This document shows positions 1 to 64,000 of a stretch of 64,000 nt of DNA, in pieces (positions within the stretch are counted from its first letter, which is position 1; every line of letters begins with the position of its first letter). The position numbers and the translations under genes were made by a program. The stretch is taken from positions 1-64,000 of the forward strand of contig NZ_FMWL01000011.1 in assembly GCF_900103005.1 (NCBI RefSeq). The letters are read 5' to 3'. The stretch is from Acidaminobacter hydrogenoformans DSM 2784. Its GTDB lineage: Bacteria; Bacillota; Clostridia; Peptostreptococcales; Acidaminobacteraceae. The notes under the pieces were generated by a model. The model searched no databases, was not told where the DNA came from, and was given only the letters and a program-made list of their open reading frames with translations.

Positions 1-561
1 CGGAGGTATCTGGAGGGCAAACTGAAACTGAAAATGAATGCCCAAAAGAGCAAGGTCGTCAGTGTGTTGGCAATAAAACACTTCAAATTTCTTGGCTTTT
101 GCCTTGGGAAGAACAAGAAAGGCGTCTATATACGCGCCCATCGGGAATCCCTGGCGAAGGCAAAACGGAAACTGAGGCAACTGACCCGCCGAAATCAGGG
201 CAGAAATGTGCGCATGGTCATGGAAAACGTTAAAAGCTTCATCCGTGGATGGCTCGGTTATTACTATGTAGCCGACATAAAGCGGACGCTGATGAGTTGG
301 AACGAGTGGTTGAGACGGAGGCTTCGGATGTACATCTGGAAACAATGGAAGAAGCCAAGAACCAGAATCATGAATCTAAAGAAACTGGGTATTCCGGAGT
401 GGCAGGCATACCAGTGGGGCAATACCCGTCTGGGATACTGGCGAATTGCCGGAAGTGCTGTACTCAATCGTTCCATTACAAATGAAAAGCTCGCACTGGC
501 CGGGTATTATGACTTCCCGGCTCAGTACGAGCAATTACGCTTAATGCACTCAAGCGGTTGA
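1..561 (+). CDS. ltrA: group II intron reverse transcriptase/maturase, C-terminal part
   Basis: The frame is open to the left edge, so only the last 186 residues are visible. They are very basic and match the C-terminal maturase part of group II intron-encoded proteins: an EGKLKLK segment near the left edge, the FKFLGFCLG strand, the SFIRGWLGYYYVAD helix, and the aromatic-rich stretch with NTRLGYWRIA near the end. The family splices its host intron and reverse-transcribes it during retrohoming. No C-terminal HNH endonuclease domain follows, so this looks like an endonuclease-minus type. Intron RNA domains V and VI follow directly after the stop, which supports a complete intron 3' half. The 5' end and RT active site lie outside the window. 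Confidence 0.9.
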   Translation, partial: RRYLEGKLKLKMNAQKSKVVSVLAIKHFKFLGFCLGKNKKGVYIRAHRESLAKAKRKLRQLTRRNQGRNVRMVMENVKSFIRGWLGYYYVADIKRTLMSWNEWLRRRLRMYIWKQWKKPRTRIMNLKKLGIPEWQAYQWGNTRLGYWRIAGSAVLNRSITNEKLALAGYYDFPAQYEQLRLMHSSG

Positions 562-637
562 ACCGCCGTATACCGAACGGTACGTACGGTGGTGTGAGAG
601 GACGGCTACTCAACTAATGGGTAGCCTCTTACTCGAT
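562..637 (+). ncRNA. group II intron RNA domains V-VI and 3' end
   Basis: Right after the maturase stop comes a 33-34 nt hairpin (arms ACCGCCGTA and TACGGTGGT around a GAAC loop), the expected domain V. A second stem (GAGG...GGCTAC / GTAGCC...) with an unpaired A follows and looks like domain VI with the branch point. The intron probably ends at the ACTCGAT near 637, since group II introns end in a short pyrimidine/AY sequence. The exact exon junction is inferred. Confidence 0.7.
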
Positions 638-793
638 TATCTTCTTTTGTACGGAGCATTATCCAATAACCATATGATTTTATAATCTGATATAATGAAA
701 CCAGATTTGTCTGGTTTGACCTTTTTATCAATGCTGAATTCGGCTGTATCATTTCGGTTTTTTCTTTATATTTATTGAATGGAGGCGGTCTTA

Positions 794-2866
794 GTGACTT
801 CTAAACTCAAAGTCTTTGTATTTGTGATCTATGAGGAGTCCGTGGATTATTATCCCACGATTCTCAGACGGATCTTTGAAGACCATATAGACTTAGAAGT
901 CAGATTGTATTCCGATCTCAGGCCAGTAGAGACCTTCAGCGCGGATCTGGTACTGTATACTTTAGGATTTCTCAAGCCTGTATTAGTGGAAAAATGCTTG
1001 AATCCGGCTGCGGAATTCATACATATGGCAAACACACTTCACGGTTCATGTCTCGAAAGCATCAAGCAGCTGAACAGAGGCACGGATGTTCTATTAGTCA
1101 GCGAGGGCACCATTTTCCTTTGGGACACCTTGTTGACCCTAAAAGCTCATGGCATGGAGCATGTCAATTTTGTGCCCTATTATGGACAGCGTATCAATAC
1201 CAGTGCTTATAAATACGCTATTTATATGGGAATAAAAACCTATGAGCTCCCAGAGATTGATCACATCATTGACTTGGGATGGCGTGTGCTTCATCCTTAT
1301 GTCCTTCTAAAAATTGGTAATGCTGCGGGCCTCGCGGAAAGCTTTCTCGATGAAAAAATCTCTAATTATATTAAAGACACGACTGCGTTGTTGAATTACG
1401 ACGATTGTGTGGAAATTTCCTACCTAAGTGAATTTACTCAGGAGCGCCTTGCGATCATGAATCTGCTTGACACGCCGGCCTTGCTGCTTAACGATCAGGA
1501 TGTGGTTTTGGGATTTAATGAACGCTTAAGAACCGAATTTCAAAAAGATTTTGACAGGATGATCGGTCAAAAAATCTCGAGGGATATTTTTCTATACCAA
1601 ATGAGAAGCGCCTGTGAAGACCGGGGCGGGAGCGGCAGTTTTGAACTTTCATCTGATCAACACTATAAGGTTAGTGCCAGAGCAATAGAAAGCTACGGAC
1701 AATCTGTCCATCACAGAGTTCTTCTTGAAGCGGTGCCTGTCGTTAAAAATGAATCCCAGGGACAACTGGCTTATAAATTTAAGGACATACTTTATGAGAG
1801 CAGTTCTATGAGTCGGATTGTCGAGCTTGCGAGACACTTCTCGGCAACGGATACGACTATTCTCATAGAGGGCCCGTCTGGTGTTGGGAAAGAGCTGTTG
1901 GCCCATTCCATTCATGAGGCGTCTTCAAGGCGGCAGCGACCATTTCATGCGGTCAACTGTGGTGCTTTTTCGGAGTCGCTTCTCGAATCAGAGCTATTTG
2001 GATACGCAAGCGGTGCTTTTACAGGCGCGCTTCGAAGCGGGAAAAAAGGACTCTTGGAAAGTGCACACAGCGGCACCATTTTTCTGGATGAGATTGGAGA
2101 GGCAAGTTTGAAGCTACAGGTCAAGCTGCTCCGTTTTCTTCAGGAAAAAGAAGTTCAACCTATTGGATCCAGTTCCGTGAGAAAAGTGGATGTCAGGGTT
2201 ATATGCGCGACTAACAGAAATCTTGAAGTAGCCATGCAGACCGGAGACTTCAGAGAAGATCTCTATTACCGGATCAGCACGGTGACGCTGTCAGTACCAC
2301 CGTTAAGCGAGCGGATAGAGGATATTGAACCCATCCTGATGGACGCGCTTGGCCAATATACCAATCACTTAAGCGAGCCATTAAAGAAGTTTTTTGTAAA
2401 CTACCCATGGCCAGGCAACGTTAGAGAGCTTAAGGGATGCGCCGAGTATATGCTAAGCTTTGACTCAAGGATACTTGAAGTCAAACACTTGCCGGATAAA
2501 TATCAAAAGTGGCTTCATGGACATTCGGAGTCTGAAACATTAGAATCAGAATTATCCAATTATATTAAAGAAAGACCGACTTTGATGGCTAATTTTCATG
2601 GGGTGGTTCATCATGAGGAGGATGAGTCGGAAATGGATTTGGAAGACTTGGTGCTCCTGGAAATTGACCATGGCTACAGTGGTCGCAGAAAACTCTTGAC
2701 GAGGCTTAGGGACCGAGGCTTAAGAGTGACAGAGTATAAAATCAACGGCATACTCGATACGTTAAAAATGACTGGCTTCATCCAGGTTGTCAAGGGCAGG
2801 GGCGGTACCAGACTCACATTAGCAGGAAAAGAAAAACTGCTATTAGCAGGTCGTAAGTTGAAGTGA
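794..2866 (+). CDS. PrpR-like sigma-54-dependent transcriptional activator
   Basis: About 690 residues. The N-terminal 220 residues resemble the sensory half of PrpR-type activators, followed by a PAS-like segment (about 220-330). The AAA+ domain has Walker A GPSGVGKE, an intact GAFTGA loop for sigma-54 contact, and the ATNR sensor region. The C-terminus is not a Fis helix-turn-helix but a winged-helix-like segment ending in a GRGGTRLTL wing, which is uncommon. An ATG at 779 overlaps the ribosome binding site GGAGG (781-785), so GTG at 794 is the likely start. The best target is the sigma-54 promoter at 3117-3132, 250 bases downstream, so this protein probably activates the hydrolase/transporter pair. 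The ligand is unknown. Confidence 0.85.
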   Translation: MTSKLKVFVFVIYEESVDYYPTILRRIFEDHIDLEVRLYSDLRPVETFSADLVLYTLGFLKPVLVEKCLNPAAEFIHMANTLHGSCLESIKQLNRGTDVLLVSEGTIFLWDTLLTLKAHGMEHVNFVPYYGQRINTSAYKYAIYMGIKTYELPEIDHIIDLGWRVLHPYVLLKIGNAAGLAESFLDEKISNYIKDTTALLNYDDCVEISYLSEFTQERLAIMNLLDTPALLLNDQDVVLGFNERLRTEFQKDFDRMIGQKISRDIFLYQMRSACEDRGGSGSFELSSDQHYKVSARAIESYGQSVHHRVLLEAVPVVKNESQGQLAYKFKDILYESSSMSRIVELARHFSATDTTILIEGPSGVGKELLAHSIHEASSRRQRPFHAVNCGAFSESLLESELFGYASGAFTGALRSGKKGLLESAHSGTIFLDEIGEASLKLQVKLLRFLQEKEVQPIGSSSVRKVDVRVICATNRNLEVAMQTGDFREDLYYRISTVTLSVPPLSERIEDIEPILMDALGQYTNHLSEPLKKFFVNYPWPGNVRELKGCAEYMLSFDSRILEVKHLPDKYQKWLHGHSESETLESELSNYIKERPTLMANFHGVVHHEEDESEMDLEDLVLLEIDHGYSGRRKLLTRLRDRGLRVTEYKINGILDTLKMTGFIQVVKGRGGTRLTLAGKEKLLLAGRKLK

Positions 2867-2896
2867 TTCACAGTCAACAGTTGTGAGAGAAACTAA

Positions 2897-2932
2897 TTTG
2901 GTGTAAGTCAAAACGCACCATACCACACCAAA
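2897..2932. promoter_or_regulatory. candidate upstream activator site
   Basis: An inverted repeat TTTGGTGT (2897-2904) / ACACCAAA (2925-2932) lies about 190-220 bases upstream of the sigma-54 promoter at 3117. A further CACACCAT follows near 2992. Enhancer sites for sigma-54 activators usually lie 80-200 bases upstream, so this is a plausible site for the 794-2866 activator. The assignment is inference from position and symmetry only. Confidence 0.35.
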
Positions 2933-3025
2933 AAATCAATAACAAACCAAATACGAGCTAAACAACGAACCAAAACACACAAAATAGAAATTCACACCAT
3001 TTTGACGATCTATTATCATAAAATT

Positions 3026-3052
3026 GACACGCTTTATGCGTGTCTTTTTTTG
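3026..3052 (+). terminator. rho-independent terminator after sigma-54 activator
   Basis: Perfect 7-bp stem GACACGC/GCGTGTC with a 5-base loop, followed directly by seven T. It ends the activator transcript before the next promoter. Confidence 0.8.
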
Positions 3053-3116
3053 TTCAAAATATAGCGTTTTCAGAAGCTAAGAGAAATATAGAACAATTTT
3101 CTTGAAAATAATAAAG

Positions 3117-3132
3117 TTGGCTCAATATTTGC
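3117..3132 (+). promoter_or_regulatory. sigma-54 (-24/-12) promoter
   Basis: TTGGCTCAATATTTGC matches the YTGGCAC-N5-TTGC consensus with the required 12-base spacing between the GG and GC elements; the third position block is CTC instead of CAC. It lies 65 bases ahead of the M20 hydrolase start and just downstream of a sigma-54 activator gene. Confidence 0.65.
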
Positions 3133-3195
3133 GTTATTAAAAATCAATAACAATATTCATCATAAGTGGCAAGAAAAACTGGGGAGGTCATGTCA

Positions 3196-4605
3196 GTGGA
3201 GTTCAGCAGCGCGCATAAGACATTAAAGCTTTCAGACGGCATTGAAATGAAACAAAATGGAAACCTCAGCATTACTGGAAATGGAGATATTAAACTGAAT
3301 GAGGCGGCATTGAAAGAGCTTGGTTTTATAATCCAGTGGTCAGAAGACGGCACTGTAGGGACGTTGACAAAGATCAAAGAAGGCCATGTCGTACTGAGTG
3401 GGGAAGAAATTGCCTTCGCCGCAATGGCAGCTGAGTTTACAGAGCTGATTTCTGAGGTTGCGCGCAAAATATACGATCACCCGCAAATGGCCTTCACTGA
3501 AACCTACGCGTGTGAGTTGCTGTGCGAGGTACTATCCTCACAGGGCTTTGAGGTTGAACGTAATCTTAGAGGTGTCAATCCGGACACTAAGGATGCCTGG
3601 ATTATGGACACAGCGTTTACGGCGACATTGAAGGGCAACGCGAGTGGCCCAACCATTGCCATTTTATTGGAATACGACGCGCTTCCGGATGGGCATGCCT
3701 GTGGTCATAATCTAATCGCTTCTGCTGGCCTTTCCGCGGCATTGATGCTGGCAAAGCAGATGGGAGCCCTGCCAGGGAAGTTGATCGTCTATGGAACACC
3801 TGGCGAAGAGGGAAAAGCAGGAAAAGCTCATATGGTAGAAGCGGGACTTTTTGATGGTGTGGATGTGGCTTTAGCTACGCATCCTGGAGACCGCTGGGCA
3901 ACTGGATCCGATTTTCTGGCAACCAAAACTGCAACGATTGTCTTTAAAGGTGTGCCGTCACATGCTTCTGCTGCACCCGAAAAGGGCATCAGTGCCTTGG
4001 ACGCTGCGGTGATTGCTTACAACGCCATAGAGCTTCAGCGCGAGCATCTAAGAAGTGATGCCAGGGTACACGGCTTTATCAGAGACGGTGGAAAAGTCAC
4101 CAACGTTGTGCCAGATAGAGCAGAGATGGACTGGGGAGTCCGGGCACTGGACAATGTTTACATGGAAAAACTGGCAGACATGATCGAGCGCTGTGCAAGG
4201 GCAGGGGCACTGGCTACCGGCGCTGAGATGGAAATTTCCTGGAGTGTGACTTATGGGGCACCGGTTAAAGTCGAGGCCCTTGACACCATGGTCATTCGAT
4301 TGGCTGAGGCACTGACTTCAGGGTTGGTCAAACCATTTGATGTGCTTGGATCTTCCGACGTCGGAAATGTGTCATTCGTGCTTCCAACCTGCAATCTCTG
4401 GTTTGGCATCACCCCAGAAGGTGTTATGCCGCATACCAAAGAATTCCTTGCTGCTTCCGGTGCATCCGAATCTATTCCGTCGGTTCTCACTGCCGGTACG
4501 GTCATTGCGCTGGCAGCCAGACGGCTGTTCATGGACCGGGAGATGGTCGAGAACTATAAAGAAGCTTTCACGTTGTCCAAACAGAAGTTGATTGCACAGG
4601 GTTAG
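3196..4605 (+). CDS. M20 family metallo-amidohydrolase (AbgB/aminoacylase-like)
   Basis: About 469 residues. After a roughly 70-residue N-terminal extension of unknown role comes an M20 fold: EYDALPDGHACGHN carries metal-ligand Asp and His residues, TPGEEGKAG contains the catalytic Glu-Glu, and the dimerization-domain GVPSHASAAPEKG motif follows. The family cleaves amide bonds of N-acyl or p-aminobenzoyl amino acids in the cytoplasm using two zinc ions. The ribosome binding site GGGGAGG (3181-3187) is too close to ATG 3190 and well spaced for GTG 3196, so the GTG is preferred. It forms an operon with the membrane protein at 4646, which probably imports the substrate. Exact substrate unknown. 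Confidence 0.85.
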   Translation: MEFSSAHKTLKLSDGIEMKQNGNLSITGNGDIKLNEAALKELGFIIQWSEDGTVGTLTKIKEGHVVLSGEEIAFAAMAAEFTELISEVARKIYDHPQMAFTETYACELLCEVLSSQGFEVERNLRGVNPDTKDAWIMDTAFTATLKGNASGPTIAILLEYDALPDGHACGHNLIASAGLSAALMLAKQMGALPGKLIVYGTPGEEGKAGKAHMVEAGLFDGVDVALATHPGDRWATGSDFLATKTATIVFKGVPSHASAAPEKGISALDAAVIAYNAIELQREHLRSDARVHGFIRDGGKVTNVVPDRAEMDWGVRALDNVYMEKLADMIERCARAGALATGAEMEISWSVTYGAPVKVEALDTMVIRLAEALTSGLVKPFDVLGSSDVGNVSFVLPTCNLWFGITPEGVMPHTKEFLAASGASESIPSVLTAGTVIALAARRLFMDREMVENYKEAFTLSKQKLIAQG

Positions 4606-4645
4606 TCTGCGCAGTGAACCACTTAAATCAAGAGGAGGCTATTCA

Positions 4646-5851
4646 ATGAAGTATGGATTTGAAATCGCTTTTGTCCTTGTTATCGCTATTATTTTTGTTT
4701 CTGAAACCATTTCTGCGAAGCTTAAAGGCAAAATTCCGGCGCTGTTTCTTATGACAGTCATCACCCTCATTGGTTACTGGACCGTAATCCCGATGGATAT
4801 TGTCGAAGTTTCAGGTCTTGGAGCCGTCAAAAACATCATGATGATGATCATCCTGATTCACATGGGCACCCTGCTTGAGCTCGAGCAGCTCAAGCGTGAA
4901 TGGAAGACAGTCGCAACTGCGCTGGCAGCCGTCGCGGGCATAGCGTTGATCTTCCTGAGCGTTGGCGGTTTAATACTGGGTGATAAGCTCCTCTCGCTGA
5001 CCGCGATCGCGCCACTGGCCGGCGGAGGCATGGCCGGCATCTTGACCAGTCAGGCGCTGACGAACGGCGGATATACCGATCTGGCTGTTTGGCCAATTCT
5101 TCTCATCACCCTCCAGAGCTTCGTAGGCATGCCGATAGTCGCTTTCTTCGTCCGCGGTGAAATGAGAGATCTTCTCAGTAAAGTGCGAAGTGGTGAGCTG
5201 AAGCATCCAAACGAAGTGCAAACTGAGTCTGTTGCTTCACAAAATACAAAATTGATCGATAAGCTTCCTGAGCTTTACAAAACGCCAGCCTTTTATTTTC
5301 TCGTCCTTGCGATCCTGGGTACATTAAACCTCGCGCTCTATATCAATGTGACATCTAAAATTCAGTATATTTCCCTTATAATGGATAAATCTATCGTGGC
5401 ACTGGTGATTGGCATTGTGCTTGGCAACCTCGGTCTGCTGGATAAAGGCGTCATGAGCAAAACCATGTCCAGCGGCATTTTGGATATCAGCTTCTATGCT
5501 TACATAATGACGTTCCTGACCGGCGCCAGTGTGGCGACCATCAAGGCCATGATGCTGCCATTGGTGCTGACGTTTGTCATGGCGACCATCGGCATAGGTG
5601 TTTTCAGCTGGATTGTGGGCCGGGGCGTTGGCTACACCAGCAGGCTGTCCATGGCGGTGGGCTATAACTGTTACTTAGGATTTCCGTTCAATTATATGAT
5701 CACAAAAGAGGCGGCGAGAGCGATCGCCGGGAATGTTGAAGAAGAGGAGATTTTATTCGATACCATGCTCCCAACCATGCTGATTGCCGGTTTCATTTGC
5801 GTCACCATTGTCTCGGTTCTGATGGCGGGCGTGCTGAGCGCGATGATTTGA
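4646..5851 (+). CDS. polytopic membrane protein, probable substrate carrier
   Basis: About 401 residues with roughly ten hydrophobic segments spread along the length and a polar loop near residues 175-205. The fold recalls sodium/glutamate symporter-like carriers, but I do not recognise the family with certainty. The glycine-rich stretch LAGGGMAGI and the late segment AVGYNCYLGFPFNYM are candidate substrate or ion sites. The start at ATG 4646 has GAGGAGG 8 bases upstream. It lies 40 bases after the M20 hydrolase under the same sigma-54 promoter, so import of the hydrolase substrate is the simplest role. A copy of ACCATCGGCA lies in the gene at 5585-5594 (coding Thr-Ile-Gly). Confidence 0.65.
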   Translation: MKYGFEIAFVLVIAIIFVSETISAKLKGKIPALFLMTVITLIGYWTVIPMDIVEVSGLGAVKNIMMMIILIHMGTLLELEQLKREWKTVATALAAVAGIALIFLSVGGLILGDKLLSLTAIAPLAGGGMAGILTSQALTNGGYTDLAVWPILLITLQSFVGMPIVAFFVRGEMRDLLSKVRSGELKHPNEVQTESVASQNTKLIDKLPELYKTPAFYFLVLAILGTLNLALYINVTSKIQYISLIMDKSIVALVIGIVLGNLGLLDKGVMSKTMSSGILDISFYAYIMTFLTGASVATIKAMMLPLVLTFVMATIGIGVFSWIVGRGVGYTSRLSMAVGYNCYLGFPFNYMITKEAARAIAGNVEEEEILFDTMLPTMLIAGFICVTIVSVLMAGVLSAMI

Positions 5852-5913
5852 TTTAAACTGAAGAACCACAGTGGAATAACGTGGCAGACATTACAATATA
5901 ATCTCCAAAAGTT

Positions 5914-5958
5914 AAAGACTTTGCCGATGGTGGTTTGACGACCATCGGCAAAGTCTTT
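5914..5958. terminator. bidirectional terminator built from an inverted TGCCGATGGT pair
   Basis: An 18-bp perfect stem (5914-5931 with 5941-5958) around a 9-base loop, with A-rich and T-rich flanks on either side. It sits between convergent genes and can terminate both. Each arm holds one exact TGCCGATGGT (5922-5931 and, inverted, 5941-5950). The same element recurs almost identically at 13431-13478. Confidence 0.9.
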
Positions 5959-5962
5959 TTCA

Positions 5963-6940
5963 TTAAACGCGTTTCCCCGCCTTCCCCCGCGCCTTCTGTC
6001 TTGAAATTTCTATTTCTTGAAGAACCTCAATTGAAATTTTTATAAAGTCCTTAACATACTGCGTCAAATACTTTTCAGCCCGGTGGGCAATGACCAGACG
6101 GTGCATGATCAAGTCGCCACCTGACATCAGAGGAAAACAGCTGCTGTTTGTCATGATGTCCTCAAGCAGTGGCAGACGCATTTCAGTGACGAAAAAAGCG
6201 GCAAAATCTTTTGGATAAAGCGATATCAGTAGCTCTGTATTGGAGGATTCTATGAAGACGTTTGGTTTATAACCGGCTGCGTTGAAACACTCATCCGTCG
6301 TTTTTCGCAGACGGTTAGGCAGTTTGACCAGCATATATGGCAGCTCCGAAAATGCCTTAAGATCTGTGCCGTTAAGCGCTTCTTGCTTTAAGCGGTCTGC
6401 ACGTTTACCATAGTATTTATGCAGCAAAGTATCTGACGCCATGAGATAGGTGTGGTCGTTGAGTAAAGGGGTGACTTCCAGTGCAGAATCATCAGCATTT
6501 TTAATCCCTATAAACACATCCAGCAGGCCCTCTGCCACCATTTCCTCCATATTGGCGGACTGGGTTTCAGTAAGCTGAATTTTGATATTAGGCCATTTTT
6601 GATAGAAGATTGGCAAAATCAATGGAAGACAGACTTGAGCCCGATAGGCGGGGATCCCTACGCGAAGGACACCGACGCCTTTTTCCGAAATCTCAGCGAG
6701 TTGGTTGATGACATTAGCATCTTCGCCCAAAATTCGTTCAGCAGCTTCAAGCAGCTTCTCTCCAGCGTAGGTCAATGAGAGCTTGGGCTTTCTATTAAAG
6801 AGTTCAACCCCATAGTATTGTTCGAGCTTTTGGATGTGATTGCTTAGATTTTGTTGAGAAATAAACAATCTTTTTGCTGTGTTGGTAATGTGAAGGTCTT
6901 TGGCGGCCTCAACGAAGTAGTAGTAACTGACGAGATTCAA
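5963..6940 (-). CDS. LysR family transcriptional regulator
   Basis: 325 residues. The N-terminal winged helix-turn-helix is typical (YYYFVEAAKDLHITNTAKRL, then SQQNLSNHIQKLE and the wing ELFNRKPK), followed by a periplasmic-binding-like effector domain (VLRVGIP onward). It is divergent from the catabolic operon starting at 7276 and separated by a 335-base intergenic region, the usual layout for a LysR regulator and its target. The effector is probably a pathway intermediate of that operon. The C-terminal tail is lysine/arginine rich. Confidence 0.9.
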   Translation of the reverse strand: MNLVSYYYFVEAAKDLHITNTAKRLFISQQNLSNHIQKLEQYYGVELFNRKPKLSLTYAGEKLLEAAERILGEDANVINQLAEISEKGVGVLRVGIPAYRAQVCLPLILPIFYQKWPNIKIQLTETQSANMEEMVAEGLLDVFIGIKNADDSALEVTPLLNDHTYLMASDTLLHKYYGKRADRLKQEALNGTDLKAFSELPYMLVKLPNRLRKTTDECFNAAGYKPNVFIESSNTELLISLYPKDFAAFFVTEMRLPLLEDIMTNSSCFPLMSGGDLIMHRLVIAHRAEKYLTQYVKDFIKISIEVLQEIEISRQKARGKAGKRV

Positions 6941-7275
6941 TAAAAAGCACCTCCAGAATGACTGTATTTAACAGAAAATCATTTTAATTACGGATGTCAA
7001 AGGGATTATTTGGATAAAGTTAGTCAAATTATTAACAAATAAAAATTGTGTTTATTTTATTTTCCCACAAAAAATATTTGTTGACCAGACATAATTTTCT
7101 GTGTTTGAGTTTTCATACAATTTCGAATATGATTCAGATAAGTTAATCAGAGCGCGAGACAAGACGGATAGTGTTAAATCTCAGCTAACTGAACATGAAA
7201 GCTCTATGGCATTCGCATAAGTGATTTGAACGAAAGAATCAACAAATTTTATCATCCATTGGAGTTGAACAGGAA
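6941..7275. promoter_or_regulatory. divergent LysR/operon control region
   Basis: An AT-rich intergenic region between the LysR gene and the operon from 7276. TTGACC at about 7080 could be a -35 element, but no clear -10 at the right spacing is visible. LysR T-N11-A boxes cannot be told apart by eye. No open frame with a ribosome binding site was found. Confidence 0.4.
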
Positions 7276-8409
7276 ATGTATGATCTTTTACTTAAAAATG
7301 GACGCGTGATCGATCCTTACAACAACCTGGACAAAATTGCGGACATCGCGATTTCGAATGGACTTATCGAGAAAGTTCAGGAACATATTGATGAAAAAGC
7401 ACTTCATGTCATTGACGTATCAGGATGTCATGTCACGCCTGGCCTAATTGATTTCCATACCCATATCTATCCTCTGGCAGAGATTGGGGTTTTAGGCGAA
7501 GCAACCTACTTCCCGTCAGGCGTCACAACAGCAGTGGATGCCGGAAGCTCAGGCGCAGGCACTTTCGAGGGACACCGTGGCGCTCTTAACAGCACAAAAC
7601 TGACTGTCAAATCCTTCCTCAACATCAGCTCGGGCGGACTGGCGACGGGTAGTTACCTGGAAAATCTGAATCCCAAACAGTTCAACCGGGATAAAATCAA
7701 GAAATTGTTCAGAAAATACAGCCATGAGTTGATTGGCCTCAAAGTTCGACAAGGTGCTGAAATCGTTGGAGAATTGGGGCTCGAACCGTTGAGAGAAACT
7801 ATAAAGCTTGCGGAAGAACTTGGTGTCAGGGTGATGGTGCATTGTTCCAACCCACCATCGGCAATGGCGGAGCTGGTTGATCTGTTAAGACCTGGGGACA
7901 TTCTCTCCCATGCCTATCAAAGTAAGGCGAGCACGATCTTAGATCAGGAAGGCATCATTATTCCTGAAGTCAGAAATGCCAAAGAACGTGGCGTCATATT
8001 TGACGTGGCGCATGCCAACGTTCACTTTTCACATCAAGTTGCCAGTAAAGCTTTTGAACAAGGGCTTCTGCCGGATACGATCAGTACGGATCTGACCGTC
8101 AGAAGCCTGTATAAGCGGCCAGCAGTCATGACCATGCTTCATGTCATGTCAAAATTTATAGCGATGGGACTGACACTGGATCAGGTCATTCGCGCAACGA
8201 CGCAGCGGCCTGCAGCGCTCCTCGGTTTAGAACAGGAACTCGGTTCGCTGAGTGCGGGTACAGCAGCAGATATCGCAGTACTGAGGCTGCTGGATTCAGA
8301 AACCGAATTTGGTGATTGTGATGGGGACATCATTTATGGATCACAGCAATTTAGGGCAATGATTACCGTAAAGGAGGGGGAGTTGGTTTTCAGAGACGTT
8401 GAAATTTAA
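7276..8409 (+). CDS. amidohydrolase/deacetylase family metallohydrolase
   Basis: 377 residues, amidohydrolase superfamily TIM barrel with the flanking beta-sandwich (MYDLLLKNGRVIDP at the start, GTAADIAVLR near the end). Metal-site residues are visible in order: DFHTH, a candidate carboxylated lysine in GLKVRQ, MVHCSN, LSHAY, and STDLT carrying the Asp. The closest family type is the Atu3266-like deacetylase/D-aminoacylase-like subgroup; the substrate is unknown. It heads a six-gene operon with a tripartite tricarboxylate carrier, so it probably opens or deacylates the imported compound. A copy of ACCATCGGCA lies at 7854-7863, read as Pro-Ser-Ala. Confidence 0.85.
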   Translation: MYDLLLKNGRVIDPYNNLDKIADIAISNGLIEKVQEHIDEKALHVIDVSGCHVTPGLIDFHTHIYPLAEIGVLGEATYFPSGVTTAVDAGSSGAGTFEGHRGALNSTKLTVKSFLNISSGGLATGSYLENLNPKQFNRDKIKKLFRKYSHELIGLKVRQGAEIVGELGLEPLRETIKLAEELGVRVMVHCSNPPSAMAELVDLLRPGDILSHAYQSKASTILDQEGIIIPEVRNAKERGVIFDVAHANVHFSHQVASKAFEQGLLPDTISTDLTVRSLYKRPAVMTMLHVMSKFIAMGLTLDQVIRATTQRPAALLGLEQELGSLSAGTAADIAVLRLLDSETEFGDCDGDIIYGSQQFRAMITVKEGELVFRDVEI

Positions 8410-8435
8410 ATAAAATACAATTTTGGGAGGTCAAT

Positions 8436-9452
8436 ATGAAAGGGTTAAAAAAATTCATCTCGTTACTGTTAGCACTCATCCTCGTTTTTTCATTAGCAGC
8501 TTGTGGCGGCAGCACTGAGCCAGCAGCAGAGCCTGCGGGAGAAACCGGCTCAGAAGCTCAAGGTACAGACTGGCCTAAAAAAACAATCCAAATAGCGGTG
8601 CCTTACAACGCAGGCGGAGATACGGATATCTATTGCCGGCTTGCTGCAGAACGTCTCAGCGAAAAGCTTGGCGAAACAGTCGTCGTCGTCAATATCGCTG
8701 GATCCGGCGGGATTCTGGCAGCAAAGCAAATCATGAACGAAGATCCAGATGGTTACAACTTGCTGTTCAGCCATACTGGCGGTCTGATTCAGGAAGCGAG
8801 CGGCATGGCAGATTTCTCTTATACGGAGTCCTTCGCTTACGGCGGTACACTTGTAGAAGACAATACTTATACCATGGTTGCAAAAGCTGAAAGCGGATGG
8901 AAAAACTTAGGTGATGTCGTAGCAGCAGCCAAAGCTGCACCAGGCACGGTTACCTATTCACAGGTCAATGGTCAGGTAACACACTTCGTATCCAAGCTCT
9001 TTGAAGAAACTGCAGGCATTGAGCTTGACAAGATTGACGTCGGTTCATCCGCTGCGGACAGAACGGCAGCCTTCCTTGGCGGACAGGTCGATCTCCTCGT
9101 TGTCAACTACGCCAACGTAGCGGATTATATTGAAGCCGGACAATTTGTAGCCCTTGGGATCCTCGCGCCTGAGCGCGTAGAATCATTACCTGAAGTCCCA
9201 ACGTTTGTAGAGCAGGGTTATGATGTCGTCGCGGCAAAGCGTTACTCTTACAAGTTCCCTAATGGTACTGACCAAGCGATTATCGATAAATTCACAACAA
9301 CGCTCAAAGAAATCGCTGAAGACCCTGAGTTTGCTGCAGAGCTTGCGAAATTCCATGCAGCGCCATACTACAAGGATCCTGAAACAACTGAGAAAGATGA
9401 AGCGGCTGAAGTTGAGCTTCTCAAAGTAGTCATGGGAGACGTTTTTAAGTAA
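8436..9452 (+). CDS. tctC: tripartite tricarboxylate transporter substrate-binding lipoprotein
   Basis: 338 residues. A lipoprotein signal peptide with lipobox LAAC is followed by a TctC/Bug-type binding domain (WPKKTIQIAVPYNAGGDTDIYCR, the family's glycine-rich ligand loop). It captures a carboxylate outside the cell and hands it to TctA/TctB. The gene lies 26 bases after the amidohydrolase with GGGAGG before the ATG. A terminator-like hairpin follows before tctB, so more of this protein than of the permease is expected. Confidence 0.92.
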   Translation: MKGLKKFISLLLALILVFSLAACGGSTEPAAEPAGETGSEAQGTDWPKKTIQIAVPYNAGGDTDIYCRLAAERLSEKLGETVVVVNIAGSGGILAAKQIMNEDPDGYNLLFSHTGGLIQEASGMADFSYTESFAYGGTLVEDNTYTMVAKAESGWKNLGDVVAAAKAAPGTVTYSQVNGQVTHFVSKLFEETAGIELDKIDVGSSAADRTAAFLGGQVDLLVVNYANVADYIEAGQFVALGILAPERVESLPEVPTFVEQGYDVVAAKRYSYKFPNGTDQAIIDKFTTTLKEIAEDPEFAAELAKFHAAPYYKDPETTEKDEAAEVELLKVVMGDVFK

Positions 9453-9538
9453 ATATTTCGCAAATTGAATAGTAGACAAAACATCAACACGTTTTAACAA
9501 GCTCCAAATTGTATAGAACATGCAGAATGCTATAAACG

Positions 9539-9584
9539 AAAGCGGTGCCAAATGAATGCCATAAAGCTTTGGCACCGCTTTTTA
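9539..9584 (+). terminator. intra-operon hairpin (attenuating terminator)
   Basis: Perfect 14-bp stem AAAGCGGTGCCAAA (9539-9552) / TTTGGCACCGCTTT (9568-9581) ending in a T run, between tctC and tctB. Binding proteins are needed in excess over permeases, and partial termination or 3' protection here would give that ratio. Confidence 0.75.
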
Positions 9585-9606
9585 TGTCACTAAATGGAGA
9601 TTGATT

Positions 9607-10080
9607 ATGAGTGAAAAACAAAGAGATTTAATCGGTTCTATTGTATTCCTGATCTTTGGAATTTTCCTGTTCGCCATTTCTTTCACGGTTAAATCGATCA
9701 TTGAAAATGATGTCGGCCCTGCTTTCATGCCCAAGGTTGTCGCAGTCGCCATTGTGATCGTATCCGTCAGCAAGCTGGTGATCGCATTAAAAAATCATAG
9801 CCCCAAGTACACAGAAAAAAGGCAATCTGAAGATGACAAAATGGGAAGCCTCATGACAATACTTAACCTGGCTGCTTATGTGATCCTGTTTGAACCACTT
9901 GGCTTCATTATTTCCTCTATAGTATTTCTGACGCTTCAGATGACGATTCTGGCGGATAAAGTCCATTTCAAGCCAATAAAATTTGGGATCATCTCAATAA
10001 GTGCCACTCTGGCGATCTATTTTCTATTCGTCTACGCCTTCAACCTTATGCTGCCTGAGGGCTTGCTGGACATAATTTAA
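9607..10080 (+). CDS. tctB: tripartite tricarboxylate transporter small membrane subunit
   Basis: 157 residues with four predicted membrane helices, the size and layout of TctB. GGAGA at 9596-9600 fits ATG 9607 better than the in-frame TTG at 9601. It lies between tctC and tctA as in the classic order and forms the permease with TctA. TctB sequences are poorly conserved, so the call rests on size, topology and neighbours. Confidence 0.85.
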   Translation: MSEKQRDLIGSIVFLIFGIFLFAISFTVKSIIENDVGPAFMPKVVAVAIVIVSVSKLVIALKNHSPKYTEKRQSEDDKMGSLMTILNLAAYVILFEPLGFIISSIVFLTLQMTILADKVHFKPIKFGIISISATLAIYFLFVYAFNLMLPEGLLDII

Positions 10081-10096
10081 GAGAAGGAATGATTTC

Positions 10097-11587
10097 ATGG
10101 TTTTAGAAGGTATATTAGCAGTAATCCTTTCGCCGGCCTGTCTTTTAGTCACTTTACTCGGTGTTATTGTAGGTATCATATTCGGATCTATTCCCGGTCT
10201 CTCTGCAACCATGGCAGTGGTGCTGTTTCTGCCAATGTCCTTTGGGCTGGAGCCAATCAGCGGTATATCCCTGTTGATGGGCTTGTACATAGGAGGTATT
10301 TCCGGTGGGTGTATATCTGCGGTACTACTCAAAATTCCCGGCACACCCTCCTCAATTTCTACGGTATTTGATGGAGGCCCAATGGCGGATCGCGGTGAGG
10401 CGGGAAAAGCCATCGGCATCTCAATCCTCTATTCCTTTATTGGCGGCATCATTAGTTTGATTGCCTTGATCTTCATCTCCCCATATCTCGCCGCTATAAC
10501 TTTGAAATTTACAGCGTTTGAGTATTTCTCCATAGCGCTGTTCTCACTAACGATCATTGCCAGTATGTCCGGAAAATCTGTCCTGAACGGATTGCTGAGT
10601 GGACTTCTCGGCATGGCCCTTGCATTTGTAGGGATTTCGCCGATTGATGGCTTCATGCGTTTTAACTTCGACTCCATCAACCTTTTAAATGGCTTCGATA
10701 TTGTCGCGGTTTTGATCGGACTCTTCGCCGTCACAGACATTATTCAGACAGGTGCAAACCGTAAAAAGCTCGCTGAAAAGGGCAAGCTGATCCAGTATAG
10801 CCTGACGGGCTTTGGCATTAGCCTTAAAGAATTCAAAGCGCAGTTTGTCAATATGATGCGCTCGGCGCTGATTGGCCTGGGTATAGGTATTCTTCCGGGG
10901 ATTGGCGGTTCGACTTCAGGTCTTTTATCCTACTCCGCGGCGCAAAATGCTTCAAAATATCCTGAGAAGTTTGGTACCGGCATCATTGATGGCGTTATCG
11001 CTTCTGAAACGGCGAACAACGCAACCGTTGGCGGTGCGCTGATCCCTCTGCTGACCATGGGCATCCCGGGAAGTACGGTTGCAGCGGTCATCCTGGGTGG
11101 ACTCACCATTCACGGCATTACCCCGGGTCCATTGATCTTCGTAAAGAACGGCGTATTCATGTACGCGATCTTTACCGCACTCCTCGTTGCCAATGTTTAC
11201 ATGCTGATTGTGGAGTACGCAGGCCTGAAGTGGTTCGTTAAACTGATGGGCATTCCAAAGCACATTTTGCTGCCGATTGTCATGGTTCTATGCGCCGTCG
11301 GTGCCTACGCAACTGGAAACAACGTTTTCGATGTATGGAGCATCTTTGCGTTTGGTATGCTCGGCGTCATATTGAAAAAGCTGTCGATTACAACGACACC
11401 CTTCATCATTGGTTATATTCTGTCCGGCATGGCTGAGGAAAATTTGCGACGCGCACTGATTGTCAGTAAGGGTGATCTGATGCCGTTTATTACCAGACCA
11501 ATTTCAGCGCTGTTCTTGCTCGTCGCAGTCATTTCTGTTGTCATGATTGTTCTGAAGAACAAGGCATCAAGAAAAGCTACAGCATAA
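10097..11587 (+). CDS. tctA: tripartite tricarboxylate transporter large permease
   Basis: 496 residues and about 11-12 membrane segments. The family-typical N-terminal GIIFGSIPGLSATMAVVLFLP and the central GIGILPGIGGSTSGLLSYSAA repeats are both present. TctA is the ion-driven permease of the TTT family and works with TctB and the TctC lipoprotein upstream. It follows tctB by 16 bases. A one-mismatch relative of the 10-mer (GCCATCGGCA) lies at 10409-10418. Confidence 0.93.
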   Translation: MVLEGILAVILSPACLLVTLLGVIVGIIFGSIPGLSATMAVVLFLPMSFGLEPISGISLLMGLYIGGISGGCISAVLLKIPGTPSSISTVFDGGPMADRGEAGKAIGISILYSFIGGIISLIALIFISPYLAAITLKFTAFEYFSIALFSLTIIASMSGKSVLNGLLSGLLGMALAFVGISPIDGFMRFNFDSINLLNGFDIVAVLIGLFAVTDIIQTGANRKKLAEKGKLIQYSLTGFGISLKEFKAQFVNMMRSALIGLGIGILPGIGGSTSGLLSYSAAQNASKYPEKFGTGIIDGVIASETANNATVGGALIPLLTMGIPGSTVAAVILGGLTIHGITPGPLIFVKNGVFMYAIFTALLVANVYMLIVEYAGLKWFVKLMGIPKHILLPIVMVLCAVGAYATGNNVFDVWSIFAFGMLGVILKKLSITTTPFIIGYILSGMAEENLRRALIVSKGDLMPFITRPISALFLLVAVISVVMIVLKNKASRKATA

Positions 11588-11672
11588 AAAAGATGATTTT
11601 GGCAGCCGCTGCGAAACATATTATGGCAGCGGCATAGGCTGAAACGACATAAACTGTAAAAGTGGTGATGAG

Positions 11673-12542
11673 ATGAAAATTGGATTTATTGGATTTGGTG
11701 AAGCGGCATACTGTATTTCGCTCGGTCTCAGAGAGGAAGGGATTCATGACATCGTGGCCTACGATGTCATGGTAACCCATCCTGAAGTGGGTAAAGTTAT
11801 TGAAAACAGGGCAGCTGAGGCCGGCGTAACGCTGCTTGGGTCGAACGCTGAGGTCGTTCGCCAAGCAGAGCTCCTCTTCGTTGCGGTTCCGTCCAGCTAC
11901 GCCATGGACGTCTGCAACGAGATCTATGATGACCTGAGGGTCGGGCAGATCTATGCAGATGTCAGCGCCTCGACGCCAACAATCAAACAACAGGTATGGG
12001 GACGTATTCAAGATAAAGGTGTTCTGTTTGTAGACGCCGCTATGCTGGGCTCCCTGCCTCTGGACAAACATAAGGTACCAATTATGGCAAGTGGCAACGG
12101 TGCCGAAGCTTTACATGAAACCATGACACCTTACGGCATGAGAATAACGTGTGCCAGTGACAAAGCCGGGGATGCGTCAGCCATTAAATTAATTCGCAGC
12201 ATCTTTATGAAAGGCCTTGCGGGATTGATGCTTGAAATGCTTCAGGCATCAGAGCACTATCAGGTCTCTGATCAGGTCGTGAAGTCAATTGGGAAATCCC
12301 TTGATGGTATTGCGTTCCAGTCCCATCTTGACAGGCTGATCACGGGAACGGCGATTCACGCGAAGCGCAGGGCAGCAGAAATTAAAGGTTCAATACTGCT
12401 ATGCAGTGAGGCTGGAATTGACTGTCCAATGACGGTCGCTTCCAAAGACAAGCATGATTTATTGGCGTCTTATGAATTTCCGGAGAAATTCCATGGCGTC
12501 CATCCCAAGCAGTGGCAGGAGATTCTCAGCATCATGAAATAA
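11673..12542 (+). CDS. NAD-binding beta-hydroxyacid dehydrogenase-like protein (DUF1932 C-domain)
   Basis: 289 residues. An N-terminal Rossmann fold (MKIGFIGFGEAAYCI) is followed by a helical 6-phosphogluconate-dehydrogenase-like C-domain of the DUF1932 type (KAGDASAIKLIRSIFMKGL carries the conserved lysine). The family oxidises beta-hydroxyacids with NAD(P). It lies 85 bases after tctA and 22 bases before the RraA-like aldolase, so the two probably act in sequence on the imported carboxylate. Confidence 0.8.
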   Translation: MKIGFIGFGEAAYCISLGLREEGIHDIVAYDVMVTHPEVGKVIENRAAEAGVTLLGSNAEVVRQAELLFVAVPSSYAMDVCNEIYDDLRVGQIYADVSASTPTIKQQVWGRIQDKGVLFVDAAMLGSLPLDKHKVPIMASGNGAEALHETMTPYGMRITCASDKAGDASAIKLIRSIFMKGLAGLMLEMLQASEHYQVSDQVVKSIGKSLDGIAFQSHLDRLITGTAIHAKRRAAEIKGSILLCSEAGIDCPMTVASKDKHDLLASYEFPEKFHGVHPKQWQEILSIMK

Positions 12543-12564
12543 TACATTAAGATGAGGTGAAGAA

Positions 12565-13266
12565 ATGGCAGTAGGCAAAAGAATTTTTTTGAAAAGAGAA
12601 ATGCCGGATCTTGAAATCATGAATCAGTTTAAGGAGATCCCGGCCTCAAATACAGCAGATGTCATGAACCGTGTAGGTGCCATGCACCCACGGATCAATC
12701 TGATGAGCAGCCCAGATGAACCAATCATTGTTGGTCCGGCACTGACGGTCAAGGCGAGGGCAGGTGACAACCTTGTGATTCACAAAGCACTCAATATGGC
12801 TCAGGAAGGTGACATTATAGTCGTCTCCAATGAAGGCGATATGACCCGTGCATTAGTTGGTGAAGTTATGATGGCTTATGCACAATATACAAAAAAAGTC
12901 GCAGGCATTATTTTTGACGGCCCAATTCGGGATATTGACGCAATTCAACACATGAAAATGCATGTTTATGCAACTGGAACCACACCTGGCGGTCCTTATA
13001 AAGAGGGGCCGGGTGAGATCAATGTACCCATTGCCTGTGGCGAGGTCACCGTTGAACCGGGCGATATTGTGCTCTGTGATCCGGACGGTGTGACGATCAT
13101 TCCAAAGGGTGAGGCTGCGGTCGTTCTCGAAGCTGCGAAGAAATTCAAGGCAGAGGATGAGAAAAAACTGGCAGCTGCCAAAAATGAAACGGCGAACAGG
13201 GATTGGGTGGATAAATCTCTGGCAGAGAAAGAGTTTGAAATCATAGACGACGTTTACAGACGATAG
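12565..13266 (+). CDS. RraA/4-hydroxy-4-methyl-2-oxoglutarate aldolase-like protein
   Basis: 233 residues. The central GEVM...FDGPIRDID segment matches the class II HMG/CHA pyruvate aldolases, whose metal and pyruvate site uses this G-x20-R-D block. Those enzymes split 4-hydroxy-2-oxo-dicarboxylates to pyruvate plus an oxo acid; RraA proper, the RNase E inhibitor, is shorter and makes no sense here. It is the last gene of the operon from 7276. Together with the dehydrogenase it suggests catabolism of a branched hydroxy-dicarboxylate or tricarboxylate. Confidence 0.8.
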   Translation: MAVGKRIFLKREMPDLEIMNQFKEIPASNTADVMNRVGAMHPRINLMSSPDEPIIVGPALTVKARAGDNLVIHKALNMAQEGDIIVVSNEGDMTRALVGEVMMAYAQYTKKVAGIIFDGPIRDIDAIQHMKMHVYATGTTPGGPYKEGPGEINVPIACGEVTVEPGDIVLCDPDGVTIIPKGEAAVVLEAAKKFKAEDEKKLAAAKNETANRDWVDKSLAEKEFEIIDDVYRR

Positions 13267-13273
13267 AAAAATC

Positions 13274-13303
13274 CCGACCGGCTTCATCCCCTGAGCCGGT
13301 TGG
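13274..13303 (+). terminator. weak hairpin after the aldolase gene
   Basis: Stem CCGACCGGCT / AGCCGGTTGG with one wobble pair, without a T tail. It could stabilise the operon 3' end or act as a weak terminator. Confidence 0.4.
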
Positions 13304-13313
13304 GGGGAACATC

Positions 13314-13334
13314 GGGGACGGTTCCTAATGATTC
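13314..13334 (+). repeat. REP-like repeat GGGGACGGTTCCTAATG, copy a
   Basis: Copy a faces copy b (13374-13393) as an inverted pair, so a long hairpin can form with an inner CTACTTC/GAAGTAG stem. Such pairs around a Y1 transposase are typical of REP/BIME elements. Confidence 0.75.
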
Positions 13335-13373
13335 TACTTCAAAAAAGAAGTAGGGCAACGAGAAAATCGAAAA

Positions 13374-13393
13374 GAACCGTCCCTAATGATTCC
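13374..13393 (-). repeat. REP-like repeat, copy b (inverted)
   Basis: GAACCGTCCCTAATGATTCC, followed by two degenerate echoes of CTAATGATTCC up to 13414. The AATGATTCC tail is on the same strand in both orientations of the GGGACGGTTC core, which suggests two building blocks were joined. Confidence 0.7.
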
Positions 13394-13430
13394 CTAATGA
13401 TTCCAAATGATTCCCCCCCCAAAAAAAAGT

Positions 13431-13478
13431 AAAAGACTTTGCCGATGGTCGTCAAACCACCATCGGCAAAGTCTTTTT
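13431..13478. terminator. second copy of the inverted TGCCGATGGT terminator
   Basis: Stem 13431-13449 with 13459-13477 and a T tail; the loop is the reverse complement of the loop at 5932-5940. Both arms carry an exact TGCCGATGGT (13440-13449; inverted 13459-13468). It separates the RraA-type operon from the RAYT gene. Confidence 0.85.
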
Positions 13479-13494
13479 CGTTGGACACAAAACG

Positions 13495-13548
13495 GACACA
13501 AAGGGGACGGTTCCTAATGGAGACACAAAGGGGACGGTTCCTAATGAA
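13495..13548 (+). repeat. tandem 27-bp REP-like repeats, copies c and d
   Basis: Two direct copies of a 27-base unit that starts GACACAAAGGGGACGG and ends TTCCTAATGGA (13495-13521 and 13522-13548). The core is the same GGGGACGGTTCCTAATG as copy a. They lie directly upstream of the RAYT gene. Confidence 0.8.
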
Positions 13549-13607
13549 TTTACAAATATTGACAAATGTGATAAGAAAAAGTACAATGTGGAAACGGGGG
13601 TGAGAAC

Positions 13608-14411
13608 ATTCCAAGAAAGGCAAGAAAAGAAAGCAAATCGGGATATTATCATGTGATCATGAGGGGCAACAACAGGCGATGGATCTATCAAAATGATCAG
13701 GAAAAAGAACGCTGTATCAGGCTGATTGAGGAGCAGAACAGGGAAGGTCTTATTGGAACTGCAGCCTGGTGCGTCATGGACAATCATGTGCATCTTATTG
13801 TGAAGGCACAAAAGGAACAATTGACACAAGCATTTAAGAAGATTAACACTCGATTCGCCATGGGATATAACCAGCGGGAAAGCACCTGCGGCCACGTTTT
13901 TCAGGACAGATTTAAGAGCCAGTGCATTGAAGACAAACACTATTTAATGAAGGCGATAAGATATATTCACTGCAATCCCGTCAAAGCCGGCATAGTCAAG
14001 CATCCTCAGGACTATAAGTGGAGTAGCTTTTCAAATTTTGTATTTGAAGAGAAAGCCATTGACAAAGATCAGCATGATTTCGTAATGGACCTGTTCAATG
14101 GAGATTTAGCAGCTTTTGGGGAATTTCATCGGATGGAAGATGATGCAGAGCATCTTGAAATTGATGAAGATCGATCGAAGATCAGAGAAGAGAATGCCCG
14201 GAGGATCATTACGGACTATTGTGAGAAATGTGGTGTTGCTGAAACCTGCCAACTGCAGGCGTTTCCGGAAGTAATGATGGCGTTGTTGAAAGACTTGATT
14301 GAAAAGAGTCATCTCCCATATCGGGCGATTGCGTCGCTGACGGGTGTGTCGTTCAGTAGGGTTCGGAATGCGGCAAAAAAGGAATCAAAAAGAACCGTCC
14401 CTAATGATTAA
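13608..14411 (+). CDS. REP-associated tyrosine transposase (Y1/HUH, RAYT)
   Basis: About 267 residues. Translation from ATT at 13608 gives PRKARKESKSGYYHVIMRGN, the standard start of this family, with GGGGGTGAG 3-12 bases upstream; ATT is a rare start codon or a mutated ATG, and GTG 13653 is the first common start. The HUH pair is in MDNHVHLIVK and the catalytic tyrosine is expected in the YLMKAIRYIHCNPVKAG helix. A C-terminal helix-turn-helix (YRAIASLTGVSFSRVRNAAK) follows. RAYTs nick and move single-stranded REP hairpins. The last seven residues (KRTVPND) and the stop are encoded by a REP-like repeat itself. Confidence 0.88.
   Translation: MPRKARKESKSGYYHVIMRGNNRRWIYQNDQEKERCIRLIEEQNREGLIGTAAWCVMDNHVHLIVKAQKEQLTQAFKKINTRFAMGYNQRESTCGHVFQDRFKSQCIEDKHYLMKAIRYIHCNPVKAGIVKHPQDYKWSSFSNFVFEEKAIDKDQHDFVMDLFNGDLAAFGEFHRMEDDAEHLEIDEDRSKIREENARRIITDYCEKCGVAETCQLQAFPEVMMALLKDLIEKSHLPYRAIASLTGVSFSRVRNAAKKESKRTVPND
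14392..14410 (-). repeat. REP-like repeat, copy e, fused to the RAYT 3' end
   Basis: GAACCGTCCCTAATGATTA overlaps the last codons and stop of the transposase gene. Together with copies a-d it brackets the gene. Confidence 0.75.
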
Positions 14412-14455
14412 AGGCTTGTCCGATGGTGGTTTCAATGACCATTGGACAAGCCTTT
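14410..14455. terminator. diverged TGCCGATGGT-type bidirectional terminator
   Basis: Stem AAAGGCTTGTCCGATGGT / ACCATTGGACAAGCCTTT with one mismatch, loop GGTTTCAATG-like as in the 5914 element. It lies between the convergent RAYT and DMT genes. The 10-mer has drifted here (GTCCGATGGT). Confidence 0.85.
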
Positions 14456-14475
14456 GCTCTTTTCTCAAACCCACC

Positions 14476-15357
14476 TCACGCAGCCTGACCAACGGGCGTG
14501 CGTGGCTTCTCGCGGTAGAGTTCACTGAAGGCGGCACCGCTCAGGATCATGACAGCACCAATCACCTGTAGTACGGTCAGCTGCTCGTGAAGGAAGACGG
14601 CTGAAAAGACGAGCGCGGATAAGGGTTCCAAATAGCCAATAATGGACACAGAACCGGTTGACAGCTGGTCAATGGAAGCGAAGTACAGGTAGCAGCCTAT
14701 GGCTGTGTTGATCAATCCAAAAATCAGAATCGGAAAGATATAATCTGTGACAGCGAGGCTGGGCCCACCTTGTCTCAAGAAGGTATATACAGCGACGGTG
14801 ACAAAGCTCATGAGCAGCTGATATAAGGCGTTTTCAAGTCCCTTTACCTGGGTGGATTTTTTGTTGAAAACGATCATGGCGGCGTACATGACCGCGGAGG
14901 ACAACCCGCAGAACAAACCCCAAGAGAGCCCGTTTGTCAGCAAACCGAGGCCGTTGACAAAGACCATGCCAAGTATGACTGCGCTCAGACCGGTGAGCTT
15001 GGCGGGCGTTAGTCGTTCCTCAAACAGCAGGGGTGAGATGGCTATGACCAGAACGGGTCCACAGTAATAGGCGAGGGTTGCAACGCTGACACCAATTCGC
15101 GAATAGGCCTCAAAGAGAAAAATCCAGCTGACGCCCAGTGCGGCACCAGAAATCATTGCATAAGCCAGATGCTTCTTATGGCGAAGCGCGGTAAATTTTC
15201 CCCCGCCCACCCGAAAAAATATCAACAGAAGGAGACTGCCCACCAAGGTCCGCCAAAAGACGATTTCGTGACTGCCGAGCAAGATCATACTGGCCACTAT
15301 GCCATTGGAACCAAATAAAAGCAGTGAAAGCACGTATTTGAAATAAGGGTTATTCAT
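14476..15357 (-). CDS. EamA/DMT family exporter
   Basis: 293 residues, ten predicted membrane helices in two EamA repeats, each with the typical glycine/proline-containing ends (for example YLEPLSALVFSAVFLHEQLT). The family exports amino acids or related metabolites. It diverges from a LysR gene at 15481 with a 123-base gap, so LysR control is likely. Substrate unknown. Confidence 0.88.
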   Translation of the reverse strand: MNNPYFKYVLSLLLFGSNGIVASMILLGSHEIVFWRTLVGSLLLLIFFRVGGGKFTALRHKKHLAYAMISGAALGVSWIFLFEAYSRIGVSVATLAYYCGPVLVIAISPLLFEERLTPAKLTGLSAVILGMVFVNGLGLLTNGLSWGLFCGLSSAVMYAAMIVFNKKSTQVKGLENALYQLLMSFVTVAVYTFLRQGGPSLAVTDYIFPILIFGLINTAIGCYLYFASIDQLSTGSVSIIGYLEPLSALVFSAVFLHEQLTVLQVIGAVMILSGAAFSELYREKPRTPVGQAA

Positions 15358-15480
15358 TCTAATCTAATCCTCCTGCTTGACGACAATTCGATAATAATAT
15401 AACATTCAAAAATGGATCACAAAAGCGAATTGTTATCATGAAAAGTATGACAAAATATCATGCAAGAGGTGTAATGATAA

Positions 15481-16371
15481 ATGGACATGAATTTAAATCT
15501 GCAAAAGCTGATGGCATTCGTCAAAACCGTGGAGTGCGGCAGCTTCACAAAGGCTGCTGAAGCCCTTAATTACACCCAGTCTGGAATCAGCAGGATGATT
15601 CAGGATCTTGAGAAAGAATGGAATACCGCTTTGCTGGAGCGCAGCAGGGCCGGGGTCAGACTGACATCGGACGGGATTCTGCTCTTGCCTCATGCCAAAA
15701 TGCTGTGCCATGAATATCAGAAGCTTCAGAATCAAGTCGATGAGCTCAATGGGCTTCAGTCCGGCTTGATCCGTATTGGTACCATCTCCAGTGTCGCGAC
15801 ACACTGGCTGCCTGGGATTATCAAGGCCTTTCAAAAGGACTTCCCCGGGATTGATTATGAGCTTCTGCTGGGAGATTATTCTGAGATTGAAGCATGGATT
15901 ATGGAAGGCCGCGTCGACTGTGGATTTTTAATAGAGCCAGCTCACCCTGACCTCGAGTCGATATTTCTGGGGCAGGACAAGCTGCTGGCCATTTTGCCGA
16001 TTGATCATCCGCTGACGGAATTCGACCGGGTGCCTATTCAGGCACTGTGCGAGCAGCCCTTCATGCTTCTGGACCGTGGCGGCCGGTCTGAAGTCAAGGA
16101 AATTTTTAGTCACTATGGGATCGTCCCAAAAGTGAAATTTACAACCTGGGACGATTACGCCATTATGTCCATGGTTGAAAGCGGGCTTGGGGTCAGCATT
16201 TTGCCGCAGCTGATCCTGCAGAGGATACCCTACCGCATTGTCGCGAAAGAGCTGGACGTGCCAGCTTACAGAGAGATCTGCCTGGCGCTTCGAAGCAGGC
16301 AGACCGCTTCCCATGGGGTGAAGCGGTTTTTGGAGTATTTGTCCCATAGGCATGAGATCGAGGGCGTATAG
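15481..16371 (+). CDS. LysR family transcriptional regulator
   Basis: 296 residues. Standard N-terminal helix-turn-helix (LMAFVKTVECGSFTKAAEALN, SGISRMIQDLE) and a full effector-binding domain. GAGGTG lies 9 bases before the ATG. Divergent from the DMT exporter at 14476, its likely target. Confidence 0.92.
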   Translation: MDMNLNLQKLMAFVKTVECGSFTKAAEALNYTQSGISRMIQDLEKEWNTALLERSRAGVRLTSDGILLLPHAKMLCHEYQKLQNQVDELNGLQSGLIRIGTISSVATHWLPGIIKAFQKDFPGIDYELLLGDYSEIEAWIMEGRVDCGFLIEPAHPDLESIFLGQDKLLAILPIDHPLTEFDRVPIQALCEQPFMLLDRGGRSEVKEIFSHYGIVPKVKFTTWDDYAIMSMVESGLGVSILPQLILQRIPYRIVAKELDVPAYREICLALRSRQTASHGVKRFLEYLSHRHEIEGV

Positions 16372-16390
16372 CCAACTTCAAACAAAGCTA

Positions 16391-16400
16391 TGCCGATGGT
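16391..16400 (+). repeat. single intergenic TGCCGATGGT
   Basis: An exact copy of the 10-mer 20 bases after the LysR stop, with no inverted partner nearby. It is a stand-alone copy, not part of a terminator stem that I can see. Confidence 0.8.
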
Positions 16401-16411
16401 AGTGGATCGGA

Positions 16412-16460
16412 GAATCAAAAGAATCAAAAGAATCAAAAGGAACCGTCCCTAATGATTCCC
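16412..16460 (-). repeat. GAATCAAAA triplet plus REP-like repeat copy f
   Basis: Three tandem GAATCAAAA units (16412-16438) lead into GGAACCGTCCCTAATGATTCC. Copy e is also preceded by GGAATCAAAA, so the AATCAAAA stretch is part of the mobile unit. It lies 2 kb from the RAYT gene. Confidence 0.7.
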
Positions 16461-17791
16461 TAAATCCCCACCCTCAAAATCCGGCTGGGCCGCCCGGCCT
16501 TCCCAATAATCTTGCTGCCCACCACCTCAATGTACCCCGCTCGTTCCAGCCGCTCGATCATGCGGTTCATGCTCCTGAGGGAGTTGCCGAACTCCTGGGC
16601 GAGCTCCAGGCTGGTGAAGGTGTCCTTTTTATAGAGGTCCATGATGGACTTCAGCTTATAGATGTTGTTGATGCTGACACCGCTCTTCTCAGAGACTTCC
16701 TTGAAGGGCAACTCAAGTCCGGTGGGGGACAGGGACTCGCTATTATCCACTTTGTCAAATGCCGTGATACGCTCCAGGCGCTTGCGGTCATAGACGACGA
16801 AGCACTGGTTGCCGCCCATCTTGAAGGCCTTGTTCTTGCCAATGACCGCGTTCGACTTGGCCTCCCTGGCCGTGGTTCCAAAGCCTATGCCCACGCTGAG
16901 GGTGTGGGCTGTTTTTTGGTTAATGGAGCCGAGGATAGGCAGCTCCCTGAGGTTATTAGTCTCAAACTCCAGAATCTGCTTGGTGGTAAAAAGAAGGTAG
17001 TTTTTCTCCGTCTCCACCACCGCCGCCTGGATGCGCTGGGCAAACTTGTAGACTTCCTCGGTGATGCGGGTCTTTTCCAGCATGACGCTGTATTCGTTTT
17101 CTGAGGTCAGGTCGTATTCGTTGTCCAGGTCGATCTCCATGGACATGACCACGATCTGGCTGACCGACATGTCCTTGAATTTGATCTTTCGGAGGAGGTC
17201 ATAAAGTTTGTTTTTGATGTAGTTTTCGTTGGAGACGAGCAATATGCTGGACTCGCCCTCAGTCTGAAGCAGTTTGTGAACGGTGGAAATCCCGGTGATG
17301 GCAATGGCGCCAGGCTGGGTCCGGAGGTGGCGCTTGTGAAAGTCCACCAGATCCTCAATCAGAGTGTCGCGGAAAATGTCAACATCAGACACCGCGGCCT
17401 CATAGTCGCCGGGTTCAAAGCCAAAGTCGCCGTAAATCGTCTGTACCATTTCCGGGGTGTAAGAATCAATGCTGATACGGCGGATGTCCAGCCCCTGCTT
17501 CAGCGTCGCCTCCAGAAAGATCCGCTGAAGCTGGCTCTCGTCATTGTCCAGGTGCACCCAGGGATTCTGGGAGTGCATCCGGTGGTTCATGATGTCATAC
17601 AGGATCTTGCCGGTAAAAATGATGCCGTCAAAGTCGTTGATGTGCTCCTTGAGGAAATTCACGGTGGTCTCCACCTGGCGCATGTCGTGGATCTCAATGG
17701 CCACGCCCTTAAGGTTTGAGAAGCTTTTGTCGATTACGCGCTGAATTCTCTTTATATTATCCACATGCCCTACTATGCCGATGGTCTTCAC
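16460..17791 (-). CDS. transcriptional regulator, GTP-cyclohydrolase-III-like/winged-helix, divergent from tnaA
   Basis: About 443 residues. The N-terminal half has an alpha/beta start (VKTIGIVGH) of unknown fold. The segment around 290-350 (SVGIGFGTTAREAKSNAVIGKNKAF) resembles the GGDEF-like core of GTP cyclohydrolase III and related nucleotide-sensing regulators. The C-terminus is a helix-turn-helix (SLELAQEFGNSLRSMNRMIERLERAGYIEVV). The first ATG (17806) overlaps the ribosome binding site GGGGGTG, so GTG 17791 is preferred. It diverges from tnaA with a 136-base gap and is the obvious candidate regulator of it. The family is not firmly recognised. TGCCGATGGT lies at 17776-17785. Confidence 0.65.
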   Translation of the reverse strand: MKTIGIVGHVDNIKRIQRVIDKSFSNLKGVAIEIHDMRQVETTVNFLKEHINDFDGIIFTGKILYDIMNHRMHSQNPWVHLDNDESQLQRIFLEATLKQGLDIRRISIDSYTPEMVQTIYGDFGFEPGDYEAAVSDVDIFRDTLIEDLVDFHKRHLRTQPGAIAITGISTVHKLLQTEGESSILLVSNENYIKNKLYDLLRKIKFKDMSVSQIVVMSMEIDLDNEYDLTSENEYSVMLEKTRITEEVYKFAQRIQAAVVETEKNYLLFTTKQILEFETNNLRELPILGSINQKTAHTLSVGIGFGTTAREAKSNAVIGKNKAFKMGGNQCFVVYDRKRLERITAFDKVDNSESLSPTGLELPFKEVSEKSGVSINNIYKLKSIMDLYKKDTFTSLELAQEFGNSLRSMNRMIERLERAGYIEVVGSKIIGKAGRPSRILRVGI

Positions 17792-17927
17792 CACCCACAC
17801 CCCCATTTGTGTTTTTCACGATTATGTTCATTTTACGTCGCTGACGTATTAAAGTCAAATTAAAGACACTATAAAGCGACCGCAGGAAATGGTATGCTTT
17901 AATTACTAAATCACAGGGGGTAATATA

Positions 17928-19310
17928 ATGGTCAAGTACGTCGCGGAGCCATTCAAGATCAAGATGGTTGAACCTCTTAAAATGACAACGAGAGAATACC
18001 GGGAAGAAAAGTTGAAAGCAGCCAACTACAACGTTTTCGGCCTTGATTCTGATGATGTTTATATCGACCTTCTTACAGACAGCGGCACCGGTGCCATGAG
18101 TGACACCCAGTGGGCGGGCATCATGACCGGGGATGAGTCCTATGCCGGCGCCCGCAGCTACAGAAGGCTGCTGAAAGCAGCCCAGGACATCTTCAACTAT
18201 AAATATGCCCAGCCGGTGCACCAGGGCAGAGCGGCGGAGCAGGTGCTATTGCCGTGTTTATTGAAGAAAGGTCAGAAATGTATTTCCAACATGCACTTCG
18301 ATACCACGCGCGGCCACGTGGGCCTGATTGGTGCCAGAGCGGTCGACATCGTTGTTCCTGAAGCCAAGGACACGCAAACTTACATGCCGTTCAAGGGCAA
18401 TATGGACGTTCCACGTCTGGAAGCATACATCAATGAAGTTGGGGCGGAAAATGTAGGTCTCATTATCATGACCATTACCAATAACTCCGCAGGCGGCCAG
18501 CCGGTTTCCATGGCCAACATGAAAGCCACCAAAGCGGTAGCAGACAAATATGGCATTACAATGATTATTGATGCTGCGCGCTACGCGGAGAATGCCTACT
18601 TCATCAAGCAAAGGGAAGAGGGCTATGCGGATGTTGAGATCATCGACATTGTGCGCGAAATGTTCAGCTACGCGGATGCCTTCACCATGAGCGCGAAGAA
18701 AGATGCCATTGTCAACATGGGTGGTCTCATAGGCATCAAGGACTCCGAGGAGCTTTACACGAAAGTCAAAGGCTGGACCATTCCTTACGAGGGCTTCGTC
18801 ACTTACGGCGGCCTCGCTGGCAGAGATCTTGAAGCTTTGGCAATTGGCCTCTACGAAGGTCTTGACAAGGATTACCTGCGCTACCGCATTGGCCAGGTCG
18901 AATACCTGGGCGGCAGGCTGATGGAAGAGGGCATTGCGTTCCAGTATCCGGTGGGCGGTCATGCCGTGTTCCTGGATGCGAAAGCGCTGCTGCCGCACAT
19001 TCCGTATAACGAGTTCCCGGGTCAGGCGCTGGCCTGCGAGCTTTATCTGGAGGCGGGCATCCGTTCATGCGATATTGGCTCCTACCTGCTGGATCTGGAT
19101 CCAGAAACCGGGGAGCAGCTGCAGTCAGAAATGGAATTTACGCGCTTGGCGATTCCAAGACGTGTGTATACTCAGGCGCACTTTGACGTGGTCGTCGAGG
19201 CGCTGATCAATATCAAGAAGCGTGCGCACGAAATTACAGGCTACAAGATTCTTTGGCAGCCGCCAGTGCTGCGCCACTTTACGGCGAAGCTGGAGCCAAT
19301 TAAGAAGTAA
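17928..19310 (+). CDS. tnaA: tryptophanase (tryptophan indole-lyase)
   Basis: 460 residues, beta-eliminating lyase of the aspartate aminotransferase fold. The PLP lysine is in SAKKD (about K258). Tryptophanase is preferred over tyrosine phenol-lyase because the C-terminal block reads LRHFTAKL, with the His seen in tryptophanases where tyrosine phenol-lyases have Phe, and the R-C-D-I-G stretch lacks the arginine that binds the tyrosine side of tyrosine phenol-lyase. The enzyme splits tryptophan to indole, pyruvate and ammonia in the cytoplasm. GGGGGT lies just ahead of the ATG. No TnaC-like leader peptide or tnaB permease is adjacent, unlike in enterobacteria. Confidence 0.88.
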
Positions 19311-19349
19311 GAGTGGTTTTGGGAAAAAATATAAGAGCTTAGGACATGG

Positions 19350-19393
19350 AAGGGAGGAAGAACGGCGCTGCGGCGCTGTTCTTCCTCCCTTTT
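19350..19393 (+). terminator. terminator after tnaA
   Basis: Long stem AAGGGAGGAAGAAC...GTTCTTCCTCCCTT, extended by GGCGC/GCGCT, with a TTTT tail. Confidence 0.85.
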
Positions 19394-19443
19394 AAATTTT
19401 TTGAAGATGTGAGAACAGGAAAGGGAAAAGGTCGCGTGAGGGA

Positions 19444-19503
19444 TGGGGTCTGGTTCCATTTTGGTATGTCCCTGTCCCCAACCACGCGTCCCTGTCCCCA
19501 ACC
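19444..19503. repeat. degenerate REP-like repeat block
   Basis: Contains GTCTGGTTCC and two direct copies of CGTCCCTGTCCCCAACC-type units (19471-19483 and 19488-19502). The style resembles the GGGGAC/GGTTCC repeats near the RAYT gene, but the core differs, so it may be another REP family. Confidence 0.5.
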
Positions 19504-19519
19504 GAAATCTGCTCAGAGC

Positions 19520-20683
19520 TTACGGATTCAAATAGTCCAACGCGAACTGGGCGTACAGGGCAGTGCCATAGATCAGCATGTCCTCATCAATGGTATGCTT
19601 TTCGTGATGTGGGGAATAGATGCTTTCCTTCTCATCATTAAAATAGCCGAGCATGGCAAACGTGCCTTCTGTTTTCTGGAAGTAGTAGGACATATCCTCG
19701 GAATTCATCAGTCGGAAAAGATCGATATTTCGATCCGGTCCATACACCTTTTCCGCTGACTTTTGCGCGATGGCGGTGACGCGTTCGCTATTGCAGAGGG
19801 AAATGGCCGTCTCCTCAATGATGACCTCAACTTTGATTTCGTGGGCGAGGGCAAGGGCGTTGGCATGTCTTTGGATGGCGTCGTGGACAGTCTTCCTGAC
19901 TTCAGGATCAAAGTACCTCATGGAAATTTCAAGCTCTGAGTATTTAGCAATGATATTCGCTTTCGTGCCGCCACTGATTTTGCCTACTGAAAGTACAATG
20001 GATTCTTCAGGGGCTACATTTTTGGTGACAATACTTTGGAGATCCGCCACGAATATGCAGGCCGGGTAGATGGTATCTTTGGCAAGGTGTGGCGTGGCGC
20101 AGTGTCCTGAGATCCCTTCGAACTTGACGTGGATCGTGTCGCTGCCTGCCAGTTTGTAGCCTGGATTGATGTCGTAGAAGCCAATGGGGAGATTGGACAT
20201 GCCATGAAGGCCCAGGATGGCGCTGACGCCATTTAGATGACCCTCCGCTATCACATTCTTGGCACCAACGCACAGCTCTTCCGCTTCCTGAAAGATGCAG
20301 CGGACTTCGCCCGGGAGTGCGTCTTTCATGCCGGTCAGGATTTTTATAGCGCCAAGGAGCATTGCGGTGTGATTGTCATGGCCGCAGGCATGCATGACGC
20401 CAGGAGTCTTCGAGGAAAAGGGGAGACCAGACTGTTCAGTGACGGGGAGCGCGTCGATATCTGCCCGTAGGGCAACGACCTGATCGCCTTTTCCAGGGTT
20501 GATCCTTGCAACGACAGAAGTGGTGCCGGCCTTCTCATAGGAAATGCCCATGGCGTCCAGCTCGCGCATGATGCGCTTTTGAGTTTCAAACTCCTGAAGG
20601 CTGAGCTCCGGATACTCGTGTAATTCCCTGCGAATTTTAATGACATAATCCTGAAACTCTTTCGCTTTTTCTATCACGTTCAT
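19520..20683 (-). CDS. M20 family amidohydrolase (N-acyl amino acid hydrolase type)
   Basis: 387 residues, full-length M20D peptidase. IRRELHEYPELSLQEFET at the start, the metal-site block MHACGHDNHTAMLLG, the catalytic EAEE, and the ISGHCATPH lid motif are all present. Members deacylate N-acyl amino acids or hippurate-like compounds in the cytoplasm using two metal ions. It is convergent with tnaA and separated from it by a terminator. No transporter partner is adjacent. Confidence 0.9.
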   Translation of the reverse strand: MNVIEKAKEFQDYVIKIRRELHEYPELSLQEFETQKRIMRELDAMGISYEKAGTTSVVARINPGKGDQVVALRADIDALPVTEQSGLPFSSKTPGVMHACGHDNHTAMLLGAIKILTGMKDALPGEVRCIFQEAEELCVGAKNVIAEGHLNGVSAILGLHGMSNLPIGFYDINPGYKLAGSDTIHVKFEGISGHCATPHLAKDTIYPACIFVADLQSIVTKNVAPEESIVLSVGKISGGTKANIIAKYSELEISMRYFDPEVRKTVHDAIQRHANALALAHEIKVEVIIEETAISLCNSERVTAIAQKSAEKVYGPDRNIDLFRLMNSEDMSYYFQKTEGTFAMLGYFNDEKESIYSPHHEKHTIDEDMLIYGTALYAQFALDYLNP

Positions 20684-21018
20684 AATCAGGACCTCCCTGC
20701 AAGTTTTTCTGGGGGTGTGGCGCTGTGTGGAACCTTGTATTGTTTAGATACCCGGCTTAGGGTGAAAGAAGACTGAGGGTTTGAGATTTTTTTATAAGTC
20801 CATCAGCGGAAAGCAAAGAGAAAAGGAATGTGGATCTATTGCCTCCGTGAGCGCAGGTGCTTATTGGAAAGCAACAAAGCCGTGAAGAGGTGTAGATAAG
20901 AAAATGGAAAGGGAGTCAGAACAGCGTGCATTGCACTGTTCTGGCTCCCTTTGAATTTTCGTTGTGGACTGTTTGTATGCATAAAAGCGAGGTCAACGAC
21001 ACTTAAGCTTGTCGAGTT
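20684..21018. other. intergenic region with one terminator
   Basis: Apart from the hairpin at 20908-20953 I see no gene, repeat or clear promoter here. The part next to the M20 gene start should hold its promoter. Confidence 0.4.
20908..20953. terminator. terminator hairpin
   Basis: Stem AAAGGGAGTCAGAACAG / CTGTTCTGGCTCCCTTT extended by TGCA/TGCA, T-rich on both flanks. On the minus strand it lies 66 bases after the 21019-21309 frame and would end that transcript. Confidence 0.7.
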
Positions 21019-21309
21019 TTACCCTTCGCATAGAGCTTTCAAGTGCTCAAGCGCTTTCATCCAAGACTGTGTCATCATATCCTCATGCTCTGGTGGTACG
21101 TCCACAGTGACTCGAAGCTCAGTACCGCTATTTGCAGCTTTGAAATAATAATATTCATAAGCCGGGGTCCAGATTTTGGCGTCCTCGCTGTCCATATCCT
21201 CTATGCCTTGGGAGACAAAACCGAGCATCAGGATGGAAATGAGCTCGTGCCATTTGTTTTCGGCCACTTTAGCTACCATGCCAAGCTCAGTGGGATTCAG
21301 AAAATACAT
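21019..21309 (-). CDS. small uncharacterised protein
   Basis: 96 residues, soluble, acidic, no motif recognised. The aromatic stretch TPAYEYYYFKAANSG followed by a strand-rich TELRVTVDVPPEHED could be a small domain. There is no strong ribosome binding site before the ATG, but a terminator follows the stop and codon use looks normal, so a real gene is likely. It abuts the right end of the TnpB element. Confidence 0.5.
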   Translation of the reverse strand: MYFLNPTELGMVAKVAENKWHELISILMLGFVSQGIEDMDSEDAKIWTPAYEYYYFKAANSGTELRVTVDVPPEHEDMMTQSWMKALEHLKALCEG

Positions 21310-21354
21310 CTTTGAGCTTTATTCCCAAGAGCCGTTGTAATAAGAGCCTTCCTT

Positions 21355-21480
21355 GAACCTCCCATGACTTAAGTCACGGGATTCCTAAGAACACCGTTCT
21401 ATCGAACAGTTTATTATTAGGCTAGCCCCGCCGCACCGGCGGTTAGAAGCCTTAGGGCTTCGTTTTTAATATTGATACTT
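21355..21480 (-). ncRNA. expected omega RNA (reRNA) region at the right end
   Basis: In IS605-group elements TnpB uses an RNA that spans the 3' part of tnpB and the right end, with the guide just outside. Here that would run from the tnpB 3' end through the hairpin at 21361-21380 to about 21353, with the guide read from lower coordinates. This follows from family knowledge; limits are estimated. Confidence 0.45.
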
Positions 21481-22544
21481 GCGTTAAGATCTCTGTCATG
21501 GCATACACCACATTCTGGACAAGTCCAGTTTCTAACAGCAAGATCCTTAACGTCTTTATTCTTGTATCCGCAGTTTGAGCACAATTGACTTGAAGGGAAG
21601 TTCCTCCCCACAGCAACAACTTGCTTGCCATACCATCTTGCCTTATATTCAAGCAGACTTCTGAATTGTGACCAAGACACATCCCCAATAGCCTTTGCCA
21701 ATTTGTGATTCTTTAGTAAATTGGAGACCTGCAAATCTTCTATTCCGATCACGTCGTGATTTTTGACGATTTCGTATGAAAATTTGTGCAGGTTGTCTTT
21801 TCTCGCATTGGCAATTCTTTCATGGATTTTAGCGACCTTGACCCTTTGTTTCTCCCAATTTTTTGAGTACTTGACGCGCCTCGAGAGCACGCGCTGGGCT
21901 TTTGCGAGCTCAGCCTCATATTTTCTGAAGCACTTTGGGTTTTCGCGTTCTGTGTGATCTGATACTTTGGCGAAGTGCTTGATGCCCACGTCGATCCCAC
22001 AGGCTGAACCTGTCTTTTGAAATGCTTGTACCTCTGTTTCGGCGAGAATAGATACAAAGTATTTGCCTGACGGATGACATCTGATCGTAGCGCTCAGAAT
22101 CCTTCCTTCAACGTCTCTTGACTTTGCGAATTTAACAAGACCTAACTTCGGCAGTTTGATTTTGCTGCCAATAATACCAATATTCCCATTCGTAAATTTG
22201 GTTGTGTAGGACTGGACTTTGTTCTTTTTCGACTTGAAGCGGGGTCGGTCATTTTGTTTTCTGAAAAATCGTTTAAACGCGTCATCCAGACACTTCAGTG
22301 ATGACTGCAGGGCGATACTGTCCACTTCACTCAGCCACGCGTATGCTTTTTCTTTCTTGAACAAAGTCATTTGCGCGGCACAAGTGTTGTAAGTGAGCCC
22401 TTTGCCTGTTTCCTCGTAGAATTTGTTCCATGCGCTCAGAAAGTGGTTGAATACAAAACGGCTGCATCCTATTGTCTTTGAGATCAATACTTTCTGTTCC
22501 TCATTTGGATAAATGCGAAATCGATAGGCTTTATGAACCAGCAC
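21417..22544 (-). CDS. tnpB: TnpB, IS605-family RNA-guided nuclease
   Basis: About 375 residues from GTG 22544, which has GGAGGTG 6 bases upstream; the frame continues to an upstream GTG at 22559. The start [17 protein letters not shown] is typical. RuvC-type residues are visible in GIDVGIKHF (Asp), [10 protein letters not shown] (Glu) and [11 protein letters not shown] (Asp), with a CSNCG...CPECG zinc finger between the last two. All catalytic residues seem intact, so the nuclease is probably active. TnpB cuts DNA next to a TAM using a guide RNA made from the element's right end. Confidence 0.93.
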
Positions 22545-23133
22545 TTTTTTCACCTCCACGCAAATGGCTATATTAACTCCCGCAAAACAAAAAAATCACT
22601 CAAACCCATTAACAAGCGGCAGGAATCTCATTTCATCAGTCTGCCGACAGTCATAGATTTTAAGTGATTTAGGGACTTTGCTTTGATTTGAATTTAATCT
22701 TATGCTTTTATTCTATCAAACGTTTGTTCTTTTTCAAAGAAAAATCGAGAAAAATATTTAGTCATTTTACTGCATTTCCATTAGCGCCCTTAATTGAATA
22801 TCGAGAAAATAGGCAAATGATCAAGGGTGCATTCACTATTTTATTTTGTTAATCATGACTTTAATGCAAGCACTTATGTGGGATTCATCCCATGACTGAA
22901 GTCACGGGTGTTCTCCCTGAGCATCATAAAAGCGCTGGTCCACTGACGGTAAGTAGTGGGACTCAGCATGGTTTCCCAAACCAGGCTGACGGGAGTGGAG
23001 AGGGTTATTTTGAATTCGAGTGTTTTCATAACTTTAAGCCCCCTTTAAGCTTCGAATGCCATACTTTAGGTGTGGCACACTGTGCCGTCCGTACGAAAAA
23101 GAAAAAAATTCGAACATGAGGTGGAATTAATTG

Positions 23134-24786
23134 ATGAGGCATCTAAAATTGAAGTATAGCACAGCTGCGGAAGCACTATCATTACTGCTCGCGTCCGTTC
23201 TGATGGCAGGGGCATTGACTGGCTGTGGCCAAACAGGCACATTAAACACAGCAGCCAACACCAGCACCAACACCAGCACCAACACCAATTTGACCATTTC
23301 ACCCGAAATCAGCACGGCAGAAATCAATCCTTCCGCACCCGAATACGCTGAAAAAATCTTTGGCACAGACATCATCACCCTGGAGATTCTTGCGGATGAA
23401 GCGCAGTGGCAGACTATGCTCGACAACGCCACGGAAGAGGCATACATCAAAGTGGATGTGGTGATCAATGGAACGACTTTAAAGGATGTCGGCATACGCC
23501 CCAAAGGGAATTCCAGCCTTAAGCAGGTGGCCTCCTCGGACAGCGACCGCTACAGCTTCCGCATCAAGTTTGACAAATACGTTGAGGGGCAGACCTGCTT
23601 TGGCCTCGATCAAATGGTGGTCAACAACATGATGGGAGACAATTCCTATATGAAGGAATACATTTCCTATGATCTCATGAAGACCATAGGTGTGGACACC
23701 CCTTACTTTGGATTTACGGACATAACGGTCAATGGGCAGCCCTGGGGCCTTTACCTGGCGGTGGAGCTGTATAATGACAGCTATGAAGAACGAGTCTACG
23801 GGGACACTACCGGTGCGCTCTTCAACGTCAAGATGAGTATGGGCCAGGATCAAATGCCAGGAGAGGGAAGGATGCCCATGGTGGACAGGCCTGTCACTGA
23901 CGAACGACCCGAGACGAACACAGGCGCCACAGCGTCTGCGTCACCCACCCAAATCCCAAGCGACTTACCAGAAGACCGTACGCCCGGCGACTTTCCAGGT
24001 GGCAAAGTCGGCAACATGGGCGCCAGGAATGGCGGGAGTCTGGCCTATACGGATGATAACCCCGAAAGCTACAGTGACATCTTCGACAACGTGGTTGGTG
24101 ATGTAGACACAGCGGCCAACCAGCGCGTCATCACTGCTCTGAAAGCGCTCTACTCTGGCACCGAGCTTGACACCTACTTTGACACAGACGCGATCCTTCG
24201 CTACCTTGCCGCCCATACTGTCGTCGTCAATCTTGACAGCTATTCCTCCTCCATGGCGCAGAACTATTATCTCTATGAGCGCGCCGGCCAGCTCACCGTA
24301 CTGCCGTGGGACTATAACCTGGCCTGGGGCGGCTTCCAGAGCGGTGACGCGGACTCCGTCATCAACTTCCCAATCGATACCCCTGTCAGCGGCGTATCCA
24401 TGTCAGACCGTCCGCTCCTGAACCAGCTTTTATCAGATGAAACCTATTTGGCACAGTACCATGATCACCTCAACACCCTCCTCCAGAAGTATTTTGCCGA
24501 TGGTCACTTTACCCAAAAAATCCAATCCCTCCATACTTTAATCTCCGACGACGTTAAAAATGACCCCACCGCTTTCTGCACCTACGAGGCATATCAAACC
24601 GCGGTCGAAGCGCTGATAGAACTGGGAAACCTCAGAGCGCAGAGCATCCAGGGGCAGCTTGACGGCAGCATTCCATCCACCACAGAAGGGCAGCAGTCCA
24701 GTCCATCCGTTTTGGTTCCTGCCGGTGACCTACAGATTGAGGCTTTGGGCTCAATGATGGGCTCGGGGAAAAGGGGGGAAAGGTGA
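23134..24786 (+). CDS. cotH: CotH kinase family lipoprotein
   Basis: About 550 residues. A signal peptide with lipobox LTGC is followed by a Thr/Asn linker made by a 12-base repeat, and then a CotH domain: GIRPKGNSS, YSFRIKFDKYV, NNMMGDNSYMKEYISYDLM, WGLYLAVELY, and the catalytic-site motif LPWDYNLAWGG near residue 390. CotH proteins are secreted protein kinases of spore coats; lipoprotein forms also occur in non-spore settings, for example with surface or polyphosphate genes. GAGGTGG lies 9 bases before ATG 23134. A copy of TGCCGATGGT at 24495-24504 encodes Ala-Asp-Gly. Confidence 0.85.
   Translation: MRHLKLKYSTAAEALSLLLASVLMAGALTGCGQTGTLNTAANTSTNTSTNTNLTISPEISTAEINPSAPEYAEKIFGTDIITLEILADEAQWQTMLDNATEEAYIKVDVVINGTTLKDVGIRPKGNSSLKQVASSDSDRYSFRIKFDKYVEGQTCFGLDQMVVNNMMGDNSYMKEYISYDLMKTIGVDTPYFGFTDITVNGQPWGLYLAVELYNDSYEERVYGDTTGALFNVKMSMGQDQMPGEGRMPMVDRPVTDERPETNTGATASASPTQIPSDLPEDRTPGDFPGGKVGNMGARNGGSLAYTDDNPESYSDIFDNVVGDVDTAANQRVITALKALYSGTELDTYFDTDAILRYLAAHTVVVNLDSYSSSMAQNYYLYERAGQLTVLPWDYNLAWGGFQSGDADSVINFPIDTPVSGVSMSDRPLLNQLLSDETYLAQYHDHLNTLLQKYFADGHFTQKIQSLHTLISDDVKNDPTAFCTYEAYQTAVEALIELGNLRAQSIQGQLDGSIPSTTEGQQSSPSVLVPAGDLQIEALGSMMGSGKRGER
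23257..23286 (+). repeat. 12-bp tandem repeat in the CotH linker
   Basis: AACACCAGCACC twice plus a half unit, encoding an Asn-Thr-Ser-Thr linker. Copy number changes would keep the frame and only lengthen the linker. Confidence 0.75.
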
Positions 24787-24873
24787 GGGAGGAAAAGGAA
24801 CCAGCGGCTGGTGCGTATCGTCCCCTTATCCCAAGATCCATGCGGTGAACATTGGGTTCAGACACCCTTGTCC

Positions 24874-26787
24874 TTACAGTATGCGCCCCACCTTCAGCTG
24901 TCGCTGATTCAAATTATACGCAGCGTCTTTCAGGTTCCTCTTTGCAATTTCAATGATTTGCTCAGTTTTCATCACATGGTTATTTTCATCGACAATCTTC
25001 ATGCTTCCCCTTACGGGCTTCGTTCTCCAGTTTTTTGCGTGCCTGAATTCTTCAGTTTCACCCCATAGGTAGGGCACAGGCAAGAAGCCGGCAGCAAAAA
25101 TGATGTAAAACCCCTCTGGCGAATATGGATTTTGAATCGAACTTTCTATCGCAGCAATCACTTGAATTGAGGCTTGGTAAAGTGCTGCAGATCGTTCATC
25201 AACATCAGGATTTTTTCCCATATCCTCAATCTTTCCCATTTTCCTGAGTTCACGATATTTGCGTAATGCATGCTGTGTGATCTGAATGCTTTCATTGATT
25301 ATTTCAGGTGTAGCCAAATGAGACGCCTCAGAAAAGCTTACGACATGAATAATGGGTGGGCTCATTTCATTATAGGGGTCAATATCGTCCATCAATGCCG
25401 TTACCGCTGCCAATTGTATTCTTGCTTCATAAAGGTCAGGTTTGAAGTAGTCCAGTCCTGCCCTTGGTTGTAACAAAACCTTGAAGCTGCTGTCTTCTAA
25501 ACTTTTGACAAGCTTAATCATGGCGCGGGATTTCGCTAAGTCTTGAATCCCCCAGGTAAACCTTGGCGTATTGAGCATGTTTTGCAATATGAAAGTTTTT
25601 ATGCCAGATTTTTTTGCGAGCTTTGCTGCCAAATAAGCAGACACGATATAGGTGACATCGTCCGCGCCCCTGAAGGCAAAATGGTGTGAGACGTTGGCTT
25701 CAAACGGCTTATCTGTGGTCGCAATATATTTAATGGTCTCAAAATGCTGCTTTAAATTTGTATAGACATCATATGGACCGCGTTCGTCAAGCTTGTTGAA
25801 CCACCACAACGACAATGCATGCCAACAGATATTCAGGGTTTGCTCATGCATTTGTGCGAGGGTCGGGATATTTTTTGTACCTGCATAAGTCCTGACCAGG
25901 AGTGGTCTTGCGGCCTCCCAAATCATTCTATATTCCTCTGGTGAATTGACAGGGACGCCGCCGCCGTTGGCTTTGTCCTCCCAATCCTCGCCAAAGTTGG
26001 ACTGTGTTAATTGAGAGCTTCCAATTGAAAGGATATCGAGGTACTGAGTTTTGGCCAAAGCCTTTGCCCAGGCCATGAACTCATTTACAGACTCAAGACG
26101 CGTCAATCCAGAAGAATACGGTCCGACATGCGCTCTCATTAACGGCGTGAAGCTTTCATTCATGTTTGCATGAATGCGTTTTGTGATGGAATCGCGAATA
26201 GTTCCGAACTCAGGGTAGTTTGATCTGTCAATGGGTTTAAAATTCAGGTAATCCTGAGAATCTATGATTTCCTTACCGAAAGACATCAAAAAATCATCAT
26301 AATGGCTGCCCTCATACAGATCAGTCGGAATACTGTCTTCAGAAACACCCATCTTTTCGAGCGTCTCTCGAATGGATTCGCCACCTATAAAGGTTTTAAC
26401 CATGCCGTTAAACTCTTTTTCAATTGCGGCACAAGCTCCAGGCAGACCGCCAAAGAATAGGGCCTCAATTTGGCCGCCTTGAAATTTCATCAGCTGTGCT
26501 TGCTTTATTTCTTCAATAAGGTAGCCCATCATGTTGACGGCATCTTCCTGATCCAGCCGGTAGCTGATCCCCAAACGCTCGATCTTGTTGGATCTCAGCC
26601 AGTCGACAACAACTTTTCGCCGCGATTCATGTTTGTAGTCATTCATAGCAGCTGCAATTAAATCGTCCGCCATAACGACCTCATAACCACAGTCACGCAG
26701 CAGCTCCGCTGCGGCGTTAATTCCCATTGTATGCGCGTCAATAGCCGGTTTTATGAATCCATATTTTACGCCTATGGAATTATTCAT
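24874..26787 (-). CDS. cobalamin-binding mutase-like protein (B12 domain plus TIM-barrel-like domain)
   Basis: 637 residues. The N-terminal 150 residues form a B12-binding domain: D17-x-H19-x-x-G22 supplies the axial histidine, and the later FFGGLPG / FIGGES glycine pairs fit the nucleotide-tail pocket. The remaining 450 residues resemble the barrel subunit of glutamate mutase-type enzymes in size and style, but I cannot match it to a known enzyme. Known single-chain mutases usually carry the B12 domain at the C-terminus, so this order is unusual. Its start overlaps the stop of the opine-dehydrogenase-like gene by 4 bases (ATGA), so the two are translationally coupled. A radical rearrangement of an amino acid is the likely reaction type. 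Confidence 0.7.
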   Translation of the reverse strand: MNNSIGVKYGFIKPAIDAHTMGINAAAELLRDCGYEVVMADDLIAAAMNDYKHESRRKVVVDWLRSNKIERLGISYRLDQEDAVNMMGYLIEEIKQAQLMKFQGGQIEALFFGGLPGACAAIEKEFNGMVKTFIGGESIRETLEKMGVSEDSIPTDLYEGSHYDDFLMSFGKEIIDSQDYLNFKPIDRSNYPEFGTIRDSITKRIHANMNESFTPLMRAHVGPYSSGLTRLESVNEFMAWAKALAKTQYLDILSIGSSQLTQSNFGEDWEDKANGGGVPVNSPEEYRMIWEAARPLLVRTYAGTKNIPTLAQMHEQTLNICWHALSLWWFNKLDERGPYDVYTNLKQHFETIKYIATTDKPFEANVSHHFAFRGADDVTYIVSAYLAAKLAKKSGIKTFILQNMLNTPRFTWGIQDLAKSRAMIKLVKSLEDSSFKVLLQPRAGLDYFKPDLYEARIQLAAVTALMDDIDPYNEMSPPIIHVVSFSEASHLATPEIINESIQITQHALRKYRELRKMGKIEDMGKNPDVDERSAALYQASIQVIAAIESSIQNPYSPEGFYIIFAAGFLPVPYLWGETEEFRHAKNWRTKPVRGSMKIVDENNHVMKTEQIIEIAKRNLKDAAYNLNQRQLKVGRIL

Positions 26788-27866
26788 AACAAGGCCTCCT
26801 TCAGGTTCTCTTTAAATCCGTCGTTGATGGACGAAATATCCAGATGCGCCAGATTACGACCATTTTTTCTGAAGTCAACGCATAACAGCTTTGTCGCCAA
26901 ATCAATAATCAGGGTGGTGTGATTCATGTCCAGACCGAGCTTTAGACCAATAGCTTCTAAAGGCACCAGACCACAAGGGACATCTTCAAAAATATATCGA
27001 TGCTCTAAAGAGCCTGGCGCTTCAATAGTTTTGTAAGCTTCATTGGCTTGAATGCAGTCATAAAGTGTATTTCCCGTCACATGATACGTCCTGATCATCC
27101 ATTCTCTGGTGGATTCAACCTTATACCCTAATGCCTCGGAGACCCTGACGCGTTCAAGGTCAATTTTTTCAATGAATTTGCCGATCGTTGGCGTAATCCC
27201 ATCATAGTAATATTTGTAAATATTTTTCTTGCTCTCGGTCCATCCGGTGTTCAGCAGCAAAGGCGCGCAATGAAGCACCATGCCGACATTTCCAATTGAC
27301 GTCTGAATCATAGAGTGCGCAGGGGTAAAATATTTATGTAGGCACTCAGGCAAATAATCAAAGATCTCTAAATTTGATGGTAAGTCAAGTGAAGCGATCA
27401 GCACTGACTCTTTGAATGCAATAATATTGACGGCATCTTCATCCGTTTTTCTGCAAGTATATATGATCGTCTGCGTTTCAGCGACTATTTGCTCATGCGT
27501 CTTATTAAACTTTTCATAGATTGCTTTAAATTCCAAAGCGCCAAAGGTTCGCCCGGGATTCAATACAATAGCCGTAGATTTATTAATGTTTTTCGCGATT
27601 AACTCAGCCAGTGCCCTGTGTGAATTTGCGGGTGTTGTGACTAATACAATATCCGGGTCCTTCAAAGCTTCAGAAATTACATCCGTCACACAGTGGACTG
27701 AAAAATTTCCACTGATGATTCCGCTTGAGCGAATGCTGTGCGTTTTTATCAGTTTCTCTATAGACCGACGCGACCTGTTCCAAATGGTTACTTGATGACC
27801 CTCTTTACTTAAGTGCGCTGCCATTGCCATGCCTGAGTTACCGGCGCCAATTACAGTGATCTTCAC
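26784..27866 (-). CDS. NAD(P)-dependent octopine/nopaline (opine) dehydrogenase family protein
   Basis: About 360 residues. Rossmann motif ITVIGAGNSGMAMAAHLS at the N-terminus, and an opine dehydrogenase-type helical C-domain (CAPLLLNTGWTES, then RYIFEDVPCGLVPLEAIG). The family makes or cleaves N-(carboxyalkyl) amino acids, or oxidises related substrates, with NAD(P). GTG 27866 has AGGTG 6 bases upstream and is preferred over GTG 27875. It is the first gene of a two-gene minus-strand operon with the B12 protein. A related enzyme occurs at 61241-62482 in another operon. Confidence 0.8.
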   Translation of the reverse strand: MKITVIGAGNSGMAMAAHLSKEGHQVTIWNRSRRSIEKLIKTHSIRSSGIISGNFSVHCVTDVISEALKDPDIVLVTTPANSHRALAELIAKNINKSTAIVLNPGRTFGALEFKAIYEKFNKTHEQIVAETQTIIYTCRKTDEDAVNIIAFKESVLIASLDLPSNLEIFDYLPECLHKYFTPAHSMIQTSIGNVGMVLHCAPLLLNTGWTESKKNIYKYYYDGITPTIGKFIEKIDLERVRVSEALGYKVESTREWMIRTYHVTGNTLYDCIQANEAYKTIEAPGSLEHRYIFEDVPCGLVPLEAIGLKLGLDMNHTTLIIDLATKLLCVDFRKNGRNLAHLDISSINDGFKENLKEALL

Positions 27867-28233
27867 ACCGTTCACCTGCCTTTCAAAATGAATTTCATAT
27901 GTCCTGACTTTCTTAGAGGTTTTGTTTATTATAACCTAAATTTCGTTCAAATATAAACTTCGGCATAGAAACCTGCGTCTGGCACCTTTTTTCTCTGGAC
28001 TTCAAAGCCATGCCCTTTTTTTTGCCGATGGTTCCCCAACCCAGCTAATGGGTAAATACAGCCGCTTAACGATCTTGTAAACGCCATACCAATCACACCT
28101 ATACTACCGGGAAATGGAGCTTGGCTTCGTTTCCTTTAATTTTAGATCTGTGATGGGACTTTTGACCAAGTCATCAAGTTGAATAATCGTCTTGTTATGA
28201 TATCATTAAGAAAAAAACAACGGATGTGATACC
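27867..28233. other. divergent intergenic region with one TGCCGATGGT
   Basis: Lies between the opine-dehydrogenase operon (minus) and the sigma-54 activator (plus). It holds an exact TGCCGATGGT at 28023-28032 directly after a run of eight T. No gene with a ribosome binding site is visible, and no clear promoter was identified by eye. Confidence 0.5.
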
Positions 28234-29913
28234 ATGGCCATCGCGGATTTGATAATCCAGTACAGTGAGGATGACAAAATCATAGCAATCGATTACTTGG
28301 GTGATGAGCTTGAGTGGTTCAAAGAGCTGGGCAGTGAACGCTTCCTCAATGAAAAGCTCTTCGACGCTTTCGGAGACATAAAAAACCACGACATCCTTGA
28401 ACTCAACACCAAACTCTTCAAAGTCCAGTTCGTGAAACTGGGCACTCAAAAGCAGCTCCTCCTCAGCCAGGACAGCCTCATGCTCAGTCTCTTCAAAGAA
28501 ACCATAGACAAAGTGTCTGAAGGCATCCAGATCTTTGACCGCAACGGTTATTTCATCCACGGAAATCCTGCAAGTGAAGCATTGGAAGGTTACGACACTA
28601 TTGATTTTAAAGGCAAGCACTTACTTGACCTCTATGATCTCTCAGAGGAAATGAGCACCACGCTCAGTGTCATCAGGACAAAGAAACCCGTCATCAACCG
28701 TTGTGACAGGTTTCAAGCAAAGAACAACAAAGAGCTTGTGACCATTAATTCGGGCTTTCCGTTGATGATTCAAGACGAAATCTATGGTGCGTGCGCGTTT
28801 GAAAGTGATCTGTCCGTCATCAACAACATCAAAAACAGGTCTTTCAATTTGGAAGCTTTCATTCGAAATGAGCAGCCCGTTTTGAACCAAAATATGTACA
28901 CCTTCAAAAAAATCATTCACCAATCAGAAAAAATGGCAGAGTGCATCCGTTTCGCAAAAAAAATCGCGCTGACACATGTGAACGTCATGATTACGGGAGA
29001 AACCGGTACTGGTAAAGAAATGTTTGCACAGAGCATCCACAATTTCAGTCCAAGAGCTGACAAGCCCTTTGTGGACGTTAATTGCAGCGCTGTACCTTCC
29101 AATCTGGTGGAGAGCTTGTTCTTCGGAACCGAAAAAGGCGCTTTTACAGGAAGCATGACAAAAAAAGGCTTTTTCGAGCTGGCGGAAGGTGGAACCCTGT
29201 TCCTTGACGAGATCAACGCCATGAGCATGGAAATGCAAGCCAAACTCCTGAGGGTCCTCCAGGAAAAGCGCTACCAGCGGATTGGCGGCAGCCAGTATCA
29301 TCAGTGCAATGTCAGGGTCATCACCGCTTGCAATGAGGACCCTCAGTCCCTCATTGACCAGCAAATGATGAGAAAAGATTTCTATTACCGCATTTCTGCC
29401 CTTTCTGTCCACATCCCACCGCTAAAAGACCGCAAAGAAGACATCGCCATGCTCGCAGCGCATTTCGCCCAGCGGCTCTGCGAGGAGTACGGCAAGCCCA
29501 ATTTGACCTTGACGCCAGACATGCTTGATATCCTCACGCATCACGACTGGCCCGGAAACGTCAGGGAACTGCGACATGTGATTGAGCATGCCGTTCACCA
29601 GGCGAATGTAGAAGAGCAAGTTTTCAGTCTGGCGCATTTTCCCGTCTATTTGACAAAGGGTGTTTCTGTGATTCACACTGCCATCAGTGACTCTGCCGAT
29701 GGTCATTCGATCCCACAGCTCCCACCCCAAAGCCAAACTCTGAACGATTTACTGGATGCTTACGAGCAAAACGTTGTGCGTGAAGCGCTGAACCGGTGTA
29801 ATGGCAACATTTCCAGGGCGGCAAAGTCACTCGGGCTCAGCCGGCAAAATCTGCAATATCGAATACGAAAATTCGAAGCATTATCTCATGAACAAGATCA
29901 AGAACAGACATAA
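28234..29913 (+). CDS. PAS-domain sigma-54-dependent activator, Fis type
   Basis: 559 residues. A unique N-terminal 80 residues, a PAS domain (about 85-200, DKVSEGIQIFDRNGYFIHGN), an AAA+ domain with Walker A GETGTGKE, Walker B TLFLDEINAM and the R-finger region, and a Fis-type helix-turn-helix at the end (GNISRAAKSLGLSRQNLQYRIRKF). The sigma-54 loop reads GAFTGS, not GAFTGA. It sits directly upstream of the perfect sigma-54 promoter at 30145, so it very likely controls the BCCT/lyase operon. TGCCGATGGT at 29694-29703 encodes Ala-Asp-Gly. Confidence 0.9.
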   Translation: MAIADLIIQYSEDDKIIAIDYLGDELEWFKELGSERFLNEKLFDAFGDIKNHDILELNTKLFKVQFVKLGTQKQLLLSQDSLMLSLFKETIDKVSEGIQIFDRNGYFIHGNPASEALEGYDTIDFKGKHLLDLYDLSEEMSTTLSVIRTKKPVINRCDRFQAKNNKELVTINSGFPLMIQDEIYGACAFESDLSVINNIKNRSFNLEAFIRNEQPVLNQNMYTFKKIIHQSEKMAECIRFAKKIALTHVNVMITGETGTGKEMFAQSIHNFSPRADKPFVDVNCSAVPSNLVESLFFGTEKGAFTGSMTKKGFFELAEGGTLFLDEINAMSMEMQAKLLRVLQEKRYQRIGGSQYHQCNVRVITACNEDPQSLIDQQMMRKDFYYRISALSVHIPPLKDRKEDIAMLAAHFAQRLCEEYGKPNLTLTPDMLDILTHHDWPGNVRELRHVIEHAVHQANVEEQVFSLAHFPVYLTKGVSVIHTAISDSADGHSIPQLPPQSQTLNDLLDAYEQNVVREALNRCNGNISRAAKSLGLSRQNLQYRIRKFEALSHEQDQEQT

Positions 29914-29927
29914 TCTTATGTAATATA

Positions 29928-29942
29928 GCAAAATAATTTTGC
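29928..29942. promoter_or_regulatory. candidate enhancer palindrome 1
   Basis: GCAAAATAATTTTGC, a perfect odd-centred palindrome about 215 bases upstream of the sigma-54 promoter. A near-identical palindrome occurs at 30013. Paired palindromes upstream of a -24/-12 promoter fit activator binding sites. Confidence 0.5.
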
Positions 29943-29944
29943 GT

Positions 29945-29974
29945 AAAGTGCCAAAAAAATTGGCGCTTTTTCTT
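29945..29974 (+). terminator. terminator after the sigma-54 activator
   Basis: Stem AAAGTGCCAA / TTGGCGCTTT with a G-T pair and a T-rich tail, directly after the activator gene. Confidence 0.75.
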
Positions 29975-30012
29975 TGCAATTTTGTTAATAATGGAGAATT
30001 TTAACGAAAATC

Positions 30013-30027
30013 GCAAAAATAATTTGC
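30013..30027. promoter_or_regulatory. candidate enhancer palindrome 2
   Basis: GCAAAAATAATTTGC, matching palindrome 1 except near the centre, about 120-130 bases upstream of the sigma-54 promoter. Confidence 0.5.
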
Positions 30028-30144
30028 ACTTTAGACTCTGCCAGATTGTAATGAAAAAATACATCGCGGATTCATAGGCGCTGGAAGCCCCGTATAGCAA
30101 CAATTACAGAAAGATTCACACAAATTTCAGATAATTACGCGCCC

Positions 30145-30161
30145 TTGGCACGAGGCTTGCA
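30145..30161 (+). promoter_or_regulatory. sigma-54 (-24/-12) promoter of the BCCT/lyase operon
   Basis: TTGGCACGAGGCTTGCA fits the consensus TTGGCACG-N4-TTGCA perfectly. The start of transcription is expected near 30173, about 30 bases before the BCCT start codon. Confidence 0.92.
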
Positions 30162-30201
30162 ATATAGGGAGATACCAAAATAAATACCTAGGAGGTTTCA
30201 A

Positions 30202-31767
30202 ATGTCTGTTGAATCCGTAATAGAACAGAAAGTTAAGAAGCAAGGGATCCGAAAGGGTGTTTTCTGGCCATCCATCCTCGTCGTTGGCGGGGCTGCCATC
30301 CTTGGCACCGTCAATAACGCACTGCTCACTGAAGTCGCGCTGAATAACTTCCTGTTTTCTCTCAGAACCTTTGGCTGGCTCTACCAAATTATCTCTATTG
30401 TCGCACTCATCCTGGTTTCCATCATTACCTTCTCAAAGCTGGGCAAGATCAGATTTGGCGGAGATGACGCCAAACCAAAGTATTCCTTCATGACATGGTT
30501 TGCCATGGCACTGACCGGCGGGATCGCCACCGGCGTCGTCACCTACGGTGCCAATGAACCTATCATCTATTTTGGCAGTATTTACGGCGAAATGGCTCAG
30601 ACCGGTATTGAGCCGGGCACAGCAACGGCCGCGATTTTCTCTATAGCACGCAGCTTTTATAACTGGACCTTTATCCCTTACGCCATGTACTCACTTTGTG
30701 GTCTCGTCATAGCTTATGTCTATTTCAACCGTAAACAGTCCCTCTCAGTTACCGCATCTCTGGTGCCGTTATTTGGGGAAAAAGTCACCAAAGGCATTTG
30801 GGCAAATATCATTGATACACTGTCACTTCTTGCAATTGCTCTTGGACTGGCATCCTCTCTGGGCGCAGGCTTGGCGCTGGTGGGTTCCGGTGTAGAATCC
30901 GCCTTTGGCATAGAGCAAGGGCCGATGGTCTGGCTGGTCCTCACCCTCATCATCACAGCGACGTTTACCCTATCCTCGCTTCTGGGTATAGACAAAGGCA
31001 TCAAGCATCTGTCTGATATAAATGCGAAAGTGTTCTATGTCCTGCTTGGCATACTCATTGTCGTCGGTCCAACCCTCTATATGCTTAAAATGTCGACCGC
31101 AGGACTCTCCATGTGGCTTCAGAACTTCTGGGGCTGGGGACTTGATGCTGGCGAGGTGGGCGGTGAAGCCCTCGTCATGTGGTGGACGCTTTACGACTGG
31201 GCAATTTGGATCGCTTATGCGCCACTTATGGGTATTTTCCTTGCCATTATCTCCTATGGCAGAACCATCCGTGAATTTATGATGATCAACTGGATTTTAC
31301 CATCTGTCTTCAGTATCGTTTGGTTCGGCGTATGGGGATCAACGGCGCTTTATTGGCAGCAGGAAGGTCAACTTGACCTGATCAGCACCATTCAGGGCAA
31401 CGGCGCGGTTTCAGGACTTTGGGCGTTTCTCGCGCACATGCCGCTGGGCATGATTTTTATCCCGATCGTCATGATCACTTTAATCCTGTCCTTCTCCACG
31501 GCGGCGGACTCCATGACCCGCACGATCGCTTCTCTCTGTACCGAAAACATGAAGCACGATGAAGAGCCGCCGACCTGGCAGAAGTTGGTGTGGGGCCTTT
31601 CTATAGGCTCAATTGCCTTTTTCATGGTCGCTTATGCAGGAGGCGCCCAAGGCGTTGACGGCGTCAAGTATCTGGCGGCAGCTGGCGGCACCACAGTGCT
31701 GTTCATCTTCGTCCTTCAAGTCATCTCAGCGATCAAGATGTTCTTTATTGATGAAATTGTAAAATAA
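30202..31767 (+). CDS. BCCT family betaine-type transporter
   Basis: 521 residues, twelve membrane segments. The family core is visible: TLYDWAIWIAYAPLMGIFLA (the WxxYWxWW-like helix region), SYGRTIREFM, and TAADSMTRTIASL. BCCT carriers import quaternary ammonium compounds such as betaine, carnitine and choline. The gene has AGGAGG before its ATG and stands first in a sigma-54 operon with an ammonia-lyase homologue. A histidine betaine such as ergothioneine would satisfy both proteins. GCCGATGGT (9 of 10 bases of the repeat) occurs at 30921-30929. Confidence 0.9.
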   Translation: MSVESVIEQKVKKQGIRKGVFWPSILVVGGAAILGTVNNALLTEVALNNFLFSLRTFGWLYQIISIVALILVSIITFSKLGKIRFGGDDAKPKYSFMTWFAMALTGGIATGVVTYGANEPIIYFGSIYGEMAQTGIEPGTATAAIFSIARSFYNWTFIPYAMYSLCGLVIAYVYFNRKQSLSVTASLVPLFGEKVTKGIWANIIDTLSLLAIALGLASSLGAGLALVGSGVESAFGIEQGPMVWLVLTLIITATFTLSSLLGIDKGIKHLSDINAKVFYVLLGILIVVGPTLYMLKMSTAGLSMWLQNFWGWGLDAGEVGGEALVMWWTLYDWAIWIAYAPLMGIFLAIISYGRTIREFMMINWILPSVFSIVWFGVWGSTALYWQQEGQLDLISTIQGNGAVSGLWAFLAHMPLGMIFIPIVMITLILSFSTAADSMTRTIASLCTENMKHDEEPPTWQKLVWGLSIGSIAFFMVAYAGGAQGVDGVKYLAAAGGTTVLFIFVLQVISAIKMFFIDEIVK

Positions 31768-31821
31768 TTCGGTGTCCGCGCCAGACAGAATTAAACCTAA
31801 GACATTGGAGGCACGACCCTG

Positions 31822-33420
31822 ATGAAAAGTTTGAAAACCAATTTGAAATTAGAAGAAGACAGATTTGAGGATACTGCAATGGTAGAAGGTGAGAGTCGCA
31901 GGATTGTCGAGCTTGGCGGCACAGCCACCTTAGAAGCGTTGGTCGCAGTAGCGAGGCACAAAACGGAAGTTGCTTTCTCAGATGCTTATTGCGAACGGGT
32001 CAGCCGTTCGAGAGCTCTCGTTGAAAAATGGATTCGCGAAGGCAGGGTCATGTATGGCATCACTACTGGCTTTGGCGCTCTGTGTGATCGTGTGATCTCA
32101 GAGGAAGAAACCGCGCAGCTTCAGAAAAATATCATTTTATCCCATTCGACTTCAGTCGGAGAGCCCCTCAGCATTGAACAGACCCGGGCGGTCATGTTCA
32201 TGATGCTGCAGAATATGGGGCAGGGGTACAGCGGCGTCAGTCTGGCGCTTCTGGAAAGAATCCGTCTCATGCTGAATCTGGATCTCATTCCGTTTGCTCC
32301 CCGGGAAGGTTCCGTCGGTTACCTCAGCGTTGAAGCCCATATTGGGATGGCCATTATTGGTCTTGGAAAGATTTTTGAAAACGGTGTTGCGGTGGAGTCA
32401 AGACTGGTCCTGCGCAAGCATGGTCTTGAGCCTTTCGTGCTTGGGGCCAAGGAAGGCCTGGCCCTGATCTCCGGGACCACCAGTCCTACAGCCCTGGCGG
32501 CGCTGGCGATCTTTGACATGAAGGTGTCTACCCTCAGCGCGGACATTATAGGCGCTCTGTCTCTGGAGGTCAACCAAGGCAACATCAAAGCCTTTGATGA
32601 ACGGCTGATGCGGGCAAGACCTTATGCAGAGCAGGGCAATACTGCTGCCAATGTCAGGACATTGCTTCAAGACAGCGAAATTATTAAAGACAGCGAAGGT
32701 CGCCGCCTCCAGGACGCCCTGTCACTGCGGGCTATGCCACAGCTCCACGGCGCCGTCAAACGCACAATTAATGATGCCGTGAGAACTGTTGAAGAAGAGA
32801 TGAACACCTGCAGCGACAACCCTATCATCTGGCCGGAAGGTGCCGATGGTCACGCCATGTCCGGCTGTCACTGCGACTCCTCCTATGTAGGCCTGGCAAT
32901 GGATTCCGCCGCCATTGCCGCTACCATGCTGGCCAAGATGTCAGAGCGCAGAAATTACCGCCTCATCACAGAGCATCTTTCCGGTATGCCCTGGTTTCTG
33001 ATTCAGAATCCAGGTCTCAATTCCGGGCTCATGATCCCTCAATACACCCAGGCTGGACTTCTTAACGACATGAAAACTCTGTCACATCCTTCGTCCGTGG
33101 ACAGTATTCCAACCTGCGGCGGCCAGGAAGATTATGTCGCCATGGGGTACAACGCAGCAAAAAAGGCGTTATCTCTCGCAGAGAAGCTCGAGTATATCCT
33201 TGCGATTGAGCTGCTGTCTATCTATCAGGCACATCAATTTCTTGATCCGGGGATCAAACCGGCATCTGTATCAGCGGCCCTGTTTAATGAGCTTAAGAAA
33301 CATATCCCAACCATGACCCAGGATCAGTTCCTCCATCCGCACATTGAGTACCTGAAAGGTCTTGTACATTCAGGTCGGTTGGTTGAGCTCGCGGAAGAGG
33401 TCGCTGGACCGCTTGCGTAG
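31822..33420 (+). CDS. MIO-less histidine ammonia-lyase homologue, probable ergothionase
   Basis: 532 residues across the aromatic amino acid lyase fold. YGITTGFG (with the catalytic-type Tyr78), the GSVG turn at 163-166 and the central SGTTSPTALA helix are conserved. The Ala-Ser-Gly triad that cyclises to the MIO cofactor is missing: after GSVG the sequence is YLSVEAH. Without MIO ordinary ammonia elimination is unlikely. Ergothionase, which removes trimethylamine from ergothioneine, is a known MIO-free member, and the BCCT carrier upstream would import such a betaine. GGAGG precedes the ATG. TGCCGATGGT at 32841-32850 encodes Ala-Asp-Gly. The activity is inferred, not shown. Confidence 0.75.
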   Translation: MKSLKTNLKLEEDRFEDTAMVEGESRRIVELGGTATLEALVAVARHKTEVAFSDAYCERVSRSRALVEKWIREGRVMYGITTGFGALCDRVISEEETAQLQKNIILSHSTSVGEPLSIEQTRAVMFMMLQNMGQGYSGVSLALLERIRLMLNLDLIPFAPREGSVGYLSVEAHIGMAIIGLGKIFENGVAVESRLVLRKHGLEPFVLGAKEGLALISGTTSPTALAALAIFDMKVSTLSADIIGALSLEVNQGNIKAFDERLMRARPYAEQGNTAANVRTLLQDSEIIKDSEGRRLQDALSLRAMPQLHGAVKRTINDAVRTVEEEMNTCSDNPIIWPEGADGHAMSGCHCDSSYVGLAMDSAAIAATMLAKMSERRNYRLITEHLSGMPWFLIQNPGLNSGLMIPQYTQAGLLNDMKTLSHPSSVDSIPTCGGQEDYVAMGYNAAKKALSLAEKLEYILAIELLSIYQAHQFLDPGIKPASVSAALFNELKKHIPTMTQDQFLHPHIEYLKGLVHSGRLVELAEEVAGPLA

Positions 33421-33501
33421 AATAAACAGGGTGGGAAGCTTGGGGCCAGGGGGAAGAAACCCTTGTCCCGGCTTCCTGATTTGAAAGGAGTTTATAGACC
33501 T

Positions 33502-33798
33502 ATGGCATCATCAGCATCAAAAGTGAGAAGAGAGCGTCAAAACACACCTAAAAAGCAAGTGGCGGTGGATGTTCAAAAGATTTTTCTCTCGCCCCCAAGG
33601 AAACTAAGCGAGCGTGCGATTCTCCTTGGTATGCTGGTGGTGACCTTTATGATATTCTTTGGTCCATTGAAGTTTTCTCAGGTGCCGCCGCTTGAAGCCG
33701 CGTTTACCGCTATGCTGCCAGCTGCGAGCCTTTCCTGGGGCTGGATGGTTTTTTTGAGGTATAAGTTTAGGAAAGGTGAATATCTCAAGCAGAAATAG
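33502..33798 (+). CDS. small two-helix membrane protein
   Basis: 98 residues: a basic 40-residue N-terminus, then two hydrophobic helices (ILLGMLVVTFMIFFGPL and FTAMLPAASLSWGWMVFL). AAAGGAG lies about 12 bases before ATG 33502; an upstream in-frame TTG at 33463 is less likely. It is the third gene of the sigma-54 operon and ends before a terminator. No family recognised; it could be a carrier accessory subunit. Confidence 0.55.
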   Translation: MASSASKVRRERQNTPKKQVAVDVQKIFLSPPRKLSERAILLGMLVVTFMIFFGPLKFSQVPPLEAAFTAMLPAASLSWGWMVFLRYKFRKGEYLKQK

Positions 33799-33825
33799 AG
33801 TGGATAGATTCTTCGACAAAGTAAA

Positions 33826-33883
33826 CCATCAGTACACAATCTCAAAGCGCTTATGCTTTAGGATTGCTGCCGATGGTTTTTCT
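33826..33883 (+). terminator. operon terminator containing TGCCGATGGT
   Basis: AAACCATCAG (33826 onward) can pair imperfectly with CTGCCGATGGTTT, enclosing an AAAGC/GCTTT inner hairpin, followed by TTTTTCTT. TGCCGATGGT is at 33868-33877. The 20 bases TGCTGCCGATGGTTTTTCTT are shared exactly with the terminator near 34699. Confidence 0.6.
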
Positions 33884-34000
33884 TATTGGGGAGAATATTT
33901 AACCTACAATTTTAAAAAAAATTGATTTGTAGGTTAAACTTCCAAAACTTTAACAAACGCAAACTTTTCAGCGCTAAATCCAAATGAAACAGATTCTAAA

Positions 34001-34031
34001 ATGTACATAAAAATGTTATAATAATGAACAT
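34001..34031 (+). promoter_or_regulatory. toxin-antitoxin promoter with operator palindromes
   Basis: TATAAT at 34017-34022 lies inside the inverted repeat ATGTT...AACAT (34013-34031) and next to the palindrome ATGTACAT (34001-34008). Antitoxins of the Phd/RelB type autorepress from such sites. Confidence 0.5.
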
Positions 34032-34046
34032 AAGGGGGGTGCCAGA

Positions 34047-34310
34047 ATGCCAATTATCAGACCCATTACGGACCTTAGAAATACGAACGAGATTTCGGAT
34101 TTGTGTCATTCAAAAAAAGAACCCGTCTTCATTACAAAAAACGGATATGGTGATTTGGTGATCATGAGTATTGAGGCTTATGAAGCAATGATTGACGAGC
34201 AGGAAATAGACAAGGCTATTGCAGAAGCTGAAGCGGAATATAAAATTGACGGTAAACTGTATGATGCAAGGGAAACACTAAAAACCCTCCGGAGGAAGCA
34301 TTTTGGATAA
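34047..34310 (+). CDS. Phd/YefM-type antitoxin
   Basis: 87 residues. The N-terminal PITDLRNTNEISDLCHSKKEP and VFITKNGYGDLVIMSIEAYE blocks are typical of the Phd/YefM DNA-binding fold; the acidic C-terminus (QEIDKAIAEAEAEY) would bind the toxin. GGGGGG precedes the ATG. The downstream toxin overlaps by 8 bases. Confidence 0.9.
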   Translation: MPIIRPITDLRNTNEISDLCHSKKEPVFITKNGYGDLVIMSIEAYEAMIDEQEIDKAIAEAEAEYKIDGKLYDARETLKTLRRKHFG

Positions 34311-34605
34311 GTATGACATTAAGTTGTTATCCAAAGCAATTCGAGATCTCGACAATATTTACACTTATATTGCAAGAGAACTGAACAATCAAGAAGCAGC
34401 ACTTAGCATCGTTGACAAGATAGAGGAAACAATTTTAACTCTTGAGACAATGCCGTTTCGAGGGGCTCAACGTCGAGTCGGAGCCTATGCGAAAAAAGGT
34501 TATAGACAAATTTTTGCTAAGAATTTCATTGTTCTTTATAGAGTGGATCCAATTAATAAACAAATAGTTGTTGTTGCGATCAGATCCATGAGAAGCAGAT
34601 TGTAA
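34303..34605 (+). CDS. RelE/ParE-type toxin
   Basis: 100 residues from TTG 34303, which has GGAGG 8 bases upstream. The ParE/RelE pattern is clear: LLSKAIRDLDNIYTYIARELNNQEAA, MPFRGAQRRVGAYAKKGYRQIF, FIVLYRVD. RelE members cut mRNA on ribosomes and ParE members poison gyrase; the sequence alone does not decide. Co-transcribed with the antitoxin. Confidence 0.9.
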   Translation: MDKYDIKLLSKAIRDLDNIYTYIARELNNQEAALSIVDKIEETILTLETMPFRGAQRRVGAYAKKGYRQIFAKNFIVLYRVDPINKQIVVVAIRSMRSRL

Positions 34606-34650
34606 TCAGACAAGAATAAAGAATGCTTAAATTATATAAATCGATACAAC

Positions 34651-34716
34651 TACCATCGCCCCAAGCACCCAAAGCCCTAAAAAGCCTTAAGTGCTGCTGC
34701 CGATGGTTTTTCTTTT
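34651..34716 (+). terminator. toxin-antitoxin terminator containing TGCCGATGGT
   Basis: ACCATCG...AAGCAC pairs with GTGCT...CGATGGT around an A-rich loop, then TTTTTCTTTT. The exact 10-mer is at 34699-34708; the left arm is a mutated copy (ACCATCGCC). Confidence 0.65.
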
Positions 34717-34876
34717 GCATTATGTAACGCCCACCGCCAAAAATGGTAAAATCATGTCAGCAGGGTACTGGGCGGCCACCAACCATACAAAAATTCACAC
34801 CCACGCCACCCACCCTCAATCCCATTCTTCAAATCACCCGAGTTCAATCAGCATCGCAAAAGAAAGGGGAAGTCAC

Positions 34877-36646
34877 ATGAAAAAACCATGCCTGCCTATC
34901 ATCCTTCTATTGGTACTGTCCAGCCTGACACTACCCTCATCAGCAATCACAAGCGCGTCAACCGCTCCTTCATCCTGGTCCGCACCCTACGTCACAGCAG
35001 TCACCAAAGAGCCAGGTCTCGACGTCACACGACTGCTGAATAGCTATCAGAACCGAATCACCCGAGGCGAGTTCGCCTATCTGGCCGTCTCCCTCTACGA
35101 CTACTACACAGGAAACACACCGGAAGCTGGTCAGGCGAGCTTCACCGACACCTCTGATCCATATGTACTCGCGGCAAAAAACGCCGGCATAGTCAGCGGC
35201 TACGAGGATGGGACCTTTCGTCCCAACAACCAGATCCGCAGGGACGAGCTGGCCACGCTATTTGTGAATCTTTTCAAAGCCACAAACCTCACCTTTAAAC
35301 CCGCTGACACCAACCGCTTTGCGGACGATACCAGCATTCAAACCTGGGCCAAAGCCTCCGTCTACACCGCAAAGGCCAACGGCATAGTCAGCGGCGTGGG
35401 GGCGAACACCTTCAACCCAGCGGGTACTGCCACCAGAGAAGAAGCCCTGATCATGCTCTACAAAGCCACGCGGCTCCGCGGCGACAACCCTGTCATGGAA
35501 GTCCACTTTATAGATGTGGGGCAGGGGGATGCGGCGCTCATCATAAAAGGCGATCAGACCATGCTGATTGACGGTGGCACACCACAGAGCGACGGTGTGA
35601 TCGTCAACTACCTGAGAGCTCAGGGCCTGACACAGCTGGATTACCTCATTGCCACCCATCCCCATGTGGACCACATTGGCGGTCTGGACAGCGTGCTGAA
35701 AACCTTTGAAGTCGACAAAGTGATCATGCCAGAAGTCACCCAGGATACACCGACCTTTGCGACTTTTACCAGCGCGCTGAAGACGGAAAGTCTCACGCCG
35801 CTCAGTCCCCAGGCGGGGGCACGCTACACCTTGGGAAAAGCGGACTTTACCTTATTGGCGCCAAATCAAGGCATTTATGACAATCTGAATGACCATTCCA
35901 TAGTCCTGAAGCTCACAGACGGCGTCAATGACTTCCTCTTTACCGCAGACGCGACGGCGCTTTCAGAAAACGAGATGCTTCAAAGCTTTAGAAGCCACCT
36001 CAGTGCAGAAGTCCTCAAAGTCTCCCATCATGGCAGCGACGACGCCTCAAGCACAAACTTCCTCAATGCGGTCTCTCCTAAATATGCGGTGATCAGCGCA
36101 GGTACCGGCAACGACTATGGCCTGCCATCCCTCGTCGTCCTTAACCGCCTTGCCTCCATGAACGTGAAGCTCTATAGGACCGATCAGCTTGGCACCATAG
36201 TGGCGAAAAGTGATGGCATCACCATCAGCTTTGACAAAGTCCCTACCGCTGCGGCTTGGCTTCCGGGCACGAGCACGACTTCCACGACAACCCCAGCGCC
36301 AGTTCCAGCTCCTATTGTAAGCCCTGTGCCAGCCGCTCCGGGCACCGTTGTACCTAATGGCATTATCATCAGCTTGCTGGAAAAGGGCACCGAGCTTGTC
36401 ACCATCAAAAACACGACCACGGCAGACGTCAATCTGCAAGGGTACATTCTGGTCTCAGAGAAAGGCAATCAGATTTACGATTTCCCGAACTACCTCCTAA
36501 AAGCCGGCGCCTCTGTCAAAGTTGCCAGTGGAGACGCCACCGGAGACCTCAAATGGACCACACAGAATGTGTGGAACAACTCCGATCCGGATCCGGCAGC
36601 CTTATACGATAGCAAAGATGTGCTGGTGTCAAGGGTAGTGAAATAA
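34877..36646 (+). CDS. secreted SLH - ComEC-like metallo-beta-lactamase - lamin-tail protein
   Basis: 589 residues from ATG 34877 (AAAGGGG upstream). A signal peptide is followed by two visible SLH repeats (each with A-x-x-x-GIVSG and R-x-E-A/L), a metallo-beta-lactamase domain of the ComEC/Rec2 C-terminal type (VHFIDVGQGDAALI, THPHVDHIGGLDS near residue 260, VSHHGSDDAS), a Thr/Pro linker and a C-terminal lamin-tail domain. SLH repeats anchor it to the cell wall, so it is a surface hydrolase. ComEC-like domains are thought to degrade DNA strands, and lamin-tail domains often accompany secreted nucleases. Extracellular nuclease is the likeliest role. Confidence 0.85.
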   Translation: MKKPCLPIILLLVLSSLTLPSSAITSASTAPSSWSAPYVTAVTKEPGLDVTRLLNSYQNRITRGEFAYLAVSLYDYYTGNTPEAGQASFTDTSDPYVLAAKNAGIVSGYEDGTFRPNNQIRRDELATLFVNLFKATNLTFKPADTNRFADDTSIQTWAKASVYTAKANGIVSGVGANTFNPAGTATREEALIMLYKATRLRGDNPVMEVHFIDVGQGDAALIIKGDQTMLIDGGTPQSDGVIVNYLRAQGLTQLDYLIATHPHVDHIGGLDSVLKTFEVDKVIMPEVTQDTPTFATFTSALKTESLTPLSPQAGARYTLGKADFTLLAPNQGIYDNLNDHSIVLKLTDGVNDFLFTADATALSENEMLQSFRSHLSAEVLKVSHHGSDDASSTNFLNAVSPKYAVISAGTGNDYGLPSLVVLNRLASMNVKLYRTDQLGTIVAKSDGITISFDKVPTAAAWLPGTSTTSTTTPAPVPAPIVSPVPAAPGTVVPNGIIISLLEKGTELVTIKNTTTADVNLQGYILVSEKGNQIYDFPNYLLKAGASVKVASGDATGDLKWTTQNVWNNSDPDPAALYDSKDVLVSRVVK

Positions 36647-36803
36647 GGCCAGCAATTCATAGGATTACAGGCTGCCTCTAACAAAAGTAAAATAAACTTT
36701 AAGAGGTTATAATATCACCACAACGGCTAGACCATTTTTAAAAACTCGGATATACGGTGCAGTTTGAAAACACATTGACCAGAGGCATATTATCATAAAT
36801 GCT

Positions 36804-36845
36804 AAACAACCCACACCATTTTAAGCGGTGTGGGCTGTTTAATTT
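36804..36845. terminator. terminator between convergent genes
   Basis: Stem AAACAACCCACACC / GGTGTGGGCTGTTT with one mismatch, T-rich tail. Serves the SLH gene and possibly the zinc-ribbon gene. Confidence 0.8.
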
Positions 36846-36891
36846 TGGTGTTTAAAATATTTGATTCTCTCCTGGCTCCGAGTTTATTCGA

Positions 36892-37209
36892 TTAACCATT
36901 TCTTTTTCGTTTAGCCTTTTTCCGCGAAAAGTGCCGAATCAGGATCTCGCTGTTCACCAATTTGTTTAACACCATAAATGGAAAAAAGAAGATCCAAAAG
37001 AATAAGAATAAATAACGGCTGATATTCGTTCTCGGATTTTTATTGCCGTGTTTCAGAGAGGTTGTGCCGCTGCTAAGGGTTTTGTTGGAGATTAAATCAT
37101 GAAGTGATAGATCATTTTGGCTGGATTCATGCGTAGCAGGATCGCCACATTTGCTGCAGAACCTATTCTTTGCAGCCATTTGAGTGCCACATGTCGCGCA
37201 GTATTTCAT
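36892..37209 (-). CDS. zinc-ribbon membrane protein
   Basis: 105 residues. An N-terminal zinc ribbon (YCATCGTQM...FCSKCGDP) is followed by a polar linker and one hydrophobic helix (YLFLFFWIFFFPFMVLNKLV), then a basic tail. AGAAGG lies 9 bases before ATG 37209. Such proteins are common and of unknown function. Confidence 0.7.
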   Translation of the reverse strand: MKYCATCGTQMAAKNRFCSKCGDPATHESSQNDLSLHDLISNKTLSSGTTSLKHGNKNPRTNISRYLFLFFWIFFFPFMVLNKLVNSEILIRHFSRKKAKRKRNG

Positions 37210-37601
37210 TATTGACACCTTCTCTTGATGGATTGTGACGCTTATACGTTGTATCAGTCCATCATATCTTAAATTTTACTGTTGTGCGGGTTTGAAAACG
37301 ATATATATTTGATACGCTAATATGGGTTGCCTGGCGGTGATCGTGCTGTTTGATCTATTTGGAAAAATCGATTCGAATGGATTTCTTATAATAACAACAA
37401 AATAAGGTAATAGTGATGCCGATTGTTTTAAGCAAGCTCTAAGAATCCTAAGTACATTTCCCTGTGTGTAAATTGTCATTCGATTTTCTCTGCCAATGCA
37501 TTCGACATTATTAGACACAACAATTTCCAATTCTATAGAAGGATTCCTGGAAATAATCTCGAATGTTATATTGTGGAGAATGTGGGAGGTGTCATAAGCG
37601 C
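37210..37601. other. AT-rich intergenic region
   Basis: No gene with a ribosome binding site, no repeat and no terminator seen. A one-mismatch relative of the 10-mer (TGCCGATTGT) is at 37417-37426. It should contain divergent promoters for the zinc-ribbon protein and the helicase. Confidence 0.4.
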
Positions 37602-40600
37602 ATGGAGCCTAAAACAGGCCTGTACGAAGAAGTGATCTCTGAAGCCCTGAGGTCTCAGCTGGAAACCCTTCAGGCTTACGAACAAGAAACTCAGAAAATC
37701 GATCCTGCGGAGGCTTATCTGATCCTTTCCAAATACACTGGACAGGTGATTAAACGCGCCCTTCGTCTGGTGCGCGAAGAAAAAAGCGGATCCAGCAGTA
37801 TCATTGACCATGATGACCACGACAACCATGACACCGATCCTGATCATTCTGACAAGCAAGACAACAAAACCCTTGCCCGGCAAGTGGCGCTGTGCAACGA
37901 GATCATTGAGCTGCTTTCAAGAGTGACGAAGCAGGATGATCTTTTAACCTATAAAATCAGCGAGCAGCACGAGCTGCTGCTGTCCCTTTACATAAAAATT
38001 AATACCATGAGGGCCCTTAATAAAGAAAAAGCAGCCCTCAGGCCGTTGACGCCACTTTCAGAGAGCTCGCTGTTTACAGGGGCTTCCGTTGAGCCCAATA
38101 TGGTCAGCGAAATTAAAAAAGAGATTCTGACCTCAGACAGGATCGACATATTGATGTCTTTTATAAAGCTCAGCGGTCTGCTGCTGATCCTTGAGGAAAT
38201 CAAAACCTTTATTTCAGAAAGTCCTAACCGCAAAGTCCGCTTCATTACGACCTCTTATATGGGTGCTACGGACTATAAAGCTCTAAAGGTCCTCAGCGAG
38301 ATCCCCAAGGTGGAAGTGAAAATGTCCTTCAACACCGACCAGTCCAGGCTTCACGCCAAAGCCTATCTGTTTGAACGCCAGACTGGTTTTTCAACGGCTT
38401 ACATAGGCTCCTCAAATCTCTCAAAAGCCGCCATTACCAATGGTCTGGAATGGAACGTAAAGCTCTCAGAACGGGATTCCTTTGAGATCATCAGAAAGTT
38501 TCAGGCGACCTTTGAAAGCTACTGGAACGACCCTGAATTTGAAACCGTCCGTCTGGATGATCCACAAAGCGCAGATCGCGTTAGGACCGCGCTACTCCAG
38601 AATCAGACCATACAAACGGGCGCCCAGCACAAAGAACTCCTCTTCGATCTCACCCCCCACCCGTTCCAGAAAGAAATGCTGGATCACCTCCAGGCAGAAC
38701 GGGAAATTCACGGCCGTTACAGGAACCTTCTAATCGCTGCCACGGGGACAGGGAAAACGGTGGTATCTGCCTTCGACTACGTCCGCTTTGTCCAGAGCGT
38801 TAAAGAAGAACACAAAGAAGTCATGAAACCCCGCCTTCTGTTCATTGCCCACCGCAAAGAGATTCTGGATCAGAGCCTTCGAACCTTCCGGGTCATCCTA
38901 AAAGACCAGAATTTTGGCGAAGTCTTCTACGGCGGTAAGGAGCCCACGCAGCTGGATCACCTTTTTATGAGCATCCAGACCTTTAATGCCAAAGCCTTCC
39001 ACAAGGCGACAAAACCTGACTTATACGACTTCATCATCATAGACGAGTTCCACCACGCTGCAGCCAGCTCCTACCAGAGACTTCTGGCCCACTACGAGCC
39101 CAAGATCCTGCTGGGTTTAACCGCAACGCCAGAGCGCATGGATGGCAAGGATGTCTTCAAATATTTCAATCACTACGTTGCATCTGAGCTGCGCCTGCCA
39201 GAGGCCATTGACCGCCAGCTCCTGGCCCCATTCCTCTATTTTGGTCTCGCGGACAGCGTGGATTATTCCAAAATGAAATGGGACGGCAAATATAACGTCG
39301 AGGAACTGACGACCGAATACACGGCCAATGACCGCCGCGCCAGTCTGGTTTACCAGAAGGTAGAGGAATACCTGAGCGACCTCAGCGCGGTAAAAGCCAT
39401 TGGCTTCTGCGTGTCCCAGTCCCACGCCAGACACATGAACGCCTATTTCCAGAAGCGCGGTCTGAAGTCTGAGGTCGTCCTGGCGGATACGGACGCAGAT
39501 ACCCGAGAGGGCGCCCAAAGGCGTTTAGCCAGCGGCGAAACCAACTTCATCTTCACCGTGGATCTCTACAACGAGGGCGTCGACATCCCGGAGCTCAACA
39601 CCGTACTCTTTCTGCGTCCTACGGAGAGCCTCACGGTCTTTCTTCAGCAGCTGGGCCGGGGGCTGCGCCTCAGTCCGGGAAAAGAGCACCTCACTGTCCT
39701 GGATTTCATAGGCCAGGCGCATAAAAACTATCAAACCCGCTTTGAGGAAAAGTACCGGGCCGTCTTTGAGAAGAGCCGCCACAGACTCGCTCACCAGATT
39801 GAATACAACGTCTTTAAGCTGCCAAGAGGCTGCTATTTACAGTTTGAAAAAGTCGCGAAGGACTATGTCCTGCGGGGTCTGAAGCAGGTCACGCTGAATG
39901 TCCGCTTCCTGACCCAAAAGCTCCAGAACTTTGAGGCGGACACCAAACAGCCGCTCACCCTCAGCGCCTTTCTCGATCACCATAAGCTCACCCTGCACGA
40001 CTTCTATGGCACGGGAAGCAAGCCTCGCAGCCTTTATACGCTTCTCCCTCCGGAGGGCTTTGAACCCTCAGAGGCCTACCTGAAAAATGTCAAACGCTTC
40101 AGGAATCTCTTTCATCTGAATTCCAGGCGCTTTCTCCGCTTCATCTTGAATTACATTGAGGAGAAAGGCTGGGAGAAGAAGTCGCGGAATAATCCCATGG
40201 AAACCAGGCTGGAAGCCATGCTGTACTACACCTTCTTTTCAAAATATCCAGGGAAGCTTGGTTATAAAAACTTTAAAGACGCTTTAAAGACAGTTTTTGC
40301 CGATGGTCCCACCACCCCCGAAATCTCCCAAATCTGCACCTACCTGCTCGAAAAAATCGATTTTGTAGACGCGCCCGTGGACCTGGGCTTCGAGTGCCCT
40401 TTAGATCTTCACTGCGCCTACTCCAGAGATCAGCTGATGGCAGGCCTTGGCGCATTTGATGCGCTAACGAGCCAGGAATTCAGGGAGGGCGTCAAATACC
40501 TGAAGGATCAGAAGCTGGACCTGTTCCTGATCAACCTCAACAAGTCCGAAAAGGATTTTTCACCTTCCACCATGTATGAGGACTATGCCATCAACAGCAG

Positions 40601-40865
40601 GTTGTTCCACTGGCAGAGCCAAAGCACCACCAGTGTGGAAAGTGCGACAGGACAAAGATATATCCACCATAGGAAAAACGGTCATCAGATCCTGCTGTTT
40701 GTCCGGGAATATAAGAAAGCTAATGGTCTGACCGCACCATTTATTTATCTTGGGAAGGCGAATTACATCAAGCACGAAGGATCAAAGCCTATCAGCTTTG
40801 TCTGGGAGCTTGAGCAGGAGATGCCAGCCAGTCTGGTGGTTAGGGCGAATAAGAGTGTGATGTAG
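37602..40865 (+). CDS. PLD/HKD nuclease - SF2 helicase - DUF3427 protein
   Basis: About 1087 residues from ATG 37602 (GGGAGGT upstream); the frame also has an ATG at 37563. The domains are an N-terminal helical part with an Asp/His-rich insert (67-88), a phospholipase-D-type nuclease (RLHAKAYLF...GSSNLS, near 250-275), an SF2 helicase (ATGTGKT near 380, DEFHH, LTATPER, GRGLR near 685) and a DUF3427-like C-terminus. One HKD motif is visible, so the nuclease probably acts as a dimer. Such proteins are suspected DNA-defence or repair enzymes. It precedes a second nuclease-helicase and a HIT gene on the same strand. TGCCGATGGT at 40298-40307 encodes Ala-Asp-Gly. Confidence 0.85.
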   Translation: MEPKTGLYEEVISEALRSQLETLQAYEQETQKIDPAEAYLILSKYTGQVIKRALRLVREEKSGSSSIIDHDDHDNHDTDPDHSDKQDNKTLARQVALCNEIIELLSRVTKQDDLLTYKISEQHELLLSLYIKINTMRALNKEKAALRPLTPLSESSLFTGASVEPNMVSEIKKEILTSDRIDILMSFIKLSGLLLILEEIKTFISESPNRKVRFITTSYMGATDYKALKVLSEIPKVEVKMSFNTDQSRLHAKAYLFERQTGFSTAYIGSSNLSKAAITNGLEWNVKLSERDSFEIIRKFQATFESYWNDPEFETVRLDDPQSADRVRTALLQNQTIQTGAQHKELLFDLTPHPFQKEMLDHLQAEREIHGRYRNLLIAATGTGKTVVSAFDYVRFVQSVKEEHKEVMKPRLLFIAHRKEILDQSLRTFRVILKDQNFGEVFYGGKEPTQLDHLFMSIQTFNAKAFHKATKPDLYDFIIIDEFHHAAASSYQRLLAHYEPKILLGLTATPERMDGKDVFKYFNHYVASELRLPEAIDRQLLAPFLYFGLADSVDYSKMKWDGKYNVEELTTEYTANDRRASLVYQKVEEYLSDLSAVKAIGFCVSQSHARHMNAYFQKRGLKSEVVLADTDADTREGAQRRLASGETNFIFTVDLYNEGVDIPELNTVLFLRPTESLTVFLQQLGRGLRLSPGKEHLTVLDFIGQAHKNYQTRFEEKYRAVFEKSRHRLAHQIEYNVFKLPRGCYLQFEKVAKDYVLRGLKQVTLNVRFLTQKLQNFEADTKQPLTLSAFLDHHKLTLHDFYGTGSKPRSLYTLLPPEGFEPSEAYLKNVKRFRNLFHLNSRRFLRFILNYIEEKGWEKKSRNNPMETRLEAMLYYTFFSKYPGKLGYKNFKDALKTVFADGPTTPEISQICTYLLEKIDFVDAPVDLGFECPLDLHCAYSRDQLMAGLGAFDALTSQEFREGVKYLKDQKLDLFLINLNKSEKDFSPSTMYEDYAINSRLFHWQSQSTTSVESATGQRYIHHRKNGHQILLFVREYKKANGLTAPFIYLGKANYIKHEGSKPISFVWELEQEMPASLVVRANKSVM

Positions 40866-40960
40866 GGGAACGGATTTGATGAAACCTACAATGGCGTAGT
40901 AATTGGTTTGTTGAAAAAACTATCTAAATATCATTGATTATGAAATGAGTGATTTTTTTC

Positions 40961-43474
40961 ATGGTGCAAGATTATGGACAACTTCAACAAGGAGCCTACT
41001 TCGACCAACTGCAGCACAATGAGGTTGTTCTTTCGCGCGCTTATAATCAATCCAATGATTGCATAGTAATAGTTGATAATAACGAAATCTTCTCAACCCC
41101 CTTCCCCTACAAACGCTACTGTCAAAAACAAAATGAATGGATGCGCCAGCATAAAAGGGTCTATCGATTTATTGAAGGCGACATTGAACTGGAAAGGTTT
41201 TTGAATGATCATTTTGTTGAAGAGGAAGCGGAATATCAGCTTGGAAGAACCTTTAACAGAGAAGGCGTTATAGCAGACCCCACACCCCTCGAATACCGCT
41301 TTGAGGAATGCTTTGCGGAAGCCTATGGAGAAGAAGCTTTGAAATTCATTAAACGGGAATACGCCTTTATCACTGAAGAGGGTAGGACTGCCTATGTGGA
41401 TTATGCCCTGTTTAAAAAGGATGGGACTTGGATCGCTATTGAAGAAAATGGCGTCATGTATCATCATCCGAATATCATAGGTAAAGCGAAATACCGGCAG
41501 ATATTGAAGAAACAAAACTCCGTGATTGCCGCCAATGGCATTGTTTTCAGATGGGACACGGAGAGTCTCGCGAACCGCGAAAAAATTGTTGATGAGCTGA
41601 AGGAATTCATTGGTGACATCAATGACTATTTGATTCAATATGCTATGGTCTCTCAGCGAGGCTTCGTTTTGCATGAACACCAGACGGATTATTTAAATGA
41701 TCTTTCAGTGGACAGAAGTGAAGGTAAAGGCTCTGCGCTTGTAGTTCTGCCAACAGGGACAGGAAAAACCACTATCGCGCTGGAAGATATGAAAAGGTTG
41801 GCGGATAGCAAAGGAAAACTTAACGCGTTGGTACTTGCACCAACCTTGGATCTGACCAGACAGTGGGAGAGGGAAGCCAAGCACTATCAGAATAAGGTCG
41901 GAAAAATTGAAGTGGTTACCTATGCCAGTGCCGCAAGACAGTACTACAAAGACGCGCCAGGCAAATACCACTATGTGGTAGTGGATGAGGCGCATCATGG
42001 TGTCGCGCCTGTTCTCAAGAAAGCAATTCAGCACTATCAGCCGGATTTCATGCTGGGATTAACGGCAACAGACAAACGGTTGGATGCTCGAAAGCTTGAA
42101 AGTGTCTTTGGGAGCTATGAGGAGAAGCTGGACCTGAGGCAAGCTATTGAAAAAGGACTATTGTGTCAGATCCGGGCCTTTAGGCTTGAAAGCAATATTG
42201 ATCTTTCAGAAGTGAGATTTAATGGAAAAGATTATGTATCAGCGGATCTTGAGCGACGCATCCGAGTAAGTTCAAGAAACGAGCTCATAGTGGATGTCCT
42301 ACATAAATATTTCTATACAAAGCTGCCTGGAAAGTCGGGTTTGATTTTTTGCGTCAGTGTCGCTCATGCGAAAGAAATGGCGAGACTATTGAAGGCGAGA
42401 GGGTTTGGGGCGGAGTCGGTGGATGGGAAGGATTACCATCGGCAACAAAAAATTGAGAAGTATATGAAACAGGAAATTCAGTTCCTGTGCACCTGCAGCC
42501 TGCTAAGCGAAGGCTGGGATGCGCCGCATACTTCAGTCATTGTCATGGCAAGGCCAACGCTGTCAAAGGTTCTATACACGCAGCAGCTGGGAAGAGGGAC
42601 GCGGCTTGCTGAGGGCAAGGAGGCGCTTTACGTCATTGACGTGGTGGATCAGTATGGTTCATTTGGGCAGGTCAGCAATCGCCCATGGTCAGTGCATGGA
42701 TTATTTGGACTTGAGGATTATCAGGTCTTTGGAAATCTTTTTATGCGCACTGGGGATGCTTCGGAGGAGCTTGTCTTATTGGAGACAACTCACGAAAGCC
42801 TGGTCAAGCTGCAGCCTTTTGAACTTTTCACAATGCAAAAAGTTTATGAAGACTATCTCTCTGTTGAGATGCTGGCCAGAGAACTTTTTGTTTCTACGGG
42901 CACTGTGAACAGCTGGCTGATTAAGGGTGAGATCAAGGCGGATGTTACGATTCCTATGGGGAGGAGTTCGATCAAATTATTCCGTCCGGCTCAGGTCGTT
43001 GAGATCCGTCAGCTGAAAGGCCTGAGTGAGCATACAGAGGAAACGCTGGTCGATGACTTCTGGGCGTTTATTGATGAGCGGACTTATACCTACAGCTATA
43101 AGATGTATTTCATGCTTTCGCTGCTCGAAAACGTGGACAGCACAGGTGACGCGGATATTCAGGGGCTGATGGAGCGGTATAGGGTATATTACCTTGAGCG
43201 TCATGAAAAAGGGTTGATGGTTGACCGGGAAAATTGTCCTTATGGCAATATGGCCTATATTATGGATGACAAGGTGCTGATTAAAAGCATCCTTTCAAAT
43301 CCTTTTGAAAAATTTGAGCGCAAGCGTTTCATGTATTATGCCAAGGATCTGAAGAAGATTTCATTTCATCACAGAATATGGGATGCGTTGACCCAGGGTG
43401 ATGGACTCGAGCGGTTGAGAAGTAGAATGCTTGAAGATTTGAAGAATTATTATGAGCCGCTTGGCGGGCTTTAA
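40961..43474 (+). CDS. restriction-endonuclease-like SF2 helicase
   Basis: About 837 residues; a GTG at 40949 is an alternative start and no strong ribosome binding site decides. Residues 100-215 resemble Vsr/DUF559-type nucleases: PLEYRFE, YVDYALF, IAIEENG and GIVFRW supply the E...D...E pattern. An SF2 helicase follows (PTGTGKT near 264, DEAHH near 341, LTATDKR, GRGTR near 543). Next comes a helix-turn-helix (SVEMLARELFVSTGTVNSWL) and a C-terminal domain of unknown type. It lies 95 bases after the PLD helicase. ACCATCGGCA lies at 42435-42444, read as Tyr-His-Arg-Gln. Confidence 0.8.
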   Translation: MVQDYGQLQQGAYFDQLQHNEVVLSRAYNQSNDCIVIVDNNEIFSTPFPYKRYCQKQNEWMRQHKRVYRFIEGDIELERFLNDHFVEEEAEYQLGRTFNREGVIADPTPLEYRFEECFAEAYGEEALKFIKREYAFITEEGRTAYVDYALFKKDGTWIAIEENGVMYHHPNIIGKAKYRQILKKQNSVIAANGIVFRWDTESLANREKIVDELKEFIGDINDYLIQYAMVSQRGFVLHEHQTDYLNDLSVDRSEGKGSALVVLPTGTGKTTIALEDMKRLADSKGKLNALVLAPTLDLTRQWEREAKHYQNKVGKIEVVTYASAARQYYKDAPGKYHYVVVDEAHHGVAPVLKKAIQHYQPDFMLGLTATDKRLDARKLESVFGSYEEKLDLRQAIEKGLLCQIRAFRLESNIDLSEVRFNGKDYVSADLERRIRVSSRNELIVDVLHKYFYTKLPGKSGLIFCVSVAHAKEMARLLKARGFGAESVDGKDYHRQQKIEKYMKQEIQFLCTCSLLSEGWDAPHTSVIVMARPTLSKVLYTQQLGRGTRLAEGKEALYVIDVVDQYGSFGQVSNRPWSVHGLFGLEDYQVFGNLFMRTGDASEELVLLETTHESLVKLQPFELFTMQKVYEDYLSVEMLARELFVSTGTVNSWLIKGEIKADVTIPMGRSSIKLFRPAQVVEIRQLKGLSEHTEETLVDDFWAFIDERTYTYSYKMYFMLSLLENVDSTGDADIQGLMERYRVYYLERHEKGLMVDRENCPYGNMAYIMDDKVLIKSILSNPFEKFERKRFMYYAKDLKKISFHHRIWDALTQGDGLERLRSRMLEDLKNYYEPLGGL

Positions 43475-43492
43475 TATTAATTGGAACTTGGT

Positions 43493-43522
43493 TTGAAGCT
43501 TTTGGGCTGAGTATGATAGAAT
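43493..43522 (+). promoter_or_regulatory. possible promoter of the HIT gene
   Basis: TTGAAG, 18 bases, TAGAAT, in the 79-base gap ahead of the HIT gene. If real, the HIT gene can be expressed apart from the helicases. Confidence 0.35.
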
Positions 43523-43553
43523 TCAGTTATATCATAGGATTGAAGGTGAACGT

Positions 43554-43946
43554 ATGAAAGTGTCAGGTTGTGTGTTTTGCGAGATGCCGACTTCTGCGTA
43601 TGTTGTTGAAAACGATTATTTTTTTGGCCTTTTTGACAAATATCCCGTTACGGAAGGGCATATGCTTATTATTCCTAAACGACATGCGGAGACTCTGTTT
43701 GAGTTGACCTCAGACGAAAGAAAATTCTTGTTTGAGCTGATTGAAGATGGTAAAGCACTTCTTGAGAAGAAATTTAACCCGGCAGGATTTAATTTTGGGG
43801 TCAATCAAGGTTTGAGTGCGGGTCAGACCATTCCGCATCTGCATCTCCATATTATCCCGAGGTACGAAGGGGATATGGCAGATCCAGAAGGTGGCGTCAG
43901 AGGTGTGATTCCTGAGAAGCAGAAATATAGACACAAAATGAAGTAA
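43554..43946 (+). CDS. HIT family hydrolase
   Basis: 130 residues. N-terminal CVFCEMP, then PKRHAETLFEL, and the histidine triad QTIPHLHLHIIPR (95-99). HIT proteins hydrolyse nucleoside phosphoramidates or dinucleotides such as ApnA. GAAGGTG precedes the ATG. It follows the two nuclease-helicases in the same direction and ends at a terminator, so it could be part of that cluster or an unrelated housekeeping gene. Confidence 0.9.
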   Translation: MKVSGCVFCEMPTSAYVVENDYFFGLFDKYPVTEGHMLIIPKRHAETLFELTSDERKFLFELIEDGKALLEKKFNPAGFNFGVNQGLSAGQTIPHLHLHIIPRYEGDMADPEGGVRGVIPEKQKYRHKMK

Positions 43947-43961
43947 GATTTGAAAATTGTG

Positions 43962-44006
43962 AGAGCCAAGACCATCGGCATAGACTGGTCTTGGCTCTTT
44001 ATTTTT
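43962..44006. terminator. GAGCCAAGACCA-family terminator, copy 1
   Basis: 13-bp stem AGAGCCAAGACCA / TGGTCTTGGCTCT with T tail, between convergent genes. The loop side contains an exact ACCATCGGCA (43971-43980). Identical over 38 bases to copy 2 at 54804. Confidence 0.92.
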
Positions 44007-44071
44007 AATTGGATCGACTATTCAAATTTTGCTGATTTTATCAATGTCTCATTCTCTAAAGTGTTCTTCCT

Positions 44072-45640
44072 TCAGTTTTGGACTTCAAGTGCCCGCTGAT
44101 GGGCTTGATTCAGCAGCTGCTCAAGCTCCTCGGAGCCTGTGTTGATCAGCTTCTGTCTCAGGTCGGTGTCATATGCGTCAAGTGACTTCTCGCCCACAAT
44201 GTACTGATCAATTTCTTTGAACAAGATCTGGTCGAGTTTTGTCACCAGAGCAGCTACGCGCTTGGCTTCCTCTTTTGTGAGTGGAGGCGGAAGTGGTGAC
44301 GTTCTATTAGCGGGGCTGTTTTCAATCTCTTTCATGATGAGCTCCAATTCAGGCTGTATCTGATATTGATAGGACATGTTCAGACTTGGCGTAAAAAAGC
44401 CTTGGCCCGTTCCACGTTCATATTGCATAAGTCTAAAACCAAATGGAAGCTCATGATAACGCTGAAACAACTCAGGATTAATAGTCATTTTACCTTCTGT
44501 TATGGTGTAGGCGTTTTGCTGGATGCCATAGTTGAATAGCGCGGTGCCTTCCTCTGAATAGAGCCAGTCAATAAGCTTAACTGCGGCTTCGATGTTCTCA
44601 GACTTGGCTGGAACTACATAATACCGGTGCATGGCATGGGTTTGATACTGATAACTCACTCTTGACTCGCCTGTGATATTTTTTAGATTGAGAAGCGGCG
44701 CAAAATGATAATTTGGATTTTGTTGTCGCAGCGATAGATTAAAGTTTTCAATATTGACCGGGAAATCATAATAAAAGAGCGCCTCACCAGAGCTCAGTTT
44801 TTGCTGCCATTCATCCACGGTGGAAATGGAATAGAAGGGATCAAGGACCTTTTCCTGATAGGCTTTTCTTAGGAACTGAAGGACATGAATGAACTCTTGG
44901 TGAGCTGGTCCGTACTTGTAACGCCCTGGATTGACTGAATCTTCAAAGTAGTAGGAGGTTGTCAGGCTGAATCCTGAACCAAGGGGATAGGAGACGTTAG
45001 AGATCAAGCCCCGAGTACCACCTTGATTGACCCAAATCGCTTGATCCGGATATGCGGCTTTGAGCGCGATCAATAAATCCAGCAGTTCTTCACAGGTACC
45101 TGGGGCATTAAAGTTGAGCTGCTCAAGTAAATCAGAACGAATGACAGGATATGCCGCTGAAGGCAGAGAGTTAACTGACGTTATAGGGAAGCCAAACCAC
45201 TTATCATCAATTTTAAGACGGTTTAGTTCAGGGTGTTTCTCCACAAACGCTTTAAAATTTGGCGCGCTGGTCTCAATCCACTGATCCAGAGGCGCGAAAT
45301 GGTTTTCTGATCCATAACGAAGCAAATCCATATAACCAAGCTCAATGAGGTCTGAGACATTTTCAGAAACCAGCATTAATGTCAGTTTGCTGCTGAAATT
45401 GTTGCTTGGGACCGGTTCAATTAAAATATCAATACCAATAGCGTCACGAATCGAAGTTCTGGTTTCGGGATTCAAATTGATAGGTTGAAAGACGGATTCT
45501 CGTCTCACAACTCTCAATTTTACTGGCGCGGGATCCGCGGTTTCTTTATTGGATTCCGTATCTGTGAGGCTTTGACATCCTGTTAATAATAAAAATGATA
45601 GTACTGCTAAAGCTATTATAGACGTTGGCATCCGACTCAT
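44072..45640 (-). CDS. extracellular solute-binding lipoprotein (family 1)
   Basis: About 522 residues from ATG 45640, preceded by AGGTGAG; a signal peptide with lipobox LTGC follows. The body resembles large LplA-like carbohydrate-binding proteins: the N-terminal VKLRVVRRES strand, DLIELGYMDLL, GFPITSVNSLP and VKLIDWLYSEEG. It starts 4 bases after the stop of the AraC-type sensor gene, whose stop codon lies in its ribosome binding site, so the two are coupled. No ABC permease is nearby, so it is an orphan that may serve as co-receptor or pair with distant permeases. Confidence 0.85.
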   Translation of the reverse strand: MSRMPTSIIALAVLSFLLLTGCQSLTDTESNKETADPAPVKLRVVRRESVFQPINLNPETRTSIRDAIGIDILIEPVPSNNFSSKLTLMLVSENVSDLIELGYMDLLRYGSENHFAPLDQWIETSAPNFKAFVEKHPELNRLKIDDKWFGFPITSVNSLPSAAYPVIRSDLLEQLNFNAPGTCEELLDLLIALKAAYPDQAIWVNQGGTRGLISNVSYPLGSGFSLTTSYYFEDSVNPGRYKYGPAHQEFIHVLQFLRKAYQEKVLDPFYSISTVDEWQQKLSSGEALFYYDFPVNIENFNLSLRQQNPNYHFAPLLNLKNITGESRVSYQYQTHAMHRYYVVPAKSENIEAAVKLIDWLYSEEGTALFNYGIQQNAYTITEGKMTINPELFQRYHELPFGFRLMQYERGTGQGFFTPSLNMSYQYQIQPELELIMKEIENSPANRTSPLPPPLTKEEAKRVAALVTKLDQILFKEIDQYIVGEKSLDAYDTDLRQKLINTGSEELEQLLNQAHQRALEVQN

Positions 45641-45644
45641 TGAC

Positions 45645-47993
45645 TCACCTCGCATGTTCTTCAGATTTTCGAAAATTGCTTGGGTTGGTACCAACATGTT
45701 TTTTGAAAAGCCTATAGAAGGTGACTCTGCTATGAATGCCGACCTTTTGACAGATTTCATCAATGGTCATTGAAGAATCGGCAAGCAGAGCTTTCGAAAT
45801 CTCTATGCGTTTAGCGCTGATGTAATTGGTCAAATTGATATTAGTGTGTGTTTTGAAGGATCTGGACAGATGCTTGACCGAAATTCCGAGGTCTGTTGCG
45901 ATGCGTTCAAGATAGATGTCCTCAAAATAATGAGCCTCAATGTATTGTATGACGTCTTGAACTAATTGGTGAGAGTGGTCTGCGCCGGATTGAGCGGATT
46001 CCAGCAGCGCGCCAAATAAACTCATGATCATTGCCTTGCTGTCAACGGTCTCATCCTGAATGAGCCCTCTTTTTTTAAATGCCTGATAGTCATCTTGATT
46101 TAAGAGCGTAAAGATATCAAGCTGCTGATCAGCGGCATATCTGACAGCGGTTCGATACAGCTCATCAAATAGCGCGTTTTTTTTGATCATCTTGGCTGGA
46201 TCCGCGTCCATTTGATCGAGAAGCGTGTCGATAATATTTTCGAGACCGGTTAAATCTTTAGCCTTAAGGCAATTGATCACTTTTTCTTCATCTTTAAATG
46301 AAAAGTAGTGAGCCGGACTGATTGGAAGATTTGAGGCATCCCATACACACCGCTCGCCGGAAATATTGCCGTGATCAATGGCAGCTTGTGCTTCGGCATA
46401 TGATATCCAAAGCTTGTTGATACCGTGATGTGCTTTGCCGATACCAATCTTAACAGTGTAGAATTCAACTTCATAAGAGAATGACTCAATGATGTTCTCA
46501 CATGCTTCAATCACTGTTTCGCGTTCAGCGTCATCTTTCAAATTGAGTATACACGCGAAATGACCGGGCTCAGGCTCCAAAATATGCATTTTAAAATGAG
46601 AGAGAAAGGACTTTTGCAGAATCGTTCTGATCCCTTCTAAAATGTCATATCTTTCAGTATCTTGAAATTCACTATAAAAGCTGCTGTTTAGATCGAATAT
46701 GATACAGCAGCAAACGTAGGAATCTCCGCTGAAACCCAGATCTTCATGAATGATTTTATTGAATTCTGCCAGGTGTTCTGGGATGTGCCCTTTGATTAAT
46801 TGTGAAAAGGCGTTATCCAGATATTCATCTGATATGCGGCTTATTTTTGAAGAAGTGGCTGATGTGACATCCATCAACTGACTCAATGAAGAATTTATGA
46901 TTTCAAATTCATTTTTCTTATTAAAGTTAATGTCGAAATTGCTGTTCTTTTCGTCAGCAAAGCTGTTGATCAGCACATCGCGAATATTTCTGATTGGACT
47001 GTAAAGTTTAACGCTAAAGATGAGGGACATAATTGATCCTATTAAAAACAATAAAATGCAGGACCAGAGCGTGACACGAAGTACGTTTTCAGCCTCGACA
47101 TAAAAATAGTGTTTTGGCGTGAGTGTGAAGAAAGCCCATCCGAGACGGTCTGAAGTTGACTTTGTCACAAAATATGAGGTTTGATTCCAATCAATTTCAC
47201 TCATTTCATCTGTTTCTGTCTGTTCGGTGACGCCAATTAATGTATTCGTTTCAAGTGCCATCAGCTCCGGTCGACTGGCAATGACCGTGTTCCCTTTTTT
47301 ATCAAAGACAATAAATTCCGTGCCCGAAAAGACGATGTTCTTTCTAACCATCTCATAAATTGCTTCAGTGGATAGGCAAACCACGACCGCCATATTGCCC
47401 TGATCACTTTGCTTGACAGAGACCGTTGGAATGATGGTTTTGGTATTGCCGCTTGAAGTCGTGACTAAGGTAGGCTCTAAATATTGAACCGTGGAGGGAT
47501 TGGTCAGAAATGTCTTCCAAAATGGTATAGGATACCTTTCAAATTGATAAAGTGATTTGAAAAAGGTGTCGAAATTTTCAGCCCCTGCGCTTCGGAGAAT
47601 CCACTGATCGTCCTTAAATACAAAAAGATTGTCTATGACATAGTTTGAAACGTTCTGGCTTCTGGTGATGGCTTGGAACATGCTTTCAAACTGTTTTTTT
47701 TGATCCGCGCTCAGTGACTCCGAGGGGGATATTTGCGCATCAAAAGCATCATCCAACATCAGGTTCAAGCTTGTGTCTACAGCCATTTGAATAGAATTTT
47801 CAATAATTTCCTTCGAGAATTCCAGATTCCCGGTGAGTTCATGACCTGTCTCATTTTTTGAATTTTGTACTGAGTAGATATAGAAAATGCTCCCAACTAT
47901 AATGACTGGGATGAGAAGCGCGTTGAAATACAGAAACATCCTTATGAACAGCCTGTTTTTAATGAACTTGTTGAGATTCTTCATCATGATCAT
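45645..47993 (-). CDS. membrane sensor AraC-type regulator (YesN/dCache-like)
   Basis: About 782 residues from ATG 47993. Two membrane helices (FLYFNALLIPVIIVGSIFYIY and LWSCILLFLIGSIMSLIF, about residue 330) enclose a 270-residue extracellular sensor; a HAMP-like linker, a long middle region and a C-terminal pair of AraC helix-turn-helices follow (LERIATDLGISVKHLSRSFK; IDEICQKVGIHSRVTFYRLF). Such one-component membrane AraC regulators sense carbohydrates or other polymers outside the cell. It is coupled with the binding protein and diverges from the esterase cluster, its likely target. Confidence 0.88.
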   Translation of the reverse strand: MIMMKNLNKFIKNRLFIRMFLYFNALLIPVIIVGSIFYIYSVQNSKNETGHELTGNLEFSKEIIENSIQMAVDTSLNLMLDDAFDAQISPSESLSADQKKQFESMFQAITRSQNVSNYVIDNLFVFKDDQWILRSAGAENFDTFFKSLYQFERYPIPFWKTFLTNPSTVQYLEPTLVTTSSGNTKTIIPTVSVKQSDQGNMAVVVCLSTEAIYEMVRKNIVFSGTEFIVFDKKGNTVIASRPELMALETNTLIGVTEQTETDEMSEIDWNQTSYFVTKSTSDRLGWAFFTLTPKHYFYVEAENVLRVTLWSCILLFLIGSIMSLIFSVKLYSPIRNIRDVLINSFADEKNSNFDINFNKKNEFEIINSSLSQLMDVTSATSSKISRISDEYLDNAFSQLIKGHIPEHLAEFNKIIHEDLGFSGDSYVCCCIIFDLNSSFYSEFQDTERYDILEGIRTILQKSFLSHFKMHILEPEPGHFACILNLKDDAERETVIEACENIIESFSYEVEFYTVKIGIGKAHHGINKLWISYAEAQAAIDHGNISGERCVWDASNLPISPAHYFSFKDEEKVINCLKAKDLTGLENIIDTLLDQMDADPAKMIKKNALFDELYRTAVRYAADQQLDIFTLLNQDDYQAFKKRGLIQDETVDSKAMIMSLFGALLESAQSGADHSHQLVQDVIQYIEAHYFEDIYLERIATDLGISVKHLSRSFKTHTNINLTNYISAKRIEISKALLADSSMTIDEICQKVGIHSRVTFYRLFKKHVGTNPSNFRKSEEHAR

Positions 47994-48044
47994 CACGCCT
48001 TTTCCTATGACCTCAATAGTTGTGTTTTGGAGCGATGCAGATTT

Positions 48045-48117
48045 GTGAAACATGCCGGTCTAAAATGTAACATCAATGTTCGGCAAATGATACAAAGAGC
48101 GACATCTTGTTTCTTAT
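48045..48117. repeat. 73-bp regulatory repeat, copy 1
   Basis: Nearly identical to 50104-50176. It contains TGCCG...CGGCA arms and the palindrome AACATCAATGTT. It lies between the AraC-type sensor gene and the first esterase and again ahead of the second esterase, so it is probably a shared operator/promoter. Confidence 0.8.
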
Positions 48118-48218
48118 GTTAAAAACCGTCATAGACTATGTTAATAGCGAAAGGAAATAATAACGGAATGAAGCTTCGATTTCGATTCAACCTACTTACA
48201 TTGCGAGGAGGTTTGGAA

Positions 48219-48245
48219 ATGTTTATTTTTAAGGATAGCTCATAA
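48219..48245 (+). CDS. 8-codon leader ORF before esterase 1
   Basis: ATG TTT ATT TTT AAG GAT AGC TCA TAA with a very strong Shine-Dalgarno GAGGAGG (48205-48211) 7 bases upstream. It lies 129 bases ahead of the esterase start. Leader ORFs in the same position precede the other two esterases, which is the main reason to list it. Confidence 0.4.
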   Translation: MFIFKDSS

Positions 48246-48374
48246 ACTAAGATGAATGTCTTAAAAAGAGATCTCAGTCATAAAATGATAGGTCTGTTAT
48301 CGATCACGGGTCGACGCATTGAGTCATTATCTCAAAGCGGAAGGGCTGCTATCTACCGAAAGGAGCACTGTGAT

Positions 48375-49958
48375 ATGAGTAAGAAAATGATTGCAATAGT
48401 AATGATGGTTTGTATGCTGATCATGGGCTTGCCATTGTCATCCCTGGCTGCAACGGATAATTCGAAAATGGAGCCAGCTTTAAGTCATGTTAAAAGTATT
48501 CAAGCCTATAGTGATCTTGCCTTCTATGGTCAGAAGCTGACCAAGGTGGAGATCAAATATAGTGGCAACGTAGACCTCACCAATGTTACTGCTGATACAT
48601 ATACACTGCTTGACCGGGGCTATTCAAATCCGGATTTCACAGAAGTTACAATTGACTCAGTAGATGTCAAAGGCAAGACAGTGACTCTAAATATTAATGT
48701 GGATACAGAAGCCTTGGAAAATAACGGTTATATTTATACTGGTGATGTTGTTGATGGTCCTCGAGCTAAGAATCCAGTCGGTTTATATTCCACTGGTCCT
48801 TGGTATAGGGATGTGGAGGGTGTCATTTATTTTGGAAATAGTGCTGTTGACCAGTATGAAAACAATACAACAGGCAAAGGCTATCAAACTCGGGAATCAC
48901 TTGAACTTAAGCTTTTCCATGCGGGTGAGACCTCAGCGGAAGCCGCTTGTCTGGCTAACGAAGACGGCAGCTACAATGAAAACGGTCTGTGGCTTCCGAC
49001 GATGGATGCCAACTATGGAAAAAAAGGATTCCAGTCCTTCGAGGCCCTCGGTATAGAAGTGCCAACGACTGCAACGGACGGTGATGATTTTGTCAAAGGC
49101 TGGGCGTATTTCCCAAAAGGGTACTCAGAGAACAGCAGTAAAAAATACCCTTTGATTATAACTATAACTGGCGGCGGCACTTCTTACTGGAGATTGCCTG
49201 ATGGCACCAATAACTTTGGGACCGGCCTGAACTTTGACGGTTCCGGATTCCGATGGATGGACAGCGGCGCAATCGTCCTGAATATTCACGACCGCAGCAC
49301 GGGCGGCGGTTCAGAGTATAAGTTCTGGGAAGATGATTATAATGTGATTCAATACTTCATCAATGAATACAACGCTGATCCGGAAGCGATCACGTTGAGC
49401 GGCAACTCTCGCGGGACTATCGCAGCAAACACCATTGCTTCAGAATATCCTGGCTTGATCAATACTTTGGTTCTCAATAACGGTTCAATGGGAACCGGGA
49501 TCGCTGGATTGGATATGTTTGCAGGCGTATGGGGAGCTGAAGAATGGCAAGCTGCCGCTGAAAATGGCATGAGCATTTGGGCGTTTGACGGTGAACTGGA
49601 CACCAACAATATAGCGCTATACCAAACAGCAATCGCCTATTACGAAGCAGCAGGCTGGTCAGACGAATGGATCGCAGAAAATCTTCGACTCACTGGCTTC
49701 CCGACTCAGTTATATTATTACTGGGGAGAAACTGATCACTCTACCACAAAAATGACCTATTGGTATTTCTACGACAACCTTTATTATGGACCAGACGTTG
49801 AGATTGTTGACGGAGAATTGGTTTATAACTCAAAGCTTGAAGTGGGTGATACTTATCAACTTAAAGGAAAACTCACTAATGGAGACTATGTTAAGGATGG
49901 ATTTGACTATATAATTTATGGCGAAACACTTTGTGATTGGGTACTGACCAGAGATTAA
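48375..49958 (+). CDS. secreted alpha/beta-hydrolase esterase 1
   Basis: About 527 residues from ATG 48375 (AAAGGAG 9 bases upstream). A signal peptide (IAIVMMVCMLIMGLPLSSLAA) is followed by a beta-rich 200-residue N-domain and an alpha/beta-hydrolase with the nucleophile elbow LSGNSRGTIAAN near residue 342 and a likely catalytic His in WGETDHSTT. This matches secreted esterases of the peptidase/PHB-depolymerase-like type. It is controlled by the shared 73-bp element and lies next to the AraC sensor. Substrate unknown, perhaps a polymer ester. Confidence 0.8.
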   Translation: MSKKMIAIVMMVCMLIMGLPLSSLAATDNSKMEPALSHVKSIQAYSDLAFYGQKLTKVEIKYSGNVDLTNVTADTYTLLDRGYSNPDFTEVTIDSVDVKGKTVTLNINVDTEALENNGYIYTGDVVDGPRAKNPVGLYSTGPWYRDVEGVIYFGNSAVDQYENNTTGKGYQTRESLELKLFHAGETSAEAACLANEDGSYNENGLWLPTMDANYGKKGFQSFEALGIEVPTTATDGDDFVKGWAYFPKGYSENSSKKYPLIITITGGGTSYWRLPDGTNNFGTGLNFDGSGFRWMDSGAIVLNIHDRSTGGGSEYKFWEDDYNVIQYFINEYNADPEAITLSGNSRGTIAANTIASEYPGLINTLVLNNGSMGTGIAGLDMFAGVWGAEEWQAAAENGMSIWAFDGELDTNNIALYQTAIAYYEAAGWSDEWIAENLRLTGFPTQLYYYWGETDHSTTKMTYWYFYDNLYYGPDVEIVDGELVYNSKLEVGDTYQLKGKLTNGDYVKDGFDYIIYGETLCDWVLTRD

Positions 49959-50041
49959 CAGGCATAAATTATCCAAAGGAAACGTCCGGGTCGGATACTG
50001 CGAGAAGTAATCATTTAGACGAGCTGAAATTAAGCAATTTG

Positions 50042-50083
50042 AACTGGATGGCGCATTAATCATGTGTCATCCAGTTTGTTTTT
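50042..50083 (+). terminator. terminator after esterase 1
   Basis: Stem AACTGGATG / CATCCAGTT around a 17-base loop, then GTTTTT. Confidence 0.75.
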
Positions 50084-50103
50084 CGATTCTTTAATCCAGA
50101 TTC

Positions 50104-50176
50104 GTGAAACATGCCGGTCTAAAATGTAACATCAATGTTCGGCAAATGAAACAAAGAGCGGCAACTTGGTTCTTAT
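50104..50176. repeat. 73-bp regulatory repeat, copy 2
   Basis: Differs from copy 1 at only a few positions across 73 bases although the flanks are unrelated. It lies 380 bases ahead of esterase 2. Confidence 0.8.
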
Positions 50177-50328
50177 ACCAAACAGGCCAATGAGATATGG
50201 TAAGGCTAACATAGGTTAGCTTAATCCCTATGAACCATCAGCCAGACAGACAGAGATGGCTGATGAAGTGGTGGATCGTCAACAAAAAAATGATGCTGCT
50301 ATTATTAACCTTGAAAAGGAGATGATCA

Positions 50329-50397
50329 ATGATTGAATTAAGAAATGTTGAATTGCTTAACCTCAATGTTTTAAAAAGTCGATTATTTGGAGTTTAA
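50329..50397 (+). CDS. 22-codon leader ORF before esterase 2
   Basis: MIELRNVELLNLNVLKSRLF plus two residues, with AAAAGGAG 8 bases before the ATG. It ends 86 bases ahead of the esterase 2 start. No similarity to a known peptide seen. Confidence 0.45.
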   Translation: MIELRNVELLNLNVLKSRLFGV

Positions 50398-50483
50398 GTC
50401 CCAATTGCTGTGCTTTGCGTAGATGCGTGATTGATTTAAGCTGTAAAGCACCCATAACACATAAAATGGAGGTAGGTGCCGAA

Positions 50484-52394
50484 ATGAAGAAAAGATATTC
50501 AAGCGGACTCTGTATTCTGCTGATTGTCAGTATGACATTACTTATGCTTCCAATGACGGGATGGGCAGCATCAGACAACAATTCGAAGAAAATGGAAGCT
50601 GTCACGTTGAATGGAACGGATTTTCCGGATTATGATTACTCTCAGGCAAACCAACTGCCGTTAACAGGCTATTTTAATTACAATTTCAGCATTTCAGGCA
50701 TAGAACGTACGGCCAAAATCTATATTTCTGAAGATGCTCCAATTCGTTCCTACTTCACTGTCATAGCAGTTCCGGGCGGTATGGATACAGAAGAATTTCT
50801 AGACGTGACAGGCTGGAAGGAAATTGCGGATCAAAAAGCTGAAGGGCTCTTTATCCTGGAGCCTGGTGCCGATGGTTGGGGCACCTACTCAGAAGAGGCC
50901 GCTTACATATCTGCGGCACTTGGTTTTTACAGCGGCAACAGATACTTCTCCATTTATGGTGAACACTATTTTGTAGGCTATGGTGATGGCGCGCCGGCAC
51001 TTGAAGCTTGGGCGGCAGCCAATCCTCTAAGAGTGATCAGCCAAGTATACCTGGATTCAGAAGGTCTTGATGAAGCCTATTTAACGCAATTCGAGGAAAT
51101 GGAGTTTGGTGGCATAAATGGTGGCTACAACCCAATCCTTTTCCCTGAAGACTTTGACTACATTGCAGTCTCGGAAGCCTTATTACCAACCTGGTATATT
51201 AATCCAGTCAAGGGACAGTTTGATGATAGTCTTGATTACTGGTTGAATGCCAATGACTGTGATGCTGTTCCGGAAATGGACAAGGTCTTTGGAATGGTCT
51301 ATCCTCAATCCAATGACTCAGAAAGCTGGATGACCTCGTACTCGGGTCCTATTTCAAAGGTCGCAGTGCTAAATAAAAAAGTCAATGTTCTGAAAAAAAG
51401 CGTCACAAAAGATATTTGTGATTTTATGAACTTCTACACGCGCTATGAGAACGTCATAGCTTATGGCAACCAGCTTGTCGAGCGCGCGGATTACAAGGCG
51501 CTTGGCATTGAAGTTAAAACCATGATAGTCGAAGGCGAGCTCAGAGAATACATGGTTTATGTCCCGGATTCCGCAAAGAAAATGTGGGGCGACAAAGCGC
51601 CGGTAGTGATGGTATGGCCTGGCAATACCCAGACGGACAAGGTTTTCCTGGATGCCACACAATGGTGGAAGGTCGCTCAAGAGGAAGGCTTTGTACTGGC
51701 TATTATTTGTGAACAGTATGTCGCCAACTCTGTGACGGTGAGTCATAAGAACAGCATCACTTTCTATGAGCAGCTGAAAGAAGTGCTTTTGGATGATTAT
51801 AAAGTCGATCCGGCTAGAATCTACTCGACCGGTCAGTCTGCCGGCAGTATGGTCAGCCAGAGCTTTGCAGCAGTATTTCCAGACTTCTTTGCTGCGGTTG
51901 CCTCAACTTCAGGAGATGCCAGAATTGGTGCGGATGGCAAGATTACCATTGATACCGTACCGTATGATGTCAGCACTCAAATGATTCCAAACTATTTGAT
52001 CTATGGCACGGGTGATCTGTCATTCCTTAAAGGCCATCTCTGGGATGAGCTCGACAACAATCTGGATGCCGTTGCGGCTCACCACCTCGCCGTCAACGAC
52101 TTCTCACTCGACGAGCATAACTACGACAGCGCTTCGATCAGCGGCTGGATGGACCGTTTCAAAACCTGGACCTGGTCTAAAGAATTCAGTGGTGAAGAGG
52201 TGCCAATCTTCCAAGTGACTGAAAACATTTATCGTTCCCACAATTGCATTCACGAAGAAATGCCGGTGCTTTGGGACTTCCTCGAACACTATAGCATGAC
52301 TATGGATCAAGATGGCAACGTCGTTCGATTCTATAGCCCATCAGGATTCACAGTTCCTAATGACCAAATTCAAATCTATTCCTCACAGGAGTAA
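50484..52394 (+). CDS. secreted tandem alpha/beta-hydrolase esterase 2
   Basis: 636 residues from ATG 50484 (GGAGG upstream). Signal peptide, then two alpha/beta-hydrolase domains. The first ends its nucleophile elbow in GYGDGAPAL (about residue 164), with Asp where Ser should be, so it looks inactive. The second has an intact STGQSAGSMVSQ (about 449) as in PHB depolymerase-family esterases, with a C-terminal HNCIHEEMP that may hold the catalytic His. Paralogue of the gene at 52999. TGCCGATGGT at 50867-50876 encodes Ala-Asp-Gly. Confidence 0.82.
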   Translation: MKKRYSSGLCILLIVSMTLLMLPMTGWAASDNNSKKMEAVTLNGTDFPDYDYSQANQLPLTGYFNYNFSISGIERTAKIYISEDAPIRSYFTVIAVPGGMDTEEFLDVTGWKEIADQKAEGLFILEPGADGWGTYSEEAAYISAALGFYSGNRYFSIYGEHYFVGYGDGAPALEAWAAANPLRVISQVYLDSEGLDEAYLTQFEEMEFGGINGGYNPILFPEDFDYIAVSEALLPTWYINPVKGQFDDSLDYWLNANDCDAVPEMDKVFGMVYPQSNDSESWMTSYSGPISKVAVLNKKVNVLKKSVTKDICDFMNFYTRYENVIAYGNQLVERADYKALGIEVKTMIVEGELREYMVYVPDSAKKMWGDKAPVVMVWPGNTQTDKVFLDATQWWKVAQEEGFVLAIICEQYVANSVTVSHKNSITFYEQLKEVLLDDYKVDPARIYSTGQSAGSMVSQSFAAVFPDFFAAVASTSGDARIGADGKITIDTVPYDVSTQMIPNYLIYGTGDLSFLKGHLWDELDNNLDAVAAHHLAVNDFSLDEHNYDSASISGWMDRFKTWTWSKEFSGEEVPIFQVTENIYRSHNCIHEEMPVLWDFLEHYSMTMDQDGNVVRFYSPSGFTVPNDQIQIYSSQE

Positions 52395-52472
52395 TTATGG
52401 ATCTGAAAACTTCCGAATTCGCACCTGATCTACGTTGACGAATCCTACCCAAGACTGCTCCTAAGTGGAGCC

Positions 52473-52507
52473 GGGGCAAAACAGCGTTGTTTTGCTCCTT
52501 TTTTATT
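52473..52507 (+). terminator. terminator after esterase 2
   Basis: Stem GGGGCAAAACA / TGTTTTGCTCC with a long T tail. Confidence 0.85.
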
Positions 52508-52896
52508 TGCGGTTTATGAGGGTAACCCTTAAACGCTTAAAACGGAAAAGTGATTCTCCAATAAGTTGCTTGAAATTCCGCTTGCTTGACGTTTATTCCG
52601 ATTGAAGACACGTTATTTCATTAGATGGAATTTTAAATATTATAAATATTATAGCATAAAGCGCAGTTGGCATAACATACTTTTGAATAGTCATGAATTG
52701 AAATTGCTCAAAAACCAGAAAGTTGATACAGTTTGACTTCAAATGAAACATGACCAAGTCCAAATTGAAACATCGAAACAGGCTTTGTCACTATTTACAA
52801 CGCTCAAAATGCTTTAAATTTAGGCATAAGAGCAGTGCGCGTCTGCAGATAGCGAATGATCGTATTATGTGTTTTATATTAAATCGGGAGGTGACA

Positions 52897-52935
52897 TTGA
52901 TTACGAATCCAAAATTATCATCTTATATTAAATAG
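52897..52935 (+). CDS. 12-codon leader ORF before esterase 3
   Basis: TTG-started MITNPKLSSYIK with GGGAGG 5 bases upstream. It ends 63 bases before the esterase start. Same layout as before esterases 1 and 2. Confidence 0.4.
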   Translation: MITNPKLSSYIK

Positions 52936-52998
52936 TAAAAATGCGCATTTGCTATTGAAAGCAGGCCGACCGACAATTATGACAATAGGAGGCATTTT

Positions 52999-54774
52999 AT
53001 GAAGCGACGTTTCTGGTCTTTCCTAATGATTTGTGTCATTGCAATTTCACTCGTCAGCATTCCAAATTTGGCGAATTCTACGGTTCCGGCGTTTCCAACG
53101 AACTTTGAGGAAGTCACGAATCAGCTCGATCCGCTGGATCCCATGAAGCTGCCTTATACGGGATTATATGAGCAGACGGTGACCATCGGCAATCTTACCA
53201 GAACTTTTAAGGCGTACATACCTGAAAGCGGCGTCCACTGCGCTTCGAGTGTCTTTATTCTTCCGCCGAATGGTGAAACTGCCGCCGACTTTATTGAGGG
53301 CAGCGGCTGGATGGAGATCGCGGATAAAAATGGCTTCTATTTGTTTGTTCCTGAACCTTTTGAAGGCGAGTGGAAGCAAGATGGCACAGAAGTTGACTAT
53401 ATTAAAGCCGTTGTGGCTGAGACCGCGAAGCGAATCTATTACAATCCTTACCCTGGCAATATGTATATTTTGGGATATCAGGAAGGTGCCACGGTGGCGC
53501 AACAGGCTGCTATGAGGACGCCAAATTCCTGGGCGGGCCTTGCGACGTTTGGAGAAATCAATGTTACTGAGGCGTTTATGATGGAGACCGCTGGCTTGGC
53601 TTCCAACGATCCGCAAGTGGCGTTATCTGAAGTGCCAGTACCGGTGTGGATGATCTCGAATAAGCTTAATGATTCGGCGTCAGCGACTTTGGCGTATTGG
53701 ATGGCTGCGAACAATGTCAGCGATCAAGCTTATACGCTTGACGACACTTTCGTTTATATGCCTGAATTGACGACAGTCGACCGAATGATCGACACCCAAC
53801 CGGTTGCAAAGGTGCAGTTTACCAAGAAAAATACAGTTAAATATGACCCTGAATTCAACGAACAAGTCTGGGATGAGTTTTTGAGCAAAGTTGGCAGATT
53901 CGCAGGCATTACCAACACGAATCTTCGTGCGCTCCTTGGCGAAGAGGGCGCAGGCATGGCCGAGCAAAGACTGGTTGTGGATGGCTACAAGCGGACATGG
54001 TACGAGTATGTTCCGACCTCAGCCCAAAGCAATCCAGATCAGCCTCTTCCCGTGGTCGTCGTCTACCACGGCGGCTCCCAAACCAGCACTGCTTATATTG
54101 ATTACCTGCAGTGGTATAAAATCGCTGAAGAGCGCAATTTCATTGTGGTCATGCCACAGGGCTACCCTCTGAAGCGCAACGGCATTCCGCATCCATCATG
54201 GAATGTCGCGGCTGTTCCGACAGCGCCGGATGATATTGAATTTACTAAAAGCATGATCGAAAATGTGGAAAGCAGATACAACGTGGATCAAGGCAAAGTA
54301 TACTGTACCGGACAGTCTATGGGCTCCATGATGAGCCTGCGCGCCGCAATGGCATTGCCTGACATTTTTACGGCTTCAGGCTCGACCTCAGGTGTCATAA
54401 TAAATCCTGCTATGTATGAACTGACAGATGTGAACATTGACTATGAAATTCCTGTTTGGATTATAATGGGACAGAATGACATAGGTGGTGGGTCCTTGGC
54501 TCAAAACGCAGCTGCTAAAACGACAGTTGAATACTGGATTGAGCGGAACCAAACCGTCACCGTGGATCAAGGCTCCTATTATAAAAATGGCGCCTATAAT
54601 CACTTCATGTTTGTCAACGACAATAATACACCAATGGTCCGTTATTCAGTCGTCGATCAGAAAGGGCATCTCTGTTTGCCGTCTGAAGCCTGGATGTTAT
54701 GGGACGAGTTTTTCAGCAAGTACATTCGTAATGAAAATGGAGATATTGAATTTGAAGGCAGGGCAGCTAATTGA
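52999..54774 (+). CDS. secreted tandem alpha/beta-hydrolase esterase 3
   Basis: 591 residues. Signal peptide (LMICVIAISLVSIPNLANS), then a degenerate N-terminal hydrolase domain (elbow GYQEGATVAQ, Ser replaced by Glu) and an active-looking C-terminal PHB-depolymerase-family domain (VVVYHGGSQT oxyanion strand, CTGQSMGSMMSLRAA near residue 437, and a late His in NGAYNHFMF). TAGGAGG precedes the ATG. Same domain plan as esterase 2, so the two arose by duplication. ACCATCGGCA lies at 53182-53191, coding Thr-Ile-Gly. Confidence 0.85.
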   Translation: MKRRFWSFLMICVIAISLVSIPNLANSTVPAFPTNFEEVTNQLDPLDPMKLPYTGLYEQTVTIGNLTRTFKAYIPESGVHCASSVFILPPNGETAADFIEGSGWMEIADKNGFYLFVPEPFEGEWKQDGTEVDYIKAVVAETAKRIYYNPYPGNMYILGYQEGATVAQQAAMRTPNSWAGLATFGEINVTEAFMMETAGLASNDPQVALSEVPVPVWMISNKLNDSASATLAYWMAANNVSDQAYTLDDTFVYMPELTTVDRMIDTQPVAKVQFTKKNTVKYDPEFNEQVWDEFLSKVGRFAGITNTNLRALLGEEGAGMAEQRLVVDGYKRTWYEYVPTSAQSNPDQPLPVVVVYHGGSQTSTAYIDYLQWYKIAEERNFIVVMPQGYPLKRNGIPHPSWNVAAVPTAPDDIEFTKSMIENVESRYNVDQGKVYCTGQSMGSMMSLRAAMALPDIFTASGSTSGVIINPAMYELTDVNIDYEIPVWIIMGQNDIGGGSLAQNAAAKTTVEYWIERNQTVTVDQGSYYKNGAYNHFMFVNDNNTPMVRYSVVDQKGHLCLPSEAWMLWDEFFSKYIRNENGDIEFEGRAAN

Positions 54775-54801
54775 TGATCACAGTTAGATAGGGATAATGT
54801 G

Positions 54802-54847
54802 AAAGAGCCAAGACCATCGGCATAGACTGGTCTTGGCTCTTTAGGTT
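54802..54847. terminator. GAGCCAAGACCA-family terminator, copy 2
   Basis: Stem 54804-54816 with 54828-54840 between convergent genes. ACCATCGGCA at 54813-54822 overlaps the stem and loop exactly as in copy 1. Confidence 0.92.
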
Positions 54848-54899
54848 TTTTTGGGGGGAAAATTCAGGGGCTTGTCCGTTGCGATGTTTTTCGCCGGTA

Positions 54900-55805
54900 T
54901 CAACCCTTGTTCGTAAAATATGTACCCACTGCTAAGACTGCGAGCGCTACCCAAAAGTTAAGGCCTGGCAGCTCTCTGAAAACCACAATGGAAGCTGCGG
55001 CGCCAATAAACGGCGCGACGGCGTAAAAGGCACTGGTTTTAGACGCGCCAAGGGTCCGCTGGGCCAGAACATAAAGGTACACGCTGAAGCCATAAGCAAT
55101 AAAACCGAGGATTAAAGCAGAGATCAGAAGCTTTGGTTCCGGCAGGGTTTTGCCTATAATCAGGCCTATGCCAAGGGCGCCAAGGCCTGATCCGAAGCCT
55201 TTGATTACTACAATTTGCTTAGGATCCTTGCTGGACAGCATCCGGGTACAGTTGTTTTCAAGGCCCCAGCAGAGGCAGGCCATGAGGACAAAGGCTGAGC
55301 CTACGGAGAAAGAAAGGCTGCCTTCACTTTGGAAGCTCAGGATCATAGTGGACAGGGTGACGAGGGCTATGCCTGTACCCAGGGTCTTCGAGATCTTTTC
55401 ATGAAACACCAGTGAGGCAATCATGGTGGTGGTGACAATTTCGAAGTTGTTGAGGAGCGACACGTTGGCGGCGGAGGACATTTTCAGGCCAGCCATCAGA
55501 AAAATAGGCGCGGCTATATCCAGGATGACCATAGCGATTATGTACTTCAACTCTGACTTTCCAAGGGAGATTTCGCTTGAGTCGAGGTTGAAGGCTTTAT
55601 AAACCAGTAAAATAGCAAGCATCCCAATGCCGGCGCCTAAATAGAGGAGTCCGGCGAGGATGGTGCCGTCGAGATTAGTAAGCAGCAGCTTTGAGAACGG
55701 TGTGCTCAAAGCGTAAAAGGCTGCGGCAATAAAAGCGAAAAGAATGGCAGATTGGTTGGTTTTTTCAGCTTTAAGGCTTTTAGCGGATGAATTTGTTGAT
55801 GGCAT
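54900..55805 (-). CDS. EamA/DMT family exporter
   Basis: 301 residues, ten membrane helices in two EamA repeats (FAFIAAAFYALSTPFSKLL at the start; LPGLNFWVALAVLAVGTYF at the end). Its start overlaps the end of the CsoR-type repressor gene by 26 bases, so it is the regulated target. That pairing suggests export of a metal-linked or thiol/aldehyde-reactive compound, but the substrate is not evident. Confidence 0.88.
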   Translation of the reverse strand: MPSTNSSAKSLKAEKTNQSAILFAFIAAAFYALSTPFSKLLLTNLDGTILAGLLYLGAGIGMLAILLVYKAFNLDSSEISLGKSELKYIIAMVILDIAAPIFLMAGLKMSSAANVSLLNNFEIVTTTMIASLVFHEKISKTLGTGIALVTLSTMILSFQSEGSLSFSVGSAFVLMACLCWGLENNCTRMLSSKDPKQIVVIKGFGSGLGALGIGLIIGKTLPEPKLLISALILGFIAYGFSVYLYVLAQRTLGASKTSAFYAVAPFIGAAASIVVFRELPGLNFWVALAVLAVGTYFTNKG

Positions 55806-56055
55806 CTTCTAACTGATCCAGTACGGTGTGATCCTCTTTTTCCACTGCGTCTGCCACACAGTGTCTAATGTGATCTACCAGAATGATTTTGCCTGTGTTA
55901 TTGATCGCTGCGTTGACCGCGGAGAGCTGGATGAGGATGTCGGTGCAGTCTTTGCCGTCAATGACCATTTTTTTAACGGCTTCGAGGTGTCCTATGGCCC
56001 GGGAGAGTCGGTTGACGACGTTTTTTGTTTCGGTGTGCTTGTGCTCGAGCTGCAT
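55780..56055 (-). CDS. CsoR/FrmR family repressor
   Basis: 91 residues, all-helical DUF156 type. The Cys-His-Cys sensor pattern is present (KDCTDILIQ, then VDHIRHCV). Family members release DNA when copper, nickel, cobalt, persulfide or formaldehyde modifies these residues. It is first in an operon with a DMT exporter and has a C/G-tract operator just upstream (56093-56107). Confidence 0.92.
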   Translation of the reverse strand: MQLEHKHTETKNVVNRLSRAIGHLEAVKKMVIDGKDCTDILIQLSAVNAAINNTGKIILVDHIRHCVADAVEKEDHTVLDQLEDAINKFIR

Positions 56056-56092
56056 AATATGACTTCCTTTATTGATAGGGTGTTAGGCAACA

Positions 56093-56107
56093 ACCCCCTG
56101 GGGGGGA
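56093..56107. promoter_or_regulatory. CsoR/FrmR operator
   Basis: ACCCCCTGGGGGGGA, the C-tract/G-tract palindrome typical for this repressor family, 38 bases upstream of the repressor start codon; it should give autoregulation of the repressor/exporter pair. Confidence 0.7.
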
Positions 56108-56223
56108 TAATTCTATTCTAACATAGTTTGGAGTAAAAGGCATAGTTTCAGGGAAAGATTGTCATCATCACGAAATTGGGTATAGATGGCATAGAAGGAC
56201 ATTTTATAAGTGAGGTGATCCAC

Positions 56224-56568
56224 ATGCTGTCGAAACGCATGAAAATCTGTCTAATTACGGGGGCACTGCTGGGTGTGGTTTGTATTGTTGGCGCCTCTGT
56301 CAGGTCGGGCTTTCAGAGTGAGGTTTATTTTCTGTTTGCTTTGTGGTATAACCGGGTGATCCTGGGGCTGGTTATTGGACTGACTGGAAGAGGTTTGAAC
56401 CTGCCTGGTTCAGTAGTTCGGGGGGCGGCGCTGGGGCTGGTGGTGTCTTTTGCTTTTTATAGTTCAATTGGTTTTACGGATACGGTAAGCTTTTTAGCAG
56501 GTGTGCTGTATGGCATGATTATTGAGTATGTGGCGTTTAAGCTGGATGTGGGTAAGGGTATGAATTAA
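56224..56568 (+). CDS. small integral membrane protein
   Basis: 114 residues from ATG 56224 (GAGGTG 6 bases upstream), with three to four hydrophobic helices and glycine-rich turns (LVIGLTGRGLNLPGSVVRGAALGLVVS). Not recognised. It stands alone and ends before a terminator of the repeated family. Confidence 0.65.
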   Translation: MLSKRMKICLITGALLGVVCIVGASVRSGFQSEVYFLFALWYNRVILGLVIGLTGRGLNLPGSVVRGAALGLVVSFAFYSSIGFTDTVSFLAGVLYGMIIEYVAFKLDVGKGMN

Positions 56569-56620
56569 GGGTAGGCTACAGAAGTTTCAAAGGCTTTTGA
56601 GAATAATCTGGAAAAGTAAT

Positions 56621-56657
56621 AGAGCCAAGACCACTGTCAAAAATGGTCTTGGTATTT
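56621..56657 (+). terminator. GAGCCAAGACCA-family terminator, copy 3
   Basis: Stem CCAAGACCA / TGGTCTTGG; the outer GGCTCT arm is lost. A T-rich tail follows. Confidence 0.75.
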
Positions 56658-56686
56658 ATTTTGGTAGAAGTGGAATTGAACACGTG

Positions 56687-56722
56687 TTGCAATTACGCTT
56701 TTGAAATGATAAAATTAAGCGT
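56687..56722 (+). promoter_or_regulatory. abiE promoter with operator inverted repeat
   Basis: TTGCAA, 17 bases, TAAAAT; the inverted repeat ACGCTT (56695-56700) / AAGCGT (56717-56722) straddles the -10. AbiEi antitoxins repress their own promoter by binding such repeats. Confidence 0.6.
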
Positions 56723-56747
56723 GAAAGTTACAAATGGAGGTGAGGGA

Positions 56748-57338
56748 ATGGGTTACAGAAAGATAATATTAGACTATGCTGACGATAATAATGGTATTGT
56801 AACTTCTAATTGGTGTGTTAAAGAAGGTATACCAACGGTATATCTTTCACGCATGGTGAAAGATGGAGAACTCCATAGAGTTGAACGCGGCATCTATTCA
56901 TTAAGTGAATATGATTACGATGATTTTAATATATTCCATTTGAAGAATAAAGCAGCTATTTTTTCCTATAGCAGTTCGCTTTATTTGCTTGGCAGAACTG
57001 ATTTTGTCCCTCATTTGATCGAGGTATCGGTCTACACAGGATATAATGCTGCTCATTTTCCAGATGATGTAATCGTACATTATGTTACAAAGGAACTGCT
57101 CGATCTTGGGAAAATCTTTGTTGAGACGCCTTTGGGAAATTCAGTTGAATGCTATGACATGGAAAGAACAGTTTGTGATTTGATCTGTAATCGGAATAAA
57201 GTAGATGCTGAGCTTTTTGCAAAAACGCTACAATCATGTGTGAAAGAAAATGATTTAAATTTGAACAAACTTTTTTCATATGCAAAAAAAATGAAATGCC
57301 TAAAAAAAGTTCAGGAAATCATGGAGGTGCTTTTGTGA
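56748..57338 (+). CDS. abiEi: AbiEi-type antitoxin
   Basis: 196 residues from ATG 56748 (GGAGGTGAGG upstream). The N-terminal winged helix (GIVTSNWCVKEGIPTVYLSRMVKDGELHRVERGIYSL) is the AbiEi signature, with the C-terminal antitoxin domain (ERTVCDLICNRNKVDAELF) behind it. Type IV systems block phage infection abortively; AbiEi also autorepresses. The DNA here is clearly more AT-rich than its neighbours, which suggests transfer. Confidence 0.9.
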   Translation: MGYRKIILDYADDNNGIVTSNWCVKEGIPTVYLSRMVKDGELHRVERGIYSLSEYDYDDFNIFHLKNKAAIFSYSSSLYLLGRTDFVPHLIEVSVYTGYNAAHFPDDVIVHYVTKELLDLGKIFVETPLGNSVECYDMERTVCDLICNRNKVDAELFAKTLQSCVKENDLNLNKLFSYAKKMKCLKKVQEIMEVLL

Positions 57339-58168
57339 ACAAGGCGGCTGTGACGTATAAAGCTCATGGGATTACTGAACGAACTGGTATTTCGTTTAAT
57401 GCTGTTTTAACTTATTTCTTCTTAGAAACCATTCTTAAAAAAATGGTTTATGAGGATGTTCAATGTAATTTGATTTTTAAAGGTGGTTTTCTATTATCGA
57501 ATGTGATTGGGGTGAATACCAGAACAACCGTAGATATTGATATGCTGATACATGGATTGGAGCTATCAGAGGTAAACGTTAGAAAGATAGCCTCTCAGAT
57601 CTGTTTGTCAGGGGCTATCCCTGAAGTTGTCTGTGAAATTTACAATCTTGAACGAATTCGCTTAGAGGATGTATATGGAGGATTTCGAGTCAAAATTCTA
57701 TGTAGACTGGATAATATTAAACAAATTGTTCCTTTAGATTTTGCTACCGGAGATCCAGTGACGCCGTCGCCTTATATCTACAACTTCAAGTGTCTATTTT
57801 ATGATGATATTATTCCGCTCATGAGTTATAACACAGAAACTATGCTTGCTGAAAAACTAGAAACTATAATCCGAAGGAGCCTATCAAACAGCCGTAGTAA
57901 AGATTTTTATGATATATATATCTTATGGAAGTTATACAAAGACTCTATTGATCTCAATATGCTAAATGTAGCAATTAATAGAACATTTGAGTATAGGGGG
58001 ACATTGTGGAATCGCCAGTCAATGTTATTATTGTTAGACGAAATAATTAGTGATACAAATATGAATACAAGATGGATGGCATGGCAAAAGAGAAATCATT
58101 TTGCGAAAGATATAAATTTTGAGAAATTGATATCAGAGATGATAAAAATGGTTAAAACGCTGAATTGA
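57335..58168 (+). CDS. abiEii: AbiEii-type nucleotidyltransferase toxin
   Basis: 277 residues from GTG 57335, which overlaps the antitoxin stop by 4 bases and has GGAGGTG 6 bases upstream. The nucleotidyltransferase core is visible: LIFKGGFLLSN (GG/GS motif) and TTVDIDMLIHG (D-x-D), then MLAEKLETIIRRSLSNSRSKDFYDIY with the conserved helix. AbiEii/MenT toxins transfer nucleotides and block growth, probably at tRNA or GTP use. Confidence 0.9.
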   Translation: MNKAAVTYKAHGITERTGISFNAVLTYFFLETILKKMVYEDVQCNLIFKGGFLLSNVIGVNTRTTVDIDMLIHGLELSEVNVRKIASQICLSGAIPEVVCEIYNLERIRLEDVYGGFRVKILCRLDNIKQIVPLDFATGDPVTPSPYIYNFKCLFYDDIIPLMSYNTETMLAEKLETIIRRSLSNSRSKDFYDIYILWKLYKDSIDLNMLNVAINRTFEYRGTLWNRQSMLLLLDEIISDTNMNTRWMAWQKRNHFAKDINFEKLISEMIKMVKTLN

Positions 58169-58226
58169 ATAAAAAGTTAAATACTTTTCATTTCAAATCG
58201 AACCTTCAATCACCGCAAAAAGAGGC

Positions 58227-58232
58227 TATAAT
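58227..58232 (+). promoter_or_regulatory. -10 box of ppnP
   Basis: TATAAT 58 bases before the ppnP start; a weak CTTCAA lies 17 bases upstream as -35. Confidence 0.45.
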
Positions 58233-58290
58233 AGCGAATATGCTAATAAATGCAGCATGAAAAGTGTGTATAAGTTCAGGAGGGTGAAGC

Positions 58291-58608
58291 ATGAACGAAT
58301 TCAAAAACGTAACAGTGGTAAAGGCAGCAAACATTTACTACGGCGGTGCGGTGACAAGCCGGACGGTGATTTTTGAGGATGGGGAGAAGATGACCCTGGG
58401 GATTATGATGCCGGGGGATTATGAGTTTGGGACAGCGGAGAAGGAAGTCATGGAGATTCTGTCCGGTAAGCTGAGGGTTCAGCTGCCGGGGGATGAGGAA
58501 TGGATTGAGATCGACGGGGCGTACACGTTTGAGGTGCCGGCGGATTCGAAGTTCAAGCTTAAGATTGAGGAAGTCGTGGATTACTGCTGTTCTTATGTGA
58601 AGGCGTAG
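58291..58608 (+). CDS. ppnP: pyrimidine/purine nucleoside phosphorylase
   Basis: 105 residues, single cupin of the PpnP/YaiE family (DUF1255): [60 protein letters not shown]. It splits nucleosides with phosphate in salvage. AGGAGGG precedes the ATG. Full length, and independent of its neighbours. Confidence 0.93.
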
Positions 58609-58636
58609 TCAGAGCGCTGTGTGCGGTGATATGGGA

Positions 58637-58683
58637 AGAGCCAAGACCATTGGAGATAAAATGGTTTTGGCTCTTGTTTTTTT
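58637..58683. terminator. GAGCCAAGACCA-family terminator, copy 4
   Basis: Stem AGAGCCAAGACCA / TGGTTTTGGCTCT with one wobble pair and a T run, between the convergent ppnP and DMT genes. Confidence 0.9.
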
Positions 58684-58690
58684 GGTAGTT

Positions 58691-59632
58691 TTACGCCGGG
58701 GTCTCCGCGAGCTCCAGCGTCTCATTTGGCTTGGAAGTGTCTGCCTGGACCAGGATGACACCAGAGAGGATGACAGCCATGGACAGAAGGATGCTGGGGG
58801 TGATGGGCTCTTTGAGGAGCAGCCAGCCCATGAGGACGGCGACCATGGGGTTGATGTAGGCGTAGGTGTTGGCTTTCGACAGTGGCCAGGATTTAATGAT
58901 GTGCATATAGGCGCTGTATGCCAGGATGGAGCCAAAAATGATCAGGAAGAGGAGTGCCAGAAGGCTTGCGGTGGATACGTTTAGAGTGTGGTTTTCGCCT
59001 GATGCAAAGCTTGCGGCCAAAATGCCAAGACCGGCAAACAGCATCTGAAGACCGGACTGGACAATGGCATGGCTTGTAAGTCTCACAGTACCTGAATAGA
59101 GTGTGCCGACAGACCAGAGGACCACTGAAATCAGGCATAATGCGACGCCGCGCAGATCCAGCTTCACGTCGCCGCCTCCTGAAATAATGAGAATGGCGAC
59201 ACCACTGAAGCCTATCAGAAGACCTAACCAAATGCGGGGGCTTGCAGTTCTGAGCTTTGGATAGTAGAGCATTTGCATAACCGCGACTGCAAGCGGGATC
59301 GAAGCGACAATCAGAGACACGGCGCCGGCGCTGATGTAGCGTGAGGCCAGGCCCACAAAGGCGGGCCCACCAAAGAGGATCAGAAGTCCTATGATGGCGG
59401 ACTGGATATATTCCCGCGGATGTTCTGGGAAGGGGATGCCTTTCAGGAGGGCGAACACCAACATGAGTGCCCCGGCAATGGAGAATCTGAGCGCAGTGAA
59501 GAACAGCGGCGCTATACCCGTCACACCAATTTTAATAGCGACGTAGGCGGAGCCCCAGAATAGACAGACAGCCAGGTAGGCCAGCCAGTTGGTGAGTTCG
59601 GCTTTGCTTAAAGTGGGTTTCGGTTTGGGCAT
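58691..59632 (-). CDS. EamA/DMT family transporter
   Basis: 313 residues, ten membrane helices, two EamA repeats (LAVCLFWGSAYVAIKIGVTGI; YAYINPMVAVLMGWLLLKEPIT). Metabolite exporter of unknown substrate. The third DMT carrier in this window; the three differ clearly and are not recent duplicates. Confidence 0.9.
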   Translation of the reverse strand: MPKPKPTLSKAELTNWLAYLAVCLFWGSAYVAIKIGVTGIAPLFFTALRFSIAGALMLVFALLKGIPFPEHPREYIQSAIIGLLILFGGPAFVGLASRYISAGAVSLIVASIPLAVAVMQMLYYPKLRTASPRIWLGLLIGFSGVAILIISGGGDVKLDLRGVALCLISVVLWSVGTLYSGTVRLTSHAIVQSGLQMLFAGLGILAASFASGENHTLNVSTASLLALLFLIIFGSILAYSAYMHIIKSWPLSKANTYAYINPMVAVLMGWLLLKEPITPSILLSMAVILSGVILVQADTSKPNETLELAETPA

Positions 59633-59798
59633 GGGGGGTGGGCTCCTTGTCAGTGGGATAATGTGGGGTAGTAGGAATCATTAAATATGAGAATAGTACA
59701 TATACGCGTTTAGTTTAACAGGTGCAGGTGCATATCACAAAAGATATTTTTAACTTTGGGTCAAAATCAATAATTTTTTTCCCGCGGGAAATAGTGAA

Positions 59799-59842
59799 GG
59801 AGCCAAGACCACTTGGAAACTATGGCCTTGGCTCTTTTAGAT
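59799..59842. terminator. GAGCCAAGACCA-family terminator, copy 5
   Basis: Stem GAGCCAAGACCA / TGGCCTTGGCTC with a TTTT tail on the plus strand; on the minus strand it follows the PrpD-like gene stop by a few bases, so it ends that operon. Confidence 0.85.
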
Positions 59843-59851
59843 TAATGATCA

Positions 59852-61183
59852 CTATACATGGAGCATTTCATTGATTAGCTGAACAATATCCGTCACTGGC
59901 TTATCCAGATCTTCAGTCAGCACATTGAGAAGCTTCGTTTGCTCCTCTTCAGTCAGCATAGGCTTCGTGATTCGTGAAAATTTTTCCGTCATCCAAGCTA
60001 AGTCAACCTGGTCTGTGTGCTCGCCAGGTGCAGCGTAGACACTTGATTTTAGAGTTTTGCCATCTGCCAATTTTATTTCAACTTGTGCAAGACGCTTTTC
60101 CGGGAATTGTCTGTCGAGCTCTGGGTCCACCTGGAAGGTCAGTTTTTTCATGGTGGACAGGACCTCTTCGTTTTCTAAGGCCTCTTCCGTGACTTGCAGA
60201 AAGCCGACATCTCCGAAGACCAGTGCAGAAGCAACGGGCCAGGCAATGTTGTATTGTGCTTCGTCCGCTCTTTTTGGCACTATTTTGCTGAGGCGGGCGG
60301 CGGAGTCAAAGGTGTTGACGGTGACGGATTCTACGTCGTTATGTGTGAAATTGTGTTCACTCATGAGGTCTATGATGGCTTTGATGGGTTGATGGGACCA
60401 TCGGCAGCACGTATAGGGCTTGAAGTAGAGGCGCATAGTTTCGAATTCTACGCCTAAGGTGTCGACGTAATGCTGGTATTCCGGGAGCTCCAGAAGATTT
60501 CCGTAGCCAGTGCTGCCTGCCAGGGTTTCGAGTACGGCCATGGTGCCAACCAACGCACCAAATGGTACGCCATCTTTGTTCATTGAAGGGTATTCGACGG
60601 AGCGCATGACCGGGGTCATAGGGGCATGGAAGTCTGCGATGGAAAGCGCGTTGTTCAGCGTTTCTTTGTCAAGGCCATATAGTCTGCCAATACCAGCCGC
60701 TGTTCCGTAAGCGCCATAGGCACCGGTGCTGTGCAGGAAGCCATAGTGATGCTGCATGGCCAGCGCCCAGCGAATAGTGGTTTCGTAAGCTATGATCAAA
60801 GTCGTCAAATATTCTTTGTAAGAGACATTTTTTTCTGCCGCAGCGGCGGTAATGCCTGCAACAAAGGAGGTTCCTGGATGGCCTTTGATCATATTGTGGC
60901 CATCGTCAATGTCAAATGAGTTGGAAGCGTGGGACATGGCAATGGTGGCGCCGAGGAGATTATATTGGCCTGCGTCACCCAGTACATTTATTTGACCTGA
61001 CAAGCCAAGGGTTTTTGCAAGCTTTACACCGGCTTCAAATTGACGGCCTTTGCTGCCAACAATCAGAGCCATGAGTAAGTCTATGCCGCAGACAATGGCA
61101 CGGTCTTGGATGTGCTTGGGGAGATCCTCCCATTTCGTGTTAAGGATATAGGATTCTACTTGATGTGTGGTTTTAAATTCCAT
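59852..61183 (-). CDS. MmgE/PrpD family protein
   Basis: 443 residues from ATG 61183 (GGAGG 7 bases upstream). Full-length MmgE/PrpD: an N-terminal helical domain (SHASNSFDIDDGHNMIKGHPGTSFVAG, with the conserved D-D-x-H region) and the C-terminal YFKPYTCCRWSHQPIKAIIDLM block. The family contains 2-methylcitrate and cis-aconitate-type dehydratases and decarboxylases, so a carboxylic acid dehydration or decarboxylation is likely. Second gene of an operon with an opine-dehydrogenase-like enzyme. ACCATCGGCA lies at 60397-60406 and is read as Cys-Arg-Trp. Confidence 0.9.
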   Translation of the reverse strand: MEFKTTHQVESYILNTKWEDLPKHIQDRAIVCGIDLLMALIVGSKGRQFEAGVKLAKTLGLSGQINVLGDAGQYNLLGATIAMSHASNSFDIDDGHNMIKGHPGTSFVAGITAAAAEKNVSYKEYLTTLIIAYETTIRWALAMQHHYGFLHSTGAYGAYGTAAGIGRLYGLDKETLNNALSIADFHAPMTPVMRSVEYPSMNKDGVPFGALVGTMAVLETLAGSTGYGNLLELPEYQHYVDTLGVEFETMRLYFKPYTCCRWSHQPIKAIIDLMSEHNFTHNDVESVTVNTFDSAARLSKIVPKRADEAQYNIAWPVASALVFGDVGFLQVTEEALENEEVLSTMKKLTFQVDPELDRQFPEKRLAQVEIKLADGKTLKSSVYAAPGEHTDQVDLAWMTEKFSRITKPMLTEEEQTKLLNVLTEDLDKPVTDIVQLINEMLHV

Positions 61184-61201
61184 ATCGAGGCCTCCTGTGA
61201 C

Positions 61202-61233
61202 AAGTGCGGACATCCGGGGGAATGTCCGCACTT
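61202..61233. other. intra-operon RNA hairpin
   Basis: Perfect 12-bp stem AAGTGCGGACAT / ATGTCCGCACTT with an 8-base loop between the two genes and no T tail. It probably stabilises or separates the two parts of the mRNA. Confidence 0.7.
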
Positions 61234-61240
61234 ATGGGAT

Positions 61241-62482
61241 TTACCGGTTGTAAACACCTTCGTTAAGGTAAGCTAAAAGCTCTTCTTTACTCATATTGTC
61301 AATGCCAATGTAAGCGAGGTTATATTTGCTTTCTTTGAAAAAGTTCTTGTTGTGGAATGCTCCAGCCATGACGATCATGGAGTCAATAATAGGTGTTGGA
61401 ACACCATATTGTACGCCTAAATCATGATAAATTTTGCAGCCAACAGGAACGTCTTCTGTGAGGTAGCGGTGATGGATGCTGTTAGGACCGGTATTGCCTT
61501 CAGTGGAAGGTTGGTCGAGCGGGAATACCACATTGTCTTTTCCATTCTCATCCAGGCCCATATATTCCTGTGTCAGCACACTGCGGCGGGAGAAGAAGGA
61601 TTCGTAGGCATATTTAGGAACATCTACGCCAATGGCTTCTGCAAGCGCGATCTCTTCATTATAGAACTGGTATTGAACTTCGCAGATGGAAGGGCTAAGG
61701 CCGTGTGAATACATGGAGTAGTTCGTTCTGTCGTGGCCCCCAAAGATGACGCCCCAGTTTTCCATGGTCGAAACGCCAAGGATGGTCGCAGGGACGTGAA
61801 TGACCGGGTTGATGTTAGAGAAGCCAATATCGAGCACTGTATTGCCTGCCTCTGGACCATTCCCTTGAGTGACCGCATCAAGGCAAGGGAGATATTTGGA
61901 GGACTCAATAAAGTCCTCTATGTCAGACATAGGCATGGATGCGCCTCGCAATGTGATCGCGCGGTATTTGACGCCAACGTGAGGGAACATGAAGCCGTTG
62001 ACGGCTTCAATTCTTGTGCCGTATGGTGCTGAGGACCAACCGCCTACAATAATTTTCTTGGTGCAGCCCATCTCGCGCATCAAGCGTCTAAGAATTAATG
62101 TCGCATAGTTGTCCGTAAAGATATGTACTACTTGACCATCTTCAAGGTGTGGGATCATTTCCCGGAAGAACGGTTCGTGAGCCATAGCTGGCGCTGCGAC
62201 GACAATTAAGCCTGCGCCTTTGACAGCGGCACCCATGTCACTTGTGACTAAATCGAAAAACGCTTTTCCGGAGCGCTCGAAGCTGTATAAGTTGCGCTGG
62301 ACGCCATCAAGTAAGATGCCGGTTTTATCAAGGTTAGCGAGTGTCTTCTCTGCAAATGGCATCATGTCATATAAACGTACCTCGCGGCCGGCTAATTTCA
62401 TATCTGCTGCACAGGTTTTCCCTACAGCGCCGCCGCCTATGACAGCGATTGGCAGATCTTTTAAGTACTCCATTTTGCTCAT
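61241..62482 (-). CDS. octopine/nopaline (opine) dehydrogenase family protein
   Basis: 413 residues. Rossmann motif IAVIGGGAVGKTCAADM, then VVAAPAMAHEPFF and a C-domain with the opine dehydrogenase pattern (INPVIHVPATILGVSTMENWG, HHRYLTEDVPVGCKIYHDLG). GGAGG precedes the ATG. It leads an operon with a PrpD-like protein and diverges from a LysR gene. It differs strongly from the relative at 26784, so the two probably act on different substrates. Confidence 0.82.
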   Translation of the reverse strand: MSKMEYLKDLPIAVIGGGAVGKTCAADMKLAGREVRLYDMMPFAEKTLANLDKTGILLDGVQRNLYSFERSGKAFFDLVTSDMGAAVKGAGLIVVAAPAMAHEPFFREMIPHLEDGQVVHIFTDNYATLILRRLMREMGCTKKIIVGGWSSAPYGTRIEAVNGFMFPHVGVKYRAITLRGASMPMSDIEDFIESSKYLPCLDAVTQGNGPEAGNTVLDIGFSNINPVIHVPATILGVSTMENWGVIFGGHDRTNYSMYSHGLSPSICEVQYQFYNEEIALAEAIGVDVPKYAYESFFSRRSVLTQEYMGLDENGKDNVVFPLDQPSTEGNTGPNSIHHRYLTEDVPVGCKIYHDLGVQYGVPTPIIDSMIVMAGAFHNKNFFKESKYNLAYIGIDNMSKEELLAYLNEGVYNR

Positions 62483-62638
62483 GATTGTGCCTCCTTAAGT
62501 AGTTTGCGTTGACCGCGAATTTGTATTTGCATGATTGAGTTGTATGTTTCTTGAACTCAGTATATACTCAAGTTAAGCGATTTGTAAAATGAATGGATTT
62601 CATCATAAGCATGAAAATAAATGATAGTAGGTGTTTAA

Positions 62639-63526
62639 ATGGAATTGAGAAATGTCACGACATTTTTGAAAGTAGCGGAATCTGGCAGTTTTACGAAAGC
62701 CGCTGAGCAGCTGGGGTATGTACAGTCAACGGTGACGGTTCAAATCCAGCAGCTTGAGAAGGAGATTGGTTTTCCCTTATTTGATCGAATAGGTAAGAAG
62801 GTTTCTTTAACGCCTATGGGTCAGGAGTTCATAGTTTACGCTAATCAACTGGAGAGAATTGCAGCGGAATCCAAGCAGATTGGGAAAAATCCAAAAAATT
62901 ACTCAGGGCATTTACGGATTGGGGTTCTCGAGTCACTGTTTGTGTGGTTAATTGAGGATCTTCTGATTGAGTATCATAACGAATTTCCAAATGTTTCAGT
63001 CGAGACAAAGACAGCGTCTGGCAGCGATCTTTTTAATCTGTTAAGACAGAATCAGCTGGATTTGATTTATTTATTGGATAAAAAAATTACTGAGAAAGAT
63101 TGTGTACGTACTTTTGCTTGGCCTGTTAAGATTGTTTTTGTGACCAGTCCAGAACATCCAATAACAAAAATGAAAAAGATTGCTTTTCAGGATGTCCTTC
63201 AATATCCTTTGATCTTGACGGAGAAAAATGGTATTTATAGAAAAGCGCTTGAAGATTTTGCTTCAGAAAGAAATACGCTAATAACGCCTTATTGGGAAAT
63301 TGACAATACAGGCACTATTGTTAAATTGATCAAGCATGGTCTTGGGATTGCGTTTCTACCTGAATATACAGTAAATGAAAGTGTCGAAGGTCATGAGTTG
63401 GTGGCCTTGGAAGTTGAGGATTGTTCGATCGAGTTTTGGAGCCAATTGTTTTACAATAAGAACAAATGGATTACACCGCCGATGGATGGGTTTATAAAGA
63501 TGATTGAAAGCTGCTATCAAACATAA
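62639..63526 (+). CDS. LysR family transcriptional regulator
   Basis: 295 residues. MELRNVTTFLKVAESGSFTKAAEQLGYVQSTVTVQIQQLE is the standard DNA-binding helix-turn-helix; a full effector domain follows. It diverges from the opine-dehydrogenase/PrpD operon across 156 bases, so it probably controls it. Confidence 0.92.
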   Translation: MELRNVTTFLKVAESGSFTKAAEQLGYVQSTVTVQIQQLEKEIGFPLFDRIGKKVSLTPMGQEFIVYANQLERIAAESKQIGKNPKNYSGHLRIGVLESLFVWLIEDLLIEYHNEFPNVSVETKTASGSDLFNLLRQNQLDLIYLLDKKITEKDCVRTFAWPVKIVFVTSPEHPITKMKKIAFQDVLQYPLILTEKNGIYRKALEDFASERNTLITPYWEIDNTGTIVKLIKHGLGIAFLPEYTVNESVEGHELVALEVEDCSIEFWSQLFYNKNKWITPPMDGFIKMIESCYQT

Positions 63527-63555
63527 AAACGACTTTAGACGCCATGGTTTAATCA

Positions 63556-63595
63556 GCTCCTCTTCTGATCCGAAGGGGAGCCGTTCACTTTTCTG
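63556..63595 (+). terminator. hairpin after the LysR gene
   Basis: Stem GCTCCTCTTC / GAAGGGGAGC with one wobble pair; the T tail is broken, so a weak terminator. Confidence 0.45.
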
Positions 63596-63659
63596 CTTTT
63601 ACAAAGAACCAAAATCAGTGCATAATAAGACTAAATGGATTGCGAAGGGGGCTTTATTG

Positions 63660-64000
63660 GTGAAAAGAAAAGCTTGCTTAGTCTTCATCATACTATCCCT
63701 ATTGGCACTGTCAGGTCATTTTTGGACCTTTGGTGAAGAGGTGGATTTAACAAAAGAGACAATAGTGGTTGGGGGCGACTATTACTTTCCGCCCTTTGAA
63801 TATGAAGATGACAATGGCGTTTATAAAGGCTTTAATATAGATATCATGCGAGCGATAGCCATTGAAAAAGGGCTGGACCTTGAAATTGTACCAATGCCTT
63901 GGTATAATGCGCTCTTTGCACTTGAAACAGGTAAAATCAGAGCAATTCAAGGCATGAAGTTTTCTGAATCAAGAAGTTTACGGTATGATTTCTCAGAGCC
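63660..64000 (+). CDS. periplasmic-binding-type (SBP_bac_3) receptor, N-terminal part
   Basis: Starts at GTG 63660 with GAAGGGG 9 bases upstream and is open to the right edge (113 codons seen). A signal peptide (LVFIILSLLALSGHFW) is followed by a family 3 solute-binding domain: IVVGGDYYFPPFEYEDDNGVYKGFNID, then VPMPWYNALFALETGKIRAIQGMKFSESR. No lipobox cysteine is seen, so it may be the sensor part of a membrane kinase or GGDEF protein and not an ABC binding protein; the end lies outside the window. Confidence 0.8.
   Translation, partial: MKRKACLVFIILSLLALSGHFWTFGEEVDLTKETIVVGGDYYFPPFEYEDDNGVYKGFNIDIMRAIAIEKGLDLEIVPMPWYNALFALETGKIRAIQGMKFSESRSLRYDFSE

Follow-up and report, generated by a model that had tools for sequence, protein, structure and literature searches.

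The window, by which we mean the whole 64-kb stretch of DNA analysed, carries an operon that probably imports and degrades hercynine (N-alpha-trimethylhistidine, histidine betaine), with an MIO-free trimethylamine lyase that would yield urocanate. This HAL-fold lyase belongs to a well-supported clade of MIO-free proteins, here called YL (support 100/99), and the ergothionase clade is separate (100/100). Its gene lies 3' of a BCCT carrier gene, and the two are preceded by a sigma54 activator gene and a perfect -24/-12 promoter. An ORF check of the window gave the open reading frames, strands and coordinates reported in the first-pass annotation; for the last ORF, the most likely start is the ATG at 33502, not 33463. 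The system should be widened to include the regulator gene (from 28234) and the operator at 29928. This palindromic operator and a 98-amino-acid, probably membrane, protein are conserved parts beyond those described earlier. A minus-strand gene pair upstream (24874-27875) was rejected as part of the system, and its homolog was not found in the stretch from genome G001. The features are as follows:

28234..29913, + strand, activator with sigma54-interaction and Fis-type HTH domains (Pfam; weak PAS match; ortholog in G001)
29928..29942, no strand, palindromic operator GCAAAATAATTTTGC, probable activator site predicted from sequence (0 mismatches)
29945..29969, + strand, terminator-like hairpin 3' of the regulator gene (consensus match only)
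30013..30027, no strand, second, degenerate operator copy (2 mismatches)
30146..30161, + strand, -24/-12 promoter TGGCACGAGGCTTGCA (consensus match; recurs ahead of BCCT/lyase genes in YL loci)
30202..31767, + strand, BCCT-family carrier, probable betaine importer (PF02028, 391.9 bits)
31822..33420, + strand, MIO-free HAL-fold lyase, predicted hercynine trimethylamine-lyase (PF00221, alignment, tree)
32308..32334, + strand, codons for GSVGYLSVE, HAL counterpart GSVGASGDLAPL, MIO triad missing (alignment)
33502..33798, + strand, 98-amino-acid small protein of an orphan family, probably membrane, 3' of the lyase gene (hydrophobic stretches; tblastn)

The lyase matches PF00221 at 517.7 bits over almost the whole profile. 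The first-pass annotation had described an MIO-less lyase with HAL fold motifs, and our alignment agrees: YGITTGFG and GSVGYLSVEA are present and the ASG triad is absent, with Tyr at position 142 of P. putida HAL and a gap at 143-145. The protein scores under the cut-offs of the hutH model TIGR01225 (486.3 bits, cut-off 539.15) and of the HAL model NF006871 (498.3, cut-off 524); one YL protein, L103, passes an NCBI HAL model (526.5, cut-off 524). The MIO triad is missing in all 78 YL proteins examined, which come from Bacillota, Acinetobacter, Synergistota and other groups.

Residues Y78, H108, R303, M404 and E436 of the window lyase match HAL Y53, H83, R283, M382 and E414, which we take to be substrate pocket residues. 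Among YL proteins (HAL numbering), R283, M382, Q413 and E414 are retained in 78/78, Tyr53 in 76/76, and H83 in 74 of the 77 with a letter at this position. Position 330 is Asp in 77/78 YL proteins (Asp352 in the window lyase), Glu in 8/8 ergothionase-clade proteins and His in 21/21 MIO proteins. Y280 is replaced by Leu in 66/78 YL proteins, and Leu is found there in 8/8 ergothionase-clade proteins; N195 is replaced by Ser in 49/78, and Ser occupies this position in 6/8 of the ergothionase clade. An acid at 330 and Leu at 280 thus recur in both MIO-free groups. That the protein is a non-catalytic HAL remnant, such as a ligand sensor, is extremely improbable: the loss of MIO is all that favours it, and it is opposed by the retention of Tyr53 (76/76) and Arg283 (78/78), by a gene neighbourhood that recurs across many genera, and by purifying selection on the lyase relative to a same-genus ortholog (dN/dS 0.085; 0.028 for the BCCT gene, 0.062 for the regulator and 0.096 for the small ORF).

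It is also very unlikely that the enzyme functions as a histidine ammonia-lyase without MIO, or acts on a less methylated histidine. Such a role would fit the closer relationship of the window lyase to HAL than to ergothionase, both in sequence (34-40% identity to HAL, 25-26% to Treponema ergothionase; 269-309 bits to solved HALs, 148 to Treponema ergothionase) and in fold (Z 42.5-45.1 for solved HALs, with tyrosine aminomutase level at 45.3; Z 40.7, rmsd 2.9, 492 aligned for ergothionase 6s7j_A). However, the triad is lost in 78/78, positions 195 and 280 are changed in most, a further lyase scoring >600 bits to PF00221 is present in 15 of the 18 genomes searched, with an [ASC]SG triad in 20/20 of these loci, and pairing with a BCCT carrier suggests a quaternary amine. 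The window lyase shares with HutH (PDB 1b8f, 7tqr) the fold, this level of identity, the imidazole/carboxylate pocket residues and, in some species, hut linkage. Unlike HutH, it lacks the MIO triad, has Asp for His at 330 and Leu for Tyr at 280, scores 486 against the hutH cut-off of 539, and is part of a system with a BCCT partner and sigma54 control.

The first-pass annotation had suggested that the lyase is an ergothionase, which would convert ergothioneine to thiourocanate and trimethylamine. Known ergothionase acts on a betaine substrate, and the Treponema denticola enzyme (PDB 6s7j, 6s7q) has the same HAL fold, no MIO, an acid at 330 and Leu at 280. A BCCT gene is often near the ergothionase relatives examined, and the BCCT that accompanies ergothionase in G001 (L047) shares 52% identity with the one in the window. 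Nevertheless, we regard ergothionase as a rather unlikely identity and dropped it, as clade, residues and hydratase type are all against it. The label is unsupported because the genome itself holds a separate ergothionase-clade gene (contig C20), with a BCCT gene of its own in that stretch, and because the window lyase lies in the other clade. Against the hercynine reading, an ergothionase-clade gene shares a stretch with a YL gene in L069, L082 and L087. The tree and active-site comparison with ergothionase proposed earlier places the window lyase elsewhere, with T, M and Q at 57, 382 and 413 as in HAL. These residues are HAL-like throughout YL (M382 and Q413 in 78/78, T57 in 77/77 with a letter), whereas all three are replaced in 8/8 ergothionase-clade proteins; H83 and E414 are common to ergothionase too and do not discriminate. 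At the triad site, ergothionase has E-[AG]-D with one residue missing, and the YL lyase has Y with a three-residue deletion. In the four ergothionase stretches (L039, L045, L046, L047), no activator like the window's sigma54 one was seen, a conserved protein of about 1,000 amino acids occurs in all four, and a molybdenum-hydroxylase-like gene in three.

The window lyase groups with MIO-free relatives and not with MIO-containing HALs, the latter placement having been named beforehand as one that would speak against the first-pass reading. The 47-row tree is unrooted (no outgroup), so that the number of MIO losses is not readable from it; trees exclude partial rows and a split pair. AU tests that took three distant MIO lyases for the outgroup rejected none of three groupings (p 0.137, 0.083, 0.153), the first value being that for YL and ergothionase held as one clade. 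A Polaromonas protein (L120) with His at 330 lies outside the YL clade, at an unresolved fork of the 125-row tree.

Relatives' loci were the best 80 of 587, and twelve of the 80 are MIO HALs. The 63 YL loci comprise 59 of the 80, L040, L043, L044 and the window; the MIO set (n=17) takes 11 of the twelve MIO HALs, without L118. L053 and L104 are duplicates of L043 and L044. Left out of the locus counts were L070, L076, L077, L085, L117, L115 and L131 (both partial) and L118, whose lyase was hidden or cut in ORF calling; the YL motif is present in the first five. A DNA pattern scan for GSVGYL codons matched 61 of 391 genomes, and its reversed control also matched many, so it is not a census. A plasmid search returned 895 records, all with <60% identity; in the one record examined among the 20 listed, the Smac51 protein is of YL type and annotated as histidine ammonia-lyase.

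A hutU or hutI gene is found in the examined stretch of 14/63 YL loci, and none was seen in 49/63. In some Bacillaceae and Acinetobacter, the YL gene lies inside hut clusters with a true urocanate hydratase. The hydratases of five such loci pass the hutU model (988-1022 bits, against a cut-off of 375) and fall short of those for thiourocanate hydratase (683-718, against 930) and S-methyl-thiourocanate hydratase (710-737, against 880). The urocanate rather than thiourocanate type of these hydratases is against ergothioneine, the substrate proposed in the first-pass annotation. In the draft genome of A. sichuanensis, a single stretch holds hutU, hutI- and hutG-cluster genes together with a YL lyase gene and a BCCT gene; the one further PF00221 gene found in this genome reaches 378 to hutH, against a cut-off of 539. 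In the window genome the paralogous YL lyase has a hutU copy and FtcD at a distance of about 3 kb, and no hut gene adjoins the window operon. The hut linkage could have been inherited from a HAL ancestor as a relic.

It is unlikely, though the idea deserves some weight, that this MIO-free enzyme acts on a different betaine, either one with a modified imidazole (S-methyl-ergothioneine, ergothioneine sulfonate, ring-N-methyl hercynine) or that of some other aromatic amino acid. An ergothioneine-sulfonate catabolic pathway is reportedly another route for modified ergothioneine. The hutU-like proteins on C17 and C25 of the window genome lean slightly to the S-methyl-thiourocanate hydratase model (640 and 647 bits, cut-off 880) over hutU (618 and 637, cut-off 375), the paralogous lyase on C17 has Cys at HAL position 83, and tandem YL genes from different subclades suggest several substrates. 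On the other hand, the window lyase retains the HAL pocket residues H83, M382, Q413 and E414, and a true hutU is beside five relatives from its own 55-row subclade. The first-pass annotation's term histidine betaine, if read as hercynine, is the best fit.

The BCCT carrier adjoining the lyase, as noted before, matches PF02028 at 391.9 bits (gathering cut-off 27), and its G001 ortholog is 97% identical. BCCT genes occur in 34/63 YL loci vs 0/17 MIO-HAL loci (p 1.8e-5); in 28 of the 63 the gene is on the lyase strand and no more than 300 bases away. For the 98-amino-acid protein, tblastn matches were found in 25 sequences, including the window and one duplicate contig, and some two dozen loci have its gene next to that of the lyase; there was no match in 17 MIO-HAL or 4 ergothionase loci of the same database, and a Pfam search of the window protein gave none up to E 10. 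Its hydrophobic stretches suggest that it is probably a membrane protein.

The regulator had been called a PAS-sigma-54 activator. The sigma54 part is borne out (Sigma54_activat 216.6 bits, HTH_8 44.6 bits), and the PAS match (21.9 bits) is below the curated cut-off of 27. The corresponding operon of G001 has an ortholog with 84% identity, and the homology cluster has a member in 26/63 YL loci vs 1/17 MIO-HAL loci. The palindromic operator GCAAAATNATTTTGC is intergenic only at the genome's two YL operons; at up to one mismatch, whole-genome sites are the window, the paralogous operon on C17 (two copies) and one long open frame on C33. At two mismatches the window has 4 matches (0.94 expected). 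Among the 26 YL loci with the regulator, 14 carry 22 operator sites (0.8 expected), of which those in L101 (1), L105 (2 of 4) and L043 (1 of 2) are not assigned upstream of BCCT/lyase. An exact search of the 64 kb finds only the promoter reported earlier, TGGCAC-N5-TTGCA at 30146-30161, against 0.06 matches expected; a looser consensus still gives this one match, with 0.40 expected. Such a site precedes BCCT or the lyase in 14/26 YL loci with the regulator vs 2/37 without, as tallied by eye; in L043 the promoter is present and uncounted, the BCCT start being called too far upstream. The window operon is thus predicted to be sigma54-dependent, with a -24/-12 promoter and an activator with conserved upstream sites.

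A reasonable model is that the activator uses the GCAAAATNATTTTGC operator and the -24/-12 promoter to turn on the operon, and that the BCCT carrier imports hercynine. MIO is required in HAL since ammonia leaves poorly; trimethylamine leaves readily. The lyase may take the beta proton and expel trimethylamine directly, giving urocanate, which HutU would pass to the hut pathway. The imidazole and carboxylate pocket would be kept from HAL, and the acidic Asp352 may help hold the cationic trimethylammonium. Trimethylamine release from a histidine-derived betaine, as suggested earlier, is probable, with hercynine rather than ergothioneine as the likely source. Trimethylamine is probably excreted, because a profile search found no MttB (PF06253) in the genome; in L096 and L107 the YL lyase does have an MttB-family neighbour (220 and 305, below the trimethylamine-specific cut-off of 525).

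There is about an even chance that YL is a widespread, second MIO-free lineage that converts hercynine to trimethylamine and urocanate, with a BCCT carrier and a new small membrane partner, and with tandem subclades spread to other aromatic betaines. A literature search of limited coverage found no hercynine-degrading lyase (hercynase, histidine betaine lyase). If this is true, a likely catabolic enzyme for hercynine would be named, and a set of genes likely called histidine ammonia-lyase would be trimethylamine lyases (the Smac51 gene carries that annotation, and L103 passes an NCBI HAL model); annotation would change in Blautia, Acidaminococcus, Oscillospiraceae and Acinetobacter. It would also give gut and soil bacteria a route by which a fungal or dietary betaine becomes trimethylamine, adding a possible gut source of trimethylamine, and would show the HAL scaffold working without its cofactor, with an acid at 330 and Leu at 280 in both MIO-free groups.

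The lyase gene belongs to an operon of four genes, all read in the same direction:

28234–29913, sigma54 activator gene with a weak PAS match
30202–31767, BCCT carrier gene
31822–33420, HAL-family lyase gene
33502–33798, gene of a small protein (98 aa), probably a membrane protein

Comparison with the same-genus genome G001, whose lyase is 87% identical to that of the window, revealed purifying selection on all four genes. The BCCT gene adjoins the lyase gene, as the first-pass annotation had noted. Nearby, an octopine-dehydrogenase-family gene overlaps the gene of a 637-aa protein (24874–27875, minus strand); this protein, which presumably resembles a cobalamin-dependent mutase, had no match in a Pfam search, and no homolog of the pair was found in the G001 stretch. 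A CotH-kinase-family gene (23131–24786, plus strand) has a 76% identical relative that is also near the G001 operon, and a ParE-family toxin gene (34303–34605, plus strand) lies shortly 3' of the operon.

The window lyase aligns with HAL over almost its entire length, and the earlier observation that it lacks the MIO-forming ASG was borne out: GSVG-Y-LSVEA replaces the GSVG-ASGDLAPLA of HAL. Its predicted structure (mean pLDDT 90.4) matched tyrosine aminomutase (Z 45.3), solved HALs (42.5–45.1) and ergothionase (40.7). A scan of one genome per species (84,980 species) gave 587 relatives, the best 80 of which were used. Twelve of these 80 are MIO HALs; the others come from Clostridium, Sporomusa, Geosporobacter, Blautia, Acidaminococcus, Oscillospiraceae, Bacillaceae, Acinetobacter, Synergistota, a deltaproteobacterium, Curtobacterium, Polaromonas and others. 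Several loci have two or three lyase genes near each other, and one gene of this MIO-free clade (YL), on the Smac51 plasmid, is annotated as histidine ammonia-lyase.

In all 78 YL proteins the MIO triad is missing, and R283, M382, Q413 and E414, which are common to HAL, are conserved. Among proteins with a letter at the position, Y53 (76/76), T57 (77/77) and H83 (74/77) are also kept. By contrast, His330, a HAL feature like the triad (21/21 MIO proteins), is replaced by Asp in 77/78, Y280 by Leu in 66/78 and N195 by Ser in 49/78. Positions 195, 280 and 329 presumably lie within the HAL active site; mutants of F329 and Y280 are named in PDB titles, so two of the three had been studied. Asp330 of the YL lyases may face the trimethylammonium group.

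The first-pass annotation had proposed an ergothionase, a reading that did not survive comparison. Ergothionase lacks MIO and has been firmly identified in few bacteria, and the Burkholderia enzyme as BLAST query gave similarities to HAL/PAL/TAL only, according to PMC13405746. The Treponema ergothionase is likewise MIO-free, and residue counts show that changes at 195, 280 and 330 are common to both groups. However, the eight ergothionase-clade proteins have Glu rather than Asp at 330 (8/8; Leu280 8/8, Ser195 6/8), and T57, M382 and Q413 are all substituted in 8/8, so that, of the two MIO-free groups, only the ergothionases have a rebuilt set at these positions; this set might reflect the ergothioneine thiol. 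The window lyase scores 148 bits to the Treponema ergothionase versus 269–309 to solved HALs. With the MIO columns taken out of the alignment, it fell in the YL clade (support 100/99) and not in the ergothionase clade (100/100) of a careful 36-row tree, and a quick 47-row tree also separated the two. In a quick 125-row tree, 76 of 77 YL rows formed one starred clade; the long-branched L120 lay outside it, in an unresolved fork. Ergothioneine is thus an unlikely main substrate.

Gene neighbors were compared between 63 YL loci, mainly from the best 80 of 587 relatives, and 17 MIO-HAL loci. BCCT is present in 34/63 versus 0/17 (p 1.8e-5), on the same strand and within 300 bases in 28. BetP, a BCCT carrier, may import ergothioneine, as suggested in PMC12689799, which makes hercynine import by BCCT plausible. 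The 98-aa protein had no Pfam match; tblastn matched 25 sequences, a figure that includes the window itself and a duplicate contig. All of them are loci that came from the YL search or from reading around YL genes; the 17 MIO-HAL and 4 ergothionase stretches in this database gave zero matches. Most matches start shortly 3' of the lyase stop; that of L089 follows BCCT instead, and those of L088 and L094 are on the opposite strand. As a guess, this protein could be a partner of the carrier.

As for control by a PAS-sigma54 activator and a perfect -24/-12 promoter, the activator and promoter were upheld, with a PAS match that is weak. The window has a single exact match to this promoter type (0.06 expected), TGGCACGAGGCTTGCA at 30146. 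The activator cluster, whose broad homology means that some members may be paralogs, occurs in 26/63 YL loci versus 1/17 MIO loci. Of these 26, 14 have a -24/-12 site 35–199 bases 5' of the BCCT or lyase gene; of the 37 loci lacking the activator, 2 have one, 5' of BCCT (p 1.8e-5). With at most one mismatch allowed, the palindrome GCAAAATNATTTTGC has 22 sites (0.8 expected) in 14 of the 26 loci with activator, 4 (0.6 expected) in 3 of the 37 loci without it, and none (0.4 expected) in the 17 MIO loci. Across the 3.6-Mb window genome its sites are at the window operon, at the operon on contig C17 (two copies) and, on C33, inside a long open frame; no match came from the reversed control. By this distribution, the two YL operons of the genome probably form a single regulon.

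Either hutU or hutI is present in 14/63 YL loci. Hydratases of five YL loci (L065, L067, L078, L092 and L103; Bacillaceae, Acinetobacter) score 988–1022 bits to hutU (cut-off 375), 683–718 to thiourocanate hydratase (930) and 710–737 to S-methyl-thiourocanate hydratase (880). Both L078 and L092 have a hutI above cut-off; for hutG (cut-off 229), the L092 gene passes (307) and the L078 gene fails (175). A MIO HAL is also within the stretch in L065 and L067. Longer hutU relatives (L066, L097, L100) score 432–455, at most 316 and at most 368 to the three models, respectively. The Acinetobacter sichuanensis draft genome has hutU, hutI- and hutG-cluster genes, a YL lyase and BCCT in a single stretch; the sole other PF00221 gene found there has its best score, 392, with a tyrosine ammonia-lyase model (cut-off 1000) and reaches 378 with hutH (cut-off 539). 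The simplest reading of this stretch is that urocanate would be the YL product. Such evidence is weaker in the window genome: with the hutU model, the hutU-like proteins on C17 and C25 reach 618 and 637, versus 640 and 647 with that for S-methyl-thiourocanate hydratase. C22 has a third hutU match (402 bits). Aconitase X-type genes cluster with YL genes in L096, L097, L099, L107 and L129, several with MttB-family or SSF transporter genes (families scored in L096, and MttB also in L107; the rest assigned by similarity clusters), which suggests a pathway other than hut.

The window genome has further PF00221 genes. On C17 (region L040:6149–18803) is a 55% identical YL paralog that has Cys at the H83 position and is accompanied by BCCT, a sigma54 activator and the two operator copies. 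It lies about 3 kb from a hutU copy, with two opposite-strand ORFs in between; the C17 hutU and FtcD copies, with merely a hutI-like fragment between them, are 90–92% identical to those on C25. Two MIO lyases are located on C25 and C20, and C20 also has an ergothionase-clade gene (18739). Next to the ergothionase-clade operon are two degenerate, adjacent PF00221 genes without MIO (L039:4291–7121, minus strand; 453 and 509 aa), whose surviving motifs look complementary (Y53/H83/N195/QED in one, QD..R283 in the other) and which possibly encode a heteromeric lyase. Ergothionase-clade genes in L039, L046, L047 and L087 have a molybdenum-hydroxylase-like large-subunit gene (XdhA-like, under cut-off, in L047), two conserved smaller neighbors and BCCT nearby. 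Another HAL relative, which contains MIO, has Asp in place of H83 (L041:8264–9814, minus strand; G001 ortholog L048:6501–8030, minus strand). In L041, a nearby hutU-like gene gives a slightly better score with the model for S-methyl-thiourocanate hydratase, and the lyase perhaps acts on a ring-modified histidine.

The window lyase is very likely a MIO-free lyase acting on a quaternary amino-acid betaine, and hercynine is the substrate we favor, with moderate confidence. A MIO-free trimethylamine lyase with the HAL fold was already known; what is new is the YL clade and its inferred substrate.
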